Of a DNA stretch of 64,000 nt, positions 1 to 64,000 are shown one piece after another (positions within the stretch are counted from its first letter, which is position 1; every line of letters begins with the position of its first letter). The stretch is from assembly GCA_016744115.1 (NCBI GenBank), contig JADGEZ010000001.1, forward strand, positions 80,877 through 144,876, read 5' to 3'. The position numbers and the translations under genes are program-made. This stretch comes from Sulfurimonas sp. Its GTDB lineage: Bacteria; Campylobacterota; Campylobacteria; Campylobacterales; Sulfurimonadaceae. Below the pieces are notes generated by a model. It was not told where the DNA came from. It did no database searches and worked only from the letters and a program-made list of their open reading frames with translations.

Positions 1-435
1 TCCTTGATGAGCAAGATCAGGCAAAACCAATTCTTGAAAAAGAAACACAAAAACTTGACTTAGAGGATACACTTGAACTATCCTTCCTTGATGAGCAAGA
101 TCAGGTAAAACCAATTCTTGAAAAAGAAACACAAAAACTTGACTTAGAGGATACACTTGAACTATCCTTCCTTGATGAGCAAGATCAGGTAAAACCAATT
201 CTTGAAAAAGAAACACAAAAACTTGACTTAGAGGATACACTTGAACTATCCTTCCTTGATGAGCAAGATCAGGCAAAACCAATTCTTGAAAAAGAAACAC
301 AAAAACTTGACTTAGAGGATACACTTGAACTATCCTTCCTTGATGAGCAAGATCAGGCAAAACCAATTCTTGAAAAAGAAACACAAAAACTTGACTTAGA
401 GGATACACTTGAACTATCCTTCCTTGATGAGCAAG
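1..435 (+). repeat. 84-bp in-frame tandem repeat, five full copies plus a partial sixth
   Basis: 'tccttgatgagcaagatcagg[c/t]aaaaccaattcttgaaaaagaa...' restarts at 1, 85, 169, 253, 337 and (partial) 421. The only difference seen between copies is gca/gta (A/V). The array may extend left of the window. Confidence 0.97.
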
Positions 436-755
436 TAGAATCAAAAGAATATGATAAAGATAAAATCGCAGCTGAAATCGGTTTAGATAGAGCTAGTTTC
501 GATGAGCTTTTTGAAGAATATATTCAAGAATCTCAAGAGCTTACAAGATCCATCGCAAATGCTATAGAAATTAGCGATGGAGATAGTTGGAGAAGTCAAG
601 CACTCACACTCAAAGGAATGAGTGATCATATTATGGTATCTAGTTTCACAAAAGAGTTAGAAATTCTTTCTCAAACACAAGATTCCACAGAAGCAAAAAA
701 TACAAATACAAACATTGTAAAACAGCTTATACATATTTCACATACAAAGGTCTAA
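3..755 (+). CDS. Partial (5' truncated by window edge) signalling-type protein with 28-aa tandem repeats and a C-terminal Hpt-like region
   Basis: Frame 3 is open from the window start to TAA at 753-755. Repeat unit LDEQDQ[A/V]KPILEKETQKLDLEDTLELSF, followed by ...IGLDRASFDELFEEYIQESQELTRSIANAIEISDGDSWRSQALTLKGMSDHI... which resembles an Hpt helix. Stop lies 4 nt before the downstream histidine kinase ATG. Confidence 0.75.
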   Translation, partial: LDEQDQAKPILEKETQKLDLEDTLELSFLDEQDQVKPILEKETQKLDLEDTLELSFLDEQDQVKPILEKETQKLDLEDTLELSFLDEQDQAKPILEKETQKLDLEDTLELSFLDEQDQAKPILEKETQKLDLEDTLELSFLDEQVESKEYDKDKIAAEIGLDRASFDELFEEYIQESQELTRSIANAIEISDGDSWRSQALTLKGMSDHIMVSSFTKELEILSQTQDSTEAKNTNTNIVKQLIHISHTKV

Positions 756-759
756 TACA

Positions 760-3700
760 ATGTCATTTGGATTAAAAAATCGACTTAGACTTATAAGTTT
801 ACTCCCTATTCTTATTCTTTTTTCCTTAACAGGTTATTTTGCTTATGAATCTTTTGTTGAGTATCAAGCTGCACAAACTCTTCAAGATAAACTTTCTAAA
901 AATCGCCAACTTAATGAACTTCTTGAAAATATATCTAAAGAAAGGGGTATGACTGTAATGCACTTAGCAAATGCATCTACTTATACACTAACACCTTTGC
1001 TTAAACAAAGAAAAGTACTTGATGCGGTGAGTGATAAGCTTCTTTTGGACACAAAAGACAATACCCTCATTCCTGAGCATAAAAATGCAGTAGAAAAATC
1101 AATGAAAGAGATAAAAAAAAATCGTTTACTTGTTGATAAAAAAGAAGCAAACTTTAGATCTGTTTATTATAGAGTCTATGGAAAAGCTCAAAATAGAGTT
1201 ATAGTTCAACTTGAAAATATAATTGAAAACCAAAATGACACCGAGATTAAAGAACTCTCAAGCATCTATATCTCTCTTGTGCGTTCTAAGAAATTTACAT
1301 CATCTGAAAGAGATTTAATATCTTATACTCTATCTCGTTCTAAAAAACTAAGTACGAATGAACTTAGCTTATGGATTTCTCTCATAGCTAAATCGGAAAT
1401 ACCTAGTTATGATACACTCCATAATCAAGTAATTATTCAAGAACTCAACACTCTTTTTCAAGCAAAAAAGACTCTTAAACTTCTTGTAAACATAAACCTT
1501 CAAAGAAGTAATATCATCTCACTCTCTACAAGTGGTCAGTATAATTCAAGTCCTGCTCTTTGGTCAGAAATGCTCTTTGAAAAAACAAACATTGTTTCTC
1601 AAGCTCAAGAAAAAATATTAAATGCCTTAGATGATAGAGCAAACCAAGTGCAAGACAATGCTTTGCAACTTCTTATAATTTCTTTACTAGTTTGGATTAT
1701 CTCTATTATTATTGCGATTTTAGGCTTATTACTCTCTAATGAAATATCAAATAATACAAAAAATCTTGAAAATATTCTCAATGATATTGCGGCAGATACA
1801 AAAAATTCTCTTAACTATGGCAATGACATTGACCTGCAAACAACCTTTGGTATGTCTCAAGCCTATCAACTTCTTCAAACAATAATCCAAGATACTACTA
1901 ATGATAAGATTTTTGCACAAGAAGCTAGTGAAGCAAAGTCTCTTTTTCTAGCGAATATGTCGCATGAGATTAGAACTCCGTTAAATGGTATTGTCGGATT
2001 TACAGAACTGCTTAAAGATTCTGGTCTTGAAGATGAACAGGGTGAATTTGTTGATATAATTGAAAAGTCTTCTGAAAACCTTCTTGAAATCATCAACAAC
2101 ATTCTTGATCTTTCTAAAATTGAAAGCAATAAACTTGAAATTGAAGATATTATTTTCAACCCTATAGAAGAGTTTGAAAGTGCTGTTGAAATTTATGCTG
2201 TGCGTGCGAGTGAAAAACATATAGACTTAGGCTGTTTTATTGATCCCGAGTTACATCAAGCAATCAAGGGTGATCCTACTAAAATTAAAGAGGTAATTAT
2301 TAACCTTTTATCTAATGCTGTTAAGTTTACAAATAATTCAGGTGCTATTAATATTAATATAAGAAAAATGCACTCCAAAAATATTGGAAAAACAAGAATA
2401 AGGTTTGAGGTTCAAGATAGCGGTATTGGTGTTACAGATGAGCAAAAATCACGAATATTTGAAGCATTTTCACAAGCTGATACATCCATTACTCGTAAAT
2501 ATGGGGGTACTGGTCTAGGTCTTACCATATCTAGTAAGTTTGTTCAACTCATGGGTGGTAAACTAGATTTACATAGTGAATCTACTCAAGGAAGCACCTT
2601 CTTCTTTACCATAGATTTTGAAAAAGTGGAAACTTTAAATGAATCCAGTCAAAACAATTTTTCTAGTATTAATGCTCTCATACTAGAAGATTCAAATAAA
2701 CAAAAAAAACAAGATACTTATTTGCGTGAATATCTTGACTTCTTTGGTGTTGCTTACACCGTATTTAAAGACACAGAACAACTCCAAGATCTTCAATCCA
2801 AAAATCACTATGATTTGTTGTTAGTAGATTTTGATTATTGTAGTCAAGCCAACTTAAAGCACTATTCAAGACAATCACATGGTTTTGTTGTAATGACAAA
2901 AGCTACTTATATGAAAAATCTTGACTCACTCGATATTAATGTGTTTAAAACTATCTATGAACCACTCAATAATACCAAGATAAAAGCAATTTTAGAAAAC
3001 TTTCATACTCAAAAATTTCAAGTAAGCAAAAGTAAAAAAGCCACTCGTAAAAAGTTCAATGCCAATACATCTAAATTTGATGCTAAAATTTTAATCGCTG
3101 AAGATAATATAATCAATCAAAAACTCATTAAAAGAACACTAGAGAGCATTGGCTTAAACATAACAATAGCTAGTAATGGTCTTGAAGCTTTTCAAAAAAG
3201 AAAAGATGGGGATTATGACTTAATCTTTATGGATATTCAAATGCCTTATCTCAACGGTATCGAATCTACTAAAGAAATTTTAGAGTATGAAAAAGAATAC
3301 AACAAAGAACATATTCCAATAATCGCACTTACAGCAAATGCCCTCAAAGGAGATAGAGAGAAATTCTTAGCTGAGGGACTAGATGAATATACTACTAAAC
3401 CTCTAGTACGAAGTGAAATTATCTCTCTTTTAAATCATTTTTTATCTGATCATATTGTTGAGAGTGATGAGCTAGAAGCACAGCTTATTCCACAAGAAAT
3501 AGAAAAAATCATCCCTGAACCTGAAAAAATTCCAGTAATTCCAGTAATTCCAGTAATTCAAGAGCTTCAAAAAGAGGATATAGCTGTAGATACTACAGTC
3601 TTAAGTACTGATTATACAGCAGATATTCTTTTAGCTAAAAAGAGTTCTTTTGAGGCTAAACTCTTTGGGCGTCTTTTAGATTCTCTTCACTATACTTACG

Positions 3701-3975
3701 ATGTAGCTCATTCACAAAAAGAACTAGATGACTTTGTTAAAGACAATACTTATAAAGTGATTTTTTTAGACAAGGAAAATAAAGATCTTACTCTTTCAAC
3801 ATTTTCTAAAAGTATTCAAGCTTCAAATAATATAAGTACTTTAAAAACAAATATCATTCTTATAGCAGATGCTCGAACTGTCCTAGATAAAGATGATAAC
3901 TTATATGTTCAAGAAATAATTCAAAATGTAGTAAACAAAGATTTACTCAAATCTATATTAGAAAAATTTATTTAA
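760..3975 (+). CDS. Hybrid sensor histidine kinase with N-terminal NIT-like sensor, HisKA/HATPase and multiple receiver-like domains
   Basis: TM - NIT-like region (LLENISKERGMTVMHLA) - TM - H-box (ANMSHEIRTPLNGIVGFTELL) - ATPase boxes (GTGLGLTI) - receiver (ILIAEDN...LIFMDIQMP...ALTANA). Confidence 0.9.
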   Translation: MSFGLKNRLRLISLLPILILFSLTGYFAYESFVEYQAAQTLQDKLSKNRQLNELLENISKERGMTVMHLANASTYTLTPLLKQRKVLDAVSDKLLLDTKDNTLIPEHKNAVEKSMKEIKKNRLLVDKKEANFRSVYYRVYGKAQNRVIVQLENIIENQNDTEIKELSSIYISLVRSKKFTSSERDLISYTLSRSKKLSTNELSLWISLIAKSEIPSYDTLHNQVIIQELNTLFQAKKTLKLLVNINLQRSNIISLSTSGQYNSSPALWSEMLFEKTNIVSQAQEKILNALDDRANQVQDNALQLLIISLLVWIISIIIAILGLLLSNEISNNTKNLENILNDIAADTKNSLNYGNDIDLQTTFGMSQAYQLLQTIIQDTTNDKIFAQEASEAKSLFLANMSHEIRTPLNGIVGFTELLKDSGLEDEQGEFVDIIEKSSENLLEIINNILDLSKIESNKLEIEDIIFNPIEEFESAVEIYAVRASEKHIDLGCFIDPELHQAIKGDPTKIKEVIINLLSNAVKFTNNSGAININIRKMHSKNIGKTRIRFEVQDSGIGVTDEQKSRIFEAFSQADTSITRKYGGTGLGLTISSKFVQLMGGKLDLHSESTQGSTFFFTIDFEKVETLNESSQNNFSSINALILEDSNKQKKQDTYLREYLDFFGVAYTVFKDTEQLQDLQSKNHYDLLLVDFDYCSQANLKHYSRQSHGFVVMTKATYMKNLDSLDINVFKTIYEPLNNTKIKAILENFHTQKFQVSKSKKATRKKFNANTSKFDAKILIAEDNIINQKLIKRTLESIGLNITIASNGLEAFQKRKDGDYDLIFMDIQMPYLNGIESTKEILEYEKEYNKEHIPIIALTANALKGDREKFLAEGLDEYTTKPLVRSEIISLLNHFLSDHIVESDELEAQLIPQEIEKIIPEPEKIPVIPVIPVIQELQKEDIAVDTTVLSTDYTADILLAKKSSFEAKLFGRLLDSLHYTYDVAHSQKELDDFVKDNTYKVIFLDKENKDLTLSTFSKSIQASNNISTLKTNIILIADARTVLDKDDNLYVQEIIQNVVNKDLLKSILEKFI

Positions 3976-3984
3976 GGATTGTAT

Positions 3985-4362
3985 ATGAGTGATCAATTAA
4001 CTATTTTAGCTGTAGATGACGATATGATAAACTTAAAATTGCTCAAGTCTGTCTTACTTAAAAGCGTAAGTGTACAAGAGGTTATAGAGGCAAAAAATGG
4101 TTCAGATGCTATCGGTGTACTCAAGAGTAGAAATGACATAGACTTGGTTCTACTAGATATAATCATGCCTATTATGAATGGTCTTGAAGTTTTAAAAGTT
4201 GTTCGTGCAGATGATAACCTTCGTCAAGTTCCTATTATTGTTTTAACGACAGATGAAACAAAGAAAAGTGAAGCCCTAGAGTTAGGTGCAAATGGTTTTT
4301 TAATGAAACCTATTAGAAAGACTGAACTCATAAGTAAAATCTCGACTGTTTTAGTATTGTAA
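3985..4362 (+). CDS. CheY-like single-domain response regulator
   Basis: LAVDDDMINLKLLK...VLLDIIMPIMNGLEVLK...IIVLTTD...GFLMKP. ATG at 3985 preceded by AAGGA; the ORF track's 3979 start is TTG. Confidence 0.88.
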   Translation: MSDQLTILAVDDDMINLKLLKSVLLKSVSVQEVIEAKNGSDAIGVLKSRNDIDLVLLDIIMPIMNGLEVLKVVRADDNLRQVPIIVLTTDETKKSEALELGANGFLMKPIRKTELISKISTVLVL

Positions 4363-4394
4363 AACAAGTTCTTATATAAGAACTTGTTTTACAA
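4357..4394. terminator. 38-bp perfect palindrome spanning the convergent stop codons of the cheY-like gene and lon; probable bidirectional terminator
   Basis: ttgtaaaacaagttcttat|ataagaacttgttttacaa; the right half is the exact reverse complement of the left half. Confidence 0.75.
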
Positions 4395-6789
4395 CCTCTT
4401 CAATCCTAGTCATACCAAGAATTTCTAAGGAGTCTTTTACCTCTTTAGGAATATCTTCTAAATCTCTTTCATAATTTTTTTGAGGAATTAAAATTTTAGA
4501 CATTCCAGCCTTATGTGCGGCTATGAGCTTTTCTTTAAGCCCACCAATAGGCAAAACATCACCACTTAAAGATAACTCTCCTGTCATAGCAATTTCAGAG
4601 CGTATTTTTTTTGAGCTTAGTATAGAAGAGATTACTGACGCCATAGCAATACCAGCTGAGGGTCCATCTTTTGGAGTAGCACCATCTGGAACATGTAGAT
4701 GAATATCATAACGCTTATACACCTCACTAAAATCAACTTCAAGTTTTTCATTTTCTTCTTTAAGCGTTAAAGGAATATTTTTAGAATCAATTTTTAGCCT
4801 TTTGGTGTCTATCAAAGTTTTAACCACGCTCAATGCTATTCTAGCGGACTCTTTCATAACATCGCCTAGGCTACCAGTAAGCTCTAAGTTCCCTTTTCCT
4901 TTAATACGGATAGTTTCTATCTTTAAGACATCTCCACCAACAGCCGTCCAAGCAAGACCATTGACTACTCCCACTACAGGGATTTTATCTGTTTTTTCTA
5001 TCTCAAATACAGACTTATCAAAAAAGTCTTTTAAGTTTTTCAAACTCACAGAAACCTTTGCTAGCTTTGAATCTTCAAGAATTTGTTTAGCAACTCTACG
5101 ACTCATATCAGCTATTCGGCGGCGAAGATTACGGACACCTGCTTCACGAGTGTAAGAGTGGATTAACTCTTTAAGTGCTGGTTTAGAGATAGCCAGTTCA
5201 GAACTTTTGAGTCCATGCTTTTTAAGTTCTTGAGGGATAAGATACCTTTTTGCTATTTCAAATTTCTCTTGAGGTGTATATGAACTCACTTGAATAAACT
5301 CCATTCTATCTCGAAGTGCAGTTGGAATTTGCCCAACATCATTAGCAGTAGCGATAAAAATCACATCACTCAAATCAATGTTAAAGTTAAGATAATAATC
5401 TCGAAATTCAGAATTTTGTTCAGGATCTAAAATCTCTAAAAGAGCAGCCGTAGGGTCTCCACGCTGTGAGCGTGACACCTTGTCTATCTCATCTAAAACG
5501 ATAACAGGGTTCATCTTCTTAGCATCTATAAGCCCTTGAGTTATACGCCCTGGCATTGCTCCTACATAAGTTCTTCTATGTCCTCTAAGCTCATTCACAT
5601 CTTCAAGCCCACCAAGAGCTATACGAATGAGCGGACGCTTTAGTGCTGTAGCTATTGAGTTAGCAAGAGAGGTTTTACCAACACCTGGAGGACCCGAAAA
5701 ACATAAAATCGCTCCTGCTGAGTTTTCATGCCCCACACCACGAAGTTCTAAAAGTTCTTTGACAGCAAAGTATTCAACTATGCGTTTTTTAGGTTTTTCA
5801 AGTGAAAAATGATCTTTATCTAACTGAACTTCTACATCATTTATCTTAAGTGCTTGTCTTGCCTCATCACCAAAAGGAATCTCTAAAACCCAATCAAGAT
5901 AGGTTTGTGTCATAGAAGCGTCAGAAGAATCTGGATGCATTCGTGAAAATCTTTCTATCTGTTTGCTTATCTCTTTGTAAGCATCTTCACCCATTTTAGA
6001 TTTTTTTGCTTCACATTTTCTTCTGTACTCTTCTATCTCTTCATCTCTAGAGGTATCAGTTCCTAACTCTTTTTGAATCTGTTTGAGTTGTTCTTTTAAA
6101 AAGTACTCTTTATTTACTTTTTCAATTTTCGTATGAACCTTACTTTTAATCTCTTTTTGCAGTCTATTTGCTTCTATCTCTTCTATAAGATGATCAATAA
6201 GAAGCATAAATCTCTCTTGTGTATCTACCTCAACAAAAATCTTATACGCCTGATTTTTTTTAAGTCTTACTGATGAGCAAATCAAATCAATGATACGATT
6301 ATGATCATGATCTTCCTCTATGGTTTTGAGTAAATCAGGAGGAAAGTAAGTACTCACACTTGATAATGTTCTTACCTTTTCTCGTACTATCTCAAGTATA
6401 GCATCAATCTTTAATGAGTTTACAACAGTTCCCTCCAAAATATCGACATTTGCGATAAGAGGCTTTTCTTCTACGGCTGAGAGTACTTTAGCACGAGCTA
6501 AACCTTGAAAAAGTACTTTTACTCTTCCATCTGGAAGGGCAACTTTTCTCATGATAGAACCTACAACTCCAGTATCATATAAGGCGTCAAAACTTCTCTC
6601 ACCCTCTCTTGATTCTTTAGAAGAACACACTATCACTAAAGAGTTCTCTTCTATGGCTTTACTTGCCGCATTGATATTGTTCTCATCACTTAAAAAAAGT
6701 GGTGAAATCATAAATGGATATAAAAAGAGTTCATCCTCCGCTATCACTGGTATAGTTGCAGGGAACTCCCCATAATTACTTAATTTCAT
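4372..6789 (-). CDS. lon: ATP-dependent protease La (Lon)
   Basis: Full-length Lon: GPPGVGKTSLANSIA Walker A, IVLDEIDKV Walker B, catalytic DGPSAG and K motif. Confidence 0.97.
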   Translation of the reverse strand: MKLSNYGEFPATIPVIAEDELFLYPFMISPLFLSDENNINAASKAIEENSLVIVCSSKESREGERSFDALYDTGVVGSIMRKVALPDGRVKVLFQGLARAKVLSAVEEKPLIANVDILEGTVVNSLKIDAILEIVREKVRTLSSVSTYFPPDLLKTIEEDHDHNRIIDLICSSVRLKKNQAYKIFVEVDTQERFMLLIDHLIEEIEANRLQKEIKSKVHTKIEKVNKEYFLKEQLKQIQKELGTDTSRDEEIEEYRRKCEAKKSKMGEDAYKEISKQIERFSRMHPDSSDASMTQTYLDWVLEIPFGDEARQALKINDVEVQLDKDHFSLEKPKKRIVEYFAVKELLELRGVGHENSAGAILCFSGPPGVGKTSLANSIATALKRPLIRIALGGLEDVNELRGHRRTYVGAMPGRITQGLIDAKKMNPVIVLDEIDKVSRSQRGDPTAALLEILDPEQNSEFRDYYLNFNIDLSDVIFIATANDVGQIPTALRDRMEFIQVSSYTPQEKFEIAKRYLIPQELKKHGLKSSELAISKPALKELIHSYTREAGVRNLRRRIADMSRRVAKQILEDSKLAKVSVSLKNLKDFFDKSVFEIEKTDKIPVVGVVNGLAWTAVGGDVLKIETIRIKGKGNLELTGSLGDVMKESARIALSVVKTLIDTKRLKIDSKNIPLTLKEENEKLEVDFSEVYKRYDIHLHVPDGATPKDGPSAGIAMASVISSILSSKKIRSEIAMTGELSLSGDVLPIGGLKEKLIAAHKAGMSKILIPQKNYERDLEDIPKEVKDSLEILGMTRIEEVVKQVLI

Positions 6790-6818
6790 ATTTTAATTTC
6801 CTAATATTTCTTTTTTAA

Positions 6819-7748
6819 CTATCTATATTGAGACTCTTGATAATAAGATCCATACTCAGCCCCTAGTATATCTTTTCTTGCTTGTCTATACTCTTGTTTA
6901 TTTAATTGTCCTTGGCTATAAAGTTTTTCTACTTTAGTTAATTCTAAAACTTGCTTTTTTTGCCTTTGTTTAAAATCATCATTTTTATTTGTCAAACTCT
7001 TTGTTTGAGGAGTGGGGATATACTCTTCTTTTATAGTGTTCCTTGAAACAACACTTTGAGTGTTTGGGATTATAAAACCATACCAACTCCCTGTACCATC
7101 TCCTTCAAACCAAGCTCTATACCAAGGAGTATTTGCCCTTTGTATCTCACCCCAATTTATCCAAGCCTGTGGTCTAATGTTTCTATAATACTCAGCACTG
7201 CGTGGTTTGTCTAGTCTCTCATATAAATCTGCGATAGATTCATTTAAAAGTGCTTCTGCCATTCTAAGGTTCGTCATCATAGTATCTACTATGGGATAAT
7301 ACATAGAGCGAGGATAAGTAAGCTTAAAGACCCCACCCTCTCGTAAAGCATCTCGAATTAAAACCTGATCTCTTCTTGGATTTTCTAGTGCCATGTACTT
7401 TGCTTTTATCTTCATATACTCAGCAAACTCTTTTTCATTTATATTTGCATATCGTTTAATATATTCGTTTGAAAAATGCTCACTTAAAAGGTACTCTTTG
7501 TGATACATATGAGCGATAGAGAGGATCAAAGTAGCCTCTGGTAAAAGAGGTGAGCCGATATGTTCTCCTTGAAGAGAACTATAATAACTGTCTGCTTCTT
7601 CAAGATTAGCATCAACGATTGCATCAATGATTTTAGCATACCAATAAACGGCTGGTTTGTTATACTCTTCTATAACATTGTTTGAACATCCTACAAAAAG
7701 AAAGCTCATAACAAGGGCAAGCAAACTAAAGTTTATTTTTCGTTTCAT
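6819..7748 (-). CDS. bamD: Outer-membrane assembly lipoprotein, BamD-like
   Basis: Lipobox LFVGCSNN, TPR-like helical body, position next to lon as known in Campylobacterota. Confidence 0.7.
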   Translation of the reverse strand: MKRKINFSLLALVMSFLFVGCSNNVIEEYNKPAVYWYAKIIDAIVDANLEEADSYYSSLQGEHIGSPLLPEATLILSIAHMYHKEYLLSEHFSNEYIKRYANINEKEFAEYMKIKAKYMALENPRRDQVLIRDALREGGVFKLTYPRSMYYPIVDTMMTNLRMAEALLNESIADLYERLDKPRSAEYYRNIRPQAWINWGEIQRANTPWYRAWFEGDGTGSWYGFIIPNTQSVVSRNTIKEEYIPTPQTKSLTNKNDDFKQRQKKQVLELTKVEKLYSQGQLNKQEYRQARKDILGAEYGSYYQESQYR

Positions 7749-7877
7749 ACTTTAAATATCCTTAAAATCAATTATATATTTGCTATTTTAGCCAAAAGAG
7801 CTAACTCTATGTTTAAAATAGCTTTATTTTATCTTTTAAGTGCTAAAATAGAGTAAAAAATGGACAAAAGGTTTTTT

Positions 7878-8258
7878 ATGAAATTTGATATTATTGTGCC
7901 ACTTCTTGGCTTTGAAGATCTAAAACAAGTTGAACTAGAAAAAATAGACGATATATTTATGAAGATGCAATCAACTAGGGATGAGCATCTTTCTTTTACC
8001 CTTATAGACCCTTTTGTCTTAAGAGAATATGATTTTGACTTAGAACAAAATATTCAAGACCTACTTGAGGTAAATGATCATTCAAATCTTTTAGTCTTAA
8101 ACATTGTCTTAATCCAAAGCCCTATAAAGGACTCCATAGTAAATTTCATAGGGCCTATCATCTTCAACACAGACAAGAACTTAGCCGCTCAATGTATCCT
8201 CTCAAACTCCCAAAAATACGGTGTATCTGAAAAAATTTCTACTTTTTTAAAAACCTAG
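7878..8258 (+). CDS. fliW: Flagellar assembly factor FliW
   Basis: MKFDIIVPLLGFEDLKQVELEKID...LIDPF...IVNFIGPIIFNTDKNLAAQCIL; ATG 7878 has AAAAGG upstream (track start 7860 is an in-frame upstream ATG). Confidence 0.85.
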   Translation: MKFDIIVPLLGFEDLKQVELEKIDDIFMKMQSTRDEHLSFTLIDPFVLREYDFDLEQNIQDLLEVNDHSNLLVLNIVLIQSPIKDSIVNFIGPIIFNTDKNLAAQCILSNSQKYGVSEKISTFLKT

Positions 8259-8392
8259 TTTTCAAATTCAGAGTATCTAATCTTTTGCTTTCAGCTAAAT
8301 AAAAGCAAATAAGATGGATAATGTAGTAGCAAATGATTGCTACACACCATATGTTTGGTGCAATTTTTTACTTCATATTCAAGGAGTTTGTT

Positions 8393-11300
8393 ATGCAAAT
8401 TTTACTTACATTTTTTAAAATTATTTTCTTTTATCTTATTTTATTTAGTTTTTTTACATCTTTAAATGCAAAAACTGAGGAGTTTAGGTGTGCAAAGCCA
8501 AGAGAGTTTTCAATGGTCAAAACATTTAACATCAAAGGGCGAATTGATATTATAGGAAATACTGTCTTATGTAAACCAGTTGGAGGGATATGTGGTGACC
8601 CAAATAGCGATCAGTATATAAATAATAACGATATTGACATGATGTATATTAATGTTGATGGTGATAATGCAACTATAAACCATTCATCAGCCTACCTCGA
8701 TATCCCAACTGGTGCGGAGTTAGTATGGGCTGGATTGTATTGGCAAGGGATATTTGAAGATCCGAGTGAGTCTCAACAAGATTTGAGTAGAAAAGTTAAG
8801 TTTAAAGTAAAAGACGGCACTTATGTGGATGTTGAATCTAACTCAACTAAGCATAATTGGATTTACCTTGATACAGGTAGAGATAGATGGTATTATCAAG
8901 GGGCTAAAGATATTACAGATTTGATAATCGATAAAAAAAATCCTCATTGGTATAGTGTTGCAAATATTCAAACAACAGAGGGAACACCTGGCGGTGGTAG
9001 TTATGGTGCTTGGTCTATTGTGGCTATTTATAAAGATGATAATGAGCCACTTCAAAATCTAGTCGTTTATGATGGTTATCAAGGAGTATTTAATGGTAAC
9101 GATTCAACTACTTGTGCTGGTCAAGAAAACAATCCAAAAGATGCTTGTAATTATGCATCAAGGAATACTTGTCCCTCCTCACTAGCATCCACAGGTGCTG
9201 CAAATCCTATAAAGGTTACTCTTGATGGATTTTTAACACCCGTAACTGGTGAAATATTCTCATCCTTTGCTTTATTCTCAGGTGAAGGGGACATAGCGAT
9301 GGATGGAGACACATTAACTTTAACAAGTTTTGAAAGTAACACTCATACACCTATGCCTGTTGGTGGTTCATCTGGATCAATAAATCCTGCAGATAATTTA
9401 CAAAATTCTAGCATCACTAAAAATGGTCTTGCAGTAAAAGACTTAGAACCTCAAAAGACTATGTCGTTTAATAGTTCTGGGCTTAATGAAGCATGGCCTA
9501 ACTCACTTGGTATAGATATTGATTTTTTTAATACAAGCGATATAATAAAAAATAAACAAAAATCTACGGAAGTTACTTTAGCAACAACAAATGACGGATA
9601 CCTTCCTGGAGTTTTTGCCTTTTCTACTAACCTTTATGAACCACGAGTTTGTTATAAACAAGAGTTATTTGATGAAAATGACAATGAACTAAAGGCTTCA
9701 AATCCAGCAAGTGTTGGAGATACCATTACAATAAAAACTTGGATTTCAAATATGAACAAAGATGGAGATTACGGTGATTTAGAGGATGCTTTTAAGGTAG
9801 AAGTTAGCATGGAACTAGATACGGTTAATCTTCAATATGAAGAAGATAGCTTTGAGATGAAAAAATTTGGTAAACCTACAGAGGATTATGAAGATTATAC
9901 TGATGATAAAGACAGTGATAAAATAGATTGGGATAATAGTACTAAGACAGCAAAATGGAGAGTAGGTCAAGGTGCTAATCGCAATAATGGGGGAAGATTA
10001 GCCGCAAATTTTACAAACGCTAGTGGTAAAAAAATTAGTCAAGATTTAATCCAATTTATACAGTTTGAAGCCGAAGTAATAGAAGCAGGTAATATTGTAG
10101 TAGATAATGTTTATAAAGTTTCCTATAGAGATGACCTCCTAGATACTAATTTTAAAGGCTTACCTATGGAGATTTGTGCTGATATTGATGCTGCTTTTGT
10201 TTCAAATAATCCAGCAAAATTTAATGTCGTCAATGCTACAGGTGGAAATGGTGACTATACTGATCCAAAAAGCGTGCAAACTTACTTGCCAACACAAGTT
10301 GCAAAGAGAATCTTTAATGTTAAAATCATATCACTCAACGATGCTAAAACAGCTAAAAAAAGCTACAACGGTGCCGTTAGTCTTTCTTTGGTAGATGGCA
10401 CTAATCTTTCATCTGCTGTAAGTGATGCAAATAAAAAAGTAGCCTGTGATGGTGCAGATTCTCTCATAGATTATGGTGCAGCAATAAGCTTTAAGGATAC
10501 AGAGTCGGAAAGTAAACAAGTCGTCTTTGATGAAGCCATAGAGAATGCTTACTTCAAAGTTACTTATCCTGGTGGTTCTTCATGTTCACTTGATAACTTT
10601 GCTGTTCGCCCTAAAGAGTTTGATGTTTTAATAGATGAAGTCGATCCAACTACACCAGCAATAAAAGCAGAAAATGTAACAATCACATACAATGCAAATG
10701 ATGACCTTGGTGATGCTACAAGCAAGTATGACTTTGCTTTAGCGGACTTAGAAATCACTAAAGACATAGTCCCTGCCTCAAAAACTTGTAATGGAGAACT
10801 GAGCTTAGAAACAACAGCTTCTTTTAGAGATGGTACAGTCGATCAAGCTCAACTCTTAAATGAAGTCGGCGTATTTAACATTAAGATAGAAGAAAAAGAT
10901 TCTGATCTATTTGCTAAAGTAGATTTGCTTGACCCTGTTACATCAAAGATAAAAATAGAGAAGTATGATGAGGAAATAACTATCTACCCAGATCATTTCG
11001 CCATTGGTGAGATTGGTAATATTAATCAAAACGATGCCACTTTTACCTATCTAGCTGAGGGTGAGGAGTTAGACAATATGGCTCTAAACTTTGACTTTAG
11101 CGTAAGGGCTCAAAATGAGGATGATGAGACTACTAAAAACTACTCTGATACCTGTTACTCTAATGATACAAATATAGTTATGAATTATACTAATGTCTCC
11201 CCAGGTGCTAATTTTCCCACAGACATCCTATATAAAGAGGCAGATACAGTTTTAGCAGCTGGTACACATTTTGAAGAAAATACCGCAGATGATAATAACC

Positions 11301-12019
11301 TCACCACTAGCACTATAAAAAGTAAATTTATAGATGGTCTAGCAGACTATCAAATTCGTGTAAACTTTACAAGAGTGATAAATATCGCTACAAACCCTTT
11401 TAAAGTTAATTTTAATAGTTTAAATGTTTCAGATAAGGATCACCCAGATGCTGATACACAAATAACTTTTACCGATACAACTGGTGGCAGTACCATAGAC
11501 AGAGATGCTACCATGTACTACGGACGGACAAATTCTCCAAGATCAAGGTTTGCAGGGGACACAGCTCAAAGAGCCTTTATATACTATGAAGTGTTTTGTG
11601 GTGCTGGATGTAATAGGGCACTTCTTCCTGCTAATCCAAGATATACAAATGACCCTAGATGGTTTGTGAACCCAGAACATAATAATACAACTTTTGGTAG
11701 TCCTGGTGTAGTAAGTCAAAAAACTCCTCCTCCAGCAGGTGAATTAGTAACTCTAAATACAGGCGACCCAAGCCTTCTTGGAGATTTTTTTAGCCTAGAC
11801 TATAATGCTACAACTAGAGGTTACCCATATAAAACAACTATGGAGAACAATGCTTCTAGTTGGTTACTACACAATCAATTTATTAGTAATGATACAAATA
11901 ATGAATTTGAAGTGGAGTTTGAAGGAAATGCTACTGCTTGGGCAGGTGAAAAGGAAACATCTACCACAACAAATACAGATAACACAGCAAATAGAGTAAA
12001 CAGGAGAAGCATGTGGTAA
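8393..12019 (+). CDS. Very large secreted/cell-surface protein, MshQ-like (DUF6701-like C-terminal half)
   Basis: Signal peptide MQILLTFFKIIFFYLILFSFFTSLNAKTEE; RBS AAGGAG at 8381; C-terminal FAIGEIGN...FTYLAEG...MYYGRTNSPRSRF; overlaps downstream prepilin gene. Confidence 0.75.
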   Translation: MQILLTFFKIIFFYLILFSFFTSLNAKTEEFRCAKPREFSMVKTFNIKGRIDIIGNTVLCKPVGGICGDPNSDQYINNNDIDMMYINVDGDNATINHSSAYLDIPTGAELVWAGLYWQGIFEDPSESQQDLSRKVKFKVKDGTYVDVESNSTKHNWIYLDTGRDRWYYQGAKDITDLIIDKKNPHWYSVANIQTTEGTPGGGSYGAWSIVAIYKDDNEPLQNLVVYDGYQGVFNGNDSTTCAGQENNPKDACNYASRNTCPSSLASTGAANPIKVTLDGFLTPVTGEIFSSFALFSGEGDIAMDGDTLTLTSFESNTHTPMPVGGSSGSINPADNLQNSSITKNGLAVKDLEPQKTMSFNSSGLNEAWPNSLGIDIDFFNTSDIIKNKQKSTEVTLATTNDGYLPGVFAFSTNLYEPRVCYKQELFDENDNELKASNPASVGDTITIKTWISNMNKDGDYGDLEDAFKVEVSMELDTVNLQYEEDSFEMKKFGKPTEDYEDYTDDKDSDKIDWDNSTKTAKWRVGQGANRNNGGRLAANFTNASGKKISQDLIQFIQFEAEVIEAGNIVVDNVYKVSYRDDLLDTNFKGLPMEICADIDAAFVSNNPAKFNVVNATGGNGDYTDPKSVQTYLPTQVAKRIFNVKIISLNDAKTAKKSYNGAVSLSLVDGTNLSSAVSDANKKVACDGADSLIDYGAAISFKDTESESKQVVFDEAIENAYFKVTYPGGSSCSLDNFAVRPKEFDVLIDEVDPTTPAIKAENVTITYNANDDLGDATSKYDFALADLEITKDIVPASKTCNGELSLETTASFRDGTVDQAQLLNEVGVFNIKIEEKDSDLFAKVDLLDPVTSKIKIEKYDEEITIYPDHFAIGEIGNINQNDATFTYLAEGEELDNMALNFDFSVRAQNEDDETTKNYSDTCYSNDTNIVMNYTNVSPGANFPTDILYKEADTVLAAGTHFEENTADDNNLTTSTIKSKFIDGLADYQIRVNFTRVINIATNPFKVNFNSLNVSDKDHPDADTQITFTDTTGGSTIDRDATMYYGRTNSPRSRFAGDTAQRAFIYYEVFCGAGCNRALLPANPRYTNDPRWFVNPEHNNTTFGSPGVVSQKTPPPAGELVTLNTGDPSLLGDFFSLDYNATTRGYPYKTTMENNASSWLLHNQFISNDTNNEFEVEFEGNATAWAGEKETSTTTNTDNTANRVNRRSMW

Positions 12020-12636
12020 AACATCTTGCCTTTACTATGATAGAGCTTATTTTTGCTATCGTAATTATCGCCTTTGCTGTTTTGTCTTTACCTATAATAA
12101 ATAATGTACTCTCAAAAAATATAGAGGGAAGTATGACACAAGAAGCTATCTTTGCAGCGTCCGCGGAGTTAAACCAAGTTCTTACTTTGTATTGGGATTC
12201 GAACTCCATGGAGGATAATGCTACTCTCTCTCGTGTAGTTTGGGAAAATAACGCAGACTGTAGTACAACAACTCAAAGAAGACCAGGGCATATAGATCAA
12301 CCCTTACATAGAAGATGTAGAGATAATAATGTTAGCAGACCTAGTATTCCCCTTGAAGCTAGTATTGGCAATGTAAATCCAAGAAATCTTAATGATGTAA
12401 ATTTAACGGCTCATAATATTTTTATAGACACTTCAAAGTCAGCAAGTGGATATAAAAAAATATATAACTCAGATATTGATATAATATTTGCAAGTATTGA
12501 TAAAGATTATACTACTGGAAATAATATGAAAAAAATAACAGTAACTATAACTGATGAAAATGGTGATGTAGTAACACTCCTTCGTACTTTTAGTGCAAAT
12601 ATCGGCGAGATTGACTACCATAAAAGGAGTTATTGA
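12013..12636 (+). CDS. Type IV prepilin-like / pseudopilin protein
   Basis: Prepilin peptidase-type N-terminus KHLAFTMIELIFAIVIIAFAVLSLPI. Confidence 0.85.
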   Translation: MVKHLAFTMIELIFAIVIIAFAVLSLPIINNVLSKNIEGSMTQEAIFAASAELNQVLTLYWDSNSMEDNATLSRVVWENNADCSTTTQRRPGHIDQPLHRRCRDNNVSRPSIPLEASIGNVNPRNLNDVNLTAHNIFIDTSKSASGYKKIYNSDIDIIFASIDKDYTTGNNMKKITVTITDENGDVVTLLRTFSANIGEIDYHKRSY

Positions 12637-13571
12637 TGAAACTTCGTCCTGCTTTTACTATGATAGAACTTGTTTTTGTAATCGTTATTATGGGGATTAT
12701 TGGAAAGTTTGGGATTGAGTTTATCTCTAATGCTTATAGAAGCTTTATCTACACAAAAATAAATAACAATCTCCAATCAAACAGTGCAATGGCAGTAGAA
12801 GTGATAGCCTCAAGGTTGCAGTACCGTATCAAAGATTCTATTATCGCTAGGGAAACTTCAACAAGTGGATTTACAGCGCTTAGAAATGCAAGTGGAGATA
12901 ACTTTACTGTACTTGAATGGATAGGAAGCGACATAGATGGCTTTCGTGGACCAAACGCTAACCCTAGTTGGAGTGGGATTAATGATATCAGTGTTGGTAA
13001 TGCTACGAATATACACTCACCTAAGTCAAAGAGTGTTGTAGCTAATGGAATTATTAAAAATTTATCAAATAATAATTCAAGATTTCGTGACGCCGCCTTA
13101 TATTTTGTAGGTTCAGACAATGACATTTTAACTGATTTTGGGTGGGATGCTAATTCCGCTAATGAAACTTATATTGACAATCAACTTGGGGCAATGCACC
13201 CTATAAAACGAATTACAAGGAATAATAAAAAATTTGCACCTTTGCTGTCATCATCCTCATTTTCAGAAGTATTTGAATACTATAAATTATCATGGACAGC
13301 GTATGCTGTAGCATTGGAAAATGTTAGTACTACAACTAATATGGGAGATTTATTTCTTTATTATGATTATCAACCTTGGCATGGTGACAAATATACTGAC
13401 TCAGGTAGAAAAAAAGCTTTACTTATGGAAAATGTCGATACCTTTCAGTTTATAGCGATGGGTTCCGTCGTTAAAATCCAAGTATGTGTAAAAAGTCCTA
13501 TTATTGATGGAAGTTCAAATCAAGCTGCTGGTGGAGGGTATTCGATATGCAAAGAAAAAACTATTTACTAA
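12633..13571 (+). CDS. Type IV prepilin-like / pseudopilin protein (MshO-like position)
   Basis: Prepilin N-terminus MMKLRPAFTMIELVFVIVIMGIIGKFGIEF. Confidence 0.85.
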   Translation: MMKLRPAFTMIELVFVIVIMGIIGKFGIEFISNAYRSFIYTKINNNLQSNSAMAVEVIASRLQYRIKDSIIARETSTSGFTALRNASGDNFTVLEWIGSDIDGFRGPNANPSWSGINDISVGNATNIHSPKSKSVVANGIIKNLSNNNSRFRDAALYFVGSDNDILTDFGWDANSANETYIDNQLGAMHPIKRITRNNKKFAPLLSSSSFSEVFEYYKLSWTAYAVALENVSTTTNMGDLFLYYDYQPWHGDKYTDSGRKKALLMENVDTFQFIAMGSVVKIQVCVKSPIIDGSSNQAAGGGYSICKEKTIY

Positions 13572-14056
13572 AAAGAAACTCGCATAGAACTCATAGAAGT
13601 GCTATGGCTATGATTATGGCTATTGGTGTTATCGTTATCATAGCTAGTATATTAACATTTGCCTTATCACTTGCTACACAAACAAGTAAAAAAACTATAG
13701 ACTTATATGCTTATGAACAGGCTATTTTACTCTCAAAAAGTGCCGCTGAGTATGCCTTACTTAGAATCTCTTTAGATAATACTGCCGCAAATCCATGCAA
13801 TGTAACCGCTCTAAATTTTAGACCTGATATGGATAGTGATGGTAGTATTGATGATGATTATTATGACATAGAAATAAATATAAAATACTCATATGTAAAC
13901 CCACCAAGTAGCTGTGATGGTAAAATATATGCAACTGTTCTAACCGCTGCACAAAGTGGAAGTGTCCTCATGGATATAACAGTAAGTGTCCCTATCAGTA
14001 AAAATGTTACCCTCGAACCTATTCGATACTTTAGAAGAAGTATTCAAAAACTTTAA
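13547..14056 (+). CDS. PilX/MshP-like minor pilin accessory protein
   Basis: HRSAMAMIMAIGVIVIIASILTFALSLATQTSKKTIDLYAYEQAILLSKSAAEYAL; overlaps the preceding prepilin gene. Confidence 0.65.
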   Translation: MQRKNYLLKRNSHRTHRSAMAMIMAIGVIVIIASILTFALSLATQTSKKTIDLYAYEQAILLSKSAAEYALLRISLDNTAANPCNVTALNFRPDMDSDGSIDDDYYDIEINIKYSYVNPPSSCDGKIYATVLTAAQSGSVLMDITVSVPISKNVTLEPIRYFRRSIQKL

Positions 14057-14115
14057 CTAGTGTAAACCTTTTCATGTTATAATAATTATATATCAAGAAT
14101 AAAAGGATTTCATAG

Positions 14116-14649
14116 ATGAATATTTCTCTAACAGGAAGACATTTAGAATTAACCGATGCTATTAAAGCTCATATGAACACTTCCATCGAAACGCTTAACA
14201 AGTTTAACATGGATATTATCTCTATAAATGTTGTAGCTCAGGCACAAACTAAAAAAGGCAAAGAGCATTGTGTTGTTGAGTTTGTTATCAACCTTGCACA
14301 TAAAAACTCTATCATCATCAAACAAAATGATGACGATTTATATGTGGCCATAGACATAGCAACCGCAAGAGCTCAAAAAGCAATGAGAAGAATCCACGAC
14401 AAGGCTTCAGGTCACTACAAAGTAGGACTCAACGAAGTCAAATTTGCCGACGCAGATGTAAAATCAGCGACCCTAGAGATGGAAGATGAAATCGTTCCAG
14501 TAGAACTAGCCCTCTATAAACCAAGAGAAGTTGAAGATGTCTTAAACAACTTAAAAGAGTCTGATAAATTATTTGAAATTTTCATAGACTATGAAGATAA
14601 AACTCGTGTTCTATATAAAAGAGATGATGGTAAGTTTGCTTTGTATTAA
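14116..14649 (+). CDS. hpf: Ribosome hibernation promoting factor (long HPF)
   Basis: MNISLTGRHLELTDAIKAHMNTSIETLNKF... N-terminal HPF domain plus C-terminal domain (VELALYKPREVEDVLNNL). Confidence 0.92.
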   Translation: MNISLTGRHLELTDAIKAHMNTSIETLNKFNMDIISINVVAQAQTKKGKEHCVVEFVINLAHKNSIIIKQNDDDLYVAIDIATARAQKAMRRIHDKASGHYKVGLNEVKFADADVKSATLEMEDEIVPVELALYKPREVEDVLNNLKESDKLFEIFIDYEDKTRVLYKRDDGKFALY

Positions 14650-14660
14650 AATAAATACTT

Positions 14661-14893
14661 TTATGCTATACTTTGCATAAGAGAGAGGAAAATTTCCCTC
14701 TCCGTGTTTTAATTATTTCTGAGATACAAAAATATCTCATAAACAACTTTAAGAATTAATTCGATAATTCTTAACATGTAAATCACTATCCTTTACGGTT
14801 TAGGATTTACTAAAACTATATGCGCAGTTGTAGCTGTTGCATATAGCTACAGTAGAACCGCACTTGTATTATATCAAGCGATACTTAAATCGC
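14661..14893. other. Intergenic region with seven consecutive inverted repeats
   Basis: Stems at 14661-66/14675-80, 14683-88/14697-702, 14720-26/14733-39, 14749-58/14765-74, 14778-84/14804-10, 14829-35/14845-51 (enclosed by tgcg 14821-24/cgca 14859-62), 14878-82/14889-93. Confidence 0.6.
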
Positions 14894-14896
14894 AAT

Positions 14897-17134
14897 TTAT
14901 AATTCTAGCAAAACAGTATCACGCCGTGTTACCTCAAACTTTTTACATCCACTCTCAAAAGCAGCACCCTCGCCTACTAGGATACATTTATGTTTAGCCC
15001 TTGTAATCGCTGTATAAATAAGCTTAGTATTGTGCATAATAAAGTGAGAAAAAGTGATAGGGATAACTACTATGTCATACTCCATACCTTGCACCTTATG
15101 TATCGTTAAAGCATAAGAGAGCATCAAGTATTGTTTTAACTCTGCGTACTCATACACAACGACTACATCTTCATTTGGATAAAAAACATAGACAAGTTCT
15201 TCTTCCTCTTCTATCTTAAAAAGAAGTCCACTCATACCGTTAAAAATCCGCCTTTGATTTGAGTTTTCACCCAACTTAAAAGCATCCCCACTCCATGAAG
15301 TCATGTTCTCATTTTTGATATGCACTACCTTATCCATAAGTCTAAACTCAACTCCAGCTTTTTTAACACACTTTTTTGGATTAGGGTTAAAGTACTCTTG
15401 TAAAACCTTGTTAAGATTTGTAGCACCTAAAGTCCCCCCTTTCATAGGTGTTATCACTTGAAAATAGTTAAGATACTCTTTGATTTGTTTATTGTTGAGT
15501 CTGTACCTTGCTTTTTCTAAAGACTCTAAAACTCTATGTAATATCTCTGAGATAATATTTTGAGAATTTTCTTCTCGTTTTTCTTGAAGCTCACTTGCAC
15601 TAAGCATGTTTTTCATAGCATAAGAGTTTTGCATACTTATCTCAACAAACTCAAAATCCTCATACTTCTCTGTATATTGAGGTACTTCGCCCTTGCGTAT
15701 ATCATTTGCTATAAGAGTAATGGCTTGATCTTCACTTTGACGATAAATCTTTGTAAGTTTAACTATGGGAGCTAAGTCAAGTGTTAAAACATCGCTCAAA
15801 ACATTTCCAGCGCCAATAGGAGGTAACTGTGCATCATCTCCTACGATAATTAGTATCGCATTTTTTTTAACTTTTCTCAAAAACCTAGCAAACAAAGAGG
15901 AGTTAATCATAGAAGCCTCATCTATTAAAACAACTAGATAAGGAAAGCTATCACTCTTATCATACTTGAGTATCAAAGATTGGATTGTTGCACTCTCATA
16001 ACCTGTTGTATCGGCTATCCTTTGTGAGGCTATACCGCTTAAGGCACAAGTCATTATCTCTTTTGTATCAAAACGAGTGTTGAGCAAGTTGAGGATAGTA
16101 CGACTTGTTGTACTTTTTCCTGTTCCTGCATAACCCACAAGAAACAAGATTGAAACTCCCTTGTTGATTTTTACAACAGCTTCTTTTTGTTGCTCTCCTA
16201 ACTCTAAGTCTGCCTCTTTTAAAAACTTGTCGATATCTTTTACAAATCCACCACTATCTCTTTTAGCACGAGCCTTAAAAGTATCATATAAAAACTTCTC
16301 TGCCTCATAAAGTCTTGCAGGGGAGAGTCTGTCATTTTTCATTATCACTATATTTTTTTCGGCTATTCGCTCAACTAAAATAGACTCATAAATATTTTCT
16401 TTATCCTTAAACATAAGAAGCTCATCAAGTTCATGAAAAAGTATCTCTTTAGCTACACAAGAGTTTCCTTGTTGCTCACAATAATTTAGAAGTACATAAT
16501 CCATAGCCGAAGCTATACGATTTTCATCTGTTTTTTGTACCCCCATCTTAAGAGCGAGTTCATCAGCTCGTCTAAAACCAATAGAATTAATAGAGGTCAA
16601 TACATAAGGGTTATTTTTGATTTTAGTACAGGGTTCTTCTACATTTTTCATAGCTGTTGCTATGGTAGTTAAAAGAGTAGCAGATACATCAAAAGGGCTT
16701 AAAAATTCGCCAAGCTTACGCATAGATCGAAACTTTTTCCAAGAATCTTGAATCTTTTGGAGGCGTTTTTCTTTGATACCCTTAAACTCTAAAAGACGCT
16801 CAATGTCATTGTCTAAAATATCTACTAACTCATCTGAACCAAACTTTTCTATAAGCTGCGATGAGAGTTTTTTTGTAAAACCTTTGACTATTTTGTTTAA
16901 AAAGAAGAACAGTTGATTTTGATTTACCTTGATAGAGGTAAATTTAAAAGTTTTACCATACTTCTTATGCTCTTGCCAAATTCCATCAAGGGTAATAGCT
17001 GAACCTTTGATATGTTCAATATCACTCTCAAAATAGCTCCCAGATATTTTTTCTCCAGTTTTTAAAACTGCGATAAAAAAGCTCTCTTCTTCAAAAAGAA
17101 TTTTTTCTATTTCACCTATGAGAGTTGTACTCAA
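14897..17134 (-). CDS. RecD-like / RecD2-type ATP-dependent DNA helicase
   Basis: HhH-type N-terminal region, Walker A LVGYAGTGKSTTSRTIL, VLIDEASMINSSLF, C-terminal LSYALTIHKVQGMEYDIVVIPI...YTAITRAK. Confidence 0.92.
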   Translation of the reverse strand: MSTTLIGEIEKILFEEESFFIAVLKTGEKISGSYFESDIEHIKGSAITLDGIWQEHKKYGKTFKFTSIKVNQNQLFFFLNKIVKGFTKKLSSQLIEKFGSDELVDILDNDIERLLEFKGIKEKRLQKIQDSWKKFRSMRKLGEFLSPFDVSATLLTTIATAMKNVEEPCTKIKNNPYVLTSINSIGFRRADELALKMGVQKTDENRIASAMDYVLLNYCEQQGNSCVAKEILFHELDELLMFKDKENIYESILVERIAEKNIVIMKNDRLSPARLYEAEKFLYDTFKARAKRDSGGFVKDIDKFLKEADLELGEQQKEAVVKINKGVSILFLVGYAGTGKSTTSRTILNLLNTRFDTKEIMTCALSGIASQRIADTTGYESATIQSLILKYDKSDSFPYLVVLIDEASMINSSLFARFLRKVKKNAILIIVGDDAQLPPIGAGNVLSDVLTLDLAPIVKLTKIYRQSEDQAITLIANDIRKGEVPQYTEKYEDFEFVEISMQNSYAMKNMLSASELQEKREENSQNIISEILHRVLESLEKARYRLNNKQIKEYLNYFQVITPMKGGTLGATNLNKVLQEYFNPNPKKCVKKAGVEFRLMDKVVHIKNENMTSWSGDAFKLGENSNQRRIFNGMSGLLFKIEEEEELVYVFYPNEDVVVVYEYAELKQYLMLSYALTIHKVQGMEYDIVVIPITFSHFIMHNTKLIYTAITRAKHKCILVGEGAAFESGCKKFEVTRRDTVLLEL

Positions 17135-17145
17135 AAGATTCTCCT

Positions 17146-18027
17146 CTAAGCTTTTACTCTTTGTAGTCTATCTGTTTCTTGTGATTTATATAACTCAGCA
17201 CAGCCTTTTGAGAGTTCACGGATTTGGAGCATATAGTCTTGTCTTTGCGTTTGAGAGATTGCTTTTCTCGCATCAAGGATATTAAAGGTGTTTGATGCCA
17301 TCATACATAAATCATAAGCAGGAAGAGGAAGTTCTGCCTCAAGAACCCTCTTACACTCTTTGCATTTAGCATGAAACTCAAGAAAAAGTGCCTCAACATC
17401 TGCAACTTCAAAATTATACTTTGAAAACTCTATCTCACTCTCTTTGTGTATATCTCTATAATAAGTTTTACCATGCTCATTTTCACCCCAAAGTATGTCA
17501 AAAATGCTATCAACACCTTGAAGATACATAGCAAGTCTCTCCGTTCCGTAAGTTATCTCAACTGCTACAGGATTACACTCTATACCGCCCACTTGTTGAA
17601 AATAAGTAAACTGAGTTACTTCCATGCCATTAAGCCAAACTTCCCAGCCTAGTCCCCAAGCCCCAAGTGTTGGTGATTCCCAGTTATCTTCTACAAATCT
17701 AATATCGTGCTGTGAAACATCAAGTCCTAGGTATTCTAGCGATTTTAAATAAAGTTCTTGAATATTATCAGGTGATGGTTTGATGAGTGCTTGAAACTGG
17801 TAGTAAGAACCTAGTCTATTTGGATTTTCTCCATATCTTCCATCTGTTGGACGACGAGATGGAGCTACATAAGCAGTAGCCCAAGGAGTAGAATCAAGAC
17901 AACGAAGAAAAGTCGCAGGGTGGAATGTCCCAGCTCCTGAAGATATATCATAAGGCTGTACAATATTACAGCCCTGCTTAATCCAAAACTCTTGTAATTT
18001 GAGTAACATCTCGCTAAAAGTTATCAT
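17146..18027 (-). CDS. glyQ: Glycyl-tRNA synthetase alpha subunit
   Basis: [71 protein letters not shown]. Confidence 0.97.
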
Positions 18028-18090
18028 ATAAACCCTCTTAAATTAATTGATAGGATTATATCTTTTATAGGCTTTTATGTTTATAAACTT

Positions 18091-19347
18091 CTACCAGCGA
18101 GATAAAATTGCAATATTTAGTTTTGCATACTGTGGATACGAAGTTCCATTGACTGTTTGTGATTGACCTGACATTTGTCCAGATATATCAATTTGAAACC
18201 ATTGTAAACCAAGACCTAATCCAAGAGTATAAATCATTTTTGCCTTATCATTTGAATCCATATTTTCCATCAAACCAGCACGAATTGAAAACCAAGAACT
18301 AGGATGATAGTTAATACCGCCACCTAGCATTTGACTATCAACTCCTGGTATAAATGTTTTGTTACTTGTTAAGTCCATATCTAAGGCAACTTCAAGTGAA
18401 TCAAAAATCTCATAAGCAACACCAGCTCTTAGCATTGGATCTATTTTTACATCAGGCTTATTATAAACACTAAACTCTGGTGCATTGATATTTTTAGCTA
18501 CTAAGGCAAGTGTTAAGTTATCTATATCCTTAGGCTCATATGCTAAACCAAAATCTAAACCAAAGTTACTACTAATCTCTTCTTCAGTCTTAGCAAAACT
18601 TTGATCATCATCTATACTCATCTTTTCTTGATATGTAACAGCTTGCATATATTTTAATGAAGCACCAACATATAAGTTACCCTCAGAGAGTTCAAACTTA
18701 TGCCCATAAGCAATAGGTACTTCAAAAACTCCAATTGCATTCACAAGAGCGTGTGTATCTCCCTTGTTAATTGCATACTCCATAGAAGTGTTTTGATATT
18801 CGTTGCTATTGCTTAAAGTACCATTCAAATTAAAATACTTTCCATCATTTTCAAATATAAGTTGAACATGAGTTTGTGATACATTTGCAAGAGCAACTAA
18901 ATCAGAAGTTCCAAATACACCAAATCCATAACCATAAACCTGTCCTGCAAGGTAGAGTTGTGGAGCAACTTGAGCAGAATTTCCATCCATTTTTAAAATA
19001 ACATCTTTGCCATTTCTAAGAGTTGTAATGTCATCTGGTTTTAAAGTGGCCAAATCATCCGAAGCCCTATCTAAAAGATCCATAAAACCAGTATCCTCTA
19101 AGGATTGCATTGAAGCACCTGCACCATGGTCATAAGTTGAAGCTCCTGCTCCAAGTGATACTTCTACATCATACTTAGCCTTAGCTAAAAGTGCTGGATT
19201 GTTATAAGTAGCTAGTGAACTCGATGAGTTTGCAACACCTGCTCCACCCATAGAGATTGATTTGTAGCCAATAGTTTGAAACTGCATAGCCTCTGCAAGT
19301 GTAGTTAGTAGCAACAAAGATGCCACTAAAGAAGTTTTTAAACTCAT
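18091..19347 (-). CDS. Outer-membrane beta-barrel protein, TraF_2/FadL-like
   Basis: Signal peptide; QTIGYKSISMGGAGVANSSSSLATYNNPAL motif; C-terminal amphipathic strands ending in RW. Confidence 0.7.
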   Translation of the reverse strand: MSLKTSLVASLLLLTTLAEAMQFQTIGYKSISMGGAGVANSSSSLATYNNPALLAKAKYDVEVSLGAGASTYDHGAGASMQSLEDTGFMDLLDRASDDLATLKPDDITTLRNGKDVILKMDGNSAQVAPQLYLAGQVYGYGFGVFGTSDLVALANVSQTHVQLIFENDGKYFNLNGTLSNSNEYQNTSMEYAINKGDTHALVNAIGVFEVPIAYGHKFELSEGNLYVGASLKYMQAVTYQEKMSIDDDQSFAKTEEEISSNFGLDFGLAYEPKDIDNLTLALVAKNINAPEFSVYNKPDVKIDPMLRAGVAYEIFDSLEVALDMDLTSNKTFIPGVDSQMLGGGINYHPSSWFSIRAGLMENMDSNDKAKMIYTLGLGLGLQWFQIDISGQMSGQSQTVNGTSYPQYAKLNIAILSRW

Positions 19348-19485
19348 AAATATCCTTTTTATTTAAAATAAATTTAGTATATCCAAAAAAAAATAAATGT
19401 GAGATAAATCTAAGTCCTTTTACACGGCTAATTCATACAAGCTTATTTAGCTCTTTTATCACCCTGATATTAACTTTGATTTACC

Positions 19486-20343
19486 CTAAGTCATTTTACA
19501 GATAATATCCCCTATATTTTTACCTAAAGAAGAGGCAACTACTCCACACTTAACCTTGAGTATGAAACAAATATTTTTTCTATGAGAGGGAGTTAAGCAT
19601 TCATAATTTCCCATCCCCTTTGAAATAACTAAATCCGCATTATCAAATAGCTTTTGTGCTTCTTTTGTAGCCCTATCATATACAAAACCAGGAGTATTCA
19701 CGCCACTATCTACTAAGTTGCATAACTTGTCAAATCCACACTCTTTAGCTTCTTTGATCGTTACATCATTGATTATAGGAACACCACGAACCATATAAGT
19801 GTATCTAGCCTTAGGAAATAGCTCTTTTAAAACTTCAATAAACATATAATCAAATATATGTTCACCAACATTATCACCTAAAATAACAACTTCCTTTGCT
19901 AAGAAAAGTGCTTTTTGTAGTTTTGCAAAATTATCATGTGAAAAATCAGTATCAAAAACCTTTGTCAATTCCTCTTCTAAATCAAACTCCATCTCAGTTG
20001 CTAAATCTATCACATTTCCAGCAACAGCAATTTTTGTCGCAGTTAAGAGTTTTCTCTTTGAATTAGCTAATCTTTGTTTTAAAAAAGGTACAAAGGAGAG
20101 GGCTTTTTTTGTTGAGAGCTTTTTTTGTTTATCATACAAGTCTTCTTTATTCGCGATTTGTGCGATTTGTGCATATATATAAGATGCTATTTGAGGGGGA
20201 TTATCTTTAAAAGAAAAATCTTTACTTAAATTCTCAACTCTACTTGTAATTTTCTTTGACAACTCTATATCAGCATCTATAGCAGAAGCAACTTTATGAC
20301 CTTGATTTATTATACATCCTATACAGGCTTCATCTATATTCAT
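19486..20343 (-). CDS. DUF89 / ARMT1-like metal-dependent phosphatase family protein
   Basis: CIGCIINQ, EVVILGDNVGEHIFDYMFIEVL, DNADLVISKGMGNYECL. Confidence 0.8.
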   Translation of the reverse strand: MNIDEACIGCIINQGHKVASAIDADIELSKKITSRVENLSKDFSFKDNPPQIASYIYAQIAQIANKEDLYDKQKKLSTKKALSFVPFLKQRLANSKRKLLTATKIAVAGNVIDLATEMEFDLEEELTKVFDTDFSHDNFAKLQKALFLAKEVVILGDNVGEHIFDYMFIEVLKELFPKARYTYMVRGVPIINDVTIKEAKECGFDKLCNLVDSGVNTPGFVYDRATKEAQKLFDNADLVISKGMGNYECLTPSHRKNICFILKVKCGVVASSLGKNIGDIICKMT

Positions 20344-20357
20344 CTTTTTGACTTAAC

Positions 20358-20837
20358 TTATTTATCTGCGTGTTCTGCTATGGTTTTATTCCACATAAGT
20401 TTATATTTTCTTCTCATAAACTCTACTTCATCTTGTGAAAGATTGAGTTGCTTTGTTAATGTGTCAATAGTATTTCTATCCTCTTCATAAAGTTCTTGAA
20501 GAGAATTTAAGGCTTCTTTTAAAAAATCATTTTCTACCTTTACGGCTTCAAGTGTTTCATCTTTTGCATCAATCACTTTTTCATGAAGATTTATAATAGT
20601 GCCTATAGTTTTTTCTATAAATTCAGGTTGAACAACTAATTCTTGTGTATTACTTAAAGAGAGTTCTGCAAGTTTTTGAGGGATAACAGTACTTATTGCA
20701 CCACGAGATGGATTTATCATTCTAACTCCATCTTGTACTCGTACTGTAAGCTTTTGAGCTTCAACCAAATCATCTAAGGATGACATACTTAAACCTGTTA
20801 ATTTACTATACGCTTCATCACTCATCCACTCCATCAT
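20358..20837 (-). CDS. Campylobacterota conserved hypothetical (DUF3972-like)
   Basis: MMEWMSDEAYSKLTGLSMSSLDDLVEAQKLTVRVQDGVRMINPSRG, then coiled coil; gene neighbourhood with purE. Confidence 0.65.
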   Translation of the reverse strand: MMEWMSDEAYSKLTGLSMSSLDDLVEAQKLTVRVQDGVRMINPSRGAISTVIPQKLAELSLSNTQELVVQPEFIEKTIGTIINLHEKVIDAKDETLEAVKVENDFLKEALNSLQELYEEDRNTIDTLTKQLNLSQDEVEFMRRKYKLMWNKTIAEHADK

Positions 20838-20843
20838 ATCCCC

Positions 20844-21344
20844 TTATAAGCTTATAATCGTCTCAATCTCCGAAGAATCCATTTCAACTTTTTTTGCTTT
20901 TGCTATTCTATCTTCTTGTAGTTTTACGGCTAACTCTTCATTACTAAGAGCTAAAATTTGCATTGCTAGGTATGCTGAGTTAATCGCACCTGCTTTGCCT
21001 ATGGCTACTGTAGCAACTGGCATTCCAGCTGGCATTTGAACTGTTGAGAGAAGTGCATCTATCCCACCCAAAGCCGAAGCACTCATAGGCACACCGATGA
21101 TAGGTTTTACTGTTTTAGAAGAGAGTACTCCAGCTAAATGAGCCGCCATTCCTGCTGCTGCGATAAATACTTGTGCACCTTTTTTTTCTGCTTCTTTTAT
21201 ATATTGTGCAGTTCTCTCAGGTGAACGGTGAGCTGAGGAAATAATCATCTCATAATTAACTCCAAAGGCTTCAAATGTATCAGAACACGACTTCATCACC
21301 TCATAATCACTTTTAGATCCCATCACTATTGATACAAATTTCAT
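20844..21344 (-). CDS. purE: 5-(carboxyamino)imidazole ribonucleotide mutase
   Basis: VSIVMGSKSDYEVMKSCSDTFEAFGVNYEMIISSAHRSPE...AGMAAHLAGVLSSKTVKPIIGVP. Confidence 0.96.
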   Translation of the reverse strand: MKFVSIVMGSKSDYEVMKSCSDTFEAFGVNYEMIISSAHRSPERTAQYIKEAEKKGAQVFIAAAGMAAHLAGVLSSKTVKPIIGVPMSASALGGIDALLSTVQMPAGMPVATVAIGKAGAINSAYLAMQILALSNEELAVKLQEDRIAKAKKVEMDSSEIETIISL

Positions 21345-21384
21345 CTATTTTTTTCCTTATGTTTTTTTATTTTAAAATTATACA

Positions 21385-22677
21385 TTAATTTTGAGGATTT
21401 GTCCCCATCGCTTTATCAGATGCTACTCTCAAAAATGTATAAGAGGGCATCTTTGTAGGAAGCGTTATAGGGTTTGTATTGCCACTATGAACTGCTTGTA
21501 GTACTTTTTTATTTTCAGCAAGGAGTTGTTTTAACTGCATAAATAATTTTCCATCTCTAGTATATGTAGAACCAATCTCATTATCTACTATGGCTATATC
21601 TGAGCCTAATGGAGCAACAATTTCTATCTCGTCATTTGGAAATGTTTTATACTTGCATAAAAAATGAGTTCCCCTAACATTGACAACACCACTTACTTGA
21701 TGTGTTCCTAGTTGCATTGAAAAATTTAGGCTTTGAGTATCGTTTCTCTCAAATGGACGAGAAACTAAATAAGCATCCGTATATCCACGGTTTTGTAGTG
21801 ATTGGAGTTCATACTGGTATCTATCACTATTAAACTTATCTTCATAATAATCATCAATAGCCATTCTATAAGCTTTAGCCGTTGTTGCAGCATAATAAGC
21901 TGTTTTTGTACGCCCTTCTATTTTTACCGAATCCACTACACCAGCATCAAGTATCTCTTTCATATGTGAAGCAAGATTTAAATCTTTTGCATTCATAATA
22001 TAAGTTCCAACACCCTCCTCTTCTTCAAGCCTAAAAAGTGTTCCAGTATCTGGATTCGCAGCATACATCTCATACTCAAAACGGCAATCATTCGCACAAG
22101 AACCACGATTTGGAACACGACCACTCTGAAGTGTTGAGATTAAACAGCGTCCGCTATATGCAAAACACATTGAACCATGCACAAATACTTCAAGTTCAAG
22201 GTCTGGAAGTTCTTTTTTTATAGCTATCAAATCTTTTAAAGAAATTTCTCGTGCAGTAATGATACGAGTAGCCCCCATCTCATGATATATTTGTGCATCA
22301 AGAACATTCATAACATTTGCTTGAGTGGAGAGATGTAAAGGCATATTTGGAGCTAAATCATGGCAAAGTTTTAAAACACCAGGAGTAGCCACGATAAACG
22401 CATCTGGTTTTAATTCTGCCATTTTAATGATATGTTTTTTTAATAAAGAGAGCTGTGAATTAAAAGGAAAACCATTGATAGTTACATAAACTTTTTTTCC
22501 TCTCTCGTGAGCATAAGTTATACCCTCCGCAAAATCTTCCATTGAAAACTCTTTTCCTGAACGAATGCGAAGAGAAAAGTGTGAGACTCCACCATAAACT
22601 GCGTCAGCACCAAAATCAAAGGCGATTTTTAATTTTTCTAAAGTCCCTGCTGGAGAGAGTAACTCAACTTTTTGCAT
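21385..22677 (-). CDS. Peptidase U32 family protein (tRNA hydroxylation TrhP-like)
   Basis: VELLSPAGTLEKLKIAFDFGADAVYGG, FVHGSMCFAYSGRCLIST, NRGSCANDCRFEYEM. Confidence 0.9.
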   Translation of the reverse strand: MQKVELLSPAGTLEKLKIAFDFGADAVYGGVSHFSLRIRSGKEFSMEDFAEGITYAHERGKKVYVTINGFPFNSQLSLLKKHIIKMAELKPDAFIVATPGVLKLCHDLAPNMPLHLSTQANVMNVLDAQIYHEMGATRIITAREISLKDLIAIKKELPDLELEVFVHGSMCFAYSGRCLISTLQSGRVPNRGSCANDCRFEYEMYAANPDTGTLFRLEEEEGVGTYIMNAKDLNLASHMKEILDAGVVDSVKIEGRTKTAYYAATTAKAYRMAIDDYYEDKFNSDRYQYELQSLQNRGYTDAYLVSRPFERNDTQSLNFSMQLGTHQVSGVVNVRGTHFLCKYKTFPNDEIEIVAPLGSDIAIVDNEIGSTYTRDGKLFMQLKQLLAENKKVLQAVHSGNTNPITLPTKMPSYTFLRVASDKAMGTNPQN

Positions 22678-23372
22678 TAGTTCCCAAACTGAGCTAACAG
22701 AGCTTCTATATCATCTGTTGAAGCAACATCACTATGAGTATCCCCTGCTATGTGCTGTGCAGATGAAACACGGTTCTCATCATCTATTTTACCCTCAAAA
22801 AGAGTATTCATATATTTTGATAATGCACGCATAACATTTATAACTCTTTCTATTTTTTGACGATGAATATCTTGATATTGCATAATATCCATAACACTCA
22901 TAATAGAATCGCCGCTAGTTTGAAGAGTTTGTATTGTTTCATTGGCATCCTCAAGTGCTTTTTCATTTTTTTCTAATTGAGTTACAAATGCTTTCACATC
23001 TGGGAATTTTTCACACAAGGTGTTAAAGAGTTCTATATTAGAATTTACAATTTCTATAATAGAACTTATATTTTCTTCTTTGCTCATTAAGTCATTGCTA
23101 ATATTTTCTATAATATCAAAAATTTCACTCGCTTTTTCTTCACTCTCTTTTGTAACATCGTCTAATTGATGTACCATTTTATTTTCATCAGTCGCGGGCA
23201 TTGGCCATTGATGAGCAGTGCCATCGTTATAACCTTGAGGACTTAAATTATCTACTGATTCTTCATCACTTTGAGCCACTTCTTCCGTATCTTCTTCTTG
23301 AGAAGCATCATCAAATGCATCAATATCATCTGTACTTCCAGCCATTAAAGCGTCTAATTCTTCTTGAGTCAT
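22677..23372 (-). CDS. cheZ: CheZ-like chemotaxis phosphatase (Campylobacterota type)
   Basis: IMSVMDIMQYQDIHRQKIERVINVMRALSKYMNTLFEG; conserved position next to U32 peptidase and purE. Confidence 0.75.
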   Translation of the reverse strand: MTQEELDALMAGSTDDIDAFDDASQEEDTEEVAQSDEESVDNLSPQGYNDGTAHQWPMPATDENKMVHQLDDVTKESEEKASEIFDIIENISNDLMSKEENISSIIEIVNSNIELFNTLCEKFPDVKAFVTQLEKNEKALEDANETIQTLQTSGDSIMSVMDIMQYQDIHRQKIERVINVMRALSKYMNTLFEGKIDDENRVSSAQHIAGDTHSDVASTDDIEALLAQFGN

Positions 23373-23443
23373 ATAAAAATCTCCATTACTAAAATTATCT
23401 TAGAATTAATTATTTAACACTATAATATCATAAATAACTGAAA

Positions 23444-24235
23444 TTGCGAGACAAAATGATTGTAGACCTTCATAACCATACTGCTATGTGTAATCATGCT
23501 GATGGCACGATAGACGAGTATATATTTCAAGCTATAAAATCTGGCACTAAGGTATTTGGTTTTTCAGAACACGCCCCGATGGATTTTGATACAAAATATC
23601 GTTTAAGTTTTGAGCAAATGAAACAATATGAAAGCAATATCTTAGATGCGAAATTAAAATATAAAAATGATATAGAAATTTTGCTTGGATACGAGGTAGA
23701 TTATCTTCCAAATTATATGGATGAAAGAGTTTTAAATGCAAAAGTAGATTACCTCATCGGTTCTGTTCACTTTATAGATAAATGGGGATTTGATAATCCT
23801 GAATTTATTGGTAAATACAAGGATAAAAATATAGATGAAATTTGGCAAAAGTACTTTGATACAATAAATGAAATGGCACAAACTGGATTATTTGATATAG
23901 TAGGTCATTTTGATCTAATTAAAGTGTTTAAATTTATGCCAAAAAAAAATATTTCAGAACTAGCAAAAGATGCTTTAAGCGCTATTAAAAAAGCAGATAT
24001 GGTTTTAGAAATAAATATGGGTGGATATAGGAAACCAATTAAAGAGGCTTATCCCTCTTTGGAACTTTTAAAACTTGCTTATATGTTAGAGATACCTATA
24101 ACTTTTTCTTCTGATGCTCATGCTAAAAATCAAGTAAGCCTTTATGCTAAAGAGATAGTAGATATTGCAAAGAAAGTTGGCTACACCCAATGTGCTATAT
24201 TTAGAAAAAGAAAAAGGTTTATGATAAAATTTTAA
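23444..24235 (+). CDS. PHP-family histidinol-phosphatase
   Basis: VDLHNHTAMCNHADGTIDEYI, GFSEHAPM, GSVHFID, DIVGHFDLI, FSSDAHAKNQ. Confidence 0.88.
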   Translation: MRDKMIVDLHNHTAMCNHADGTIDEYIFQAIKSGTKVFGFSEHAPMDFDTKYRLSFEQMKQYESNILDAKLKYKNDIEILLGYEVDYLPNYMDERVLNAKVDYLIGSVHFIDKWGFDNPEFIGKYKDKNIDEIWQKYFDTINEMAQTGLFDIVGHFDLIKVFKFMPKKNISELAKDALSAIKKADMVLEINMGGYRKPIKEAYPSLELLKLAYMLEIPITFSSDAHAKNQVSLYAKEIVDIAKKVGYTQCAIFRKRKRFMIKF

Positions 24236-24340
24236 GATAAACCACCATAATCATTAAATATAATTAAATTAAATAAAACTTATATCTATTTAAACTTATT
24301 TAGTATATAATTTCACTTAATACTACTAAACTTAAGGAAA

Positions 24341-24586
24341 ATGATGAAAACAATAATTTTAACTTTATTAAATGCTACTTTGCTTTTAGCTTCAGCTGCT
24401 GTTGTGATTGAAAAAAAAGAAAACTCACAAACTCATAGAAATGCTGGTATAACCGCTACTGTCGAAGCTTCAATAGCTAAAAAGAAAATACTAAGAGAAA
24501 AAAAGACACACTTAAGAGAAAAAAGGATTCAAGTAATTGATGATACTTTAAAAGAAAAAGCTAAGATAAGAGAAGGGGAAGCATAA
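24341..24586 (+). CDS. Small exported charged protein, tandem paralogue 1
   Basis: Signal peptide MMKTIILTLLNATLLLASA, Lys/Glu/Arg-rich helix ending LREKRIQVIDDTLKEKAKIREGEA; TAATG overlap with next ORF. Confidence 0.7.
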   Translation: MMKTIILTLLNATLLLASAAVVIEKKENSQTHRNAGITATVEASIAKKKILREKKTHLREKRIQVIDDTLKEKAKIREGEA

Positions 24587-24819
24587 TGAAAAGTATTATT
24601 ATTCTGCTAAGTTCTCTAGTATTTTTATCTCATGCACAAGGGACAAATCAAGATGAAATAACTAAAGCACACACAGAAAAGATGCAAAAGAGACTGCTTA
24701 AGCTTAGTGTATTACTAGAAACTAAAGAACAAGAAAGAGAACAAAAATCAATGCTTAGAGATTTAAGACTTAGAAAACTTGATGCCTCCCTCAAAGAAAA
24801 AGCCAAAAAAAGAGGATAA
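24586..24819 (+). CDS. Small exported charged protein, tandem paralogue 2
   Basis: Signal peptide MKSIIILLSSLVFLSHAQG, C-terminus LRDLRLRKLDASLKEKAKKRG similar to the preceding protein. Confidence 0.7.
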   Translation: MKSIIILLSSLVFLSHAQGTNQDEITKAHTEKMQKRLLKLSVLLETKEQEREQKSMLRDLRLRKLDASLKEKAKKRG

Positions 24820-24881
24820 AGTCTCTTTTAAACCTAAAAAATGTATACTGCTCTTATATTAATTATTAAAGGAAATATAAA

Positions 24882-25202
24882 ATGAGTAAATATATAGAAT
24901 TAACTGCTGGTGATTTTGAAGCTACACTTGCTGAAGGTGTATCTCTCGTAGATTTTTGGGCTCCATGGTGTGGACCTTGTCGTATGATTGCACCAGTTAT
25001 CGAAGAACTAGCTGAAGACTTTGATGGAAAAGCGAAAATATGTAAAGTGAACACTGATGAAGAGCAAGATATTGCTGTGAAATTTGGTATTCGTTCTATT
25101 CCGACTATCATGTTTTTTAAAGATGGTGAGATGGTAGATCAAGTTGTTGGAGCTCAGTCTAAACAAGCTTTAGCTGATAAAATAAATGGTCTTTTAGCCT
25201 AA
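24882..25202 (+). CDS. trxA: Thioredoxin
   Basis: [22 protein letters not shown] (WCGPC) and [13 protein letters not shown] (cis-Pro). Confidence 0.98.
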
Positions 25203-25288
25203 TCGACAAAGAAACGATAAAACCAAGGGAAAGAGGCAAGAGCCTTTTTTCTCTTTCTACACTTCTAGCCTCTTTTTTTGGTGCTGCT

Positions 25289-25708
25289 ATGATAGCATCT
25301 GCCTTTGCTTACTTTAACTTCAAATTTTCAGAATATAAATTTATAAACTTTAAAGAGTGGTCTTTTTATGAAAAAAAAGCTATCTTTACTCCAACTCAAG
25401 ATAAATATATCGTTATTTTTTATTCATCAAAAACCAAAGGAACTATGAAAAAACTAGCAAGTATAGATTTAAACTTGCCTATACTAGCCATAGATTATTA
25501 TAATCAAGTTCGTCAAAATAGTGAACACACCACCTTTTTACGAAGTGGGACAAATAATTCTTTAAGATTTATTCAAAGATTTAACATTTATGAATCCCCA
25601 TCCATTTTTTTTATAAAAAAATCAAAAGATACATTATATAAACAAGATAGTATGATACGAAAACTTGATAATTTAGATGAATTATCCAAACATGTAAATC
25701 AATTATAG
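25289..25708 (+). CDS. Putative membrane-anchored thioredoxin-fold protein lacking CxxC
   Basis: [18 protein letters not shown] and [13 protein letters not shown] resemble thioredoxin beta-alpha and cis-Pro segments. Reading frame stays open upstream to 25181. Confidence 0.6.
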
Positions 25709-25716
25709 GAATACAG

Positions 25717-26667
25717 ATGTCAAAAATTTTAGATTGTGCAATTATTGGTGGCGGTCCTGCTGGACTAACTGCTGGACTTTATACAACTCGTGGTGGTTTA
25801 GAAAATGTAACTATGTTTGAAAGAGGTATGCCCGGTGGGCAAATTATGAACTCTTCGGAGATTGAAAACTATCCAGGTGTTACTGGCGAGATAACTGGTA
25901 TGGACTTAATGACTCCATGGCCACAGCAATGCCAAAAATTTGGACTCAAACATGAAATGGTTAATGTTACTCGTGTGAGTAAGTCTGGCAATGTATTTAC
26001 AATTCATAAAGAAGATGGAACTGCTACTGATTCACATAGTGTTATCATAGGGACTGGTTCTTCCCCTCGCAGAGTTGGATTTAAAGGTGAGGATGAGCTT
26101 TTTGGCAAGGGTGTGAGTACCTGTGCTACTTGTGATGGATTTTTTTATAAAGCAAAAGAGGTTGCCGTTATCGGTGGTGGTGATACCGCCTTAGAAGAAG
26201 CTCTTTATCTTGCTAAAATCTGTTCTAAAGTGTATATTGTCCATCGCCGAGATACCTTTCGTTCAGCTCCAAATACCATCGCTAGAGTACAAAGAACTGA
26301 AAATATCGAACTTGTTTTAAACTCTACACCAGACGAGGTTTATGGTGATGCTATGGGTGTAACTGGTCTTAGGGTTAAAAATAAAGAGGGTGAAATCCGT
26401 GATATTATAGTTCCTGGTGTATTTACCTTTGTGGGCAATGATGTAAATAACGAAACACTTATTCAAGAAGATAAAAGCTTTTTATGTGACATGAACGATC
26501 AGGGACAAGTTATAGTAGATATTAGTATGAACACTTCCATAGCAGGGCTTTTTGCAACTGGTGATATGCGTATTGCTGCTCCAAAACAAGTAGTAAGTGC
26601 AGCAGGCGATGGTGCAGTAGCAGCTCTACAAGCCATATCTTATGTAGATGAGCTACTTAATGACTAA
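25717..26667 (+). CDS. trxB: Thioredoxin reductase
   Basis: [29 protein letters not shown] redox motif, [25 protein letters not shown]. Confidence 0.97.
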
Positions 26668-27079
26668 AGCTAAAGAGAATATGCTCTTTGATACTGTAGA
26701 TAGAGAGTCCATAGCAAAAATGGTTCACCAATTTTACACGATAATTATCAAAGATGATTTAGTCGGGCCTTATTTTATCAAAGCCTTAGGTGATGATATA
26801 AAAAATTATAAATGGCATGAGCATCTTCATACCCTTCATAATTTTTGGCTTATGATGATGAATGGAGAAAAAAATTATTGGGGTGATCCCTTTCCCCCTC
26901 ATGCTTTTATAGGACAACTTTACCCTCAAACATTTGAGCGTTGGTTAAAACTTTTTAATGAGACCGTTCACCAATTTTTTATTCCAGAAATTGCTGATAA
27001 ATTTTATAAAAAAAGCGAAACACTCGCAAATAGGTTTATGGAGTACCTTGAAGTTGGTGAAGATGAAGTAAACGATTAA
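26648..27079 (+). CDS. Group III truncated haemoglobin
   Basis: [22 protein letters not shown]...[17 protein letters not shown]...[12 protein letters not shown]...[12 protein letters not shown]; overlaps trxB 3' end. Confidence 0.85.
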
Positions 27080-27082
27080 TAA

Positions 27083-28155
27083 TCAAAATCTTAACTGTAA
27101 ATTCAATTTGAAATAATTTTTTGTTTTATCTTGAATGATAGTTCCAAATTTATTCCGTGAAGACGAAGGAGTATCTAATTTAATATTTTCAAATAAATAA
27201 TCTCTTAAGCTTTCCATATCTATAATGTGGAAGCTTACTAAGTTAGCATTTTCTTTAACAACAATAGTTCCATAACTTTCATGTAATCCATTCCATTTTG
27301 TCCCAGCGAAAAAGCCTAATAATATATCAACTAAAAACTTTTTCAATTTATTTATTAACATAGCTTTATCATCAATATCTAATTCATTTAATATATCAGT
27401 CTTATCGCATAAATAATCAACAATATCAGATAGTTTTGAAATTCTATTACTGTAAAATGTCATTAATAGATAAGCAATAATCTTTGGTAATACACTATCA
27501 ACCGTCTTTAAATTATAGTTCATTGTATCTTTTTCAGCCTTTTGATAATTAAATACACCACCATTAGCCTTAATAGCTTCTATTCTATCTTTAAGTTTAG
27601 TTCCGGTAGAAATACTATTAATAGCAGCTACTTTACTACTATCTAAATTTGTGATTTCAAATATAAAATTTGTGTTACCTGAAGCATTTAATAAAGTCGG
27701 TTTACTGCCTAAGTAGGATTTTATTCCAAAACCTTCATTTTTTCTTACAAATGAACTATGTTCTATATCTAACACAATATCAGCTTTTTTAGAACTGGTT
27801 CCACCCTTTACAACTGTAAAACCTAATGTTGTTTGAATAAGCTCGAAATCTTCTATTTCAAAAGTTCCACTACCTTCTTTAATTTTATTAAGAATATTTT
27901 GTAATGTATCAGAATTAATTATTTTACTAATATCTATATCTAACTCTTCTTTAGTCTCTCTATTTATTGATTTAATTGTAAACTCATCTAGAGGAATAAA
28001 ATCTAATTTTAAATTTTTTGTAGTAACCTTACTAACTTAAAATAGTCTCCTGTTGGCTCTAAGTTTTTATCTGACAATAATAATTTTTGCTCCAACAGTA
28101 CTTTGATAAAAGTATATAATTCACTCCATTCACCTTTGTTATTAGTTTTCTTCAT
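27083..28155 (-). pseudogene. HpaII-family restriction endonuclease, interrupted by an apparent 1-nt deletion in an A6 run
   Basis: Start MKKTNNKGEWSELYTFIKVLLEQ at 28155; the frame stops at 28009, but the -1 frame continues KNLKLDFIPLDEFTIKSINRE...GGTSSKKADIVLDIEHSSFVRKNEGFGIKSYLGSKPTLLNASGNTNFIFEI to 27083. Inserting one A in the run at + 28014-28019 joins the two. Confidence 0.65.
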
Positions 28156-29053
28156 TTGTTTACCTTTTTTATCAAGATTTTTCATATATTCAATTAAATT
28201 ACTGCCTACTACTTTAACAGCATCAATAGCTACACTATTACCTAATTGTTTCATTGCCTGAGTAGCACAAACAGGAAAATGATAATCATCAGGGAAACCC
28301 TGAATTTTCTGAGCTTCTTTAAATGATAACCTTTTAACTACTCCATCAACTAAATAAGAATCCCAGTTTCTTCTATCGTCAATTTTTGAACCTCTACCAC
28401 CAACACGAACAGTAAAACCAATTTCTCTACTACAATTTCCACCCCAAACATCACTCATATTAAATTTTAACGGTATTTTAGGAGGAAAATTAAAACCTTT
28501 TAAAAATTCTTCGTCTCTAAAACCTATCATAAAAGTTCTCGGTCTTAATTGTGGTAATCCATAATCAGAAGCTTTTACAATTTGATGATAAAAAGAATAA
28601 CCTAACTCTTCTGTAAGTATATTTTGAATAGTTCTAAATGTATTTCCATTGTCATGATTAACTAAACCACGAACATTTTCTAAAAAAAATGCTTTTGGTC
28701 TTTTAACTTTTATTATTTCTGCTATATCAAAAAATAGATTTCCTCTTTCAGATTTATGATTATCGTCAAATCCATATTTTTTACCTGCTTGACTAAATGG
28801 CTGACAAGGAAAACCAGCACATAATAAATCAAAATCTGGAATTTCTTCAGGCATTATACTTTTGATGTCCTGATTAAATAAACCATTTTTAAATAAATTA
28901 GGAGAATGTTTACTAAAGTTGTGTTCGTAAGTTTTTCTAGCATTTAGATCAATTTCAGAAGCAAATACACATTCCCCCTCCTAAGTCCATTGATTGATGA
29001 AACCCGCCAATACCAGCAAATAAGTCTATAAATTTAAATCTTTTATTATCCAA
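28156..29053 (-). pseudogene. C5-cytosine DNA methyltransferase (likely HpaII-like partner), interrupted by an apparent 1-nt insertion in a G5 run
   Basis: TTG start 29053 gives MDNKRFKFIDLFAGIGGFHQSMDLGG (motif I); removing one G from the run at + 28974-28978 continues ECVFASEIDLNARKTYEHNFSKHSPNLFKNGLFNQDIKSIMPEEIPDFDLLCAGFPCQPFSQAGKKYG (motif IV PCQ), ...FFLENVRGL..., ...QRIQGFPDDY-type motif, LGNSV. Confidence 0.75.
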
Positions 29054-29238
29054 GCTAGCCTATCTATGTTTTTTAAATGTATTTTACAATAAAATATATC
29101 ATATAACTTAAAATGTACTAATTTATTTTACGAAAAATTCTAAGAAATATAAAGTAAAAAAATAGTATAAGATATTAAATAATAGAATGAAAATCATAAT
29201 AGGTACTAACACAAGTGCTTAATTGACAAGGCTTAAAT

Positions 29239-30510
29239 ATTAAAATACACATAGACATAGATTGTTTTTTTGCTAGTGCTGCTAGAATAGTAGATCCTGC
29301 TTTAGAGAACAAAGCAATAGCTATTGGTGGAAGAAGTGATACTAAAATATTTACTAAGGATGCGAAAAAACAAACTATAAACTTTGAAAATTCTGGTTCT
29401 TTTGTTCCGACATTTTATAAAACTTATGAAAAATCTGATGATGATATTAATACTTTTAAAGATGCTGATGGGCGGATTCGTGGGATATTAACAACCTCCT
29501 CTTATGAAGCAAGAAAGTACGGTATCAAAACTGCCATGAGCATAAGAGAAGCCTTACAACTTTGTCCTCACTTGATAATAAAAGCACCAAATATGTCGCT
29601 ATATCAAAAACTCTCACACGAACTTCACAACTTTTTAGCAAAAAGAATCCCCCTCGTAGAACAAGCTAGCATAGATGAATTTTATGGTGATGTATCAGGT
29701 TGGGTAGAGGATGCTGATGTTCCAAAATTTATAGACAATCTTAAACATGAGATAAAAAAAAATTTACATCTTCCTGTATCTATAGGTGCTTCAAAAACAA
29801 GATACATCGCAAAACTTGCAACAACTTATGCTAAACCTTTTGGAACAAAAATTATTTATGAAGATAATTTTGATACCTTTGTAAATCCTATAAAGGTAGA
29901 AAAATTTGCAGGTATCGGCAAGGGAATGAGAACTCGACTTCATGCTGTACATATTCATACACTAGGCGAGTTAAGACAAAGACGAGGTACGTTTGAATCT
30001 TGGAGTCCTTATGCAAAAGAGTTATATAAACGAGTAAGTGGGCTTAGTGATGCTCCCATTAAAACAAGCCATAAAAGAAAATCTATAGGAATTTCACGAA
30101 CCTTTGACGCTCTTTATGATAGAGTCGAGTTAAAAAGAAGGGTACATGTCTTAGCAAGACACCTTAGTTTTGCTATCTTAAAACTTGAAGTTATTCCAAC
30201 TGTTTTTCATCTTAGCATCTCTTATGAGGGAAATATATCCTCTAATAAAAATATCTCTTTAGCAGAAATTTTTACAGATAAAAAGTTTGATTCTTTATGT
30301 ATAAAACTCTTTAATGAAGCCGATACTCAAAAAAGACTTCATCTTATCCGACTTAGTATCAACTGTTCTAGTTTTACACGAGATTCCAAAAAAGAGTTAT
30401 CTCTCATCGGTTTTGAAGAATCACAAAAGATGAAGAAACTTACTTCCGCCGTGCAAATTTTAAGACAAAGATATGGTATAGACACTCTTAAATGGGCGAG
30501 TGAACTGTAA
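29239..30510 (+). CDS. dinB: Y-family DNA polymerase IV, apparent ATT start
   Basis: Frame from 29239: (I/M)KIHIDIDCFFASAARIVDPALENKAIAIGGRSDTK...ILTTSSYEARKYGIKTAMSIREALQLCPHL...QASIDEFYGDVSG...; AAGG at 29228-29231. Track start 29536 would delete the catalytic N-terminus. Confidence 0.82.
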   Translation: MKIHIDIDCFFASAARIVDPALENKAIAIGGRSDTKIFTKDAKKQTINFENSGSFVPTFYKTYEKSDDDINTFKDADGRIRGILTTSSYEARKYGIKTAMSIREALQLCPHLIIKAPNMSLYQKLSHELHNFLAKRIPLVEQASIDEFYGDVSGWVEDADVPKFIDNLKHEIKKNLHLPVSIGASKTRYIAKLATTYAKPFGTKIIYEDNFDTFVNPIKVEKFAGIGKGMRTRLHAVHIHTLGELRQRRGTFESWSPYAKELYKRVSGLSDAPIKTSHKRKSIGISRTFDALYDRVELKRRVHVLARHLSFAILKLEVIPTVFHLSISYEGNISSNKNISLAEIFTDKKFDSLCIKLFNEADTQKRLHLIRLSINCSSFTRDSKKELSLIGFEESQKMKKLTSAVQILRQRYGIDTLKWASEL

Positions 30511-30559
30511 AGTTAAAACTCCATTGCTCGCATTAGTAATTTTAATATATAATTAACCT

Positions 30560-31492
30560 ATGTCAAAACTACTCAATCAATTCCGCTCTTTTTATTTTAG
30601 AAATTATCCTGATGATATGGAAACGCATATTACTTATTTTTCTATTTTTGGTGGTCTTGGTTGGGATATTGATACAACTATCCCTTTAAATATTCTTGTA
30701 GAAAAACTAATCTTAGAAAACTTTTCTTCTTTAAATGAAAAGATTGAACAACTTACTCTTGAAGATGATAATAATAAAAAGCTTTTAAGGGCTTTGGCTA
30801 TCGGTGATAGACGAATATTTTCAGCATTTAAGCACGCAAATTTAAATACCGCTAAGGGTACTGCAGCACTCAATTATTTACAAGATAAATCTTTAGTAAG
30901 TATAGAATATTCCAGAGAAGAACCAATAAAAAATTCAAATCCTCACAATAAGCTAAAACGCTCCATCTCAAGGCATAGAATCTCACATAAAGTGCTTTTC
31001 ACTCAACCTTTTATAAGATTTTGGTTTTATTTTATAGCTCCATATTCTCATAATATTCTTAAAAAAAATTATGATGAATTTTTTAAAGATTTTAAAATTA
31101 AACAAAGTTCCTATACAAGTTTAATTTTTGAAGAATTGTCAGAAATTTTACTTAATTATCATATTCGAGATTCTCAAATTCTAAGCTCTGGTAGTTATTG
31201 GGATGCTAATATTGAGATTGATATACTAACAATTACTGATAAAGAAGAAATCTTTGTTGGCGAATGCAAATGGACTAACCATCAAATAAATATGAAAGAA
31301 CTACACAAACTTAATGAAAAATGTGAAAAACTAGATATTATTCCAACTCAAATTGCTTTATTTTCAAAGAGGGGCTTTTCAAAAGAACTTTTATCTAAAC
31401 AAGCAAGAGGTTTAGCACTTTACTCTTCTTGTGATTTTGATGCACTGCTTAAAAATATTCATAAAGAAGAACTCATAGAAGAGTTTCTTTAA
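30560..31492 (+). CDS. DUF234-type protein with PD-(D/E)xK nuclease-like core, no ATPase domain
   Basis: ALAIGDRRIFSAFKHANLNTAKGTAALNYLQDKSLV (winged-helix-like) and YWDANIEIDILTITDKEEIFVGECKWT (D...ExK). Confidence 0.65.
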   Translation: MSKLLNQFRSFYFRNYPDDMETHITYFSIFGGLGWDIDTTIPLNILVEKLILENFSSLNEKIEQLTLEDDNNKKLLRALAIGDRRIFSAFKHANLNTAKGTAALNYLQDKSLVSIEYSREEPIKNSNPHNKLKRSISRHRISHKVLFTQPFIRFWFYFIAPYSHNILKKNYDEFFKDFKIKQSSYTSLIFEELSEILLNYHIRDSQILSSGSYWDANIEIDILTITDKEEIFVGECKWTNHQINMKELHKLNEKCEKLDIIPTQIALFSKRGFSKELLSKQARGLALYSSCDFDALLKNIHKEELIEEFL

Positions 31493-32292
31493 GAAACTAC
31501 TCTTAGTGCTGTATATGCCTCTTGCAAAAGTTGAAATTTTTGTGTGTAATGCTCAACCATACTAGGTGTTTCATGAAAGATTTTATCAGGATGATATACT
31601 TTTGTTAGTTTCTTATAGGATTTTTTCAAAGCATCTTGACTAGCACCTATAGGACACTCCAAAATTGTATAAAATTCAATATTTTCATCTTCTTCGCTAT
31701 CTTTACAAAGATCTCCAAAACTAAAATTTGCAAAATCAGAATATAACTTAGACATGAAATGCTTATCGTAAGTATATTGAATCTGATAATGTAAAATATG
31801 GCGTTTGTTTAATGCTCGTTCAAGCCTTGCCTTTGCTTTATACTCATTTACATCTATAACTAATGAAATATCCGTGCCTCTTTGTATATAAACTTCAAGT
31901 TGTGACCTAAGATAACTAATCACCCAAGAATTAGAGTTGTCAAGTGAGATTAGTACTGTAGATTGATTATAAGCATATAATTTTACCTTAACAACTTCTG
32001 GATTTTGTTGTTTACTGAGTTCTATTTTTATGGGTTGGTTTCCATACTTTAACATAGAACGGAGAAAAAATTCATGGGAAAAATCATTTTTCGAGGCATG
32101 GTATTCACTAAGTTGGTATAAAAAATCTTCACGAACATCTTTTAAAGATTCATTTCTAAATACAAGTACAGCCTTAGGTAAAAATAGCATACCACGAGAA
32201 TGATGGTTTAAAAACTCTTTCATCCACAATACATTTAAAGTTTCAAAATCTGTTGTAATTAGGATAAGATTATTGCGTAAAACAATGTTCAT
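31489..32292 (-). CDS. Protein with C-terminal DnaJ (J) domain
   Basis: FYTILECPIGASQDALKKSYKKLTKVYHPDKIF...KFQLLQEAYTAL with HPD motif. Confidence 0.8.
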   Translation of the reverse strand: MNIVLRNNLILITTDFETLNVLWMKEFLNHHSRGMLFLPKAVLVFRNESLKDVREDFLYQLSEYHASKNDFSHEFFLRSMLKYGNQPIKIELSKQQNPEVVKVKLYAYNQSTVLISLDNSNSWVISYLRSQLEVYIQRGTDISLVIDVNEYKAKARLERALNKRHILHYQIQYTYDKHFMSKLYSDFANFSFGDLCKDSEEDENIEFYTILECPIGASQDALKKSYKKLTKVYHPDKIFHETPSMVEHYTQKFQLLQEAYTALRVVS

Positions 32293-32486
32293 AGATTCTA
32301 CCTTTATTAGATATTTTAAAAACTAAAGCATTTTTAGTTCCATTTATTAAAATCGTATGTCTTATAAATGTGACACTTCTATTATAGTCAGTATTTTATA
32401 ATATATCTCTCAAATTATTAACATAAAAGTATTATATGTGTATAATAGTATCAATAAAGATGAAGGATTTTTACTTGAGTGAAGAT

Positions 32487-33830
32487 ATGAACGAAAAATG
32501 TGCAGTTGTAGGTATATTTGGTCATGAAGAAGCTTCTAAATTAGCTTACTTTTCTCTACATGCTATGCAACATCGTGGTCAAGAAGCAGCAGGAATTAGC
32601 TCTTCTGATGGCAAAGAACTCCATACTATTAAAAAGCGTGGTTTAGTTATGCGTGTATTTGATGAAGCAAAACTCAAAACTCTTAGTGGTGGGAGTGCTA
32701 TCGGACATACTCGCTACTCTACTGCTGGAGATGATTCTATACTTGATGCCCAGCCAGTCTTTGCTAGATATGATTTAGGTGAGATGGCGATTGTTCACAA
32801 TGGAAACCTTACCAATGCGGAAGAGGTTCGCAATAAACTTATTGAAAAAGGTGCTATTTTTCAAACTTTTATGGATACTGAAAATCTTATTCACCTTATT
32901 GCTACAAGTGAAAAGGACAAACTACTCGGTAGAATTGTCGATGCTGTTGAGAGGATTGAGGGTGCATTTTCACTTGTCTTTTTAAGTAGAAAAAAAATGT
33001 TTGCCATGCGTGATCGTCACGGATTTCGTCCTCTTAGTCTAGGTCGTTTACCAAATGGCGGATATATAGTCGCCTCAGAAACATGTGCATTTGATCTCGT
33101 TGGGGCTGAATTTATCCGTGATGTCCAACCAGGGGAACTACTCATCTTTGAAAAGGATAAAAAACCTAAAAGTATTCAAGTTTTTGAGCCAACTCCTAAG
33201 CATTGTATTTTTGAATATGTTTATTTTGCAAGACCAGATTCAAATGTTTTTGGTCAATCTGTTTATCAAACTAGAAAAAATATGGGCAAAGAATTAGCAA
33301 AGGTTCAACCCATAGAAGCGGATGTTGTTATTCCTGTTCCTGATGGAGGTGTTCCCTCTGCTATAGGCTATGCACAAGAGAGTGGGATACCTTATGAGAT
33401 GGGAATTATGAGAAACCATTATATAGGACGGACTTTTATTGAGCCTACTCAAGAGATGCGTGATTTAAAAGTAAAGATGAAACTCTCGCCAATGCCTGGA
33501 GTAATCGCTGGAAAAAGGGTCATCGTCATTGATGATTCTATTGTCCGTGGCACAACTTCAAGAAGAATAATAAGAATGTTAAAAGAAGCAGGTGCAAGTG
33601 AGGTTCACATGCGTGTATCTTCGCCTCCAACAACAGATCCCTGCTTTTATGGAGTTGATACCCCTGATAAAGAAAATCTTATCGCCGCAAATATGACAAC
33701 ACAAGAGATATGTGATTATATTGGTGCTGATTCTCTTGCTTATTTGTGTGAAGAATCTTTACTTAAAAGTGTAAACTCAACACAAGATCAATACTGCACA
33801 GCATGTTTTACTGGAAAGTATATAGTTTGA
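32487..33830 (+). CDS. purF: Amidophosphoribosyltransferase
   Basis: CAVVGIFGHEEASKLAYFSLHAMQHRGQEAAGISS, VIVIDDSIVRGTTSRRIIRMLKEAGA, CYS-rich C-terminus. Start chosen at MNEKCAVVG (Cys nucleophile); track start is 32436. Confidence 0.96.
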   Translation: MNEKCAVVGIFGHEEASKLAYFSLHAMQHRGQEAAGISSSDGKELHTIKKRGLVMRVFDEAKLKTLSGGSAIGHTRYSTAGDDSILDAQPVFARYDLGEMAIVHNGNLTNAEEVRNKLIEKGAIFQTFMDTENLIHLIATSEKDKLLGRIVDAVERIEGAFSLVFLSRKKMFAMRDRHGFRPLSLGRLPNGGYIVASETCAFDLVGAEFIRDVQPGELLIFEKDKKPKSIQVFEPTPKHCIFEYVYFARPDSNVFGQSVYQTRKNMGKELAKVQPIEADVVIPVPDGGVPSAIGYAQESGIPYEMGIMRNHYIGRTFIEPTQEMRDLKVKMKLSPMPGVIAGKRVIVIDDSIVRGTTSRRIIRMLKEAGASEVHMRVSSPPTTDPCFYGVDTPDKENLIAANMTTQEICDYIGADSLAYLCEESLLKSVNSTQDQYCTACFTGKYIV

Positions 33831-34786
33831 AGCAGATATATACTTTTGGTAATTACTTAAAAAATAAATTTAACTCCAAAGTTTACAAGGTTGGTATCAA
33901 TATTTCGGGATTTACCTGTCCAAATATTGATGGTACAGTTGCTAAAGGTGGATGTACTTTTTGTCAAAATGACTCTTTTTCTGCAAGTACGAATGAAGTG
34001 CAAGAACTCAAAGGTTTTCACTTAAATTTAGATTCTAAAGAAAATCCTTTTTTAGAGAAACAACTTTTACAATTAGAACAACAATTTGTATCAATCTCTT
34101 CACGCCAAAAAAGAGAATACGGAGCAGAAAAATTTTTAGTATATTTTCAATCTTTTACAAATACTTATGCACCCTTTGAAACACTCAAAGCTCTTTATGA
34201 AAAAGCTCTTTCATTTGATAATGTTTTAGGTTTAAGTATTGGAACGCGTTCTGATAGTATCACTCAAGAAACACTCGATTATCTTAGTGAACTGAACAAA
34301 ACTAAAGAGATATGGATAGAATTTGGAATACAGTCTATCTACGATGAAACACTGGAAAAAATCAACCGCGGACATAATAGTGCTAATGTTAAAGAATGGA
34401 TTATTAAATCAAAAAAAGCTGGTTTAAATGTTTGCGGGCATCTTATCTTCGGTCTTCCTGATGAAAGTAAAGATATGATGATAGATACAGCTAAAGAAGC
34501 TTATAGGTGGGGTATAGACTCTGTCAAATACCATCCACTTTATGTTGTTAAAAGAACCGCTTTAGCAAATGAATTTATATCGGGTAAATTTACACCTATT
34601 AGCGAAGAGGAGTATCTTGATGTTTTAGTTCAGACAATCAAACTCAAACCTACCAATGTATCTGTACAAAGAGTAACAGCAGGAATTGATGATGACTCTT
34701 TACTCGCTCCAGAGTGGTGTAAAAATAAAAATATTCAAATCAAAAATATTAATAAGGCTTTAAAGCCTTTAGGACTTAAATACTAA
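33803..34786 (+). CDS. Radical SAM protein, YhcC-like
   Basis: GFTCPNIDGTVAKGGCTFCQN (Cx-type SAM cluster), YFQSFTNTYAP, FGIQSIYDETLEKINRGH. Confidence 0.88.
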   Translation: MFYWKVYSLKQIYTFGNYLKNKFNSKVYKVGINISGFTCPNIDGTVAKGGCTFCQNDSFSASTNEVQELKGFHLNLDSKENPFLEKQLLQLEQQFVSISSRQKREYGAEKFLVYFQSFTNTYAPFETLKALYEKALSFDNVLGLSIGTRSDSITQETLDYLSELNKTKEIWIEFGIQSIYDETLEKINRGHNSANVKEWIIKSKKAGLNVCGHLIFGLPDESKDMMIDTAKEAYRWGIDSVKYHPLYVVKRTALANEFISGKFTPISEEEYLDVLVQTIKLKPTNVSVQRVTAGIDDDSLLAPEWCKNKNIQIKNINKALKPLGLKY

Positions 34787-34791
34787 ACTCT

Positions 34792-35346
34792 TTATTTACC
34801 ACTTACAGTTACAAAATGGGCTACACTTCTAAAATATCCAGGAAACTTAAAATACACTCTAAAAGGTTTTCCAGTACCTGATTTAAGATTTTTTGCTACA
34901 AGAAACTCTTTTACGATAGTTTGAGGTTTTGACTTTAAATCAGAACTGTTAAAACCAAAATAATCCATAAAGCCTCTTGGCTTATAAAAACTACCTGCTC
35001 TAACATTACCTGTTACATGCCCTTTGTTCACTAACTTAATCTCTAATATAACCTTGCCAATAGCATGATTACCTGTATTTTTAACAAAACCTGTATATAT
35101 GATTTGTTCTGTACTTAAAAGTCTTTTATTTTTAAGCTTAGATATTTCAACAATCTTAGTATATTTATCTACAACAAATATAGAAAAAACTGCTAAGAAA
35201 ATAGATATAACAGTAGTAGAGAGAATCATCGGAAGTATTAACTTCTTATCTTTTTGTTTTAATGCTGAAAATAATCCAGCAATGAATATAATTAATGCAA
35301 TTATTAAAAATATATAATGCCAATAGTTTAAGAGTGTCATTTGCAC
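34792..35346 (-). CDS. Membrane protein, DUF2393-like
   Basis: Two N-terminal TMs, GHVTGNVRAGSFYKPRGFMDYFGFNSSDLKSKPQTIVKEFLVAKNLKSGTGKPFRVYF; adjacent to a second similar protein. Confidence 0.6.
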   Translation of the reverse strand: MQMTLLNYWHYIFLIIALIIFIAGLFSALKQKDKKLILPMILSTTVISIFLAVFSIFVVDKYTKIVEISKLKNKRLLSTEQIIYTGFVKNTGNHAIGKVILEIKLVNKGHVTGNVRAGSFYKPRGFMDYFGFNSSDLKSKPQTIVKEFLVAKNLKSGTGKPFRVYFKFPGYFRSVAHFVTVSGK

Positions 35347-35849
35347 TTTGCTCCTATAGTAATGTTGTAATCTTTTGAATATGTAAAAGGCTCAATAATT
35401 ATTTTAAAATTTCTCGTCTTACCTTTAGATATATCTTTTTCTATTATCGACATTCTTTTAATTATTTTAAATTTTAAAATATAATTTTTATACTTATTTT
35501 TACTTACTTTATGAACCTTAGCAGTTATTTTACAGCTTTTAAAATTTCGTTTTGACTCATTTATTAAGTCTCCTCTTACAACAATAGCATCAGTAAATTG
35601 AAGTCTTTTTTGCTGAGTAAGGCTAGTGGTATTTTTAAAAAGATACTTATGCATTTGAGAATAACCTAGGCTAGGGACTAAAATGAGTATTAAAAAAGCT
35701 AAAATCACGAAGAAAATGGCTAATGCAACTTTTTTTCTAAGTATCAAGCCTAAAATAATAAACAATATAAAGAGAGTAAACGCACTAGAAAATAAGACAT
35801 AATCATAAGTGATAAGATTATCTAAAAAGGCAGTAACTTTAGCTTTCAT
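35337..35849 (-). CDS. Membrane protein, DUF2393-like
   Basis: Two TMs followed by a similar extracytoplasmic domain; overlaps the 34792-35346 gene. Confidence 0.6.
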   Translation of the reverse strand: MKAKVTAFLDNLITYDYVLFSSAFTLFILFIILGLILRKKVALAIFFVILAFLILILVPSLGYSQMHKYLFKNTTSLTQQKRLQFTDAIVVRGDLINESKRNFKSCKITAKVHKVSKNKYKNYILKFKIIKRMSIIEKDISKGKTRNFKIIIEPFTYSKDYNITIGAKCK

Positions 35850-35858
35850 TACAATAGC

Positions 35859-36539
35859 TTATTTTTCTCTTGCATTTTTTTCTGCGATACCGCTTATCTC
35901 AAATCTACGAGCTAGTTCTTGTTTGATTCTATCTGGGGATATATTTTTAACAGCAAGGGCAACTAAAACATGATAGGTTAAATCAGCTGCTTCATAAATC
36001 ATCTCGTGAGTATCATCATCTTTGTATGCAAATGAAAATTCACCCGCTTCTTCTACAATCTTTTTAAGGATTGTATTTTCACCCTTTTGGATTAACTTTG
36101 CTGTCCAAGATGTCTTAGGATCAGCATTTTTTCTCTTTTGTATAGTATGATATAGTGTATCTATCACTCCATACATAGCATCTGTATTTACCGTAATTTC
36201 GGAGTTAGCTTCACCAGATTCAAGTTGCGTAAAAAAACATGATCTGCGTCCTGTATGACAAGCAACACCTTTTTGTGTAACCTTGATGAGCAAAGTATCA
36301 TTGTCACAATCAAGAGAAAAAGAATGGATACTTTGTGTATGTCCACTACTCTCCCCTTTTTTCCAAATACGACCCTTAGAACGAGAAAAATAATGTGCAG
36401 TTTTTGTTGAGAGAGAAAGTTCAAGTGCTTCTTTGTTCATATAAGCCATCATAAGAACTTCATTGTTAGCATTATCTTGAACGACTACTGGCAGAAGTTC
36501 TACCTTCTCCCAATCTACTCTATCAATGGCTTTTTGCAT
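35859..36539 (-). CDS. hisIE: Bifunctional phosphoribosyl-AMP cyclohydrolase / phosphoribosyl-ATP diphosphatase
   Basis: VLMMAYMNKEALELSLSTKTAHYFSRSKGRIWKKGESSGHTQ...CHTGRRSCFF plus HisE domain IVEEAGEFSFAY. Confidence 0.95.
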   Translation of the reverse strand: MQKAIDRVDWEKVELLPVVVQDNANNEVLMMAYMNKEALELSLSTKTAHYFSRSKGRIWKKGESSGHTQSIHSFSLDCDNDTLLIKVTQKGVACHTGRRSCFFTQLESGEANSEITVNTDAMYGVIDTLYHTIQKRKNADPKTSWTAKLIQKGENTILKKIVEEAGEFSFAYKDDDTHEMIYEAADLTYHVLVALAVKNISPDRIKQELARRFEISGIAEKNAREK

Positions 36540-36541
36540 TC

Positions 36542-37630
36542 TTAGTTAGCCGTAGTTCTTTGTCTAATGTTTTTTGTATCGACCCAAATATTTGGAGTTG
36601 AACCACCAGGAGTTAAGAAAATTTTCGCATCTTTATTTACTCTAAGTGCCTCATTAAACTTTCCTTGAACTTTGATTTGTTCTAAGTCTAAAAGTTTTGC
36701 TGTTAAAGATTTTGAGATTAAATCATTTGCTTTTGCTTGAGCATCTGCTTGGATTCTTACAGCATCCGCTTTACCCTGTGCCTCAATTCTTGCTTTTTCA
36801 GCTACACCACGAGCCTCTTCTGCACGCTTAAAAGCATCTTGTTTTGCACGTTGCACTTCTTGTTCTGCACGCTGAACTTCTTGTTTAGCAACTTGAACAC
36901 GTTCAATCTGTTCTTTTACTTTTACTGGTAACCCAATCTCACGAAGCTGAACTGATTGTAAAATTGCTGGTGAATTTTCAAGACCACTTACATTTTTTCT
37001 AACAGCTACATCTATTTCTGTTGCAATAGTATTTCTTTTTTGAGGAAGTGATTCTGCATCGTATTTACCAACAACATTTCTTACAACATCTCGTACAACT
37101 GGATTAATGATTTTATCTTCCCATGAAAATCCCCAGTTTGAGATTGTTTGTGCTGCAAACTGAGAATTTAATCTATACTGAACAGTAAGTTCTATAGAAA
37201 CAGGAAGACCACGCTTATCAAGAACTGTTATCGCAGGTTTTGAACTAATTCCTGATGTGTTAGAGTTTGCTTCAATGCGTGAAGCATAATTGATAATACG
37301 AACCTTAGTATCTACCACATAAACCTTTTGAATAACAGGAATAATAAAGTGAAGACCTGGAAGTAAGGCTTGATCTTGATACTTACCATTTGTACTTAAA
37401 ATTCCACGTTGTCCCTCTTCGATGATTGTAAAAGGTTTTGCAAGAACCATCATCAACACCACTGCTATGATAAAATAAATTACTCCTGCTTTAGGAGTAT
37501 TCATGTTGAAGTTAATCTTTGGAAATTCTGGACCACCACCATTACCCCCACCTGAACCACCTGTGGTTTTTTTACCACCACCACTTTCACTCTTTTTTTT
37601 GTTAAAATAGTCATTCATATCTGATGCCAT
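36542..37630 (-). CDS. SPFH/prohibitin (HflK-like) membrane protein
   Basis: Gly-rich N-terminus, single TM, IIEEGQRGILSTNGKYQDQALLPGLHFIIPV, long QEVQRAEQEVQRAKQDAFKRAEEARGVAEKAR helix. Start set near MASDMNDYF; track start is 37651. Confidence 0.85.
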   Translation of the reverse strand: MASDMNDYFNKKKSESGGGKKTTGGSGGGNGGGPEFPKINFNMNTPKAGVIYFIIAVVLMMVLAKPFTIIEEGQRGILSTNGKYQDQALLPGLHFIIPVIQKVYVVDTKVRIINYASRIEANSNTSGISSKPAITVLDKRGLPVSIELTVQYRLNSQFAAQTISNWGFSWEDKIINPVVRDVVRNVVGKYDAESLPQKRNTIATEIDVAVRKNVSGLENSPAILQSVQLREIGLPVKVKEQIERVQVAKQEVQRAEQEVQRAKQDAFKRAEEARGVAEKARIEAQGKADAVRIQADAQAKANDLISKSLTAKLLDLEQIKVQGKFNEALRVNKDAKIFLTPGGSTPNIWVDTKNIRQRTTAN

Positions 37631-37668
37631 GTATATTCCTTTTTCTTTCATAATTTTTTTCCTTTTCT

Positions 37669-38589
37669 CTAATCTATATATGTTAAGTAATGCTCGTATT
37701 TTTTATTTCTTCCAAATACGATGTCAAAATATGTGCTTTGAATTTTTTCAGTTATTGTACCACGAGAACCACAACCTATTACTCTTGCATCAACATTTGC
37801 AACAGGAGTAATTTCCGCTGCTGTTCCTGTTAAAAATGCTTCGTCTGCAACATAGACTTCTTCTCTTGTAATACGCCTTCTTCTTACTTTCATCCCAAAA
37901 TCTTCTGCCATCTCTATAACCATTTTTTGAGTTATAGAAGCTAAAGAATTGTCATTTGGAGGAGTGATTAACTCTCCATTTTTTACCATAAAAAAACATG
38001 CACCTGATGCTTCCGCCACATAACCTTGATCGTCAAGTAAAAGTGCCTCATCATAACCACAATCAATAGCTTCATATTTTGCCATTTGAGAGTTGAGATA
38101 ATTTGCAGTTGCCTTTGCCTTGCCCATATTTGAGGTATTTGCAGGTCTTGTCATAGATGCAATTTTGAGTTTAATGCCATTTTTAAGAGCATCTTCACCG
38201 AGGTAAGCACCCCATTCCCAAGCAGACATTACAGTCTCAACAGGAGCATCTTTGTGATAAACTCCCATCACCCCGTAACCTAAAAAAGCAAAGGGGCGAA
38301 TATACACCGTATCAAGTGTAAACTTATTCATTCTAACTAAATCAATCTGTGCTTTATTCATCTCATAAACTGAATAAGGTATATCTATGAGAGTCATTTT
38401 TGCTGATTCTTTAAGTCTAGTTGTATGCTCATTTAAACGGAAAATAGCATAACCTTTTTTTGTTTTATACGCTTTTGTTCCTTCTATTACACCGTTTCCA
38501 TAATGCAATGTGTGTGACAATACATGTATTTTTGCATCGTCCCAATTTACAAATTTGCCATTCATCCAAATATATTTGGCTGCATCCAT
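37669..38589 (-). CDS. ilvE: Branched-chain amino acid aminotransferase
   Basis: WMNGKFVNWDDAKIHVLSHTLHYGNGVIEGTKAY; EASGACFFMVKNGELITPP. Confidence 0.95.
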   Translation of the reverse strand: MDAAKYIWMNGKFVNWDDAKIHVLSHTLHYGNGVIEGTKAYKTKKGYAIFRLNEHTTRLKESAKMTLIDIPYSVYEMNKAQIDLVRMNKFTLDTVYIRPFAFLGYGVMGVYHKDAPVETVMSAWEWGAYLGEDALKNGIKLKIASMTRPANTSNMGKAKATANYLNSQMAKYEAIDCGYDEALLLDDQGYVAEASGACFFMVKNGELITPPNDNSLASITQKMVIEMAEDFGMKVRRRRITREEVYVADEAFLTGTAAEITPVANVDARVIGCGSRGTITEKIQSTYFDIVFGRNKKYEHYLTYID

Positions 38590-38719
38590 TAAATCTCCAA
38601 TAATTATTCGTAATCTTTTTCTTATCTCTATGTTTAAAAGTTTTGTATTTTATCTAAATAGTATTAACATTAAGCTTTTTTATATATAATGTCAGCTTAA
38701 TATATTAATAAGGTTACCT

Positions 38720-39889
38720 ATGACAAATACTTATACTGACTATAGAGATGTAGATCAGAAACAATTACAAACAGATATAGATGAGATTAAAAATACTCTT
38801 GGTGCTACAACTGAGGAAGATTTTCAACATTTACTTAAACTAGAACGCTGGGGAAGAGCTTCTACTCTTAGTGGTTTTGCCCTCATTTTACTCATAACTT
38901 ACTTAAACTATACAAGTGCTCTTTCTTCGTACATCTTTTGGTCTCTTGGTTTTCTCGCAGCTTTTTTAATAGGTGTTGGCAATATTTCAAGATGGGCAAA
39001 TGTCACGCATCCTATCTTGCATGGTGCTTATGATAAAGTTCCAAATATTCCACATCGCTACACCAAAGATGGCTTTGCTCATGGTAAGAGAAGGTGGATA
39101 GACTGGATGGATTGGATAACTCCTGATGCTTGGGCTTATGAGCATAATATCATGCACCATTATCATTTAGGTGAAGTAGATGATCCAGACAATGTAGAAA
39201 AAAATCTTGTTTGGTTGCATGAAGCAAAAATCCCTAATTTTATAAAATATACAGTTGTTTATCTTTTTGCTTTTACTTGGAAATTTACATACTATGCACC
39301 AAATACTCTTAGAATTTTAGAAAATAAAGAACGCGCTAGAAGAAAAGAAGAGCCTACTCTTGATTATGAGATAAGCCCTTTTACAAAAAATGGTTTAGCC
39401 TTATGGAAAAGTTACTTATTGCCCTATGGTATTTTCCAATTTATTTTTCTCCCTTTTCTTTTCTTTCCATTAGGTGGATTTGACGCAGTTTTGAGTGCTT
39501 TTATTATCATACTAATGGGTGAAGCTTTTGCTAATTTACACTCATTTTTAGTGATTGTACCTAATCACTCAGCAGAAGATATTTACCAGTTTTCAACTCC
39601 GCATAAAACTCAAGGCGAATACTACCTAAGACAAATTATGGGAAGTGTAAACTATAACACGGGAACGGACCTAATCGACTTCGGTCATGGTTTTTTAAAC
39701 TACCAAATAGAACATCACCTATTTCCAAATATGCCCCATAGTTTTTATCAAAAAATGCAACCAATTGTAAAAGACATTTGTAAAAAACACAACTTAGAAT
39801 ACCGTCAAGATTCTGTATTTAAAAGAATTTTAATGACTATTGATTTAATGGTTGGTAAAACTAAACTGCGTACAATAGAGGGGATATAG
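38720..39889 (+). CDS. Membrane fatty acid desaturase
   Basis: His boxes HNIMHHYH and QIEHHLFPNMPH, multiple TMs. Confidence 0.88.
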   Translation: MTNTYTDYRDVDQKQLQTDIDEIKNTLGATTEEDFQHLLKLERWGRASTLSGFALILLITYLNYTSALSSYIFWSLGFLAAFLIGVGNISRWANVTHPILHGAYDKVPNIPHRYTKDGFAHGKRRWIDWMDWITPDAWAYEHNIMHHYHLGEVDDPDNVEKNLVWLHEAKIPNFIKYTVVYLFAFTWKFTYYAPNTLRILENKERARRKEEPTLDYEISPFTKNGLALWKSYLLPYGIFQFIFLPFLFFPLGGFDAVLSAFIIILMGEAFANLHSFLVIVPNHSAEDIYQFSTPHKTQGEYYLRQIMGSVNYNTGTDLIDFGHGFLNYQIEHHLFPNMPHSFYQKMQPIVKDICKKHNLEYRQDSVFKRILMTIDLMVGKTKLRTIEGI

Positions 39890-39932
39890 TTCCCTGTATT
39901 TATAAATTCCTCTTCTAAAATTATGAAATAAT

Positions 39933-40013
39933 TGTCATTTTGTGCTTAACATAGAATCTAAACTCTTAAATTTGAAATCCTCAACTAGATTCCCAGTCAA
40001 GCTGAGAATGACA
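39933..40013. repeat. REP-like pair of palindromic units in inverted orientation
   Basis: tgtcattttgtgcttaacatagaatcta (39933-39960) and the reverse complement of 39985-40013 (tgtcattctcagcttgactgggaatctag) align over their length; each can fold on itself. Confidence 0.65.
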
Positions 40014-40081
40014 TTAGATTTAAGATAAAATAGATTATAATACTATCCAGTAGGTTACTTAAAGTTTAAAAGGATTAATAA

Positions 40082-40612
40082 ATGGCACATATATCACTAC
40101 CAGAATTTGAAGAGATGTCTCCCTCTATTCAAGACAAGGCAAGACCAATTTTAGAAAAAACAGGTCAATTAGGCGAAATATTTAAACTCATTGCAATTGA
40201 TGAAAAAATTTATAATGCGACAGACATGATGGTTCAATCATACCTCCTTGATGAGACAACATTATCTTATGAGATTAAAGAGGCAATAGCACTTCTCATT
40301 TCCAAAGAAAATGGCTGTAAAATGTGTGTTGATGTGCATAAAGGCATCGCTAAAATGTTAGGTCTTGAGGAAGAAAAGATAGAAGAAATTCTTAAAGGTG
40401 TTGAGTCTATGAATACAAGTGACGCACAAAAAGCACTTTTAAATTTTTGTATCAAAGCATCAAAAAAAGATAATTATAAAATTTTAAAAGAAGAGATTGA
40501 TGAACTTAAAAGCATGGGTTATTCTGATGTTCAAATCATAGAAGCGGTATCTATTACAGCTTATTTCAACTATATAAATACACTCTCTAATGTTTTTGGT
40601 TTAGGGCAGTAG
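40082..40612 (+). CDS. Carboxymuconolactone decarboxylase / AhpD-like family protein
   Basis: KENGCKMCVDVHKGIAKMLGLEEEKIEEIL (CxxC...H AhpD-like). Confidence 0.85.
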   Translation: MAHISLPEFEEMSPSIQDKARPILEKTGQLGEIFKLIAIDEKIYNATDMMVQSYLLDETTLSYEIKEAIALLISKENGCKMCVDVHKGIAKMLGLEEEKIEEILKGVESMNTSDAQKALLNFCIKASKKDNYKILKEEIDELKSMGYSDVQIIEAVSITAYFNYINTLSNVFGLGQ

Positions 40613-40617
40613 CTCTT

Positions 40618-41049
40618 ATGAAAACATTATTTTTTTTACTCTTCTTTAGTCTTAGTATTTTCGCTGATAATATTGACAACTATGCTAAAGAGATGAATTT
40701 TCAAAGAGATTATAAGACGGCTCTCGCAAAAGCAAAAAAAGAGAACAAAATGCTTGTGATGATTTTAAGTTCTGATTATTGCCCATGGTGCCGTAAATTT
40801 GAGCGTAAAACTCTAAGTTCTTCACTTGTCAAATCAAGGCTAGATAAGCGAGTAATAACTTTACTTGTAGATAAAAAATATGATGCTCATTTATTTCCTA
40901 AAAAATTTAAAACGACATTAACACCTCTAGTTTTTTTTATAAATCCTAAAGATGAAAGTATCCTCTCTCAACATGCAGGATATGTGAAAAAAAGAGAATT
41001 TGTCTCTATCTTAGATAATGCACAAAAACTTTATAAGGCTAGCAAATGA
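40618..41049 (+). CDS. Periplasmic thioredoxin-fold protein
   Basis: Signal peptide; MLVMILSSDYCPWCRKFERKTL; TTLTPLVFFINPK. Confidence 0.82.
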   Translation: MKTLFFLLFFSLSIFADNIDNYAKEMNFQRDYKTALAKAKKENKMLVMILSSDYCPWCRKFERKTLSSSLVKSRLDKRVITLLVDKKYDAHLFPKKFKTTLTPLVFFINPKDESILSQHAGYVKKREFVSILDNAQKLYKASK

Positions 41050-41492
41050 CACGATATATAGCACTCTTACTTCTTAGCTCACTCTATCTCAATGCTCTTG
41101 GATTTTGGACACTCACGGGTCTAACAAAGGCAAATATATATGTAGTTAATGAGATTCCTTTTCTTCAACAAGAAACGATACTAGATGCAAAAAAGAAGAT
41201 GACTGCAATGCTTCAAAAACAAGGTATCAAACTTAACTTAGCAGATAGTCCAACACTCATGCTAGAACTCCAAGAGATGGAAGATGATGAAGAACATTAT
41301 GTCTATATTAGGCTATCTCTTGGCGAAGAAGTACAAACATTTCGAGATGATAAAAGTGGAGCATTTGCACTAACATATCAAGTTACTGATTTTATTGAAG
41401 TTCATAGCGAAGACTTAGATAGTGAAGTCTTAGAAAGTTTAGACTTTTTACTCTCTAAATTTAGCGAACAATTTGAAGATGATAAAGAATAA
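41046..41492 (+). CDS. Exported hypothetical protein
   Basis: Signal peptide, 4-nt overlap with preceding CDS. Confidence 0.6.
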   Translation: MTRYIALLLLSSLYLNALGFWTLTGLTKANIYVVNEIPFLQQETILDAKKKMTAMLQKQGIKLNLADSPTLMLELQEMEDDEEHYVYIRLSLGEEVQTFRDDKSGAFALTYQVTDFIEVHSEDLDSEVLESLDFLLSKFSEQFEDDKE

Positions 41493-41515
41493 ATCTCTTA
41501 GATTAAAATGAAACT

Positions 41516-43192
41516 TTATAATTCAAAATAAAAATTTTTAGATTTTTTGTCATACTCTTTTAGCATTGTATCTATCCCTTTTATATCAAAAGAATCTATT
41601 TTTGATAAGAGTTCTTTAGCAAACACTACCAAACTTTGTACCTTATGTACCAATGATAAATCATGTATCTTGTCTGCAAATTGACTAATAATATTTAAAT
41701 CATTTGTTGTCAAAGCTTTTTGAAGTAATTGGTTTATCTCTATTGGTTGATTTTCAAAAAAAGCTTTAGATTCTTCAATACTTGTTGTAAAACAAAGACC
41801 TTGATTGCTTTCTTGCTCTTGAATGACACCATCTGAGACAAAAATTTCTTGTGAATTTAGAACTTTCAAGGCTACTCTAAAGAGATCTATTTTTTTTAAA
41901 GGTTTTTTTAAATTTATCATTGGTTTTACTCCATCTTTATGAAAAGTAATATTGTTAAGTCTATCATCAACTAAACCAATAATCGGTGCTTTTGTTATTT
42001 TTTTAAGTACTTTAGCAACAGCATTATCATCTATTGATAATATATTTACATTGATAAGAATAAGATTAATTTCCTTACTTTTAATAGTATTTACAGCATC
42101 TCTAAGGGAACTATATGCAAAAACCTCAAGCTTAGTTTTTAAAAAACTCTCCAATACTAAATCTTGTGTATTACGAGAATCATCAATTACTATGATTGAA
42201 GAATCAGACTTTATCATAGAGAAATCTATTTTAGATTCTTCGACATCAAAGGTTTTACTCACTAAAACAACCTCAATACCCTGTAGTGTTAAGGTAAATA
42301 TTGATCCTACATTAAGTTTACTTTTTACTTCTAAGCTTCCATTCATTAATGAAGCTAACTTTTTATTAATGGACAAGGCTAAACCAGTTCCTTGATACTC
42401 TGTTTTGTTTTCTACTTGCTTACTTTCAAATATTTTAAATATATTTTCTTGATTTATTTTTGATATTCCTAAACCAGTATCTTCAACTTTAAATGAAATA
42501 TCAGCTTCATGTTTACTTGCATTAAAATCTTCTAATGAAATTGTAAGTTCAATTTTACCATCTGCAGTAAACTTCAAAGCATTATCTAGTAAGTTATCTA
42601 ATATTTCTTTAACTCTTCTCTCGTCAATCATAATGGACTCTGGCATATTCACATCTACTTCTACTGTAAATATTAAATCTTTTTTATTGGCTTCATACTG
42701 ATGTATTTCAATGATAGAATCAATAAAATTTTTAAAATCTACCGCACTTGTAACTATCTTAAATTTTCCAGAATCTATCTCTGACATTTCTATTATGTTG
42801 TTTAAGAGGTGTAATAAGTTATGCCCTGACTTTAAAATATTATTTGCGTAAGAACTAATCTCTTTATTAGAACTTTCTTTTTCTATTATCTCTGAAAAGA
42901 CTAAAATAGAATTCATTGGCGTTCGTATCTCGTGTCTAACATTAGTTAGAAAGTCACTTTTTATAAGGTTTGCCTCTTGAGCTATAACTTTCGTATCCTC
43001 AATCACCCCTTTGAGTTTAAATATTTCTGCCTTGAGTATTTCCTCTTCAAATATTTTTACAGGAGGCTCTTGTATAATTTCTTCTTTAGTGAAATCATCT
43101 TGAATTTTTTTGAATTTTTTTTTGTAAAAATAATGTTGTATATATAGCATTATAAGAAATAAGCCAAGGATTAACACAAGTTCTATATTCAT
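41516..43192 (-). CDS. Hybrid histidine kinase with degenerate receiver
   Basis: LTNVRHEIRTPMNSILVFSEII H-box, GTGLALSINKKLASLMNG; pseudo-receiver SIIVIDDSRNTQDL...LILINVN. Confidence 0.85.
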   Translation of the reverse strand: MNIELVLILGLFLIMLYIQHYFYKKKFKKIQDDFTKEEIIQEPPVKIFEEEILKAEIFKLKGVIEDTKVIAQEANLIKSDFLTNVRHEIRTPMNSILVFSEIIEKESSNKEISSYANNILKSGHNLLHLLNNIIEMSEIDSGKFKIVTSAVDFKNFIDSIIEIHQYEANKKDLIFTVEVDVNMPESIMIDERRVKEILDNLLDNALKFTADGKIELTISLEDFNASKHEADISFKVEDTGLGISKINQENIFKIFESKQVENKTEYQGTGLALSINKKLASLMNGSLEVKSKLNVGSIFTLTLQGIEVVLVSKTFDVEESKIDFSMIKSDSSIIVIDDSRNTQDLVLESFLKTKLEVFAYSSLRDAVNTIKSKEINLILINVNILSIDDNAVAKVLKKITKAPIIGLVDDRLNNITFHKDGVKPMINLKKPLKKIDLFRVALKVLNSQEIFVSDGVIQEQESNQGLCFTTSIEESKAFFENQPIEINQLLQKALTTNDLNIISQFADKIHDLSLVHKVQSLVVFAKELLSKIDSFDIKGIDTMLKEYDKKSKNFYFEL

Positions 43193-43197
43193 ATAAA

Positions 43198-44247
43198 CTA
43201 AATTTCTGCAATAATTTTTTTAAAACTCTCTGCATTATCAGTAAAGGTCTTAATTAATCTTGGTTCAAACTTTATACCGCTATTTTCAACAATAAATTCA
43301 CTTGCTTTTTCAAAACTCCAAGCCTCTTTATATACTCTTTTATGCGTAAGAGCATCTAAGACATCTGCTATTGCAACTACACGCCCAAATAGACTAATAT
43401 CATCTCCCACTAATCCTTGTGGATAACCTGAACCATCATAATTTTCATGGTGTTCATATGCCACTAAAGCAGCAATTTTAATCAATTTTGTTTGTGATTT
43501 ATTTAAAATATTATTTGCGTAAACAGGATGTTGCTTCATAGCTAGAAACTCTTTATCGTTTAAAGGACCAGCCTTATGTAAAATATTATTATCTACTAAT
43601 ATTTTACCGATGTCATGAAGAGGAGAAACTAAAAATATAATTTTTAATTCTTCTTGATCCATTCTACCATCAAGTTGAGCTAAAAGTTTAGAGATATTTG
43701 CCACCCTTTTCACATGACTCGCAGTCTCACCACTTCTTGTTTCCATCAATTCTGTCAAGATATAGATTATCTCTTTTTGTGCTAATTCTAACTCTGTAAA
43801 ATGTAATTTATTATTACCCTCTATCTCAGCTAATAAATTTATATTATGCTTGTTAAGCTGTTTTTTTGCTCTATAGAGTTCTACATGATTTCTCACTCTA
43901 ACTTTTAGCTCTATAGGATGAAAAGGTTTTGTTACATAATCTACCGCCCCTAGAGAAAAACCTTTTTCTATAGAATCAATATCAACCTTGGCGGTTAAAA
44001 AAATTATTGGTGTTTCCTTAATTGCAGGGGTGTTTTTAATCAATTTACAGACTTGATAGCCATCAATACCTGGCATCATAATATCAAGAAGAACTAAATC
44101 AAATCTTTTCATTTTTAAAATTTCTATAGCCTCTTCACCATTAAGTGCATAGGAAAAATTATAATCATCATTTTTCAAAATATTTATTGCTACTTTTATA
44201 TTTTCACTAACATCATCTACGATTAAAATATTATAAGTAACTGTCAT
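43198..44247 (-). CDS. Response regulator with HD-GYP-type domain
   Basis: ILIVDDVSEN...LVLLDIMMPGIDGYQVC; SPLHDIGKILV, YEHHENYDGSGYPQGLVGDDISLFGRVVAIADVLDAL. Confidence 0.9.
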   Translation of the reverse strand: MTVTYNILIVDDVSENIKVAINILKNDDYNFSYALNGEEAIEILKMKRFDLVLLDIMMPGIDGYQVCKLIKNTPAIKETPIIFLTAKVDIDSIEKGFSLGAVDYVTKPFHPIELKVRVRNHVELYRAKKQLNKHNINLLAEIEGNNKLHFTELELAQKEIIYILTELMETRSGETASHVKRVANISKLLAQLDGRMDQEELKIIFLVSPLHDIGKILVDNNILHKAGPLNDKEFLAMKQHPVYANNILNKSQTKLIKIAALVAYEHHENYDGSGYPQGLVGDDISLFGRVVAIADVLDALTHKRVYKEAWSFEKASEFIVENSGIKFEPRLIKTFTDNAESFKKIIAEI

Positions 44248-44307
44248 GCGATTCCTTTGTATACATTTATAATCAAATTATTATACTTAAATGTCTTTTA
44301 AATATAA

Positions 44308-45297
44308 CTAATATTTCTTTACTACTTCATTTATTTGAACATATGCTTCTAATGGCGTTGTTTCAAAGTAATCTAAATTATGCTTTTGAGCAAAACCTTT
44401 GGTCATCTTTTGTACTTTTAGTAGATTGAACCTTGGTGCTTTTGGAAATAAATGATGTTCTATCTGTGTGTTAAGTCCACCATAGAACCAATGAATAAAC
44501 ATTCCACCCTTTAAAGAGCGTGAGGTTCTCATTTGTAATTCCATCCATGAAAGATGCTTAGCATCTTCTTGTTCAATCACTTCACATCCTAAATGATTTG
44601 TGATAAAACCAAAAGCAAGCCATCCTGAGAGAACAATATTTAATGTGATAAAAACAGCTAAAAAATCAGCAATTGGCAAGAAGTAAAATATAGGTCCCCA
44701 GACGATAGGCCAATGAAGTAACATCAAAAATAGTTCTCCATATTTTTTTCTCTCAATAACAAAAGAGTAGGACTGAACTATAAAAGCAGGATACATTAAA
44801 AACATAGCACCCCAAAATACTAAATACTTTGTACTTCTTAACCAAGAAATATTTCCTTTGTTATTTGTAAAAGCTCCATCAAAGGCACAAATATCTTCAT
44901 CTTTTTGGGGAATATTACAGAATGTATGATGATTGATATTATGCTTAAAATCCCACCAGGACGAAGAATTACTTAGGATAAATGCAGAAAATGGGTACGA
45001 TATTTTAAAAGCAAATGATTTATCCTTAAAATATTGAGTATGGAGAATATCATGTGAAATAAATACAGCACGAGTAAAGATTATCGTCATAAATAAAGCT
45101 AGCACATACGAAGCCCACCAATAACCCTCTATCAAATTCCAGTTAAAGACAAGAGTATAAACTAATATCATCGAAAGTATTGTAGCTGCCATTTCAATAG
45201 ATCCTCGAACTGGAACGCGTTCTAGCAAACCTGCTTCACGAACTTCAAGTTTTAATTCATCAAAAATATCAGGGTATCTTGCAATAGACATAATCAT
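44308..45297 (-). CDS. Membrane fatty acid desaturase
   Basis: SHDILH, HNINHH, QIEHHLFPKAPRFNL His boxes. Confidence 0.88.
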   Translation of the reverse strand: MIMSIARYPDIFDELKLEVREAGLLERVPVRGSIEMAATILSMILVYTLVFNWNLIEGYWWASYVLALFMTIIFTRAVFISHDILHTQYFKDKSFAFKISYPFSAFILSNSSSWWDFKHNINHHTFCNIPQKDEDICAFDGAFTNNKGNISWLRSTKYLVFWGAMFLMYPAFIVQSYSFVIERKKYGELFLMLLHWPIVWGPIFYFLPIADFLAVFITLNIVLSGWLAFGFITNHLGCEVIEQEDAKHLSWMELQMRTSRSLKGGMFIHWFYGGLNTQIEHHLFPKAPRFNLLKVQKMTKGFAQKHNLDYFETTPLEAYVQINEVVKKY

Positions 45298-45412
45298 AAC
45301 CTTATAAGAAAAATCTGTATATTATAGCCATTATAGATTAAATTTATCTATAATTTATAAAAAATATAAGTAAACCCTTGCCCAAAGCTCCTCTTTAAAA
45401 GAGAAACTTCTC

Positions 45413-46603
45413 CTACCAATGAACCTCAGCCGTTAGCATTACTGAATTCCAGTCTTTATTATCTGTTTCTTTTATATCATAAGATTGACCTGAGAGCAAC
45501 CATTTGAAATTTTTGTTTTGTTGCCATGCTAGACCATAAATAAGATTTTCTTCACTTGAATCTATAAGACTAGTAAGAATATCTTCATTTTCCCATTTAT
45601 CATAACGAGCGATTATAGAATACTGTTTTTTTGTGCCAAAACGATATGTTCCATTTATAGAGTAACCTTTACCATTCCAGCTAGAATCGTCTGCTTTTTC
45701 TAAATTATTTTCAGAGCTAACATATTGAGCAGCGACAAGAAATGATGGCATGTTATATACTGCATGAAAACCGTACCAAACATAATCAGCCATTTTGCCA
45801 CTAGTATCAGCGTTACGAGAGTTATCCATATTGTACTGACCAAAGAAAGAAGCATCTAAATAAGACTCTTTTAAAGGTTTTCTTTTCTTTTCTCCATTTC
45901 CGAGAAAGGCTATAGTAGTTCTCCACTCAGCTGAAAGACCATCTCCTAGTTCTTCGTCATTATCTCCATGGTTATCATTTGTGCCATGATAACCCTCACC
46001 GTTAAAAATACCAAATTCTGATGTAAAATAAGGTGTCTTAGTTTTAAAAGTGACACCTAAGTCCGCAGAGTTTGTTAGGTGTGATGCTTCACCTGCTTCT
46101 ACAAAAACCTTAGCTAAAGAACGCATCCACCAACCTTGATGCTCTTCATAATCAATCCAAGGACGATGAACCATACCAAACTCCATACCCGTTGATGGAA
46201 GGATGTTATCTAAGTAAAGATAAGCATACTTAACATACACATCTGCATGACCTTCACCATCAGCTTGCTTATCGTTAGTATAAGTCGCATCAAGTGTTAC
46301 TCGAAAATAGGACTTAGGATCATCCAATACATAAGCTTTGACTTGGAAGTAATTACGACGCATTTCAAAGTTTGTTGTTCCATCACCTTCTTTCATATTT
46401 TTAGAGTTTATACCTATGTAATGCGTTCCATTAAACTTGAGCTTTGAAGCTTTTGAATAAACAGGAGTTGAGTTTTTAAGTTCCACTCTTCCCTCAGCAT
46501 TATTTGTAAATACTTGACCATTTTTATCTGTGTAAAATTTTACTCCAGCATTCGCACTTCCTAGTGCGAGGACTAAAGCCGTTGATATTATCATTTGTTT
46601 CAT
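45413..46603 (-). CDS. Outer-membrane porin-like protein
   Basis: Signal peptide, NYFQVKAYVLDDPKSYFRVTLDATYTND, C-terminal ...LTAEVHW aromatic end. Confidence 0.75.
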   Translation of the reverse strand: MKQMIISTALVLALGSANAGVKFYTDKNGQVFTNNAEGRVELKNSTPVYSKASKLKFNGTHYIGINSKNMKEGDGTTNFEMRRNYFQVKAYVLDDPKSYFRVTLDATYTNDKQADGEGHADVYVKYAYLYLDNILPSTGMEFGMVHRPWIDYEEHQGWWMRSLAKVFVEAGEASHLTNSADLGVTFKTKTPYFTSEFGIFNGEGYHGTNDNHGDNDEELGDGLSAEWRTTIAFLGNGEKKRKPLKESYLDASFFGQYNMDNSRNADTSGKMADYVWYGFHAVYNMPSFLVAAQYVSSENNLEKADDSSWNGKGYSINGTYRFGTKKQYSIIARYDKWENEDILTSLIDSSEENLIYGLAWQQNKNFKWLLSGQSYDIKETDNKDWNSVMLTAEVHW

Positions 46604-46620
46604 ATTTTTCCTTTATTTTG

Positions 46621-48495
46621 TTACGCAGTTTTAAACTGACCTAATTGAGAATTAAGGTCTTCAGTTAAAGAAGATAAATATTCTGTAGTAACAGTTATCT
46701 CTTTTACACTTTTCGCATTAGAATTAGATAAAATATTTATCTCTTTGACATTCTCGACCATATCTATTATGCTCTTATTTGTCTTTAAAGTATATTGATA
46801 TGATTGTTTAACAATGTCTAGGGCAGTTAGCATATTGTCTTTACTAAGATTTACTTTAGTATTAACCTCTTCACTCATCCCTAACATATCTTCGATTATA
46901 TCTACATTATTGCTCATAGCATCAGCACTATCTATAATATTTTGAACTATTAAATTTACAGATGCTTGTATCTCTGTTAATGATTTTTGTGTTCTCTCTG
47001 CAAGTTTTCTTACCTCATCAGCAACAACAGCAAATCCACGCCCATGCTCACCAGCACGAGCAGCTTCGATTGCAGCATTAAGTGCGAGTAAATTTGTTTG
47101 ATCTGCAATATCACCGATAACAGTTAATATACTTTTAACCTGCTCTGCATCATTAGATAAAGATTTTAACTTATTTGCTAGTTCATGTTCCACTTCAGCA
47201 GAACTTCTTATCTGTGTAATCAATAATGTATATTTTTGAGATATTTCTGATATATCTTCTGACACTTCAGATATTCCAGTCATAACTTTTGTATTTAATT
47301 CCAAGCTTTCACTTAAATCATCTTGAATTACATGGGCTTCTACAGTAGCCGTATTTACTATTTCAGTAGATTTATTTATGTTGGTGTTAATGACACTAGC
47401 AGTGGCTGATAATTCAGTTGCTACGGATACATTTTCAAGACTTGAGGACTTAGAAGTCTCTACAGTTTTACCTAATCTACCCATAAACTCATTCAAAGAA
47501 TCAATCATAAGTTTTAACTCATCATTATAGTTATGCAGATATGCTTGCGTTAAATCATTCTTATTTGAAGTTATTTGAGCTGTGATTCGTCTAAGAGGGT
47601 TTATAATGCTCCTTGAAATGAAAAAGCCTACACTTGAAACAAGAATAAATAATAGGACTATGACAACATAATAAGTAAGCTCAATATTATAGATCATTGA
47701 GTGAATAGCATCCTCTAATTTTTTTGAAACAATTTTTAACATTTTTTCTGTTTTATACACACTTTGACGCATCTCATTTTGAATACCTAAATTTTCATTT
47801 AAGCCTAAAGTTATGTACGCTTGTGAAATTTCTTTAAAACTCACTTTATAATCATTAAGATTGACCATAAGCACCGACTTGTCTTCTATGGCTGAATTAT
47901 TTATATACTGTTCTAACTTAGAAGTGTTCTTAGCATGTTTATCTATATACTTAGCTTGATGTCTTAAAAAAAAGTCTTTTTCATTTCTTCTTAGTTGAAG
48001 TATCTGAGATTTGAGCGTGTCGTCTTCTAATATGAAAGCTAATTCTTCAACAAAATGTATTTTTTCTCTCAATATTCCCCGTAATCCATTTTTTTCATCA
48101 AGACCAATTATACTAATCTGTTTAGATAGTGCTAGAAAATTATTTTGATATGATTTGTATAAAGATTTTAAAGATTGAAGCTCAGAAACATGAATACCAA
48201 GTATATTCATATCTTCATTAATACGGTTGATTAAAGATGAAATCTTCATTATGTTAGCATTAAACTTATCTATATACTTAACTTTTTTTCTAAATATAAA
48301 ATCTTTTTCATATTTTCTTTCTTCAAGTGTCAAAATTGATAAACTTGATATATTTTCCCTCAGTTCTGTCAGCTTTAAAATTTTTGTGTCTTTATATATT
48401 GATATTGATATTATTAACATCAAGCCTAGGATTACTATCGCACTAAAAATATACAATCTTGTTGCAATTTTTGTATTTTTAAACATTATATACAC
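46621..48495 (-). CDS. Methyl-accepting chemotaxis protein
   Basis: Two TMs, HAMP-like segment, [44 protein letters not shown]. Confidence 0.95.
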
Positions 48496-48643
48496 TCCAA
48501 ATGTAAGATTAAGAATAATGATACCATAAAAATTGAAATATTTTATTTTTAAAATTGATTATTTATTAAGCATATCTATTAACTTTATTCATTTAAATTA
48601 GATATACTAATTAAAATTAAATTTAAATTTCATGGAGAAATAA

Positions 48644-50074
48644 ATGGGTAAATTTGTTAAAAATACAGAAGAGTTTTTTAAATATTGTGAAGAAAATGAT
48701 GTTCAGTTTGTAGATTTTAGGTTTACAGATATTAAAGGAGCATGGCACCATATTAGTTATAAAATGAGTGCAATTAATGCCTCTCAGTTAGAAAATGGTC
48801 TCCCTTTTGATGGTTCTTCTATCGAAGCATGGCAACCGATTAATGAATCTGACATGTTGCTTAAAGTAGATATTGAGACTGCATTTTTAGATCCCTTTAC
48901 TGCTGATCCTACCATTATAGTATTTTGTGATGTTTATGACATTTACAAGGAACAAGCTTATGAAAGATGCCCTCGCTCAATTGCAAAAGCAGCCCTTAAA
49001 TATGCTGAAGCTACTGGTGTTGCTGACGCGGCTTACTTTGGCCCAGAAAATGAATTTTTTATGTTTGACTCCGTAACTTTCGTTGATAACATCAATGAAT
49101 CTGGTTTCAAGGTGGATACAGAAGAAGGTGAATGGAACTCAAACAATCCTTATCCCGAGATGTATAACACAGGTCATAGACCAGGAACTAAAGGGGGTTA
49201 CTTTCCAGTTGCACCAACAGATTCTGCTGTAGATATTCGTGCTGAGATGATGCAAGTTTTAGAGCAAGTTGGTCTCGAAGTTGTTTTAGGTCACCATGAA
49301 GTTGCACAAGCTCAACACGAGATAGGTATTGTCTATTCTGATATTATCGGTGCTGCTGATAATGTTCAAAAATACAAATATGTTATCAAAATGATTGCTC
49401 ATCTTAATGGTAAAACCGCTACATTTATGCCTAAACCACTCTTTGGTGATAATGGCAATGGTATGCATGTGCATCAATCTCTTTGGAAAGATGGTAAAAA
49501 CCTTTTCTATAAAGAAGGCAATTATGGCAATCTTTCTCAAATGGCTATCAACTATGTTGGTGGTATTTTTAAACATGCTGCAGCAGTTTCTGCATTTACG
49601 AACCCATCAACAAACTCGTATAAAAGATTGCTACCAGGTTTTGAAGCACCTTCAATCCTAACATATTCTGCGAAAAACCGTTCGGCAGCTTGCCGTATCC
49701 CTTATGGTGCTGGTGAGGGTGCTACTCGTATTGAAATGAGATTTCCAGATTCTTCTTCTTGTCCTTACCTTGCATTTGCAGTTATGATTATGGCAGGTCT
49801 TGATGGTATTTCTAATGCAACCGTGCCTGTTGGTCCAATGGATGAAGATCTATTTGAACTTTCTCTTGATGAAATTCGTGAAAAAAATATTCCTCAAATG
49901 CCACACACTTTGCGTGAAGCGATGGAAGGTCTTATTGGTGATTGTGACTTCCTTAAACCGGTATTTACCCAAGAGTTTATCAATGCTTACCAGCATTACC
50001 GTTTTGAGCGTGACATTTGGCCAGATGAAGGTCGTGCAACTGCTTATGAGTTTAAAACTACCTACCAGTGCTAA
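48644..50074 (+). CDS. glnA: Glutamine synthetase type I
   Basis: [70 protein letters not shown]. Confidence 0.97.
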
Positions 50075-50080
50075 TATACT

Positions 50081-50102
50081 AAAATGGGCTTTCGCCCATT
50101 TT
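50081..50102 (+). terminator. Rho-independent-like terminator after glnA
   Basis: aaaatgggc-tttc-gcccatttt directly downstream of the glnA stop. Confidence 0.8.
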
Positions 50103-50162
50103 AACTTCTCTCTTAATATTTTTAAAAGTATATATAAACTTTTTCTGATATAATTCTTTTCA

Positions 50163-51065
50163 ATGAAAAACATTAATCAAGAACTCATTAACGACATTTT
50201 AGAACACTCTAAAATATCTGATAAAAAACTTTATGGAAAGATACAAGCTTTTTTAGATTTGTATGAAAAGCAAATTAAAATCAATAAAAAACTCAAAAAA
50301 GAAAATAGTTTTTTTTTAGAAAAGTGGGATAAACGAAATAATTCAGAACATGATAAAAAAGACAAAATAATAGAACAACAATCTCGTCTTGCCGCTATGG
50401 GAGAAATAATTGATGCGGTTGCACATCAATGGAAACAGCCTCTCAATGCTATAAGTATGTTAGTTGATATGCTCGAAGATGATTTTAAAGATGGTAGCAT
50501 AAACAATAGCTATATCACTGATTTGAGCTCAACAGTACACCTTCAAATTAATCATATGGTTACCACTCTTAATGAGTTTAGAAATTTCCTTAGACCCTCA
50601 ACGAAAAATGAAAACTTTCATGTAAATACTATTATTCAAAATGTACGAATTTTAATGAAAGATGAGCTTATAACACAAAACCTCTACATTGATCTTGATA
50701 TAGAAGAAGACATTGTAATATTTGGAAATGAAAATGAGCTTAAACACCTTTTTATAAATCTTATAAATAACTCTATTGACGCATTTAATGAACACGATAT
50801 TAGGGAAAGAAAACTTTCTATAAAATGTTTAAGAAAAAATAAACAAGTCATTATAGAAATATTAGATAATGCAGGTGGTATTTCCCCTAAAATAATTGAT
50901 CAAATTTTTAAATCAAATTTTACCACTAAAGCCAAGGGAAAAGGTACAGGTATCGGTCTTTATATGAGTTCAAAGATAGTTGCAAAAAACAATGGAAAGA
51001 TTAGTGTAAGAAATATTGATCAAGGTGCTTTGTTTACTATCTCATTACTAGAGTCAAATATTTAA
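50163..51065 (+). CDS. Soluble sensor histidine kinase
   Basis: AAMGEIIDAVAHQWKQPLNAISM H-box; GKGTGIGLYMSSKIV. Confidence 0.88.
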   Translation: MKNINQELINDILEHSKISDKKLYGKIQAFLDLYEKQIKINKKLKKENSFFLEKWDKRNNSEHDKKDKIIEQQSRLAAMGEIIDAVAHQWKQPLNAISMLVDMLEDDFKDGSINNSYITDLSSTVHLQINHMVTTLNEFRNFLRPSTKNENFHVNTIIQNVRILMKDELITQNLYIDLDIEEDIVIFGNENELKHLFINLINNSIDAFNEHDIRERKLSIKCLRKNKQVIIEILDNAGGISPKIIDQIFKSNFTTKAKGKGTGIGLYMSSKIVAKNNGKISVRNIDQGALFTISLLESNI

Positions 51066-51142
51066 GTTATAATTGCGAACTTAATAACAATTAAATTTCT
51101 AGTAAGAGTGTGTTATTAAAGTTCAAGTTTAAAGGATTCATT

Positions 51143-52804
51143 ATGAATCACATCAAAGAGGGAAAATACAAGCCCTACCCCCAAATAGATTTACCAAATA
51201 GAGTTTGGCCAACTAAAACAATTACTCATGCTCCTAAGTGGTGCAGTGTTGATTTACGAGATGGTAATCAAGCACTTATCAACCCTATGGATATGGACAA
51301 AAAACTTGAACTTTTCACACTCTTACTTAAACTCGGTTTTAAAGAAATTGAAGTTGGATTTCCATCTGCTTCAAAGATAGAGTTTGATTTTTTACGCCGA
51401 CTGGTTGATGATGAACTTATTCCAGATGATGTAACTATTCAGGTTTTAGTTCAAGCAAAAGAGAAACTAATCGCTAAAACATTTGAGTCACTAGAGGGTG
51501 TAAAAAAAGCGACTGTTCATCTTTATAACTCAACTTCTATAGCACAAAGAAAAATTGTTTTTTCTAAGACTGAAGATGAAATAATAGCCCTTGCCTTAAT
51601 TGGCATAGAACTAGTTAAAAAATATGAAAAAAAACATAGTCATAAGATTTTCTTAGAGTATTCTCCTGAGAGTTTTACTGGAACAGAACTAGAATTTTCG
51701 GCTCGTATTTGTAATGCTGTAACGAGTTGCTGGGGTATATCTAATACTCGTAAAGTAATTATCAACCTACCTGCAACTGTTGAGATGTCAACTCCAAATA
51801 TCTACGCTGATCAGATAGAATGGATGGCAAATCACCTTGAGAACCGTGAAAATGTTATTATCTCAACACATACGCATAATGATAGAGGAACTTCTATCGC
51901 TGCAACTGAGTTAGCCCTACTTGCATCAGCCGATAGGGTTGAGGGAACACTTTTAAGCAATGGCGAGAGAACTGGTAATGTAGATATTATAACTCTTGCC
52001 TTAAATATGACAACTCAAGGTCTTGATTCTAAACTAAATTTTTCAAATATAGGCGAAGTTTTAGACATAGTTGAGAGATGTACAGAGATGGATACTCATG
52101 CTCGTCATCCTTATGTTGGAGAACTTGTTTATACTGCCTTTTCTGGTTCGCATCAAGACGCAATAAACAAGGGTTTAGCGTATCAAAAAGCTAAAGAAGA
52201 AGAGTTTTGGGAAGTTCCTTATTTGCCTATTGACCCTGAGGATGTTGGGAGAAATTATGAGTCTATCATCCGTATAAATTCACAATCTGGAAAAGGTGGA
52301 GTAGCTTATATTTTAGAGAAAAACTTTGGCTATCAATTGCCAAAGGCTATGCACCCTGAGATCGGAAATATTATACAAGACTTGAGTGATAGCAAAGGAA
52401 TTGAGCTTAATCCAAATGAGATTTTAAAAATATTTGAAAAAACATATTTTCAAACAAAAAAGCATATAAGTTTAGTGGATTTTACCCATTCTTCAAGCTC
52501 TAAAAATTCCATGTGTGGGTTGAAATATACTTACAATGGAAAAGATATAGTCGCTCAAGGTGAGGGAAATGGTCCTATTGATGCTTGTAAAAAAGCTTTA
52601 ATGAAAAACTATAAAACTGAGTTTATAATAAAATCTTACTCTGAACATTCTTTTGGAGATAAAAGTTCTGCAAAAGCAATAGCCTACATAGAGATACAAA
52701 ACAAAGATGTGTTCTCATGCTTTGGAGTAGGAGCTGATAATGATATTGCCACGGCATCAATCAAAGCACTTTTTTCAGCGCTCAATCGTGCCTTTAAGCA
52801 GTAG
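51143..52804 (+). CDS. leuA: 2-isopropylmalate synthase
   Basis: APKWCSVDLRDGNQALINPMDMDKKLELF; STHTHNDRGTSIAATELALLA; C-terminal regulatory domain. Start at MNHIKEGKYKPYP with AAAGGA upstream. Confidence 0.96.
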   Translation: MNHIKEGKYKPYPQIDLPNRVWPTKTITHAPKWCSVDLRDGNQALINPMDMDKKLELFTLLLKLGFKEIEVGFPSASKIEFDFLRRLVDDELIPDDVTIQVLVQAKEKLIAKTFESLEGVKKATVHLYNSTSIAQRKIVFSKTEDEIIALALIGIELVKKYEKKHSHKIFLEYSPESFTGTELEFSARICNAVTSCWGISNTRKVIINLPATVEMSTPNIYADQIEWMANHLENRENVIISTHTHNDRGTSIAATELALLASADRVEGTLLSNGERTGNVDIITLALNMTTQGLDSKLNFSNIGEVLDIVERCTEMDTHARHPYVGELVYTAFSGSHQDAINKGLAYQKAKEEEFWEVPYLPIDPEDVGRNYESIIRINSQSGKGGVAYILEKNFGYQLPKAMHPEIGNIIQDLSDSKGIELNPNEILKIFEKTYFQTKKHISLVDFTHSSSSKNSMCGLKYTYNGKDIVAQGEGNGPIDACKKALMKNYKTEFIIKSYSEHSFGDKSSAKAIAYIEIQNKDVFSCFGVGADNDIATASIKALFSALNRAFKQ

Positions 52805-52833
52805 TATTTAGGCTCAATAATGATTTAAAGTTG

Positions 52834-52868
52834 CTATTATATAAGTGATTGATTCACTTATATAATAG
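52834..52868. terminator. 15-bp perfect inverted repeat with 5-nt loop between convergent genes
   Basis: ctattatataagtga-ttgat-tcacttatataatag. Confidence 0.6.
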
Positions 52869-52898
52869 ATTGAGATAAGAATACTTTCAAGATCTAAT

Positions 52899-53105
52899 CT
52901 AAGTTCTCGTTTTCATATGAATTGTATAATTTCCAAATTGTTCACTCGAAAAAAATTCGTGTTTATGACAAAAATTTGAATTCATTTTTTGTATCATTTT
53001 TCCAGCTTCTTCTTGAGCCTCTGTTTGAGTTTCATACTCAAAAACTTTTGCCATCCCACTTTTTACAAAACAACTACATCTATTTTGTATCTTAACTTTA
53101 TACAT
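52899..53105 (-). CDS. Small conserved-looking hypothetical protein
   Basis: 68-aa ORF MYKVKIQNRCSCFVKSGMAKVFEYETQTEAQEEAGKMIQKMNSNFCHKHEFF..., AAGGAT upstream, no overlap with other genes. Confidence 0.6.
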   Translation of the reverse strand: MYKVKIQNRCSCFVKSGMAKVFEYETQTEAQEEAGKMIQKMNSNFCHKHEFFSSEQFGNYTIHMKTRT

Positions 53106-53176
53106 AAAAATCCTTTATAGTAATATTTGATTGTAACTATAAATAGTTTAATCAATTCTTGAAATATCTTATAATA

Positions 53177-54028
53177 TTAAATTGTGATTACTGGAGCAAA
53201 CGCTTTTGTACTCACGGTTATTTTTTGACCAGTTTTTAGATTTCTCACTTCGTCTAAGCTTACGACTACCTCAACTACCTGTTGTCCTATGGCGATGACA
53301 GCTATAAAGATTACATCGACTTTCACAATCTCCAAAAGCTCACCCTCAAAGGAAAACTTTTGCGAACCACTTTGTCGTAATAAAATATCTTTTGGTGTGC
53401 CATCATTGATAAGCTTGCCTTGATCTAAAATAACAACTCGTGATGCTAAACGATATATTTCACTAGGCTCATGTGAAACCATGATAGTTGTCATTTCAAA
53501 CTCTCTATGAAGTGCTAATATCTCCTGCTGTAGTTTTTTTCGTATTTGTGTATCAAGTGCTGAGAGTGGCTCATCCATCAGTAAGAGTTTGGGTTTTTGC
53601 ATCATGGCTCGGCATAAACTCACTCTTTGCTTTTGTCCACCACTGAGAGTATTTGGCATTTTGTCTTTGAGCTCACTTAGTTCTGTCATCTCTAAGAGTT
53701 TTGTGCATAGTTTTTTATCTCTTTTTACATATAAAAGATTATCTCTCACACTCATATTTTCAAACAGTGCATACTCTTGAAAAACAAAACCTATTTTTCT
53801 TTTTTGAGATACTAAAAAATTTGTTTCATCTTGCCAAATTTTATTAGAGAACTTAATCCTTCCCTTAGATTCTTCTAGTCCAGCTAAAATTCTCAAAAGT
53901 GTAGTTTTACCACTTCCACTTTTTCCACTCACAGCGAGAAATTCGCCCTCTTTTATCTCAAGATTAACATCTAGCTCCATATCTCCTTGACTGCCATGAA
54001 GCTTTTTATTTATGTTTATACTTAGCAT
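53177..54028 (-). CDS. modC: Molybdate ABC transporter ATP-binding protein
   Basis: SGKSGSGKTTLLRILAGLEES, NTLSGGQKQRVSLCRAMMQKPKLLLMDEPLSALD. Confidence 0.88.
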   Translation of the reverse strand: MLSININKKLHGSQGDMELDVNLEIKEGEFLAVSGKSGSGKTTLLRILAGLEESKGRIKFSNKIWQDETNFLVSQKRKIGFVFQEYALFENMSVRDNLLYVKRDKKLCTKLLEMTELSELKDKMPNTLSGGQKQRVSLCRAMMQKPKLLLMDEPLSALDTQIRKKLQQEILALHREFEMTTIMVSHEPSEIYRLASRVVILDQGKLINDGTPKDILLRQSGSQKFSFEGELLEIVKVDVIFIAVIAIGQQVVEVVVSLDEVRNLKTGQKITVSTKAFAPVITI

Positions 54029-54720
54029 TAAGAAAATCCACCAATTTTTTTACTATGGTTAAATGTATAAACTGCTAAGAGAATAAAAAAACTTATAATG
54101 AGCATCAAAAAACTATAAATATGAGCACCTGTATAGTCCATCATCTCCACCATCTCATAGATTGCTACTGAGGCAACTTTTGTTTCATTTGGAATGCTTC
54201 CTCCAACCATGAGAACAACGCCAAATTCTCCAACAGTATGAGCAAAAGTGATGACAAAAGCCGTTAAAACTGCTGGCTTCATATTTGGCAAAGCAACACT
54301 TATAATTGTTCGTAACTTACTTTTTCCAGCGATATAAGAGGCTTCAAGCATATTTTTATTTATAGATTCAAAACCGCCTTGAAGAGGTTGTACCATAAAG
54401 GGAAGAGAGTAAAAACAACTCGCCACAACAAGCCCTGTAAAGTTAAATACTAACTTCACTCCAAAAACATCTTCAAAAAAAGCCCCAAGTAAAGAATTTT
54501 GAGACAAAGACACTAAGATATAAAAACCTAAAACTGATGGAGGCAAAACTATAGGTAAGGCGGTAAGAGCTTCTATAAATGGTTTATATTTAGAACGAGT
54601 TTGAGAGAGATACCATGCAAGAGGTAAGCTAAAGAAAAATAAGATTAAGGTCGTAATACTTGCTAATTTAAAAGAGAGTAAAAATGGTTCAAATTCTAAA
54701 GAACTTAAAGTTTGCATCAT
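54028..54720 (-). CDS. modB: Molybdate ABC transporter permease
   Basis: LPIVLPPSVLGFYILV...HTVGEFGVVLMVGGSIPNETKVASVAIYEMVE. Confidence 0.92.
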   Translation of the reverse strand: MMQTLSSLEFEPFLLSFKLASITTLILFFFSLPLAWYLSQTRSKYKPFIEALTALPIVLPPSVLGFYILVSLSQNSLLGAFFEDVFGVKLVFNFTGLVVASCFYSLPFMVQPLQGGFESINKNMLEASYIAGKSKLRTIISVALPNMKPAVLTAFVITFAHTVGEFGVVLMVGGSIPNETKVASVAIYEMVEMMDYTGAHIYSFLMLIISFFILLAVYTFNHSKKIGGFS

Positions 54721-55115
54721 GATAAAACCTCACAAATTGATACATCGTTTGCTTTTATGAGGGCTGTTACTGTATCGCCTACTTTAAGGTTCATATTTTG
54801 AGCCGATAAAGCTGTGATGATAGATTCAAATTCCATTGAAGGTGATGTAAGTTCTATGTTACAAAGAAGTTCGCCTTTGTGTATTGATTGTATTTGAGCG
54901 ATTATTTGATTTGAGTAGCTTAATTCTCCACTTAAATTTTTTGCAATTGCTACTGAAATAGGTTTTATATTTAAAGATACTTTTGTTCCAATTATTATAC
55001 TCTCATCTAAATCAAGACTCATCATTTTTAAACTTACATCTCCTAAATCAAAACTCACTATATTTAGACACTCTAAAGTCTGTACACGGCTTAGTGTTGC
55101 TATTAATCTCTTCAT
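54717..55115 (-). CDS. TOBE/Mop-domain protein
   Basis: IKPISVAIAKNLSGELSYSNQIIAQIQSIHKGELLCNIEL...LKVGDTVTALIKANDVSI. Confidence 0.78.
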   Translation of the reverse strand: MKRLIATLSRVQTLECLNIVSFDLGDVSLKMMSLDLDESIIIGTKVSLNIKPISVAIAKNLSGELSYSNQIIAQIQSIHKGELLCNIELTSPSMEFESIITALSAQNMNLKVGDTVTALIKANDVSICEVLS

Positions 55116-55882
55116 AAACTTTTATATCCATAAGAAGAAAATATCTCTTTGGCTTTTTGGCTCAAAACAAACTCATAAAATTTCTTCGCAGCTGTGTTTA
55201 TCTTAGTCTGTTTTATAATCACTATCCCTTGTTGTATTGGCGTATATAAACTACTATCTACCTCAGCCCAATGCTCGTCCTCTTTATAATGTTTCATCTT
55301 TTGAGAGTAAAGTAAAGATTTAGCAACAAAACCTATATCTGTTGCTACCATGGTAAATGATAGCGTTTGAGAAATAGACTCTCCATATACAAATTTAGCC
55401 TGTACTTTTTCTAGTAAATTTGCATTTTTTAAAGCTTCAAAACTCGCATCGCCATAGGGTGCAGTTTTTGGGTTTGCTATTGCAATTTTTTTAATATTTT
55501 TATCGAGCAAAAGAGCTAAGCCTTTTGAGAAATTTTGTTTTTTACTACTTAAGTACGCTAAAGAACCCTCAGCATAAACTTTTACATCACCGAAAGTAAA
55601 TCCATCTTTGTGTAAAAGCCTTGGATACTTCATATTTGCAGACATGAAAATATCAAAAGGAGCTCCATTTTTGATCTGTGCTGTTAATTTACCGCTGCTG
55701 CCTAAAATAATCTTTACATTAATATCAGGATATATTTTAAGAAACTCTTTTTTTATATCCTCCACTGCATAAGAAACATTCGCTGCAACTGCTATATTTA
55801 TGCTTTGAGAGAGTAAAGAACTTGCAAACAATAAAGAAAATATTATATGTATGTAGGCTTTCATGAAGTAAATTATACACAT
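55112..55882 (-). CDS. modA: Molybdate ABC transporter substrate-binding protein
   Basis: Signal peptide, INIAVAANVSYAVEDIKKEF...ILGSSGKLTAQIKNGAPFDIFMSAN. Confidence 0.93.
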   Translation of the reverse strand: MCIIYFMKAYIHIIFSLLFASSLLSQSINIAVAANVSYAVEDIKKEFLKIYPDINVKIILGSSGKLTAQIKNGAPFDIFMSANMKYPRLLHKDGFTFGDVKVYAEGSLAYLSSKKQNFSKGLALLLDKNIKKIAIANPKTAPYGDASFEALKNANLLEKVQAKFVYGESISQTLSFTMVATDIGFVAKSLLYSQKMKHYKEDEHWAEVDSSLYTPIQQGIVIIKQTKINTAAKKFYEFVLSQKAKEIFSSYGYKSL

Positions 55883-55939
55883 ATTTTTTTAGTTTTCTCT
55901 TCTTTGATATAATTTAAAGATAAATATGAAGGAAATTCT

Positions 55940-57280
55940 ATGAAACTCTATGCCCCTTGGGAAAAAGCATTTAACAGAATATCCACCCCATTTGAGCATT
56001 TTATACATGCCCAAACCACTACTGGTATTATCTTAATGTTTATGACTATACTAGCACTTATTCTTGCAAATACCCCATTAACAGAGAGCTATGCTCACTT
56101 TTTTCATACAAAAGTCAATGTTAGCGTTGGATCTTGGTGTCTTGAATACACCATACATCATTGGATAAATGATGGACTTATGGTTATATTTTTTTTCATT
56201 ATTGGACTTGAGATAAAGCGTGAAATTTTAGTGGGCGAACTTTCAGATATAAAGGTTGCTATTTTACCAATTTTAGCGGCTATTGGAGGGATGATTCTCC
56301 CTGCTTTAATCTACTTAATTATAAACAATGGGGAAGATGGTGTTGCAGGTTGGGGAATACCAATGGCTACAGATATCGCTTTTGCTATATCCGCTTTAGT
56401 ACTTTTAGGAAAACGAGTTTCTCCTGCTTTAGTAACTTTTCTTGTTGCTTTGGCTATTGTAGATGATATTGGTGCTGTTATTGTAATTGCCACATTTTAC
56501 ACAGACCAAATTCAGTTTTTACCACTTATGTTAGCTGGAGTTTCTTTTTTAATTATGCTCCTTTTTAATCGTATAGGTATTCACATGATTTTGCCTTATT
56601 TTATCGCAGGCTTATTTATGTGGTTTTTTATGCTTGAATCTGGTGTGCATGCAACTATAGCTGGAGTTATTGCAGCACTCGCTATTCCTTCTAAACCAAG
56701 ACAAACACCTATAGACTTTACAAATCATACACGAAATTCACTCGATGAGTATGATAACTATCCTGTTGCAACGGACAATATGATGCATGAAAAACAAAAA
56801 GCAATTCTTCTCAACATAAAAGATAGGATTGATGCTGTGGGTACACCTGCGTCAAGATTAGAACATGATTTACACCTTCCTGTTTCTTTGATAGTTATAC
56901 CCCTTTTTGCACTTGCAAATGCTGGAGTTTCTATAGATTTTTCTTCTATAGGAGATACAATTATCACACCTGTTTCTTTAGGAATTATTTTTGGTCTCAT
57001 TGTGGGAAAAGTACTGGGTATAGCTGGAGTAGCATGGGTGGCAGTCAAAATGGGTATAGCAAAACTTCCCGAAAACAGTACGATGAGTCAAGTCTTTGGT
57101 GTCGCTTTTCTTGGTGGTATTGGTTTTACTATGTCTATTTTTGTAGCTGATTTAGCATTTGTAGGGGATGAAACACTTGTCTTTCAAGCAAAAGTTGGGA
57201 TTTTAGTCGCTTCACTATTTTCTGGATTATTTGGCTATTTTTGGCTTAAATATACTGCGAAGAACAATACTTTAAGATAA
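55940..57280 (+). CDS. nhaA: Na+/H+ antiporter NhaA
   Basis: GLEIKREILVGELSD, PMATDIAFAISALVLLGKRVSPALVTFLVALAIVDDIGAVIVIA. Confidence 0.96.
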   Translation: MKLYAPWEKAFNRISTPFEHFIHAQTTTGIILMFMTILALILANTPLTESYAHFFHTKVNVSVGSWCLEYTIHHWINDGLMVIFFFIIGLEIKREILVGELSDIKVAILPILAAIGGMILPALIYLIINNGEDGVAGWGIPMATDIAFAISALVLLGKRVSPALVTFLVALAIVDDIGAVIVIATFYTDQIQFLPLMLAGVSFLIMLLFNRIGIHMILPYFIAGLFMWFFMLESGVHATIAGVIAALAIPSKPRQTPIDFTNHTRNSLDEYDNYPVATDNMMHEKQKAILLNIKDRIDAVGTPASRLEHDLHLPVSLIVIPLFALANAGVSIDFSSIGDTIITPVSLGIIFGLIVGKVLGIAGVAWVAVKMGIAKLPENSTMSQVFGVAFLGGIGFTMSIFVADLAFVGDETLVFQAKVGILVASLFSGLFGYFWLKYTAKNNTLR

Positions 57281-57405
57281 AAACACTATAATCAAAAATA
57301 AATTTCTTATACAACCCCATACTAAATAAATAAACTTCTTTAAAATAAAGTTTATCATGGATTGTGTAAAAAGTCTAACACATTAAATTTATTCTACGAG
57401 ACACT

Positions 57406-57927
57406 ATGAAAATAAAACCTATTAATAATGAAAAAACATTTAATGAAAATGTTCTACTTGTTACAAAAACTGATTTAAAAGGTAATATAATTTACGCAAA
57501 TCGTGCATTCATGGATATAGTCCAAATGAATGAAAATATCCTCCTTGGAGCAAATCATAATATTATCCGTCATCCTGATATGCCTAAAATAATTTTTAAA
57601 TTTTTATGGGCTCATCTTCAACGTGGAGAAGAAATTCATGCTTATATTAAAAATATTTGTGCAGATGGCTCTTATTACTGGGTCTTAGCAAATGTCACTC
57701 CCTCTTATGGGATAAAACAAAAAGCTCAAAAAAAAGAGTTTGAAATTGTTGGATACCATTCTTCAAGACGACTTCCAAGTAAAAAAGCGACCGAGATTAT
57801 CAAACCCTTATATGAAAAACTACTCGATGCTGAGAGAAATGGTGGAATAAGTACAAGTGAAAAGATTATGTATGGAATTTTAGATGAAAAAGGAGTTGAA
57901 TATGAAGAGTTTATCCTCTCTCTCTAA
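57406..57927 (+). CDS. PAS-domain protein (Aer-like sensory module)
   Basis: [66 protein letters not shown]. Confidence 0.87.
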
Positions 57928-59380
57928 ACTTCATTATGCCAATTATGCCCATTTAGCAGTCATTTCTATTGGCATCATCGTATCTTCGATATTTTTTGAA
58001 TTTAACATAACTATCTTTGTTTTTAATCTCTTAAACATAGCGATTGCAATTTTTGCCTATCAGCAGATTCACATAACAAAGATAAGTATTGCTAGAACTT
58101 CTAAGATTATTCAAACAGCTGCCTTAGAGGGAAATTTTGAAAATCGTCAGCACAGTATAAAAGGTGGAGGAGAACTTGAACTGCTTGCTTGGAATGTAAA
58201 TGATCTTTTTGATCAACTCGAATCAATTCTAAGAGAGATTAATACTTCTATAACTTATGTTTCTCACAACAAATATTACAGAAGAATCTCCAGTATTGGC
58301 TTAAATTTAAATTTTGTTAAAACTGCTCAGCTTATTAACCTTGCCCTTGATGCCATGGAAGAAGAAGCTGAAAAAAGAGAACAAGAAAAATTTTATACAA
58401 ATTTATCAAAAACAGGGAGTGGACTTTTAGCAAACTTTCAAAGTATCCAATCCCAAATCGTTGAGACAAATGAAACCTTAGTAGATTTATCAATAAAAGC
58501 TCAAGAATCTACATCACTCTCTAGATCAAATGCAATAGTTGTAGATACTCTGAATTCTAACTTTGAAAAACTTTCCCAAATTATCCAGCAAAATGATCAT
58601 TCTATTGATGGAGTAAGTACAAAAACAGCAGATATAACTTCTATCATTAACCTTATCAAAGATATTGCAGATCAAACAAACTTACTAGCGCTTAATGCTG
58701 CGATAGAAGCTGCTAGGGCTGGCGAACATGGTCGAGGTTTTGCCGTGGTTGCAGATGAGGTAAGAAAACTTGCAGAGAGAACACAAAAAGCAACAAGTGA
58801 AATTTCTATTTCCATCGCAACCCTGCAGCAAGAAGCATCAGGTATGCTTGAAAATTCAAAAGAACTCACCTCTATTGCAGATCAATCACTAGGAAGTGTA
58901 TCGATGCTTAATGATTCACTTTCCCAATTTACCAGCAGCTCAGAAGAAGTTCTAAGTTCTACAAGATACATGAAAAACAAAAACTTTATAATCCTTGCTA
59001 AGATAGATCATATTTTATTTAAAGCAGATGCCTTAACTCATATGGAGCATGCTAAGTTTAAAGAGTTTTCAGACCACAAATCTTGCCGTTTTGGTAAATG
59101 GTACACCTCTGAGGGCTTAAGTGATTTTGGAGGAGCTCCAAGTTATAAAAAGATTGATGCTCCTCATGCAATAGTGCATCAATCCGTACATAATTCATTT
59201 GCCCTTTTTGATTCTAAAGGCAAAATTTCTCCTACTAATAAAGAGATGATTTATAACTATTTCATTACTATGGAAAATGCTTCAGATGAACTTTTCAATA
59301 TTTTAGATGCTATGCTCTTAGAAGAATCTGCTTATCAAGATAAAAATGTTGGTTTAGGTGAAATGGAGCTATGGGATTAA
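57902..59380 (+). CDS. Methyl-accepting chemotaxis protein with C-terminal CZB domain
   Basis: Two TMs, [44 protein letters not shown], then [19 protein letters not shown]...[12 protein letters not shown]...[10 protein letters not shown]. Start at MKSLSSLSK; track start is 57884. Confidence 0.92.
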
Positions 59381-59388
59381 AATGCTTC

Positions 59389-60288
59389 TTATCTAAAGAT
59401 AGCTTTATTTCTTCCTGTATCTTTAGCCTCATACATAGCTTTATCAGCTTTTTTAAGTAATAAGTCTAAGGTATTTGTATCTTTAGAAGACTTTGCCATA
59501 CCTCCACTAATGGTAAAGTTTATAGTGATTTTATTATCTATTTCAACCTTACACATCTCTACTGCTAATCTTATCTCTTCGAGATTTTTCACAATCTCTT
59601 CTTCATTAGACACATGGCAAAGCAAGGCAAATTCTTCACCTCCTATCCTACCAAGAATAGAACCCTCTATCATATTATTTTTTACAGTTTCAGTCATCAT
59701 TTTTATAACCTTATCCCCAACTGAATGCCCATAAGTATCGTTAACTTTTTTGAACTTATCAATATCAATCATTATTGCATAAAGATTGTTTTTTAATTTT
59801 TTAAAACTTTTTGTTGCTTCTTGAAAAAATTTTCTTCTGTTGTAAACGCCTGTCATCTCGTCATGAGAGGCTATATACTCTAAATTATCTACAAGGCATT
59901 TAAGTTTAATCTGAGTTTTTACTCGGGCTAAAAGTTCAAGAGACATAAACGGTTTAGTGATATAATCAATTGCCCCTACTTTAAATCCTTCTTCTATCGA
60001 CTCTTCATCTGATTTTGCACTAATAAATATAATAGGTATATCTCTAGTATTACTTTGAGACTTTAAAATACTGCATACTTCATAACCATTCATATCTGGC
60101 ATCATGATATCTAAAAGAATCAAATCAAGTGCTTGCTTTTTTGCTATTTCAATTGCATTTTTTCCATTTTCTGCTATCATAATATCGTATTTTTTACCTA
60201 GTAAATTTGAGAGTATCGTAATATTTGTATTATTATCATCAACAACTAAAATTGTATTTTTTATTCTTTGCTTCATTTCAATTTCCAA
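59389..60288 (-). CDS. Response regulator with GGDEF (diguanylate cyclase) domain
   Basis: ILVVDDNNTN...LILLDIMMPDMNGYEVC; ASHDEMTGVYNRRKF; LGRIGGEEFALL (GGEEF). Confidence 0.95.
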   Translation of the reverse strand: MEIEMKQRIKNTILVVDDNNTNITILSNLLGKKYDIMIAENGKNAIEIAKKQALDLILLDIMMPDMNGYEVCSILKSQSNTRDIPIIFISAKSDEESIEEGFKVGAIDYITKPFMSLELLARVKTQIKLKCLVDNLEYIASHDEMTGVYNRRKFFQEATKSFKKLKNNLYAIMIDIDKFKKVNDTYGHSVGDKVIKMMTETVKNNMIEGSILGRIGGEEFALLCHVSNEEEIVKNLEEIRLAVEMCKVEIDNKITINFTISGGMAKSSKDTNTLDLLLKKADKAMYEAKDTGRNKAIFR

Positions 60289-60351
60289 AATTTCATACCT
60301 TCTATTGCTAGAACAAGCAATCTTTTTATTTTATCTAAAATGTCATTATAT

Positions 60352-61377
60352 TCACTTGTAAATTACAGTATTTCCAAAAAAACTAAACTCTAACTCATCT
60401 GATAATTCTTTATATAAGATAGGGCTATCAAGATCTATATATTTTATTACATCTTTATAAGCCATTGCTAAATGAAGAGCTGCATTTATGGAGTATGGAC
60501 CCTCAAGCATTGAACCTAACATACACTTGACATTTTGAGACGCAGCATAGTCTAATATCTCTATTGCCTTTGTTAATCCTCCGCACTTCATCAATTTAAT
60601 ATTTATCATATCGGCTGATTTTGATTCTATCACTTTTTTTGCATCTTCGAGTGAAAATACTGCTTCATCCGCTAAAATAGGTATATGAGAATACTCTCTT
60701 ATCTTTTTTAAAGCTTGAATATCTTTAGCAATGACTGGCTGTTCTATCAACTCTATCTTGATATCTTTCATTGCATCAATATATTTGAATGAATTTTCTA
60801 AACTCCAAGCTTGATTTGCATCAATAATTAACTTTGCTTGAGGAAATAAGCTTGAAATTGACTTTGTTGCATTAATAGCGTGTTGTATATCATCTCCTAG
60901 TTTTATTTTTAAAATATTCATATCATTAGCAATTGCAACTCGTGAGTCTTCTATCATTTCGTGAATTTTCTTATAGCTTATGGTAATGTCAGTTATTAAT
61001 AACTCTGGTTTTTTTAAACCAAAATACTCAAATAATTTTTGATTTTTTTCTTGTGCCAGAAGAGATACTATAGCCATATCAAGAGTAGCTTTAGCAGAAT
61101 TACCTATCTCGCAGTTTGAATGTACAATTAATAAAGCCTCTTCTAAAGTTTGATGTATTATATTATCTTCTATTTTCCATAGAGAATTCATAATATCATA
61201 AATATCTTCACCTGTAATAGCCTTTGTAGCAGGTGCTTCTCCAATACCAACTAAACCAATATCACTTCTTACTCTTACACGCACAAACTCAACATTTTCA
61301 ACTCGTCTAAGAGCTGTTATAAAGGGTGTTTTTAAAGGAATTAATTTGAGTTGTGTTTCTATACTTATTATTTTCAT
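60352..61377 (-). CDS. Enolase-superfamily dipeptide (L-Ala-D/L-Glu) epimerase-like protein
   Basis: MKIISIETQLKLIPLKTPFITALRRVENVEFVRVRV, ILKIKLGDD, LIIDANQAW, ILADEAVF, INIKLMKCGGL. Confidence 0.85.
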   Translation of the reverse strand: MKIISIETQLKLIPLKTPFITALRRVENVEFVRVRVRSDIGLVGIGEAPATKAITGEDIYDIMNSLWKIEDNIIHQTLEEALLIVHSNCEIGNSAKATLDMAIVSLLAQEKNQKLFEYFGLKKPELLITDITISYKKIHEMIEDSRVAIANDMNILKIKLGDDIQHAINATKSISSLFPQAKLIIDANQAWSLENSFKYIDAMKDIKIELIEQPVIAKDIQALKKIREYSHIPILADEAVFSLEDAKKVIESKSADMINIKLMKCGGLTKAIEILDYAASQNVKCMLGSMLEGPYSINAALHLAMAYKDVIKYIDLDSPILYKELSDELEFSFFGNTVIYK

Positions 61378-61404
61378 AAAAAAGTATAGCATAGAAAATA
61401 AGTT

Positions 61405-63495
61405 TTAAATTAAACTAAGTCCAACTTTTTCATTATCAATAATAAGTACCTCAATTTGAGGTAAATATTGATTTAGGGATAAAACTTCTAAAGGATGAGC
61501 AATTCTTTGAGCACTCATCTTTGATATATGAATCATCCCATCATTTTTAAGCCCTATATCTACAAAAGCTCCAAAATCTGTTATATTTCTTACAATTCCA
61601 GAAACAAAACTACCCTCTTTTAACATCTTTATATCAGTTAAACCCTCTTTAAAAGGGATGGCAGGCAAATCTTCCCTAGGATCAAAGCCTGGTTTTAAAA
61701 GTTCCTGCACTATATCTTTAAGAGTTTCTTCTCCTACTCCTAATTCTTGAGCCTTTTCTTTTATATTGATGGCTTTTAAATCATTCATAGCTAATTTATT
61801 GACAATACTATAAGTTTCAGGATGAATGCCTGTATTATCAAATTTATTTTTTGCATCTTTGATTCTTATAAATCCTGCCGCTTGTTCGTAAGCTTTTTTT
61901 CCTAAACCTTTGACTTTTAAAAGTTGGCTTTTGCTAGTAAAACTTCCATGCTGATCCCTATAAATTATAATGTTTTGTGCAATTTTAAGTCCTATTCCTG
62001 CGACATGTGAAAGTAAGCTTGCTGAGGCTGAATTAATATCTACTCCCACCCTATTTACAAGGTCCGATGTTACATCACCTAAGCGTTTATGAAGAAGTTT
62101 TTGATCTACATCATGTTGATATTGCCCAATTCCTAAACACTTAGGATCGATTTTAACAAGGGTAGCCATAGGATCACGAAGTCTTTGAGCTATAGAAATT
62201 GCACCTCGTATAGTTACATCTAAGTTTGGATATTCTTCAAGAGCAATCTTTGATGCAGAATATACTGATGCCCCTGCCTCTGATACAACGGTATAACTTA
62301 GATTTATTTTTTCTTCTTTATTAAGATGAGCAAAAAATTCTTGTGTTTCACGAGAACCTGTACCATTTCCAATTGCTACGCCATTAATGCTATATTTTTT
62401 TAGCAATTCTAAAACTTTTCTTTTAGCATTTTCATAATCTTTTCTAGGTGCTGTTGGATAAATTACAGCCGATTCTAAATAGTTTCCATTTATATCAATA
62501 ACTGCCAATTTACAACCACTTACAAAGGCAGGATCTACACCTAAAAGCACCCTATTTATTACAGGGGGAGTCATTAAAAGTTGAGAGAGGTTTTTGCCAA
62601 ATACAGAAACAGCCGCCTTATCCGCTTTTTCTTTTAAGTCATTTTGAACTTCTCTCTTTATAGAAGGTAACAACAATCTTTTTAAACCATCTTTATAAGC
62701 TTCAAAAAGCAAATCTTTGGAGCTTGAGGCATTGCGAGGAATTTTATAGTTCTTGATATTATCTTCAATTCTTTGTATATCTACACTTAGCTTTACTGAT
62801 AGTTCTTTTTCTTTGACCCCACGCATAATAGCAAGGTATCTATGAGATGCAATACTTGCAATTTTTTGTGATTGCCCTGCAAAGTTTTTAAAAACTCCGT
62901 TTTCTTTAAAAGATTTTGTTTTCTTAGTTTCAATCATTCCATAATGAAGCATAGAGTTTCTAATAGCTTCTCTCTCACGAGGAAATTCAGCATATTTTTC
63001 TGCTAAAATATCTTGAGCACCTTTAATGACATCATCAAGTGAATTAACAGATGAGTTCACAAATTTTTTAGCCTCAATTTTAAATTCACTTGTAGTTAAA
63101 TGTGCATTTTCTAAAGTCTGTGCAAGTGATTTTAAACCATTATTTACTGCAGTTTTTGCACGAGAAGATTTTTTTTCTTTAAAAGGTATATAAATATCTT
63201 CTAATTCTCGTAAAGTATCCGCCAAATCTATACTTTTTTTCAAGGAATCACTCAAAACTGCTCTTTCTTGTATAAGACGAGAAACTTCAAGCTTACGCTC
63301 TAAGAGTTTTTTTGAACTCATATATACTATTTCAAACTCACGAAGCACTTCATCATCAGCACCACCCGTCATCTCTTTACGATAACGAGCTATAAAAGGG
63401 ATAGTAGAACCCTCCTCTAAAAGTCGTAAAATATTTTGAATGTATTGTTTTTTAAGCGATGTTTTTTGGGAGAGTCTTTGTATTAAATCTTGCAT
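61405..63495 (-). CDS. tex: Tex-family RNA-binding transcription accessory protein
   Basis: STIPFIARYRKEMTGGADDEVLREFE, VLLGVDPAFVSGCKLAVID, HhH region, C-terminal S1 domain GSFVSGIVRNITDFGAFVDIGLKNDGMIHISKMS. Confidence 0.96.
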   Translation of the reverse strand: MQDLIQRLSQKTSLKKQYIQNILRLLEEGSTIPFIARYRKEMTGGADDEVLREFEIVYMSSKKLLERKLEVSRLIQERAVLSDSLKKSIDLADTLRELEDIYIPFKEKKSSRAKTAVNNGLKSLAQTLENAHLTTSEFKIEAKKFVNSSVNSLDDVIKGAQDILAEKYAEFPREREAIRNSMLHYGMIETKKTKSFKENGVFKNFAGQSQKIASIASHRYLAIMRGVKEKELSVKLSVDIQRIEDNIKNYKIPRNASSSKDLLFEAYKDGLKRLLLPSIKREVQNDLKEKADKAAVSVFGKNLSQLLMTPPVINRVLLGVDPAFVSGCKLAVIDINGNYLESAVIYPTAPRKDYENAKRKVLELLKKYSINGVAIGNGTGSRETQEFFAHLNKEEKINLSYTVVSEAGASVYSASKIALEEYPNLDVTIRGAISIAQRLRDPMATLVKIDPKCLGIGQYQHDVDQKLLHKRLGDVTSDLVNRVGVDINSASASLLSHVAGIGLKIAQNIIIYRDQHGSFTSKSQLLKVKGLGKKAYEQAAGFIRIKDAKNKFDNTGIHPETYSIVNKLAMNDLKAINIKEKAQELGVGEETLKDIVQELLKPGFDPREDLPAIPFKEGLTDIKMLKEGSFVSGIVRNITDFGAFVDIGLKNDGMIHISKMSAQRIAHPLEVLSLNQYLPQIEVLIIDNEKVGLSLI

Positions 63496-63507
63496 ATAGT
63501 TTCTCTT

Positions 63508-63978
63508 TTAAAAATTAGATAAAATCAATGTTAGTTTTGATGCTTTTTTTGCATCCATTTTTGTTAAAATTTGTCCTACTGTTTTAGGTTTGAGAGATGT
63601 TAATATATCAGCGGCTTTTTGTGCATCCATATCGGATAAAATATTTGCAGCGGCACTTGCTTTCATTTTTGCAAAGGTTTGTGCAATTTTATCCATTTTA
63701 ATTTTTTTAACTTTTTCTAAAATAAGTTCATTTTTTTTGAGTATGTTTTGAGTATTCTCTTCTTTTTGAGTAATTTCTAATAGTTTACTCTCTATTAAGT
63801 CTTCTTTTTGCTCTAAGCGACTTTGCTTTTTTTTCAAAAGTTCTTCTGTTGCTAATTTTAAGGCATTTAATGCTTGTTTTTGTTCATCTATACGCTCTAG
63901 TTCAACTAAAAGTTCACTCTTTCTTTCTTTAAAAATCTCTGTACAATCAAAGAGTCTATCACTTGTTTGTAAAGCCAT
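63508..63978 (-). CDS. MotE-like / MgtE-N-domain coiled-coil protein
   Basis: Coiled coil followed by ANILSDMDAQKAADILTSLKPKTVGQILTKMDAKKASKLTLILS. Confidence 0.65.
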   Translation of the reverse strand: MALQTSDRLFDCTEIFKERKSELLVELERIDEQKQALNALKLATEELLKKKQSRLEQKEDLIESKLLEITQKEENTQNILKKNELILEKVKKIKMDKIAQTFAKMKASAAANILSDMDAQKAADILTSLKPKTVGQILTKMDAKKASKLTLILSNF

Positions 63979-64000
63979 TAAAGATGATAAAACCAGTAAA

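Follow-up and report, generated by a model that had tools for sequence, protein, structure and literature searches.

The 64,000-nucleotide stretch of Sulfurimonas sp. DNA analyzed here (the window) contains on its minus strand, at positions 27083-29053, what is probably a recently inactivated natural restriction-modification (RM) gene of the one-polypeptide kind, in which an amino-terminal C5-methyltransferase (M) is followed by a carboxy-terminal endonuclease (R) of the HpaII family. The window copy is broken in frame in both parts, whereas its intact relatives encode the two enzymes in one open reading frame (ORF). A frameshift alone is ordinary. Single-chain RM enzymes are portrayed in reviews as adenine methylators for the most part, cutting outside their site, and a fused C5-methyltransferase::HpaII protein departs from this picture. 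With the fusion conserved in four phyla and a second such fusion present in the same genome, the survival of a cell that has cutter and protector in one molecule becomes open to testing, and from the broken copy one can see how a fused unit may be lost without death of the host.

Two frame breaks in the window copy

The G5 run lies on the minus strand exactly where it had been predicted, as CCCCC on the plus strand, and the frame is broken there just after motif I. From the TTG at 29053 the frame reads LDNKRFKFIDLFAGIGGFHQSMDLGGGMCICF before the stop at 28957-28955; the original prediction had the frame and the stop right and left out the last five residues. Skipping one G in the run brings the methyltransferase frame back, as had also been proposed, since the alternative frame extends without a stop from 28980 to 28012 and carries the remaining C5-methyltransferase (PF00145, 223 bits). 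Motifs I, IV (PCQ), VI (ENV), VIII and X (GNSV) are all present, with motif I in another frame than the rest; as it stands, M is not the single ORF expected of an active enzyme, being broken after motif I and one residue short. Intact relatives read ...LGGECVFASEID... at the break site, so the frameshift is real relative to the family. GGFH and LGG are separated by five residues in 28 of 28 aligned relatives and by four in the window copy, and in DNA alignments with six intact relatives the window copy is a net two bases short at about 28984. The best reading of this deficit appears to be the loss of a codon before LGG together with an extra G, which leaves 3-10 mismatches; one 2-bp deletion, although it costs one event fewer, leaves 6-12 and is a possible but poorer fit. 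The G5 run is absent at this place in the relatives. G or C runs of exactly this length occur 12 times in the window, so that the run itself is unremarkable and the disrupted frame is the observation of interest.

The second break lies in the endonuclease. The 323-residue frame (28012-28980) runs past the methyltransferase into the start of the HpaII endonuclease profile (RE_HpaII, PF09561), and the profile resumes in another minus-strand frame (28036 to 27086, 312 bits), so that its full length is covered across two frames (positions 1-38 and 38-359). The run-on of M into R was considered as a third frameshift and ruled out, being common to all close relatives. The break in R is a -1 shift in an A run at 28037-28038, seen against each of the six intact relatives, and owing to this shift R lacks an uninterrupted frame. 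The gene had been described as one nucleotide from intact, which does not hold given the codon also missing from M and the separate shift in R. Over its whole 1.97 kb, the gene is 75-84% identical in DNA sequence to the six intact relatives, with just two internal indels. Searching by fold with the modeled R domain returned nothing meaningful (best E 0.3), the model being weak around the likely active site, and a search with the fused model gave matches through the M domain only (M.HhaI).

Table 1. Features of the broken fused gene (window coordinates)
Feature	Position	Strand	Basis
Whole broken gene, C5-methyltransferase and HpaII-family endonuclease	27083..29053	-	Start TTG 29053, end of R 27083; alignment to six one-ORF relatives; PF00145, PF09561
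Amino-terminal piece of M with motif I (FIDLFAGIGG), then stop 28957-28955	28958..29053	-	Translation
G5 run at the frame break	28974..28978	-	Sequence; no G5 in relatives
First lesion, net -2 relative to relatives (best read as codon before LGG lost, extra G)	28974..28987	-	Alignments
Second frame: M motifs IV-X, in frame into first ~38 HpaII positions	28012..28980	-	PF00145, 223 bits; PF09561 1-38
In-frame ATG at M/R junction (MKKTNNKGEW) with AAAGGT before it; R may start internally here	28153..28155	-	Present in most, not all, fused relatives
Second lesion, -1 in A run early in R	28037..28038	-	One base short relative to each of six intact relatives
Remaining HpaII-family endonuclease, profile 38-359, third frame piece	27086..28036	-	PF09561, 312 bits

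A fused family in four phyla

When bacterial genomes were scanned with the R fragment, 41 loci emerged, 28 of which encode M and R as a single uninterrupted ORF (647-698 amino acids where complete). Both Pfam domains match within one protein in these 28 relatives, a type IIC-like arrangement; in the window copy M and the amino terminus of R still share one frame, yet the chain is broken. The fused loci come from Campylobacterota, Cyanobacteriota, Bacteroidota and Pseudomonadota and include isolate genomes; intact members are found in G092 (below) and in a Flavobacterium branchiophilum type. The R domains of the fused loci group in a single clade (support 100) that excludes four split HpaII systems, and the window R falls inside the Campylobacterota group of this clade. 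A complete genome of the same genus (G092) likewise has its fused gene next to dinB, in the same divergent arrangement. In the window, the adjoining dinB-like DNA polymerase IV gene (29236-30510, plus strand) has ATT in place of the start codon, which is ATG or TTG in 12 of 12 relatives, with a stop upstream of the ATT and no other usual start between. A fused protein apparently identical to that of G092 was also found on a 3-kb contig assigned to Candidatus Gracilibacteria, which is probably mis-binned (L027).

The ATG at the junction of M and R is shared by most fused members and is not a start codon in four (L043, L050, L054 and L062), so free R cannot be a family-wide requirement. Several other members, mostly from metagenome assemblies, appear to be decaying themselves. 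Three loci (L058, L060 and L061) have in-frame losses inside R and retain M, and are possibly on the way to solitary methyltransferases. In a Sulfurospirillum metagenome-assembled genome (L030:3415-4951), most of M is gone and the R frame is open; CCGG is not avoided in its 9 kb (5 seen, 6 expected). HpaII-family matches in plasmids and phages are distant (22-35% identity), and in the best plasmid matches the annotation gives R and M a gene each.

CCGG avoidance and specificity

The original prediction had tied the C5-methyltransferase to a CCGG system of the HpaII type, and this is supported both by the profile match of R and by avoidance of the site. CCGG occurs 12 times in the sampled DNA of this genome against 72 expected, and twice against 35 expected in the sample from G092. 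In five genomes of the same genus without the fused gene, the ratio of seen to expected CCGG is 0.76-0.98. In addition, m5C mapping of Sulfurimonas denitrificans DSM1251 found CCGG methylated at 133 of 157 sites (PMC8112702), and the palindromes avoided in G092 (CCGG, GATC and CGCG) agree with the motifs published for this strain, although the G092 sample contains slightly fewer CCGG sites than 157 in the genome would give (P 0.03). The fused gene would most likely act at CCGG. Counting against a simple relation, the genome with a split HpaII homologue (G098) does not avoid CCGG (0.81).

Other palindromes are depleted as well. ACGT is nearly absent from the window and the sampled DNA of this genome (17 seen, 261 expected), GCGC and GGCC are strongly avoided in the same DNA (0.15-0.16), and GATC is likewise avoided, which indicates that other restriction systems also act in this genome.

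Recent decay or sequencing error

The original prediction left decay and sequencing error side by side as explanations of the broken frame; of the two, decay is the more probable, favored by the rate of breaks and the lost codon. Relative to its relatives, the window copy shows omega values of 0.07-0.13 in M and 0.12-0.17 in R, the same as between intact relatives, and it contains no stops beyond those of the two breaks; the breaks are therefore either recent or not real. Taken with the strong avoidance of CCGG, such values point to long function and very recent inactivation. They are also exactly what an intact gene would show, and each frame change can be read as a +/-1 change in a short homopolymer, like a sequencing error. 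For this reason, the main rival to decay is a serious one, if clearly the less likely of the two: in this view the breaks arose during sequencing or assembly, at short homopolymers, and the fused CCGG system of the organism is intact and working. The intact-type omega, the lack of further stops and the retained CCGG avoidance all suit such errors.

How often frames break elsewhere bears directly on this question. We scanned 253 kb of this genome (155 kb covered) against 1,977 ORFs from a complete relative. Outside the fused gene the scan found apparent -1 shifts in prmA (G000:C43 ~28144, L088) and in an HD-domain gene (~61218, L090), along with one weak case. Both genes are on the same contig as the fused gene and both shifts fall in an A or T run, as sequencing errors might. 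Breaks are nonetheless rare in this comparable coding DNA, and the low rate rules out pervasive sequencing error; at the observed 2-3 per ~153 kb, two breaks in a 2-kb gene have a P of 0.0003-0.0007. Moreover, the codon missing beside the G5 run is not a homopolymer error, and the start of the adjoining dinB is changed by substitution. The window R is changed at more of the near-invariant positions than most relatives, by a small excess, and these changes and the lost codon would fit real decay. With two breaks, one per enzyme, and with parts of R or M missing from other members of the family, we consider the breaks more likely to be biological than technical.

Phase variation had also been offered as a possible cause of the frame break, which would then be the OFF state of an active system with slippage at the G run. 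The break does coincide with a G run, poly-G switches are used by Campylobacterota, and this genome has a G10 tract at another place. However, Campylobacter surveys take at least 7 G or C as the cut-off for a tract, with 9-10 being typical (PMC6321876), and G5 is far below this. The relatives have no tract here, and a change in the tract alone would leave M one residue short and R broken by its second, unlinked lesion, all of which makes a phase-variable OFF state very improbable. The G10 tract itself (L090:2199-2208) lies near the HD-domain gene and its length could be phase-variable. Least probable of all is a bypass of the breaks by programmed frameshifting or internal starts that would yield a shortened M or a free R: a 281-residue frame does open at ATG 28854 and the AAAGGT before the junction ATG resembles a Shine-Dalgarno sequence, but the former start leaves out the AdoMet-binding motif I, a free R begun at 28155 would still run into the R break, and the relatives are open at both places and so need no recoding signal.

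How a fused system may be lost

Decay of a fused gene would have consequences different from those of a two-gene system. In intact relatives, one protein of about 660 residues and ~75 kDa would methylate CCGG through its M domain and cut unmethylated CCGG through its R domain. Cleavage probably depends on an encounter of two R domains, so that restriction would set in only once the protein has become abundant; with methylation by monomers and cutting by dimers, cutting would lag behind protection. An argument of this kind has been made for type IIC enzymes (PMC12707154), and control by dimerization in the fused family may be proposed by analogy. M and R being one polypeptide in the intact relatives, an early frameshift removes both, and a frameshift near the amino terminus need not be lethal. 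In the window copy, the net -2 in M after motif I and the -1 early in R would leave neither activity, a state that is harmless rather than lethal. The earlier worry that loss of M beside an active R would kill the cell does not apply as stated, R being broken too. If the junction ATG also served to produce free R, the failure of R would have had to come before that of M. A broader view, to which we would give even odds, is that the window gene is a dying member of a widespread natural m5C 'type IIC' family in which restriction depends on assembly and early frameshifts are harmless, and in which an internal in-frame start in Campylobacterota may also yield free endonuclease.

Comparison with known systems

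The window gene resembles the HpaII RM family (PF09561 with a C5-methyltransferase, CCGG) in the full-length profile match of its R, in the M.HhaI fold of its M and in the avoidance of CCGG by carriers. Ordinary HpaII systems, however, are two genes (L006, L009, L065, L066 and the plasmid matches), while the intact fused relatives are one ORF, and the frame breaks in both parts set the window copy apart as well. Fusions of two-gene type II systems were found to be rare in a 2014 survey (PMC4176335). The C5-methyltransferase::HpaII fusion as a CCGG system is little described: we found no paper on it in the open-access literature, and REBASE may catalogue such fusions.

The closest engineered counterpart is RM.Eco29kI, a type IIC fusion that likewise joins an m5C methyltransferase and a type IIP endonuclease in one chain acting at a palindromic site (PMC3039593). 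It is laboratory-made, places R before M and uses a GIY-YIG nuclease, whereas the present family is natural, places M before R and uses an HpaII nuclease. Its authors noted that the proven natural type IIC enzymes are m6A enzymes and suggested that natural m5C fusions might exist (PMC3039593). Type IIC/IIG enzymes such as Eco57I, BcgI and MmeI also hold both activities in one polypeptide but, unlike the fused family, are mostly gamma-class m6A enzymes with R mostly before M, at the amino terminus, that cut outside their site (PMC4081073).

A second natural fusion occurs in the same genome (G000:C70:7947-9734, L096), where an intact 596-residue ORF encodes a C5-methyltransferase::RE_Eco47II protein. 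Similarly long open frames match it in two other genomes of the same genus, and short ones in two others. Like the fused HpaII family, this protein is a natural C5-methyltransferase with a carboxy-terminal type II endonuclease in one ORF; it differs from the window gene in its endonuclease family and in its intact frame.
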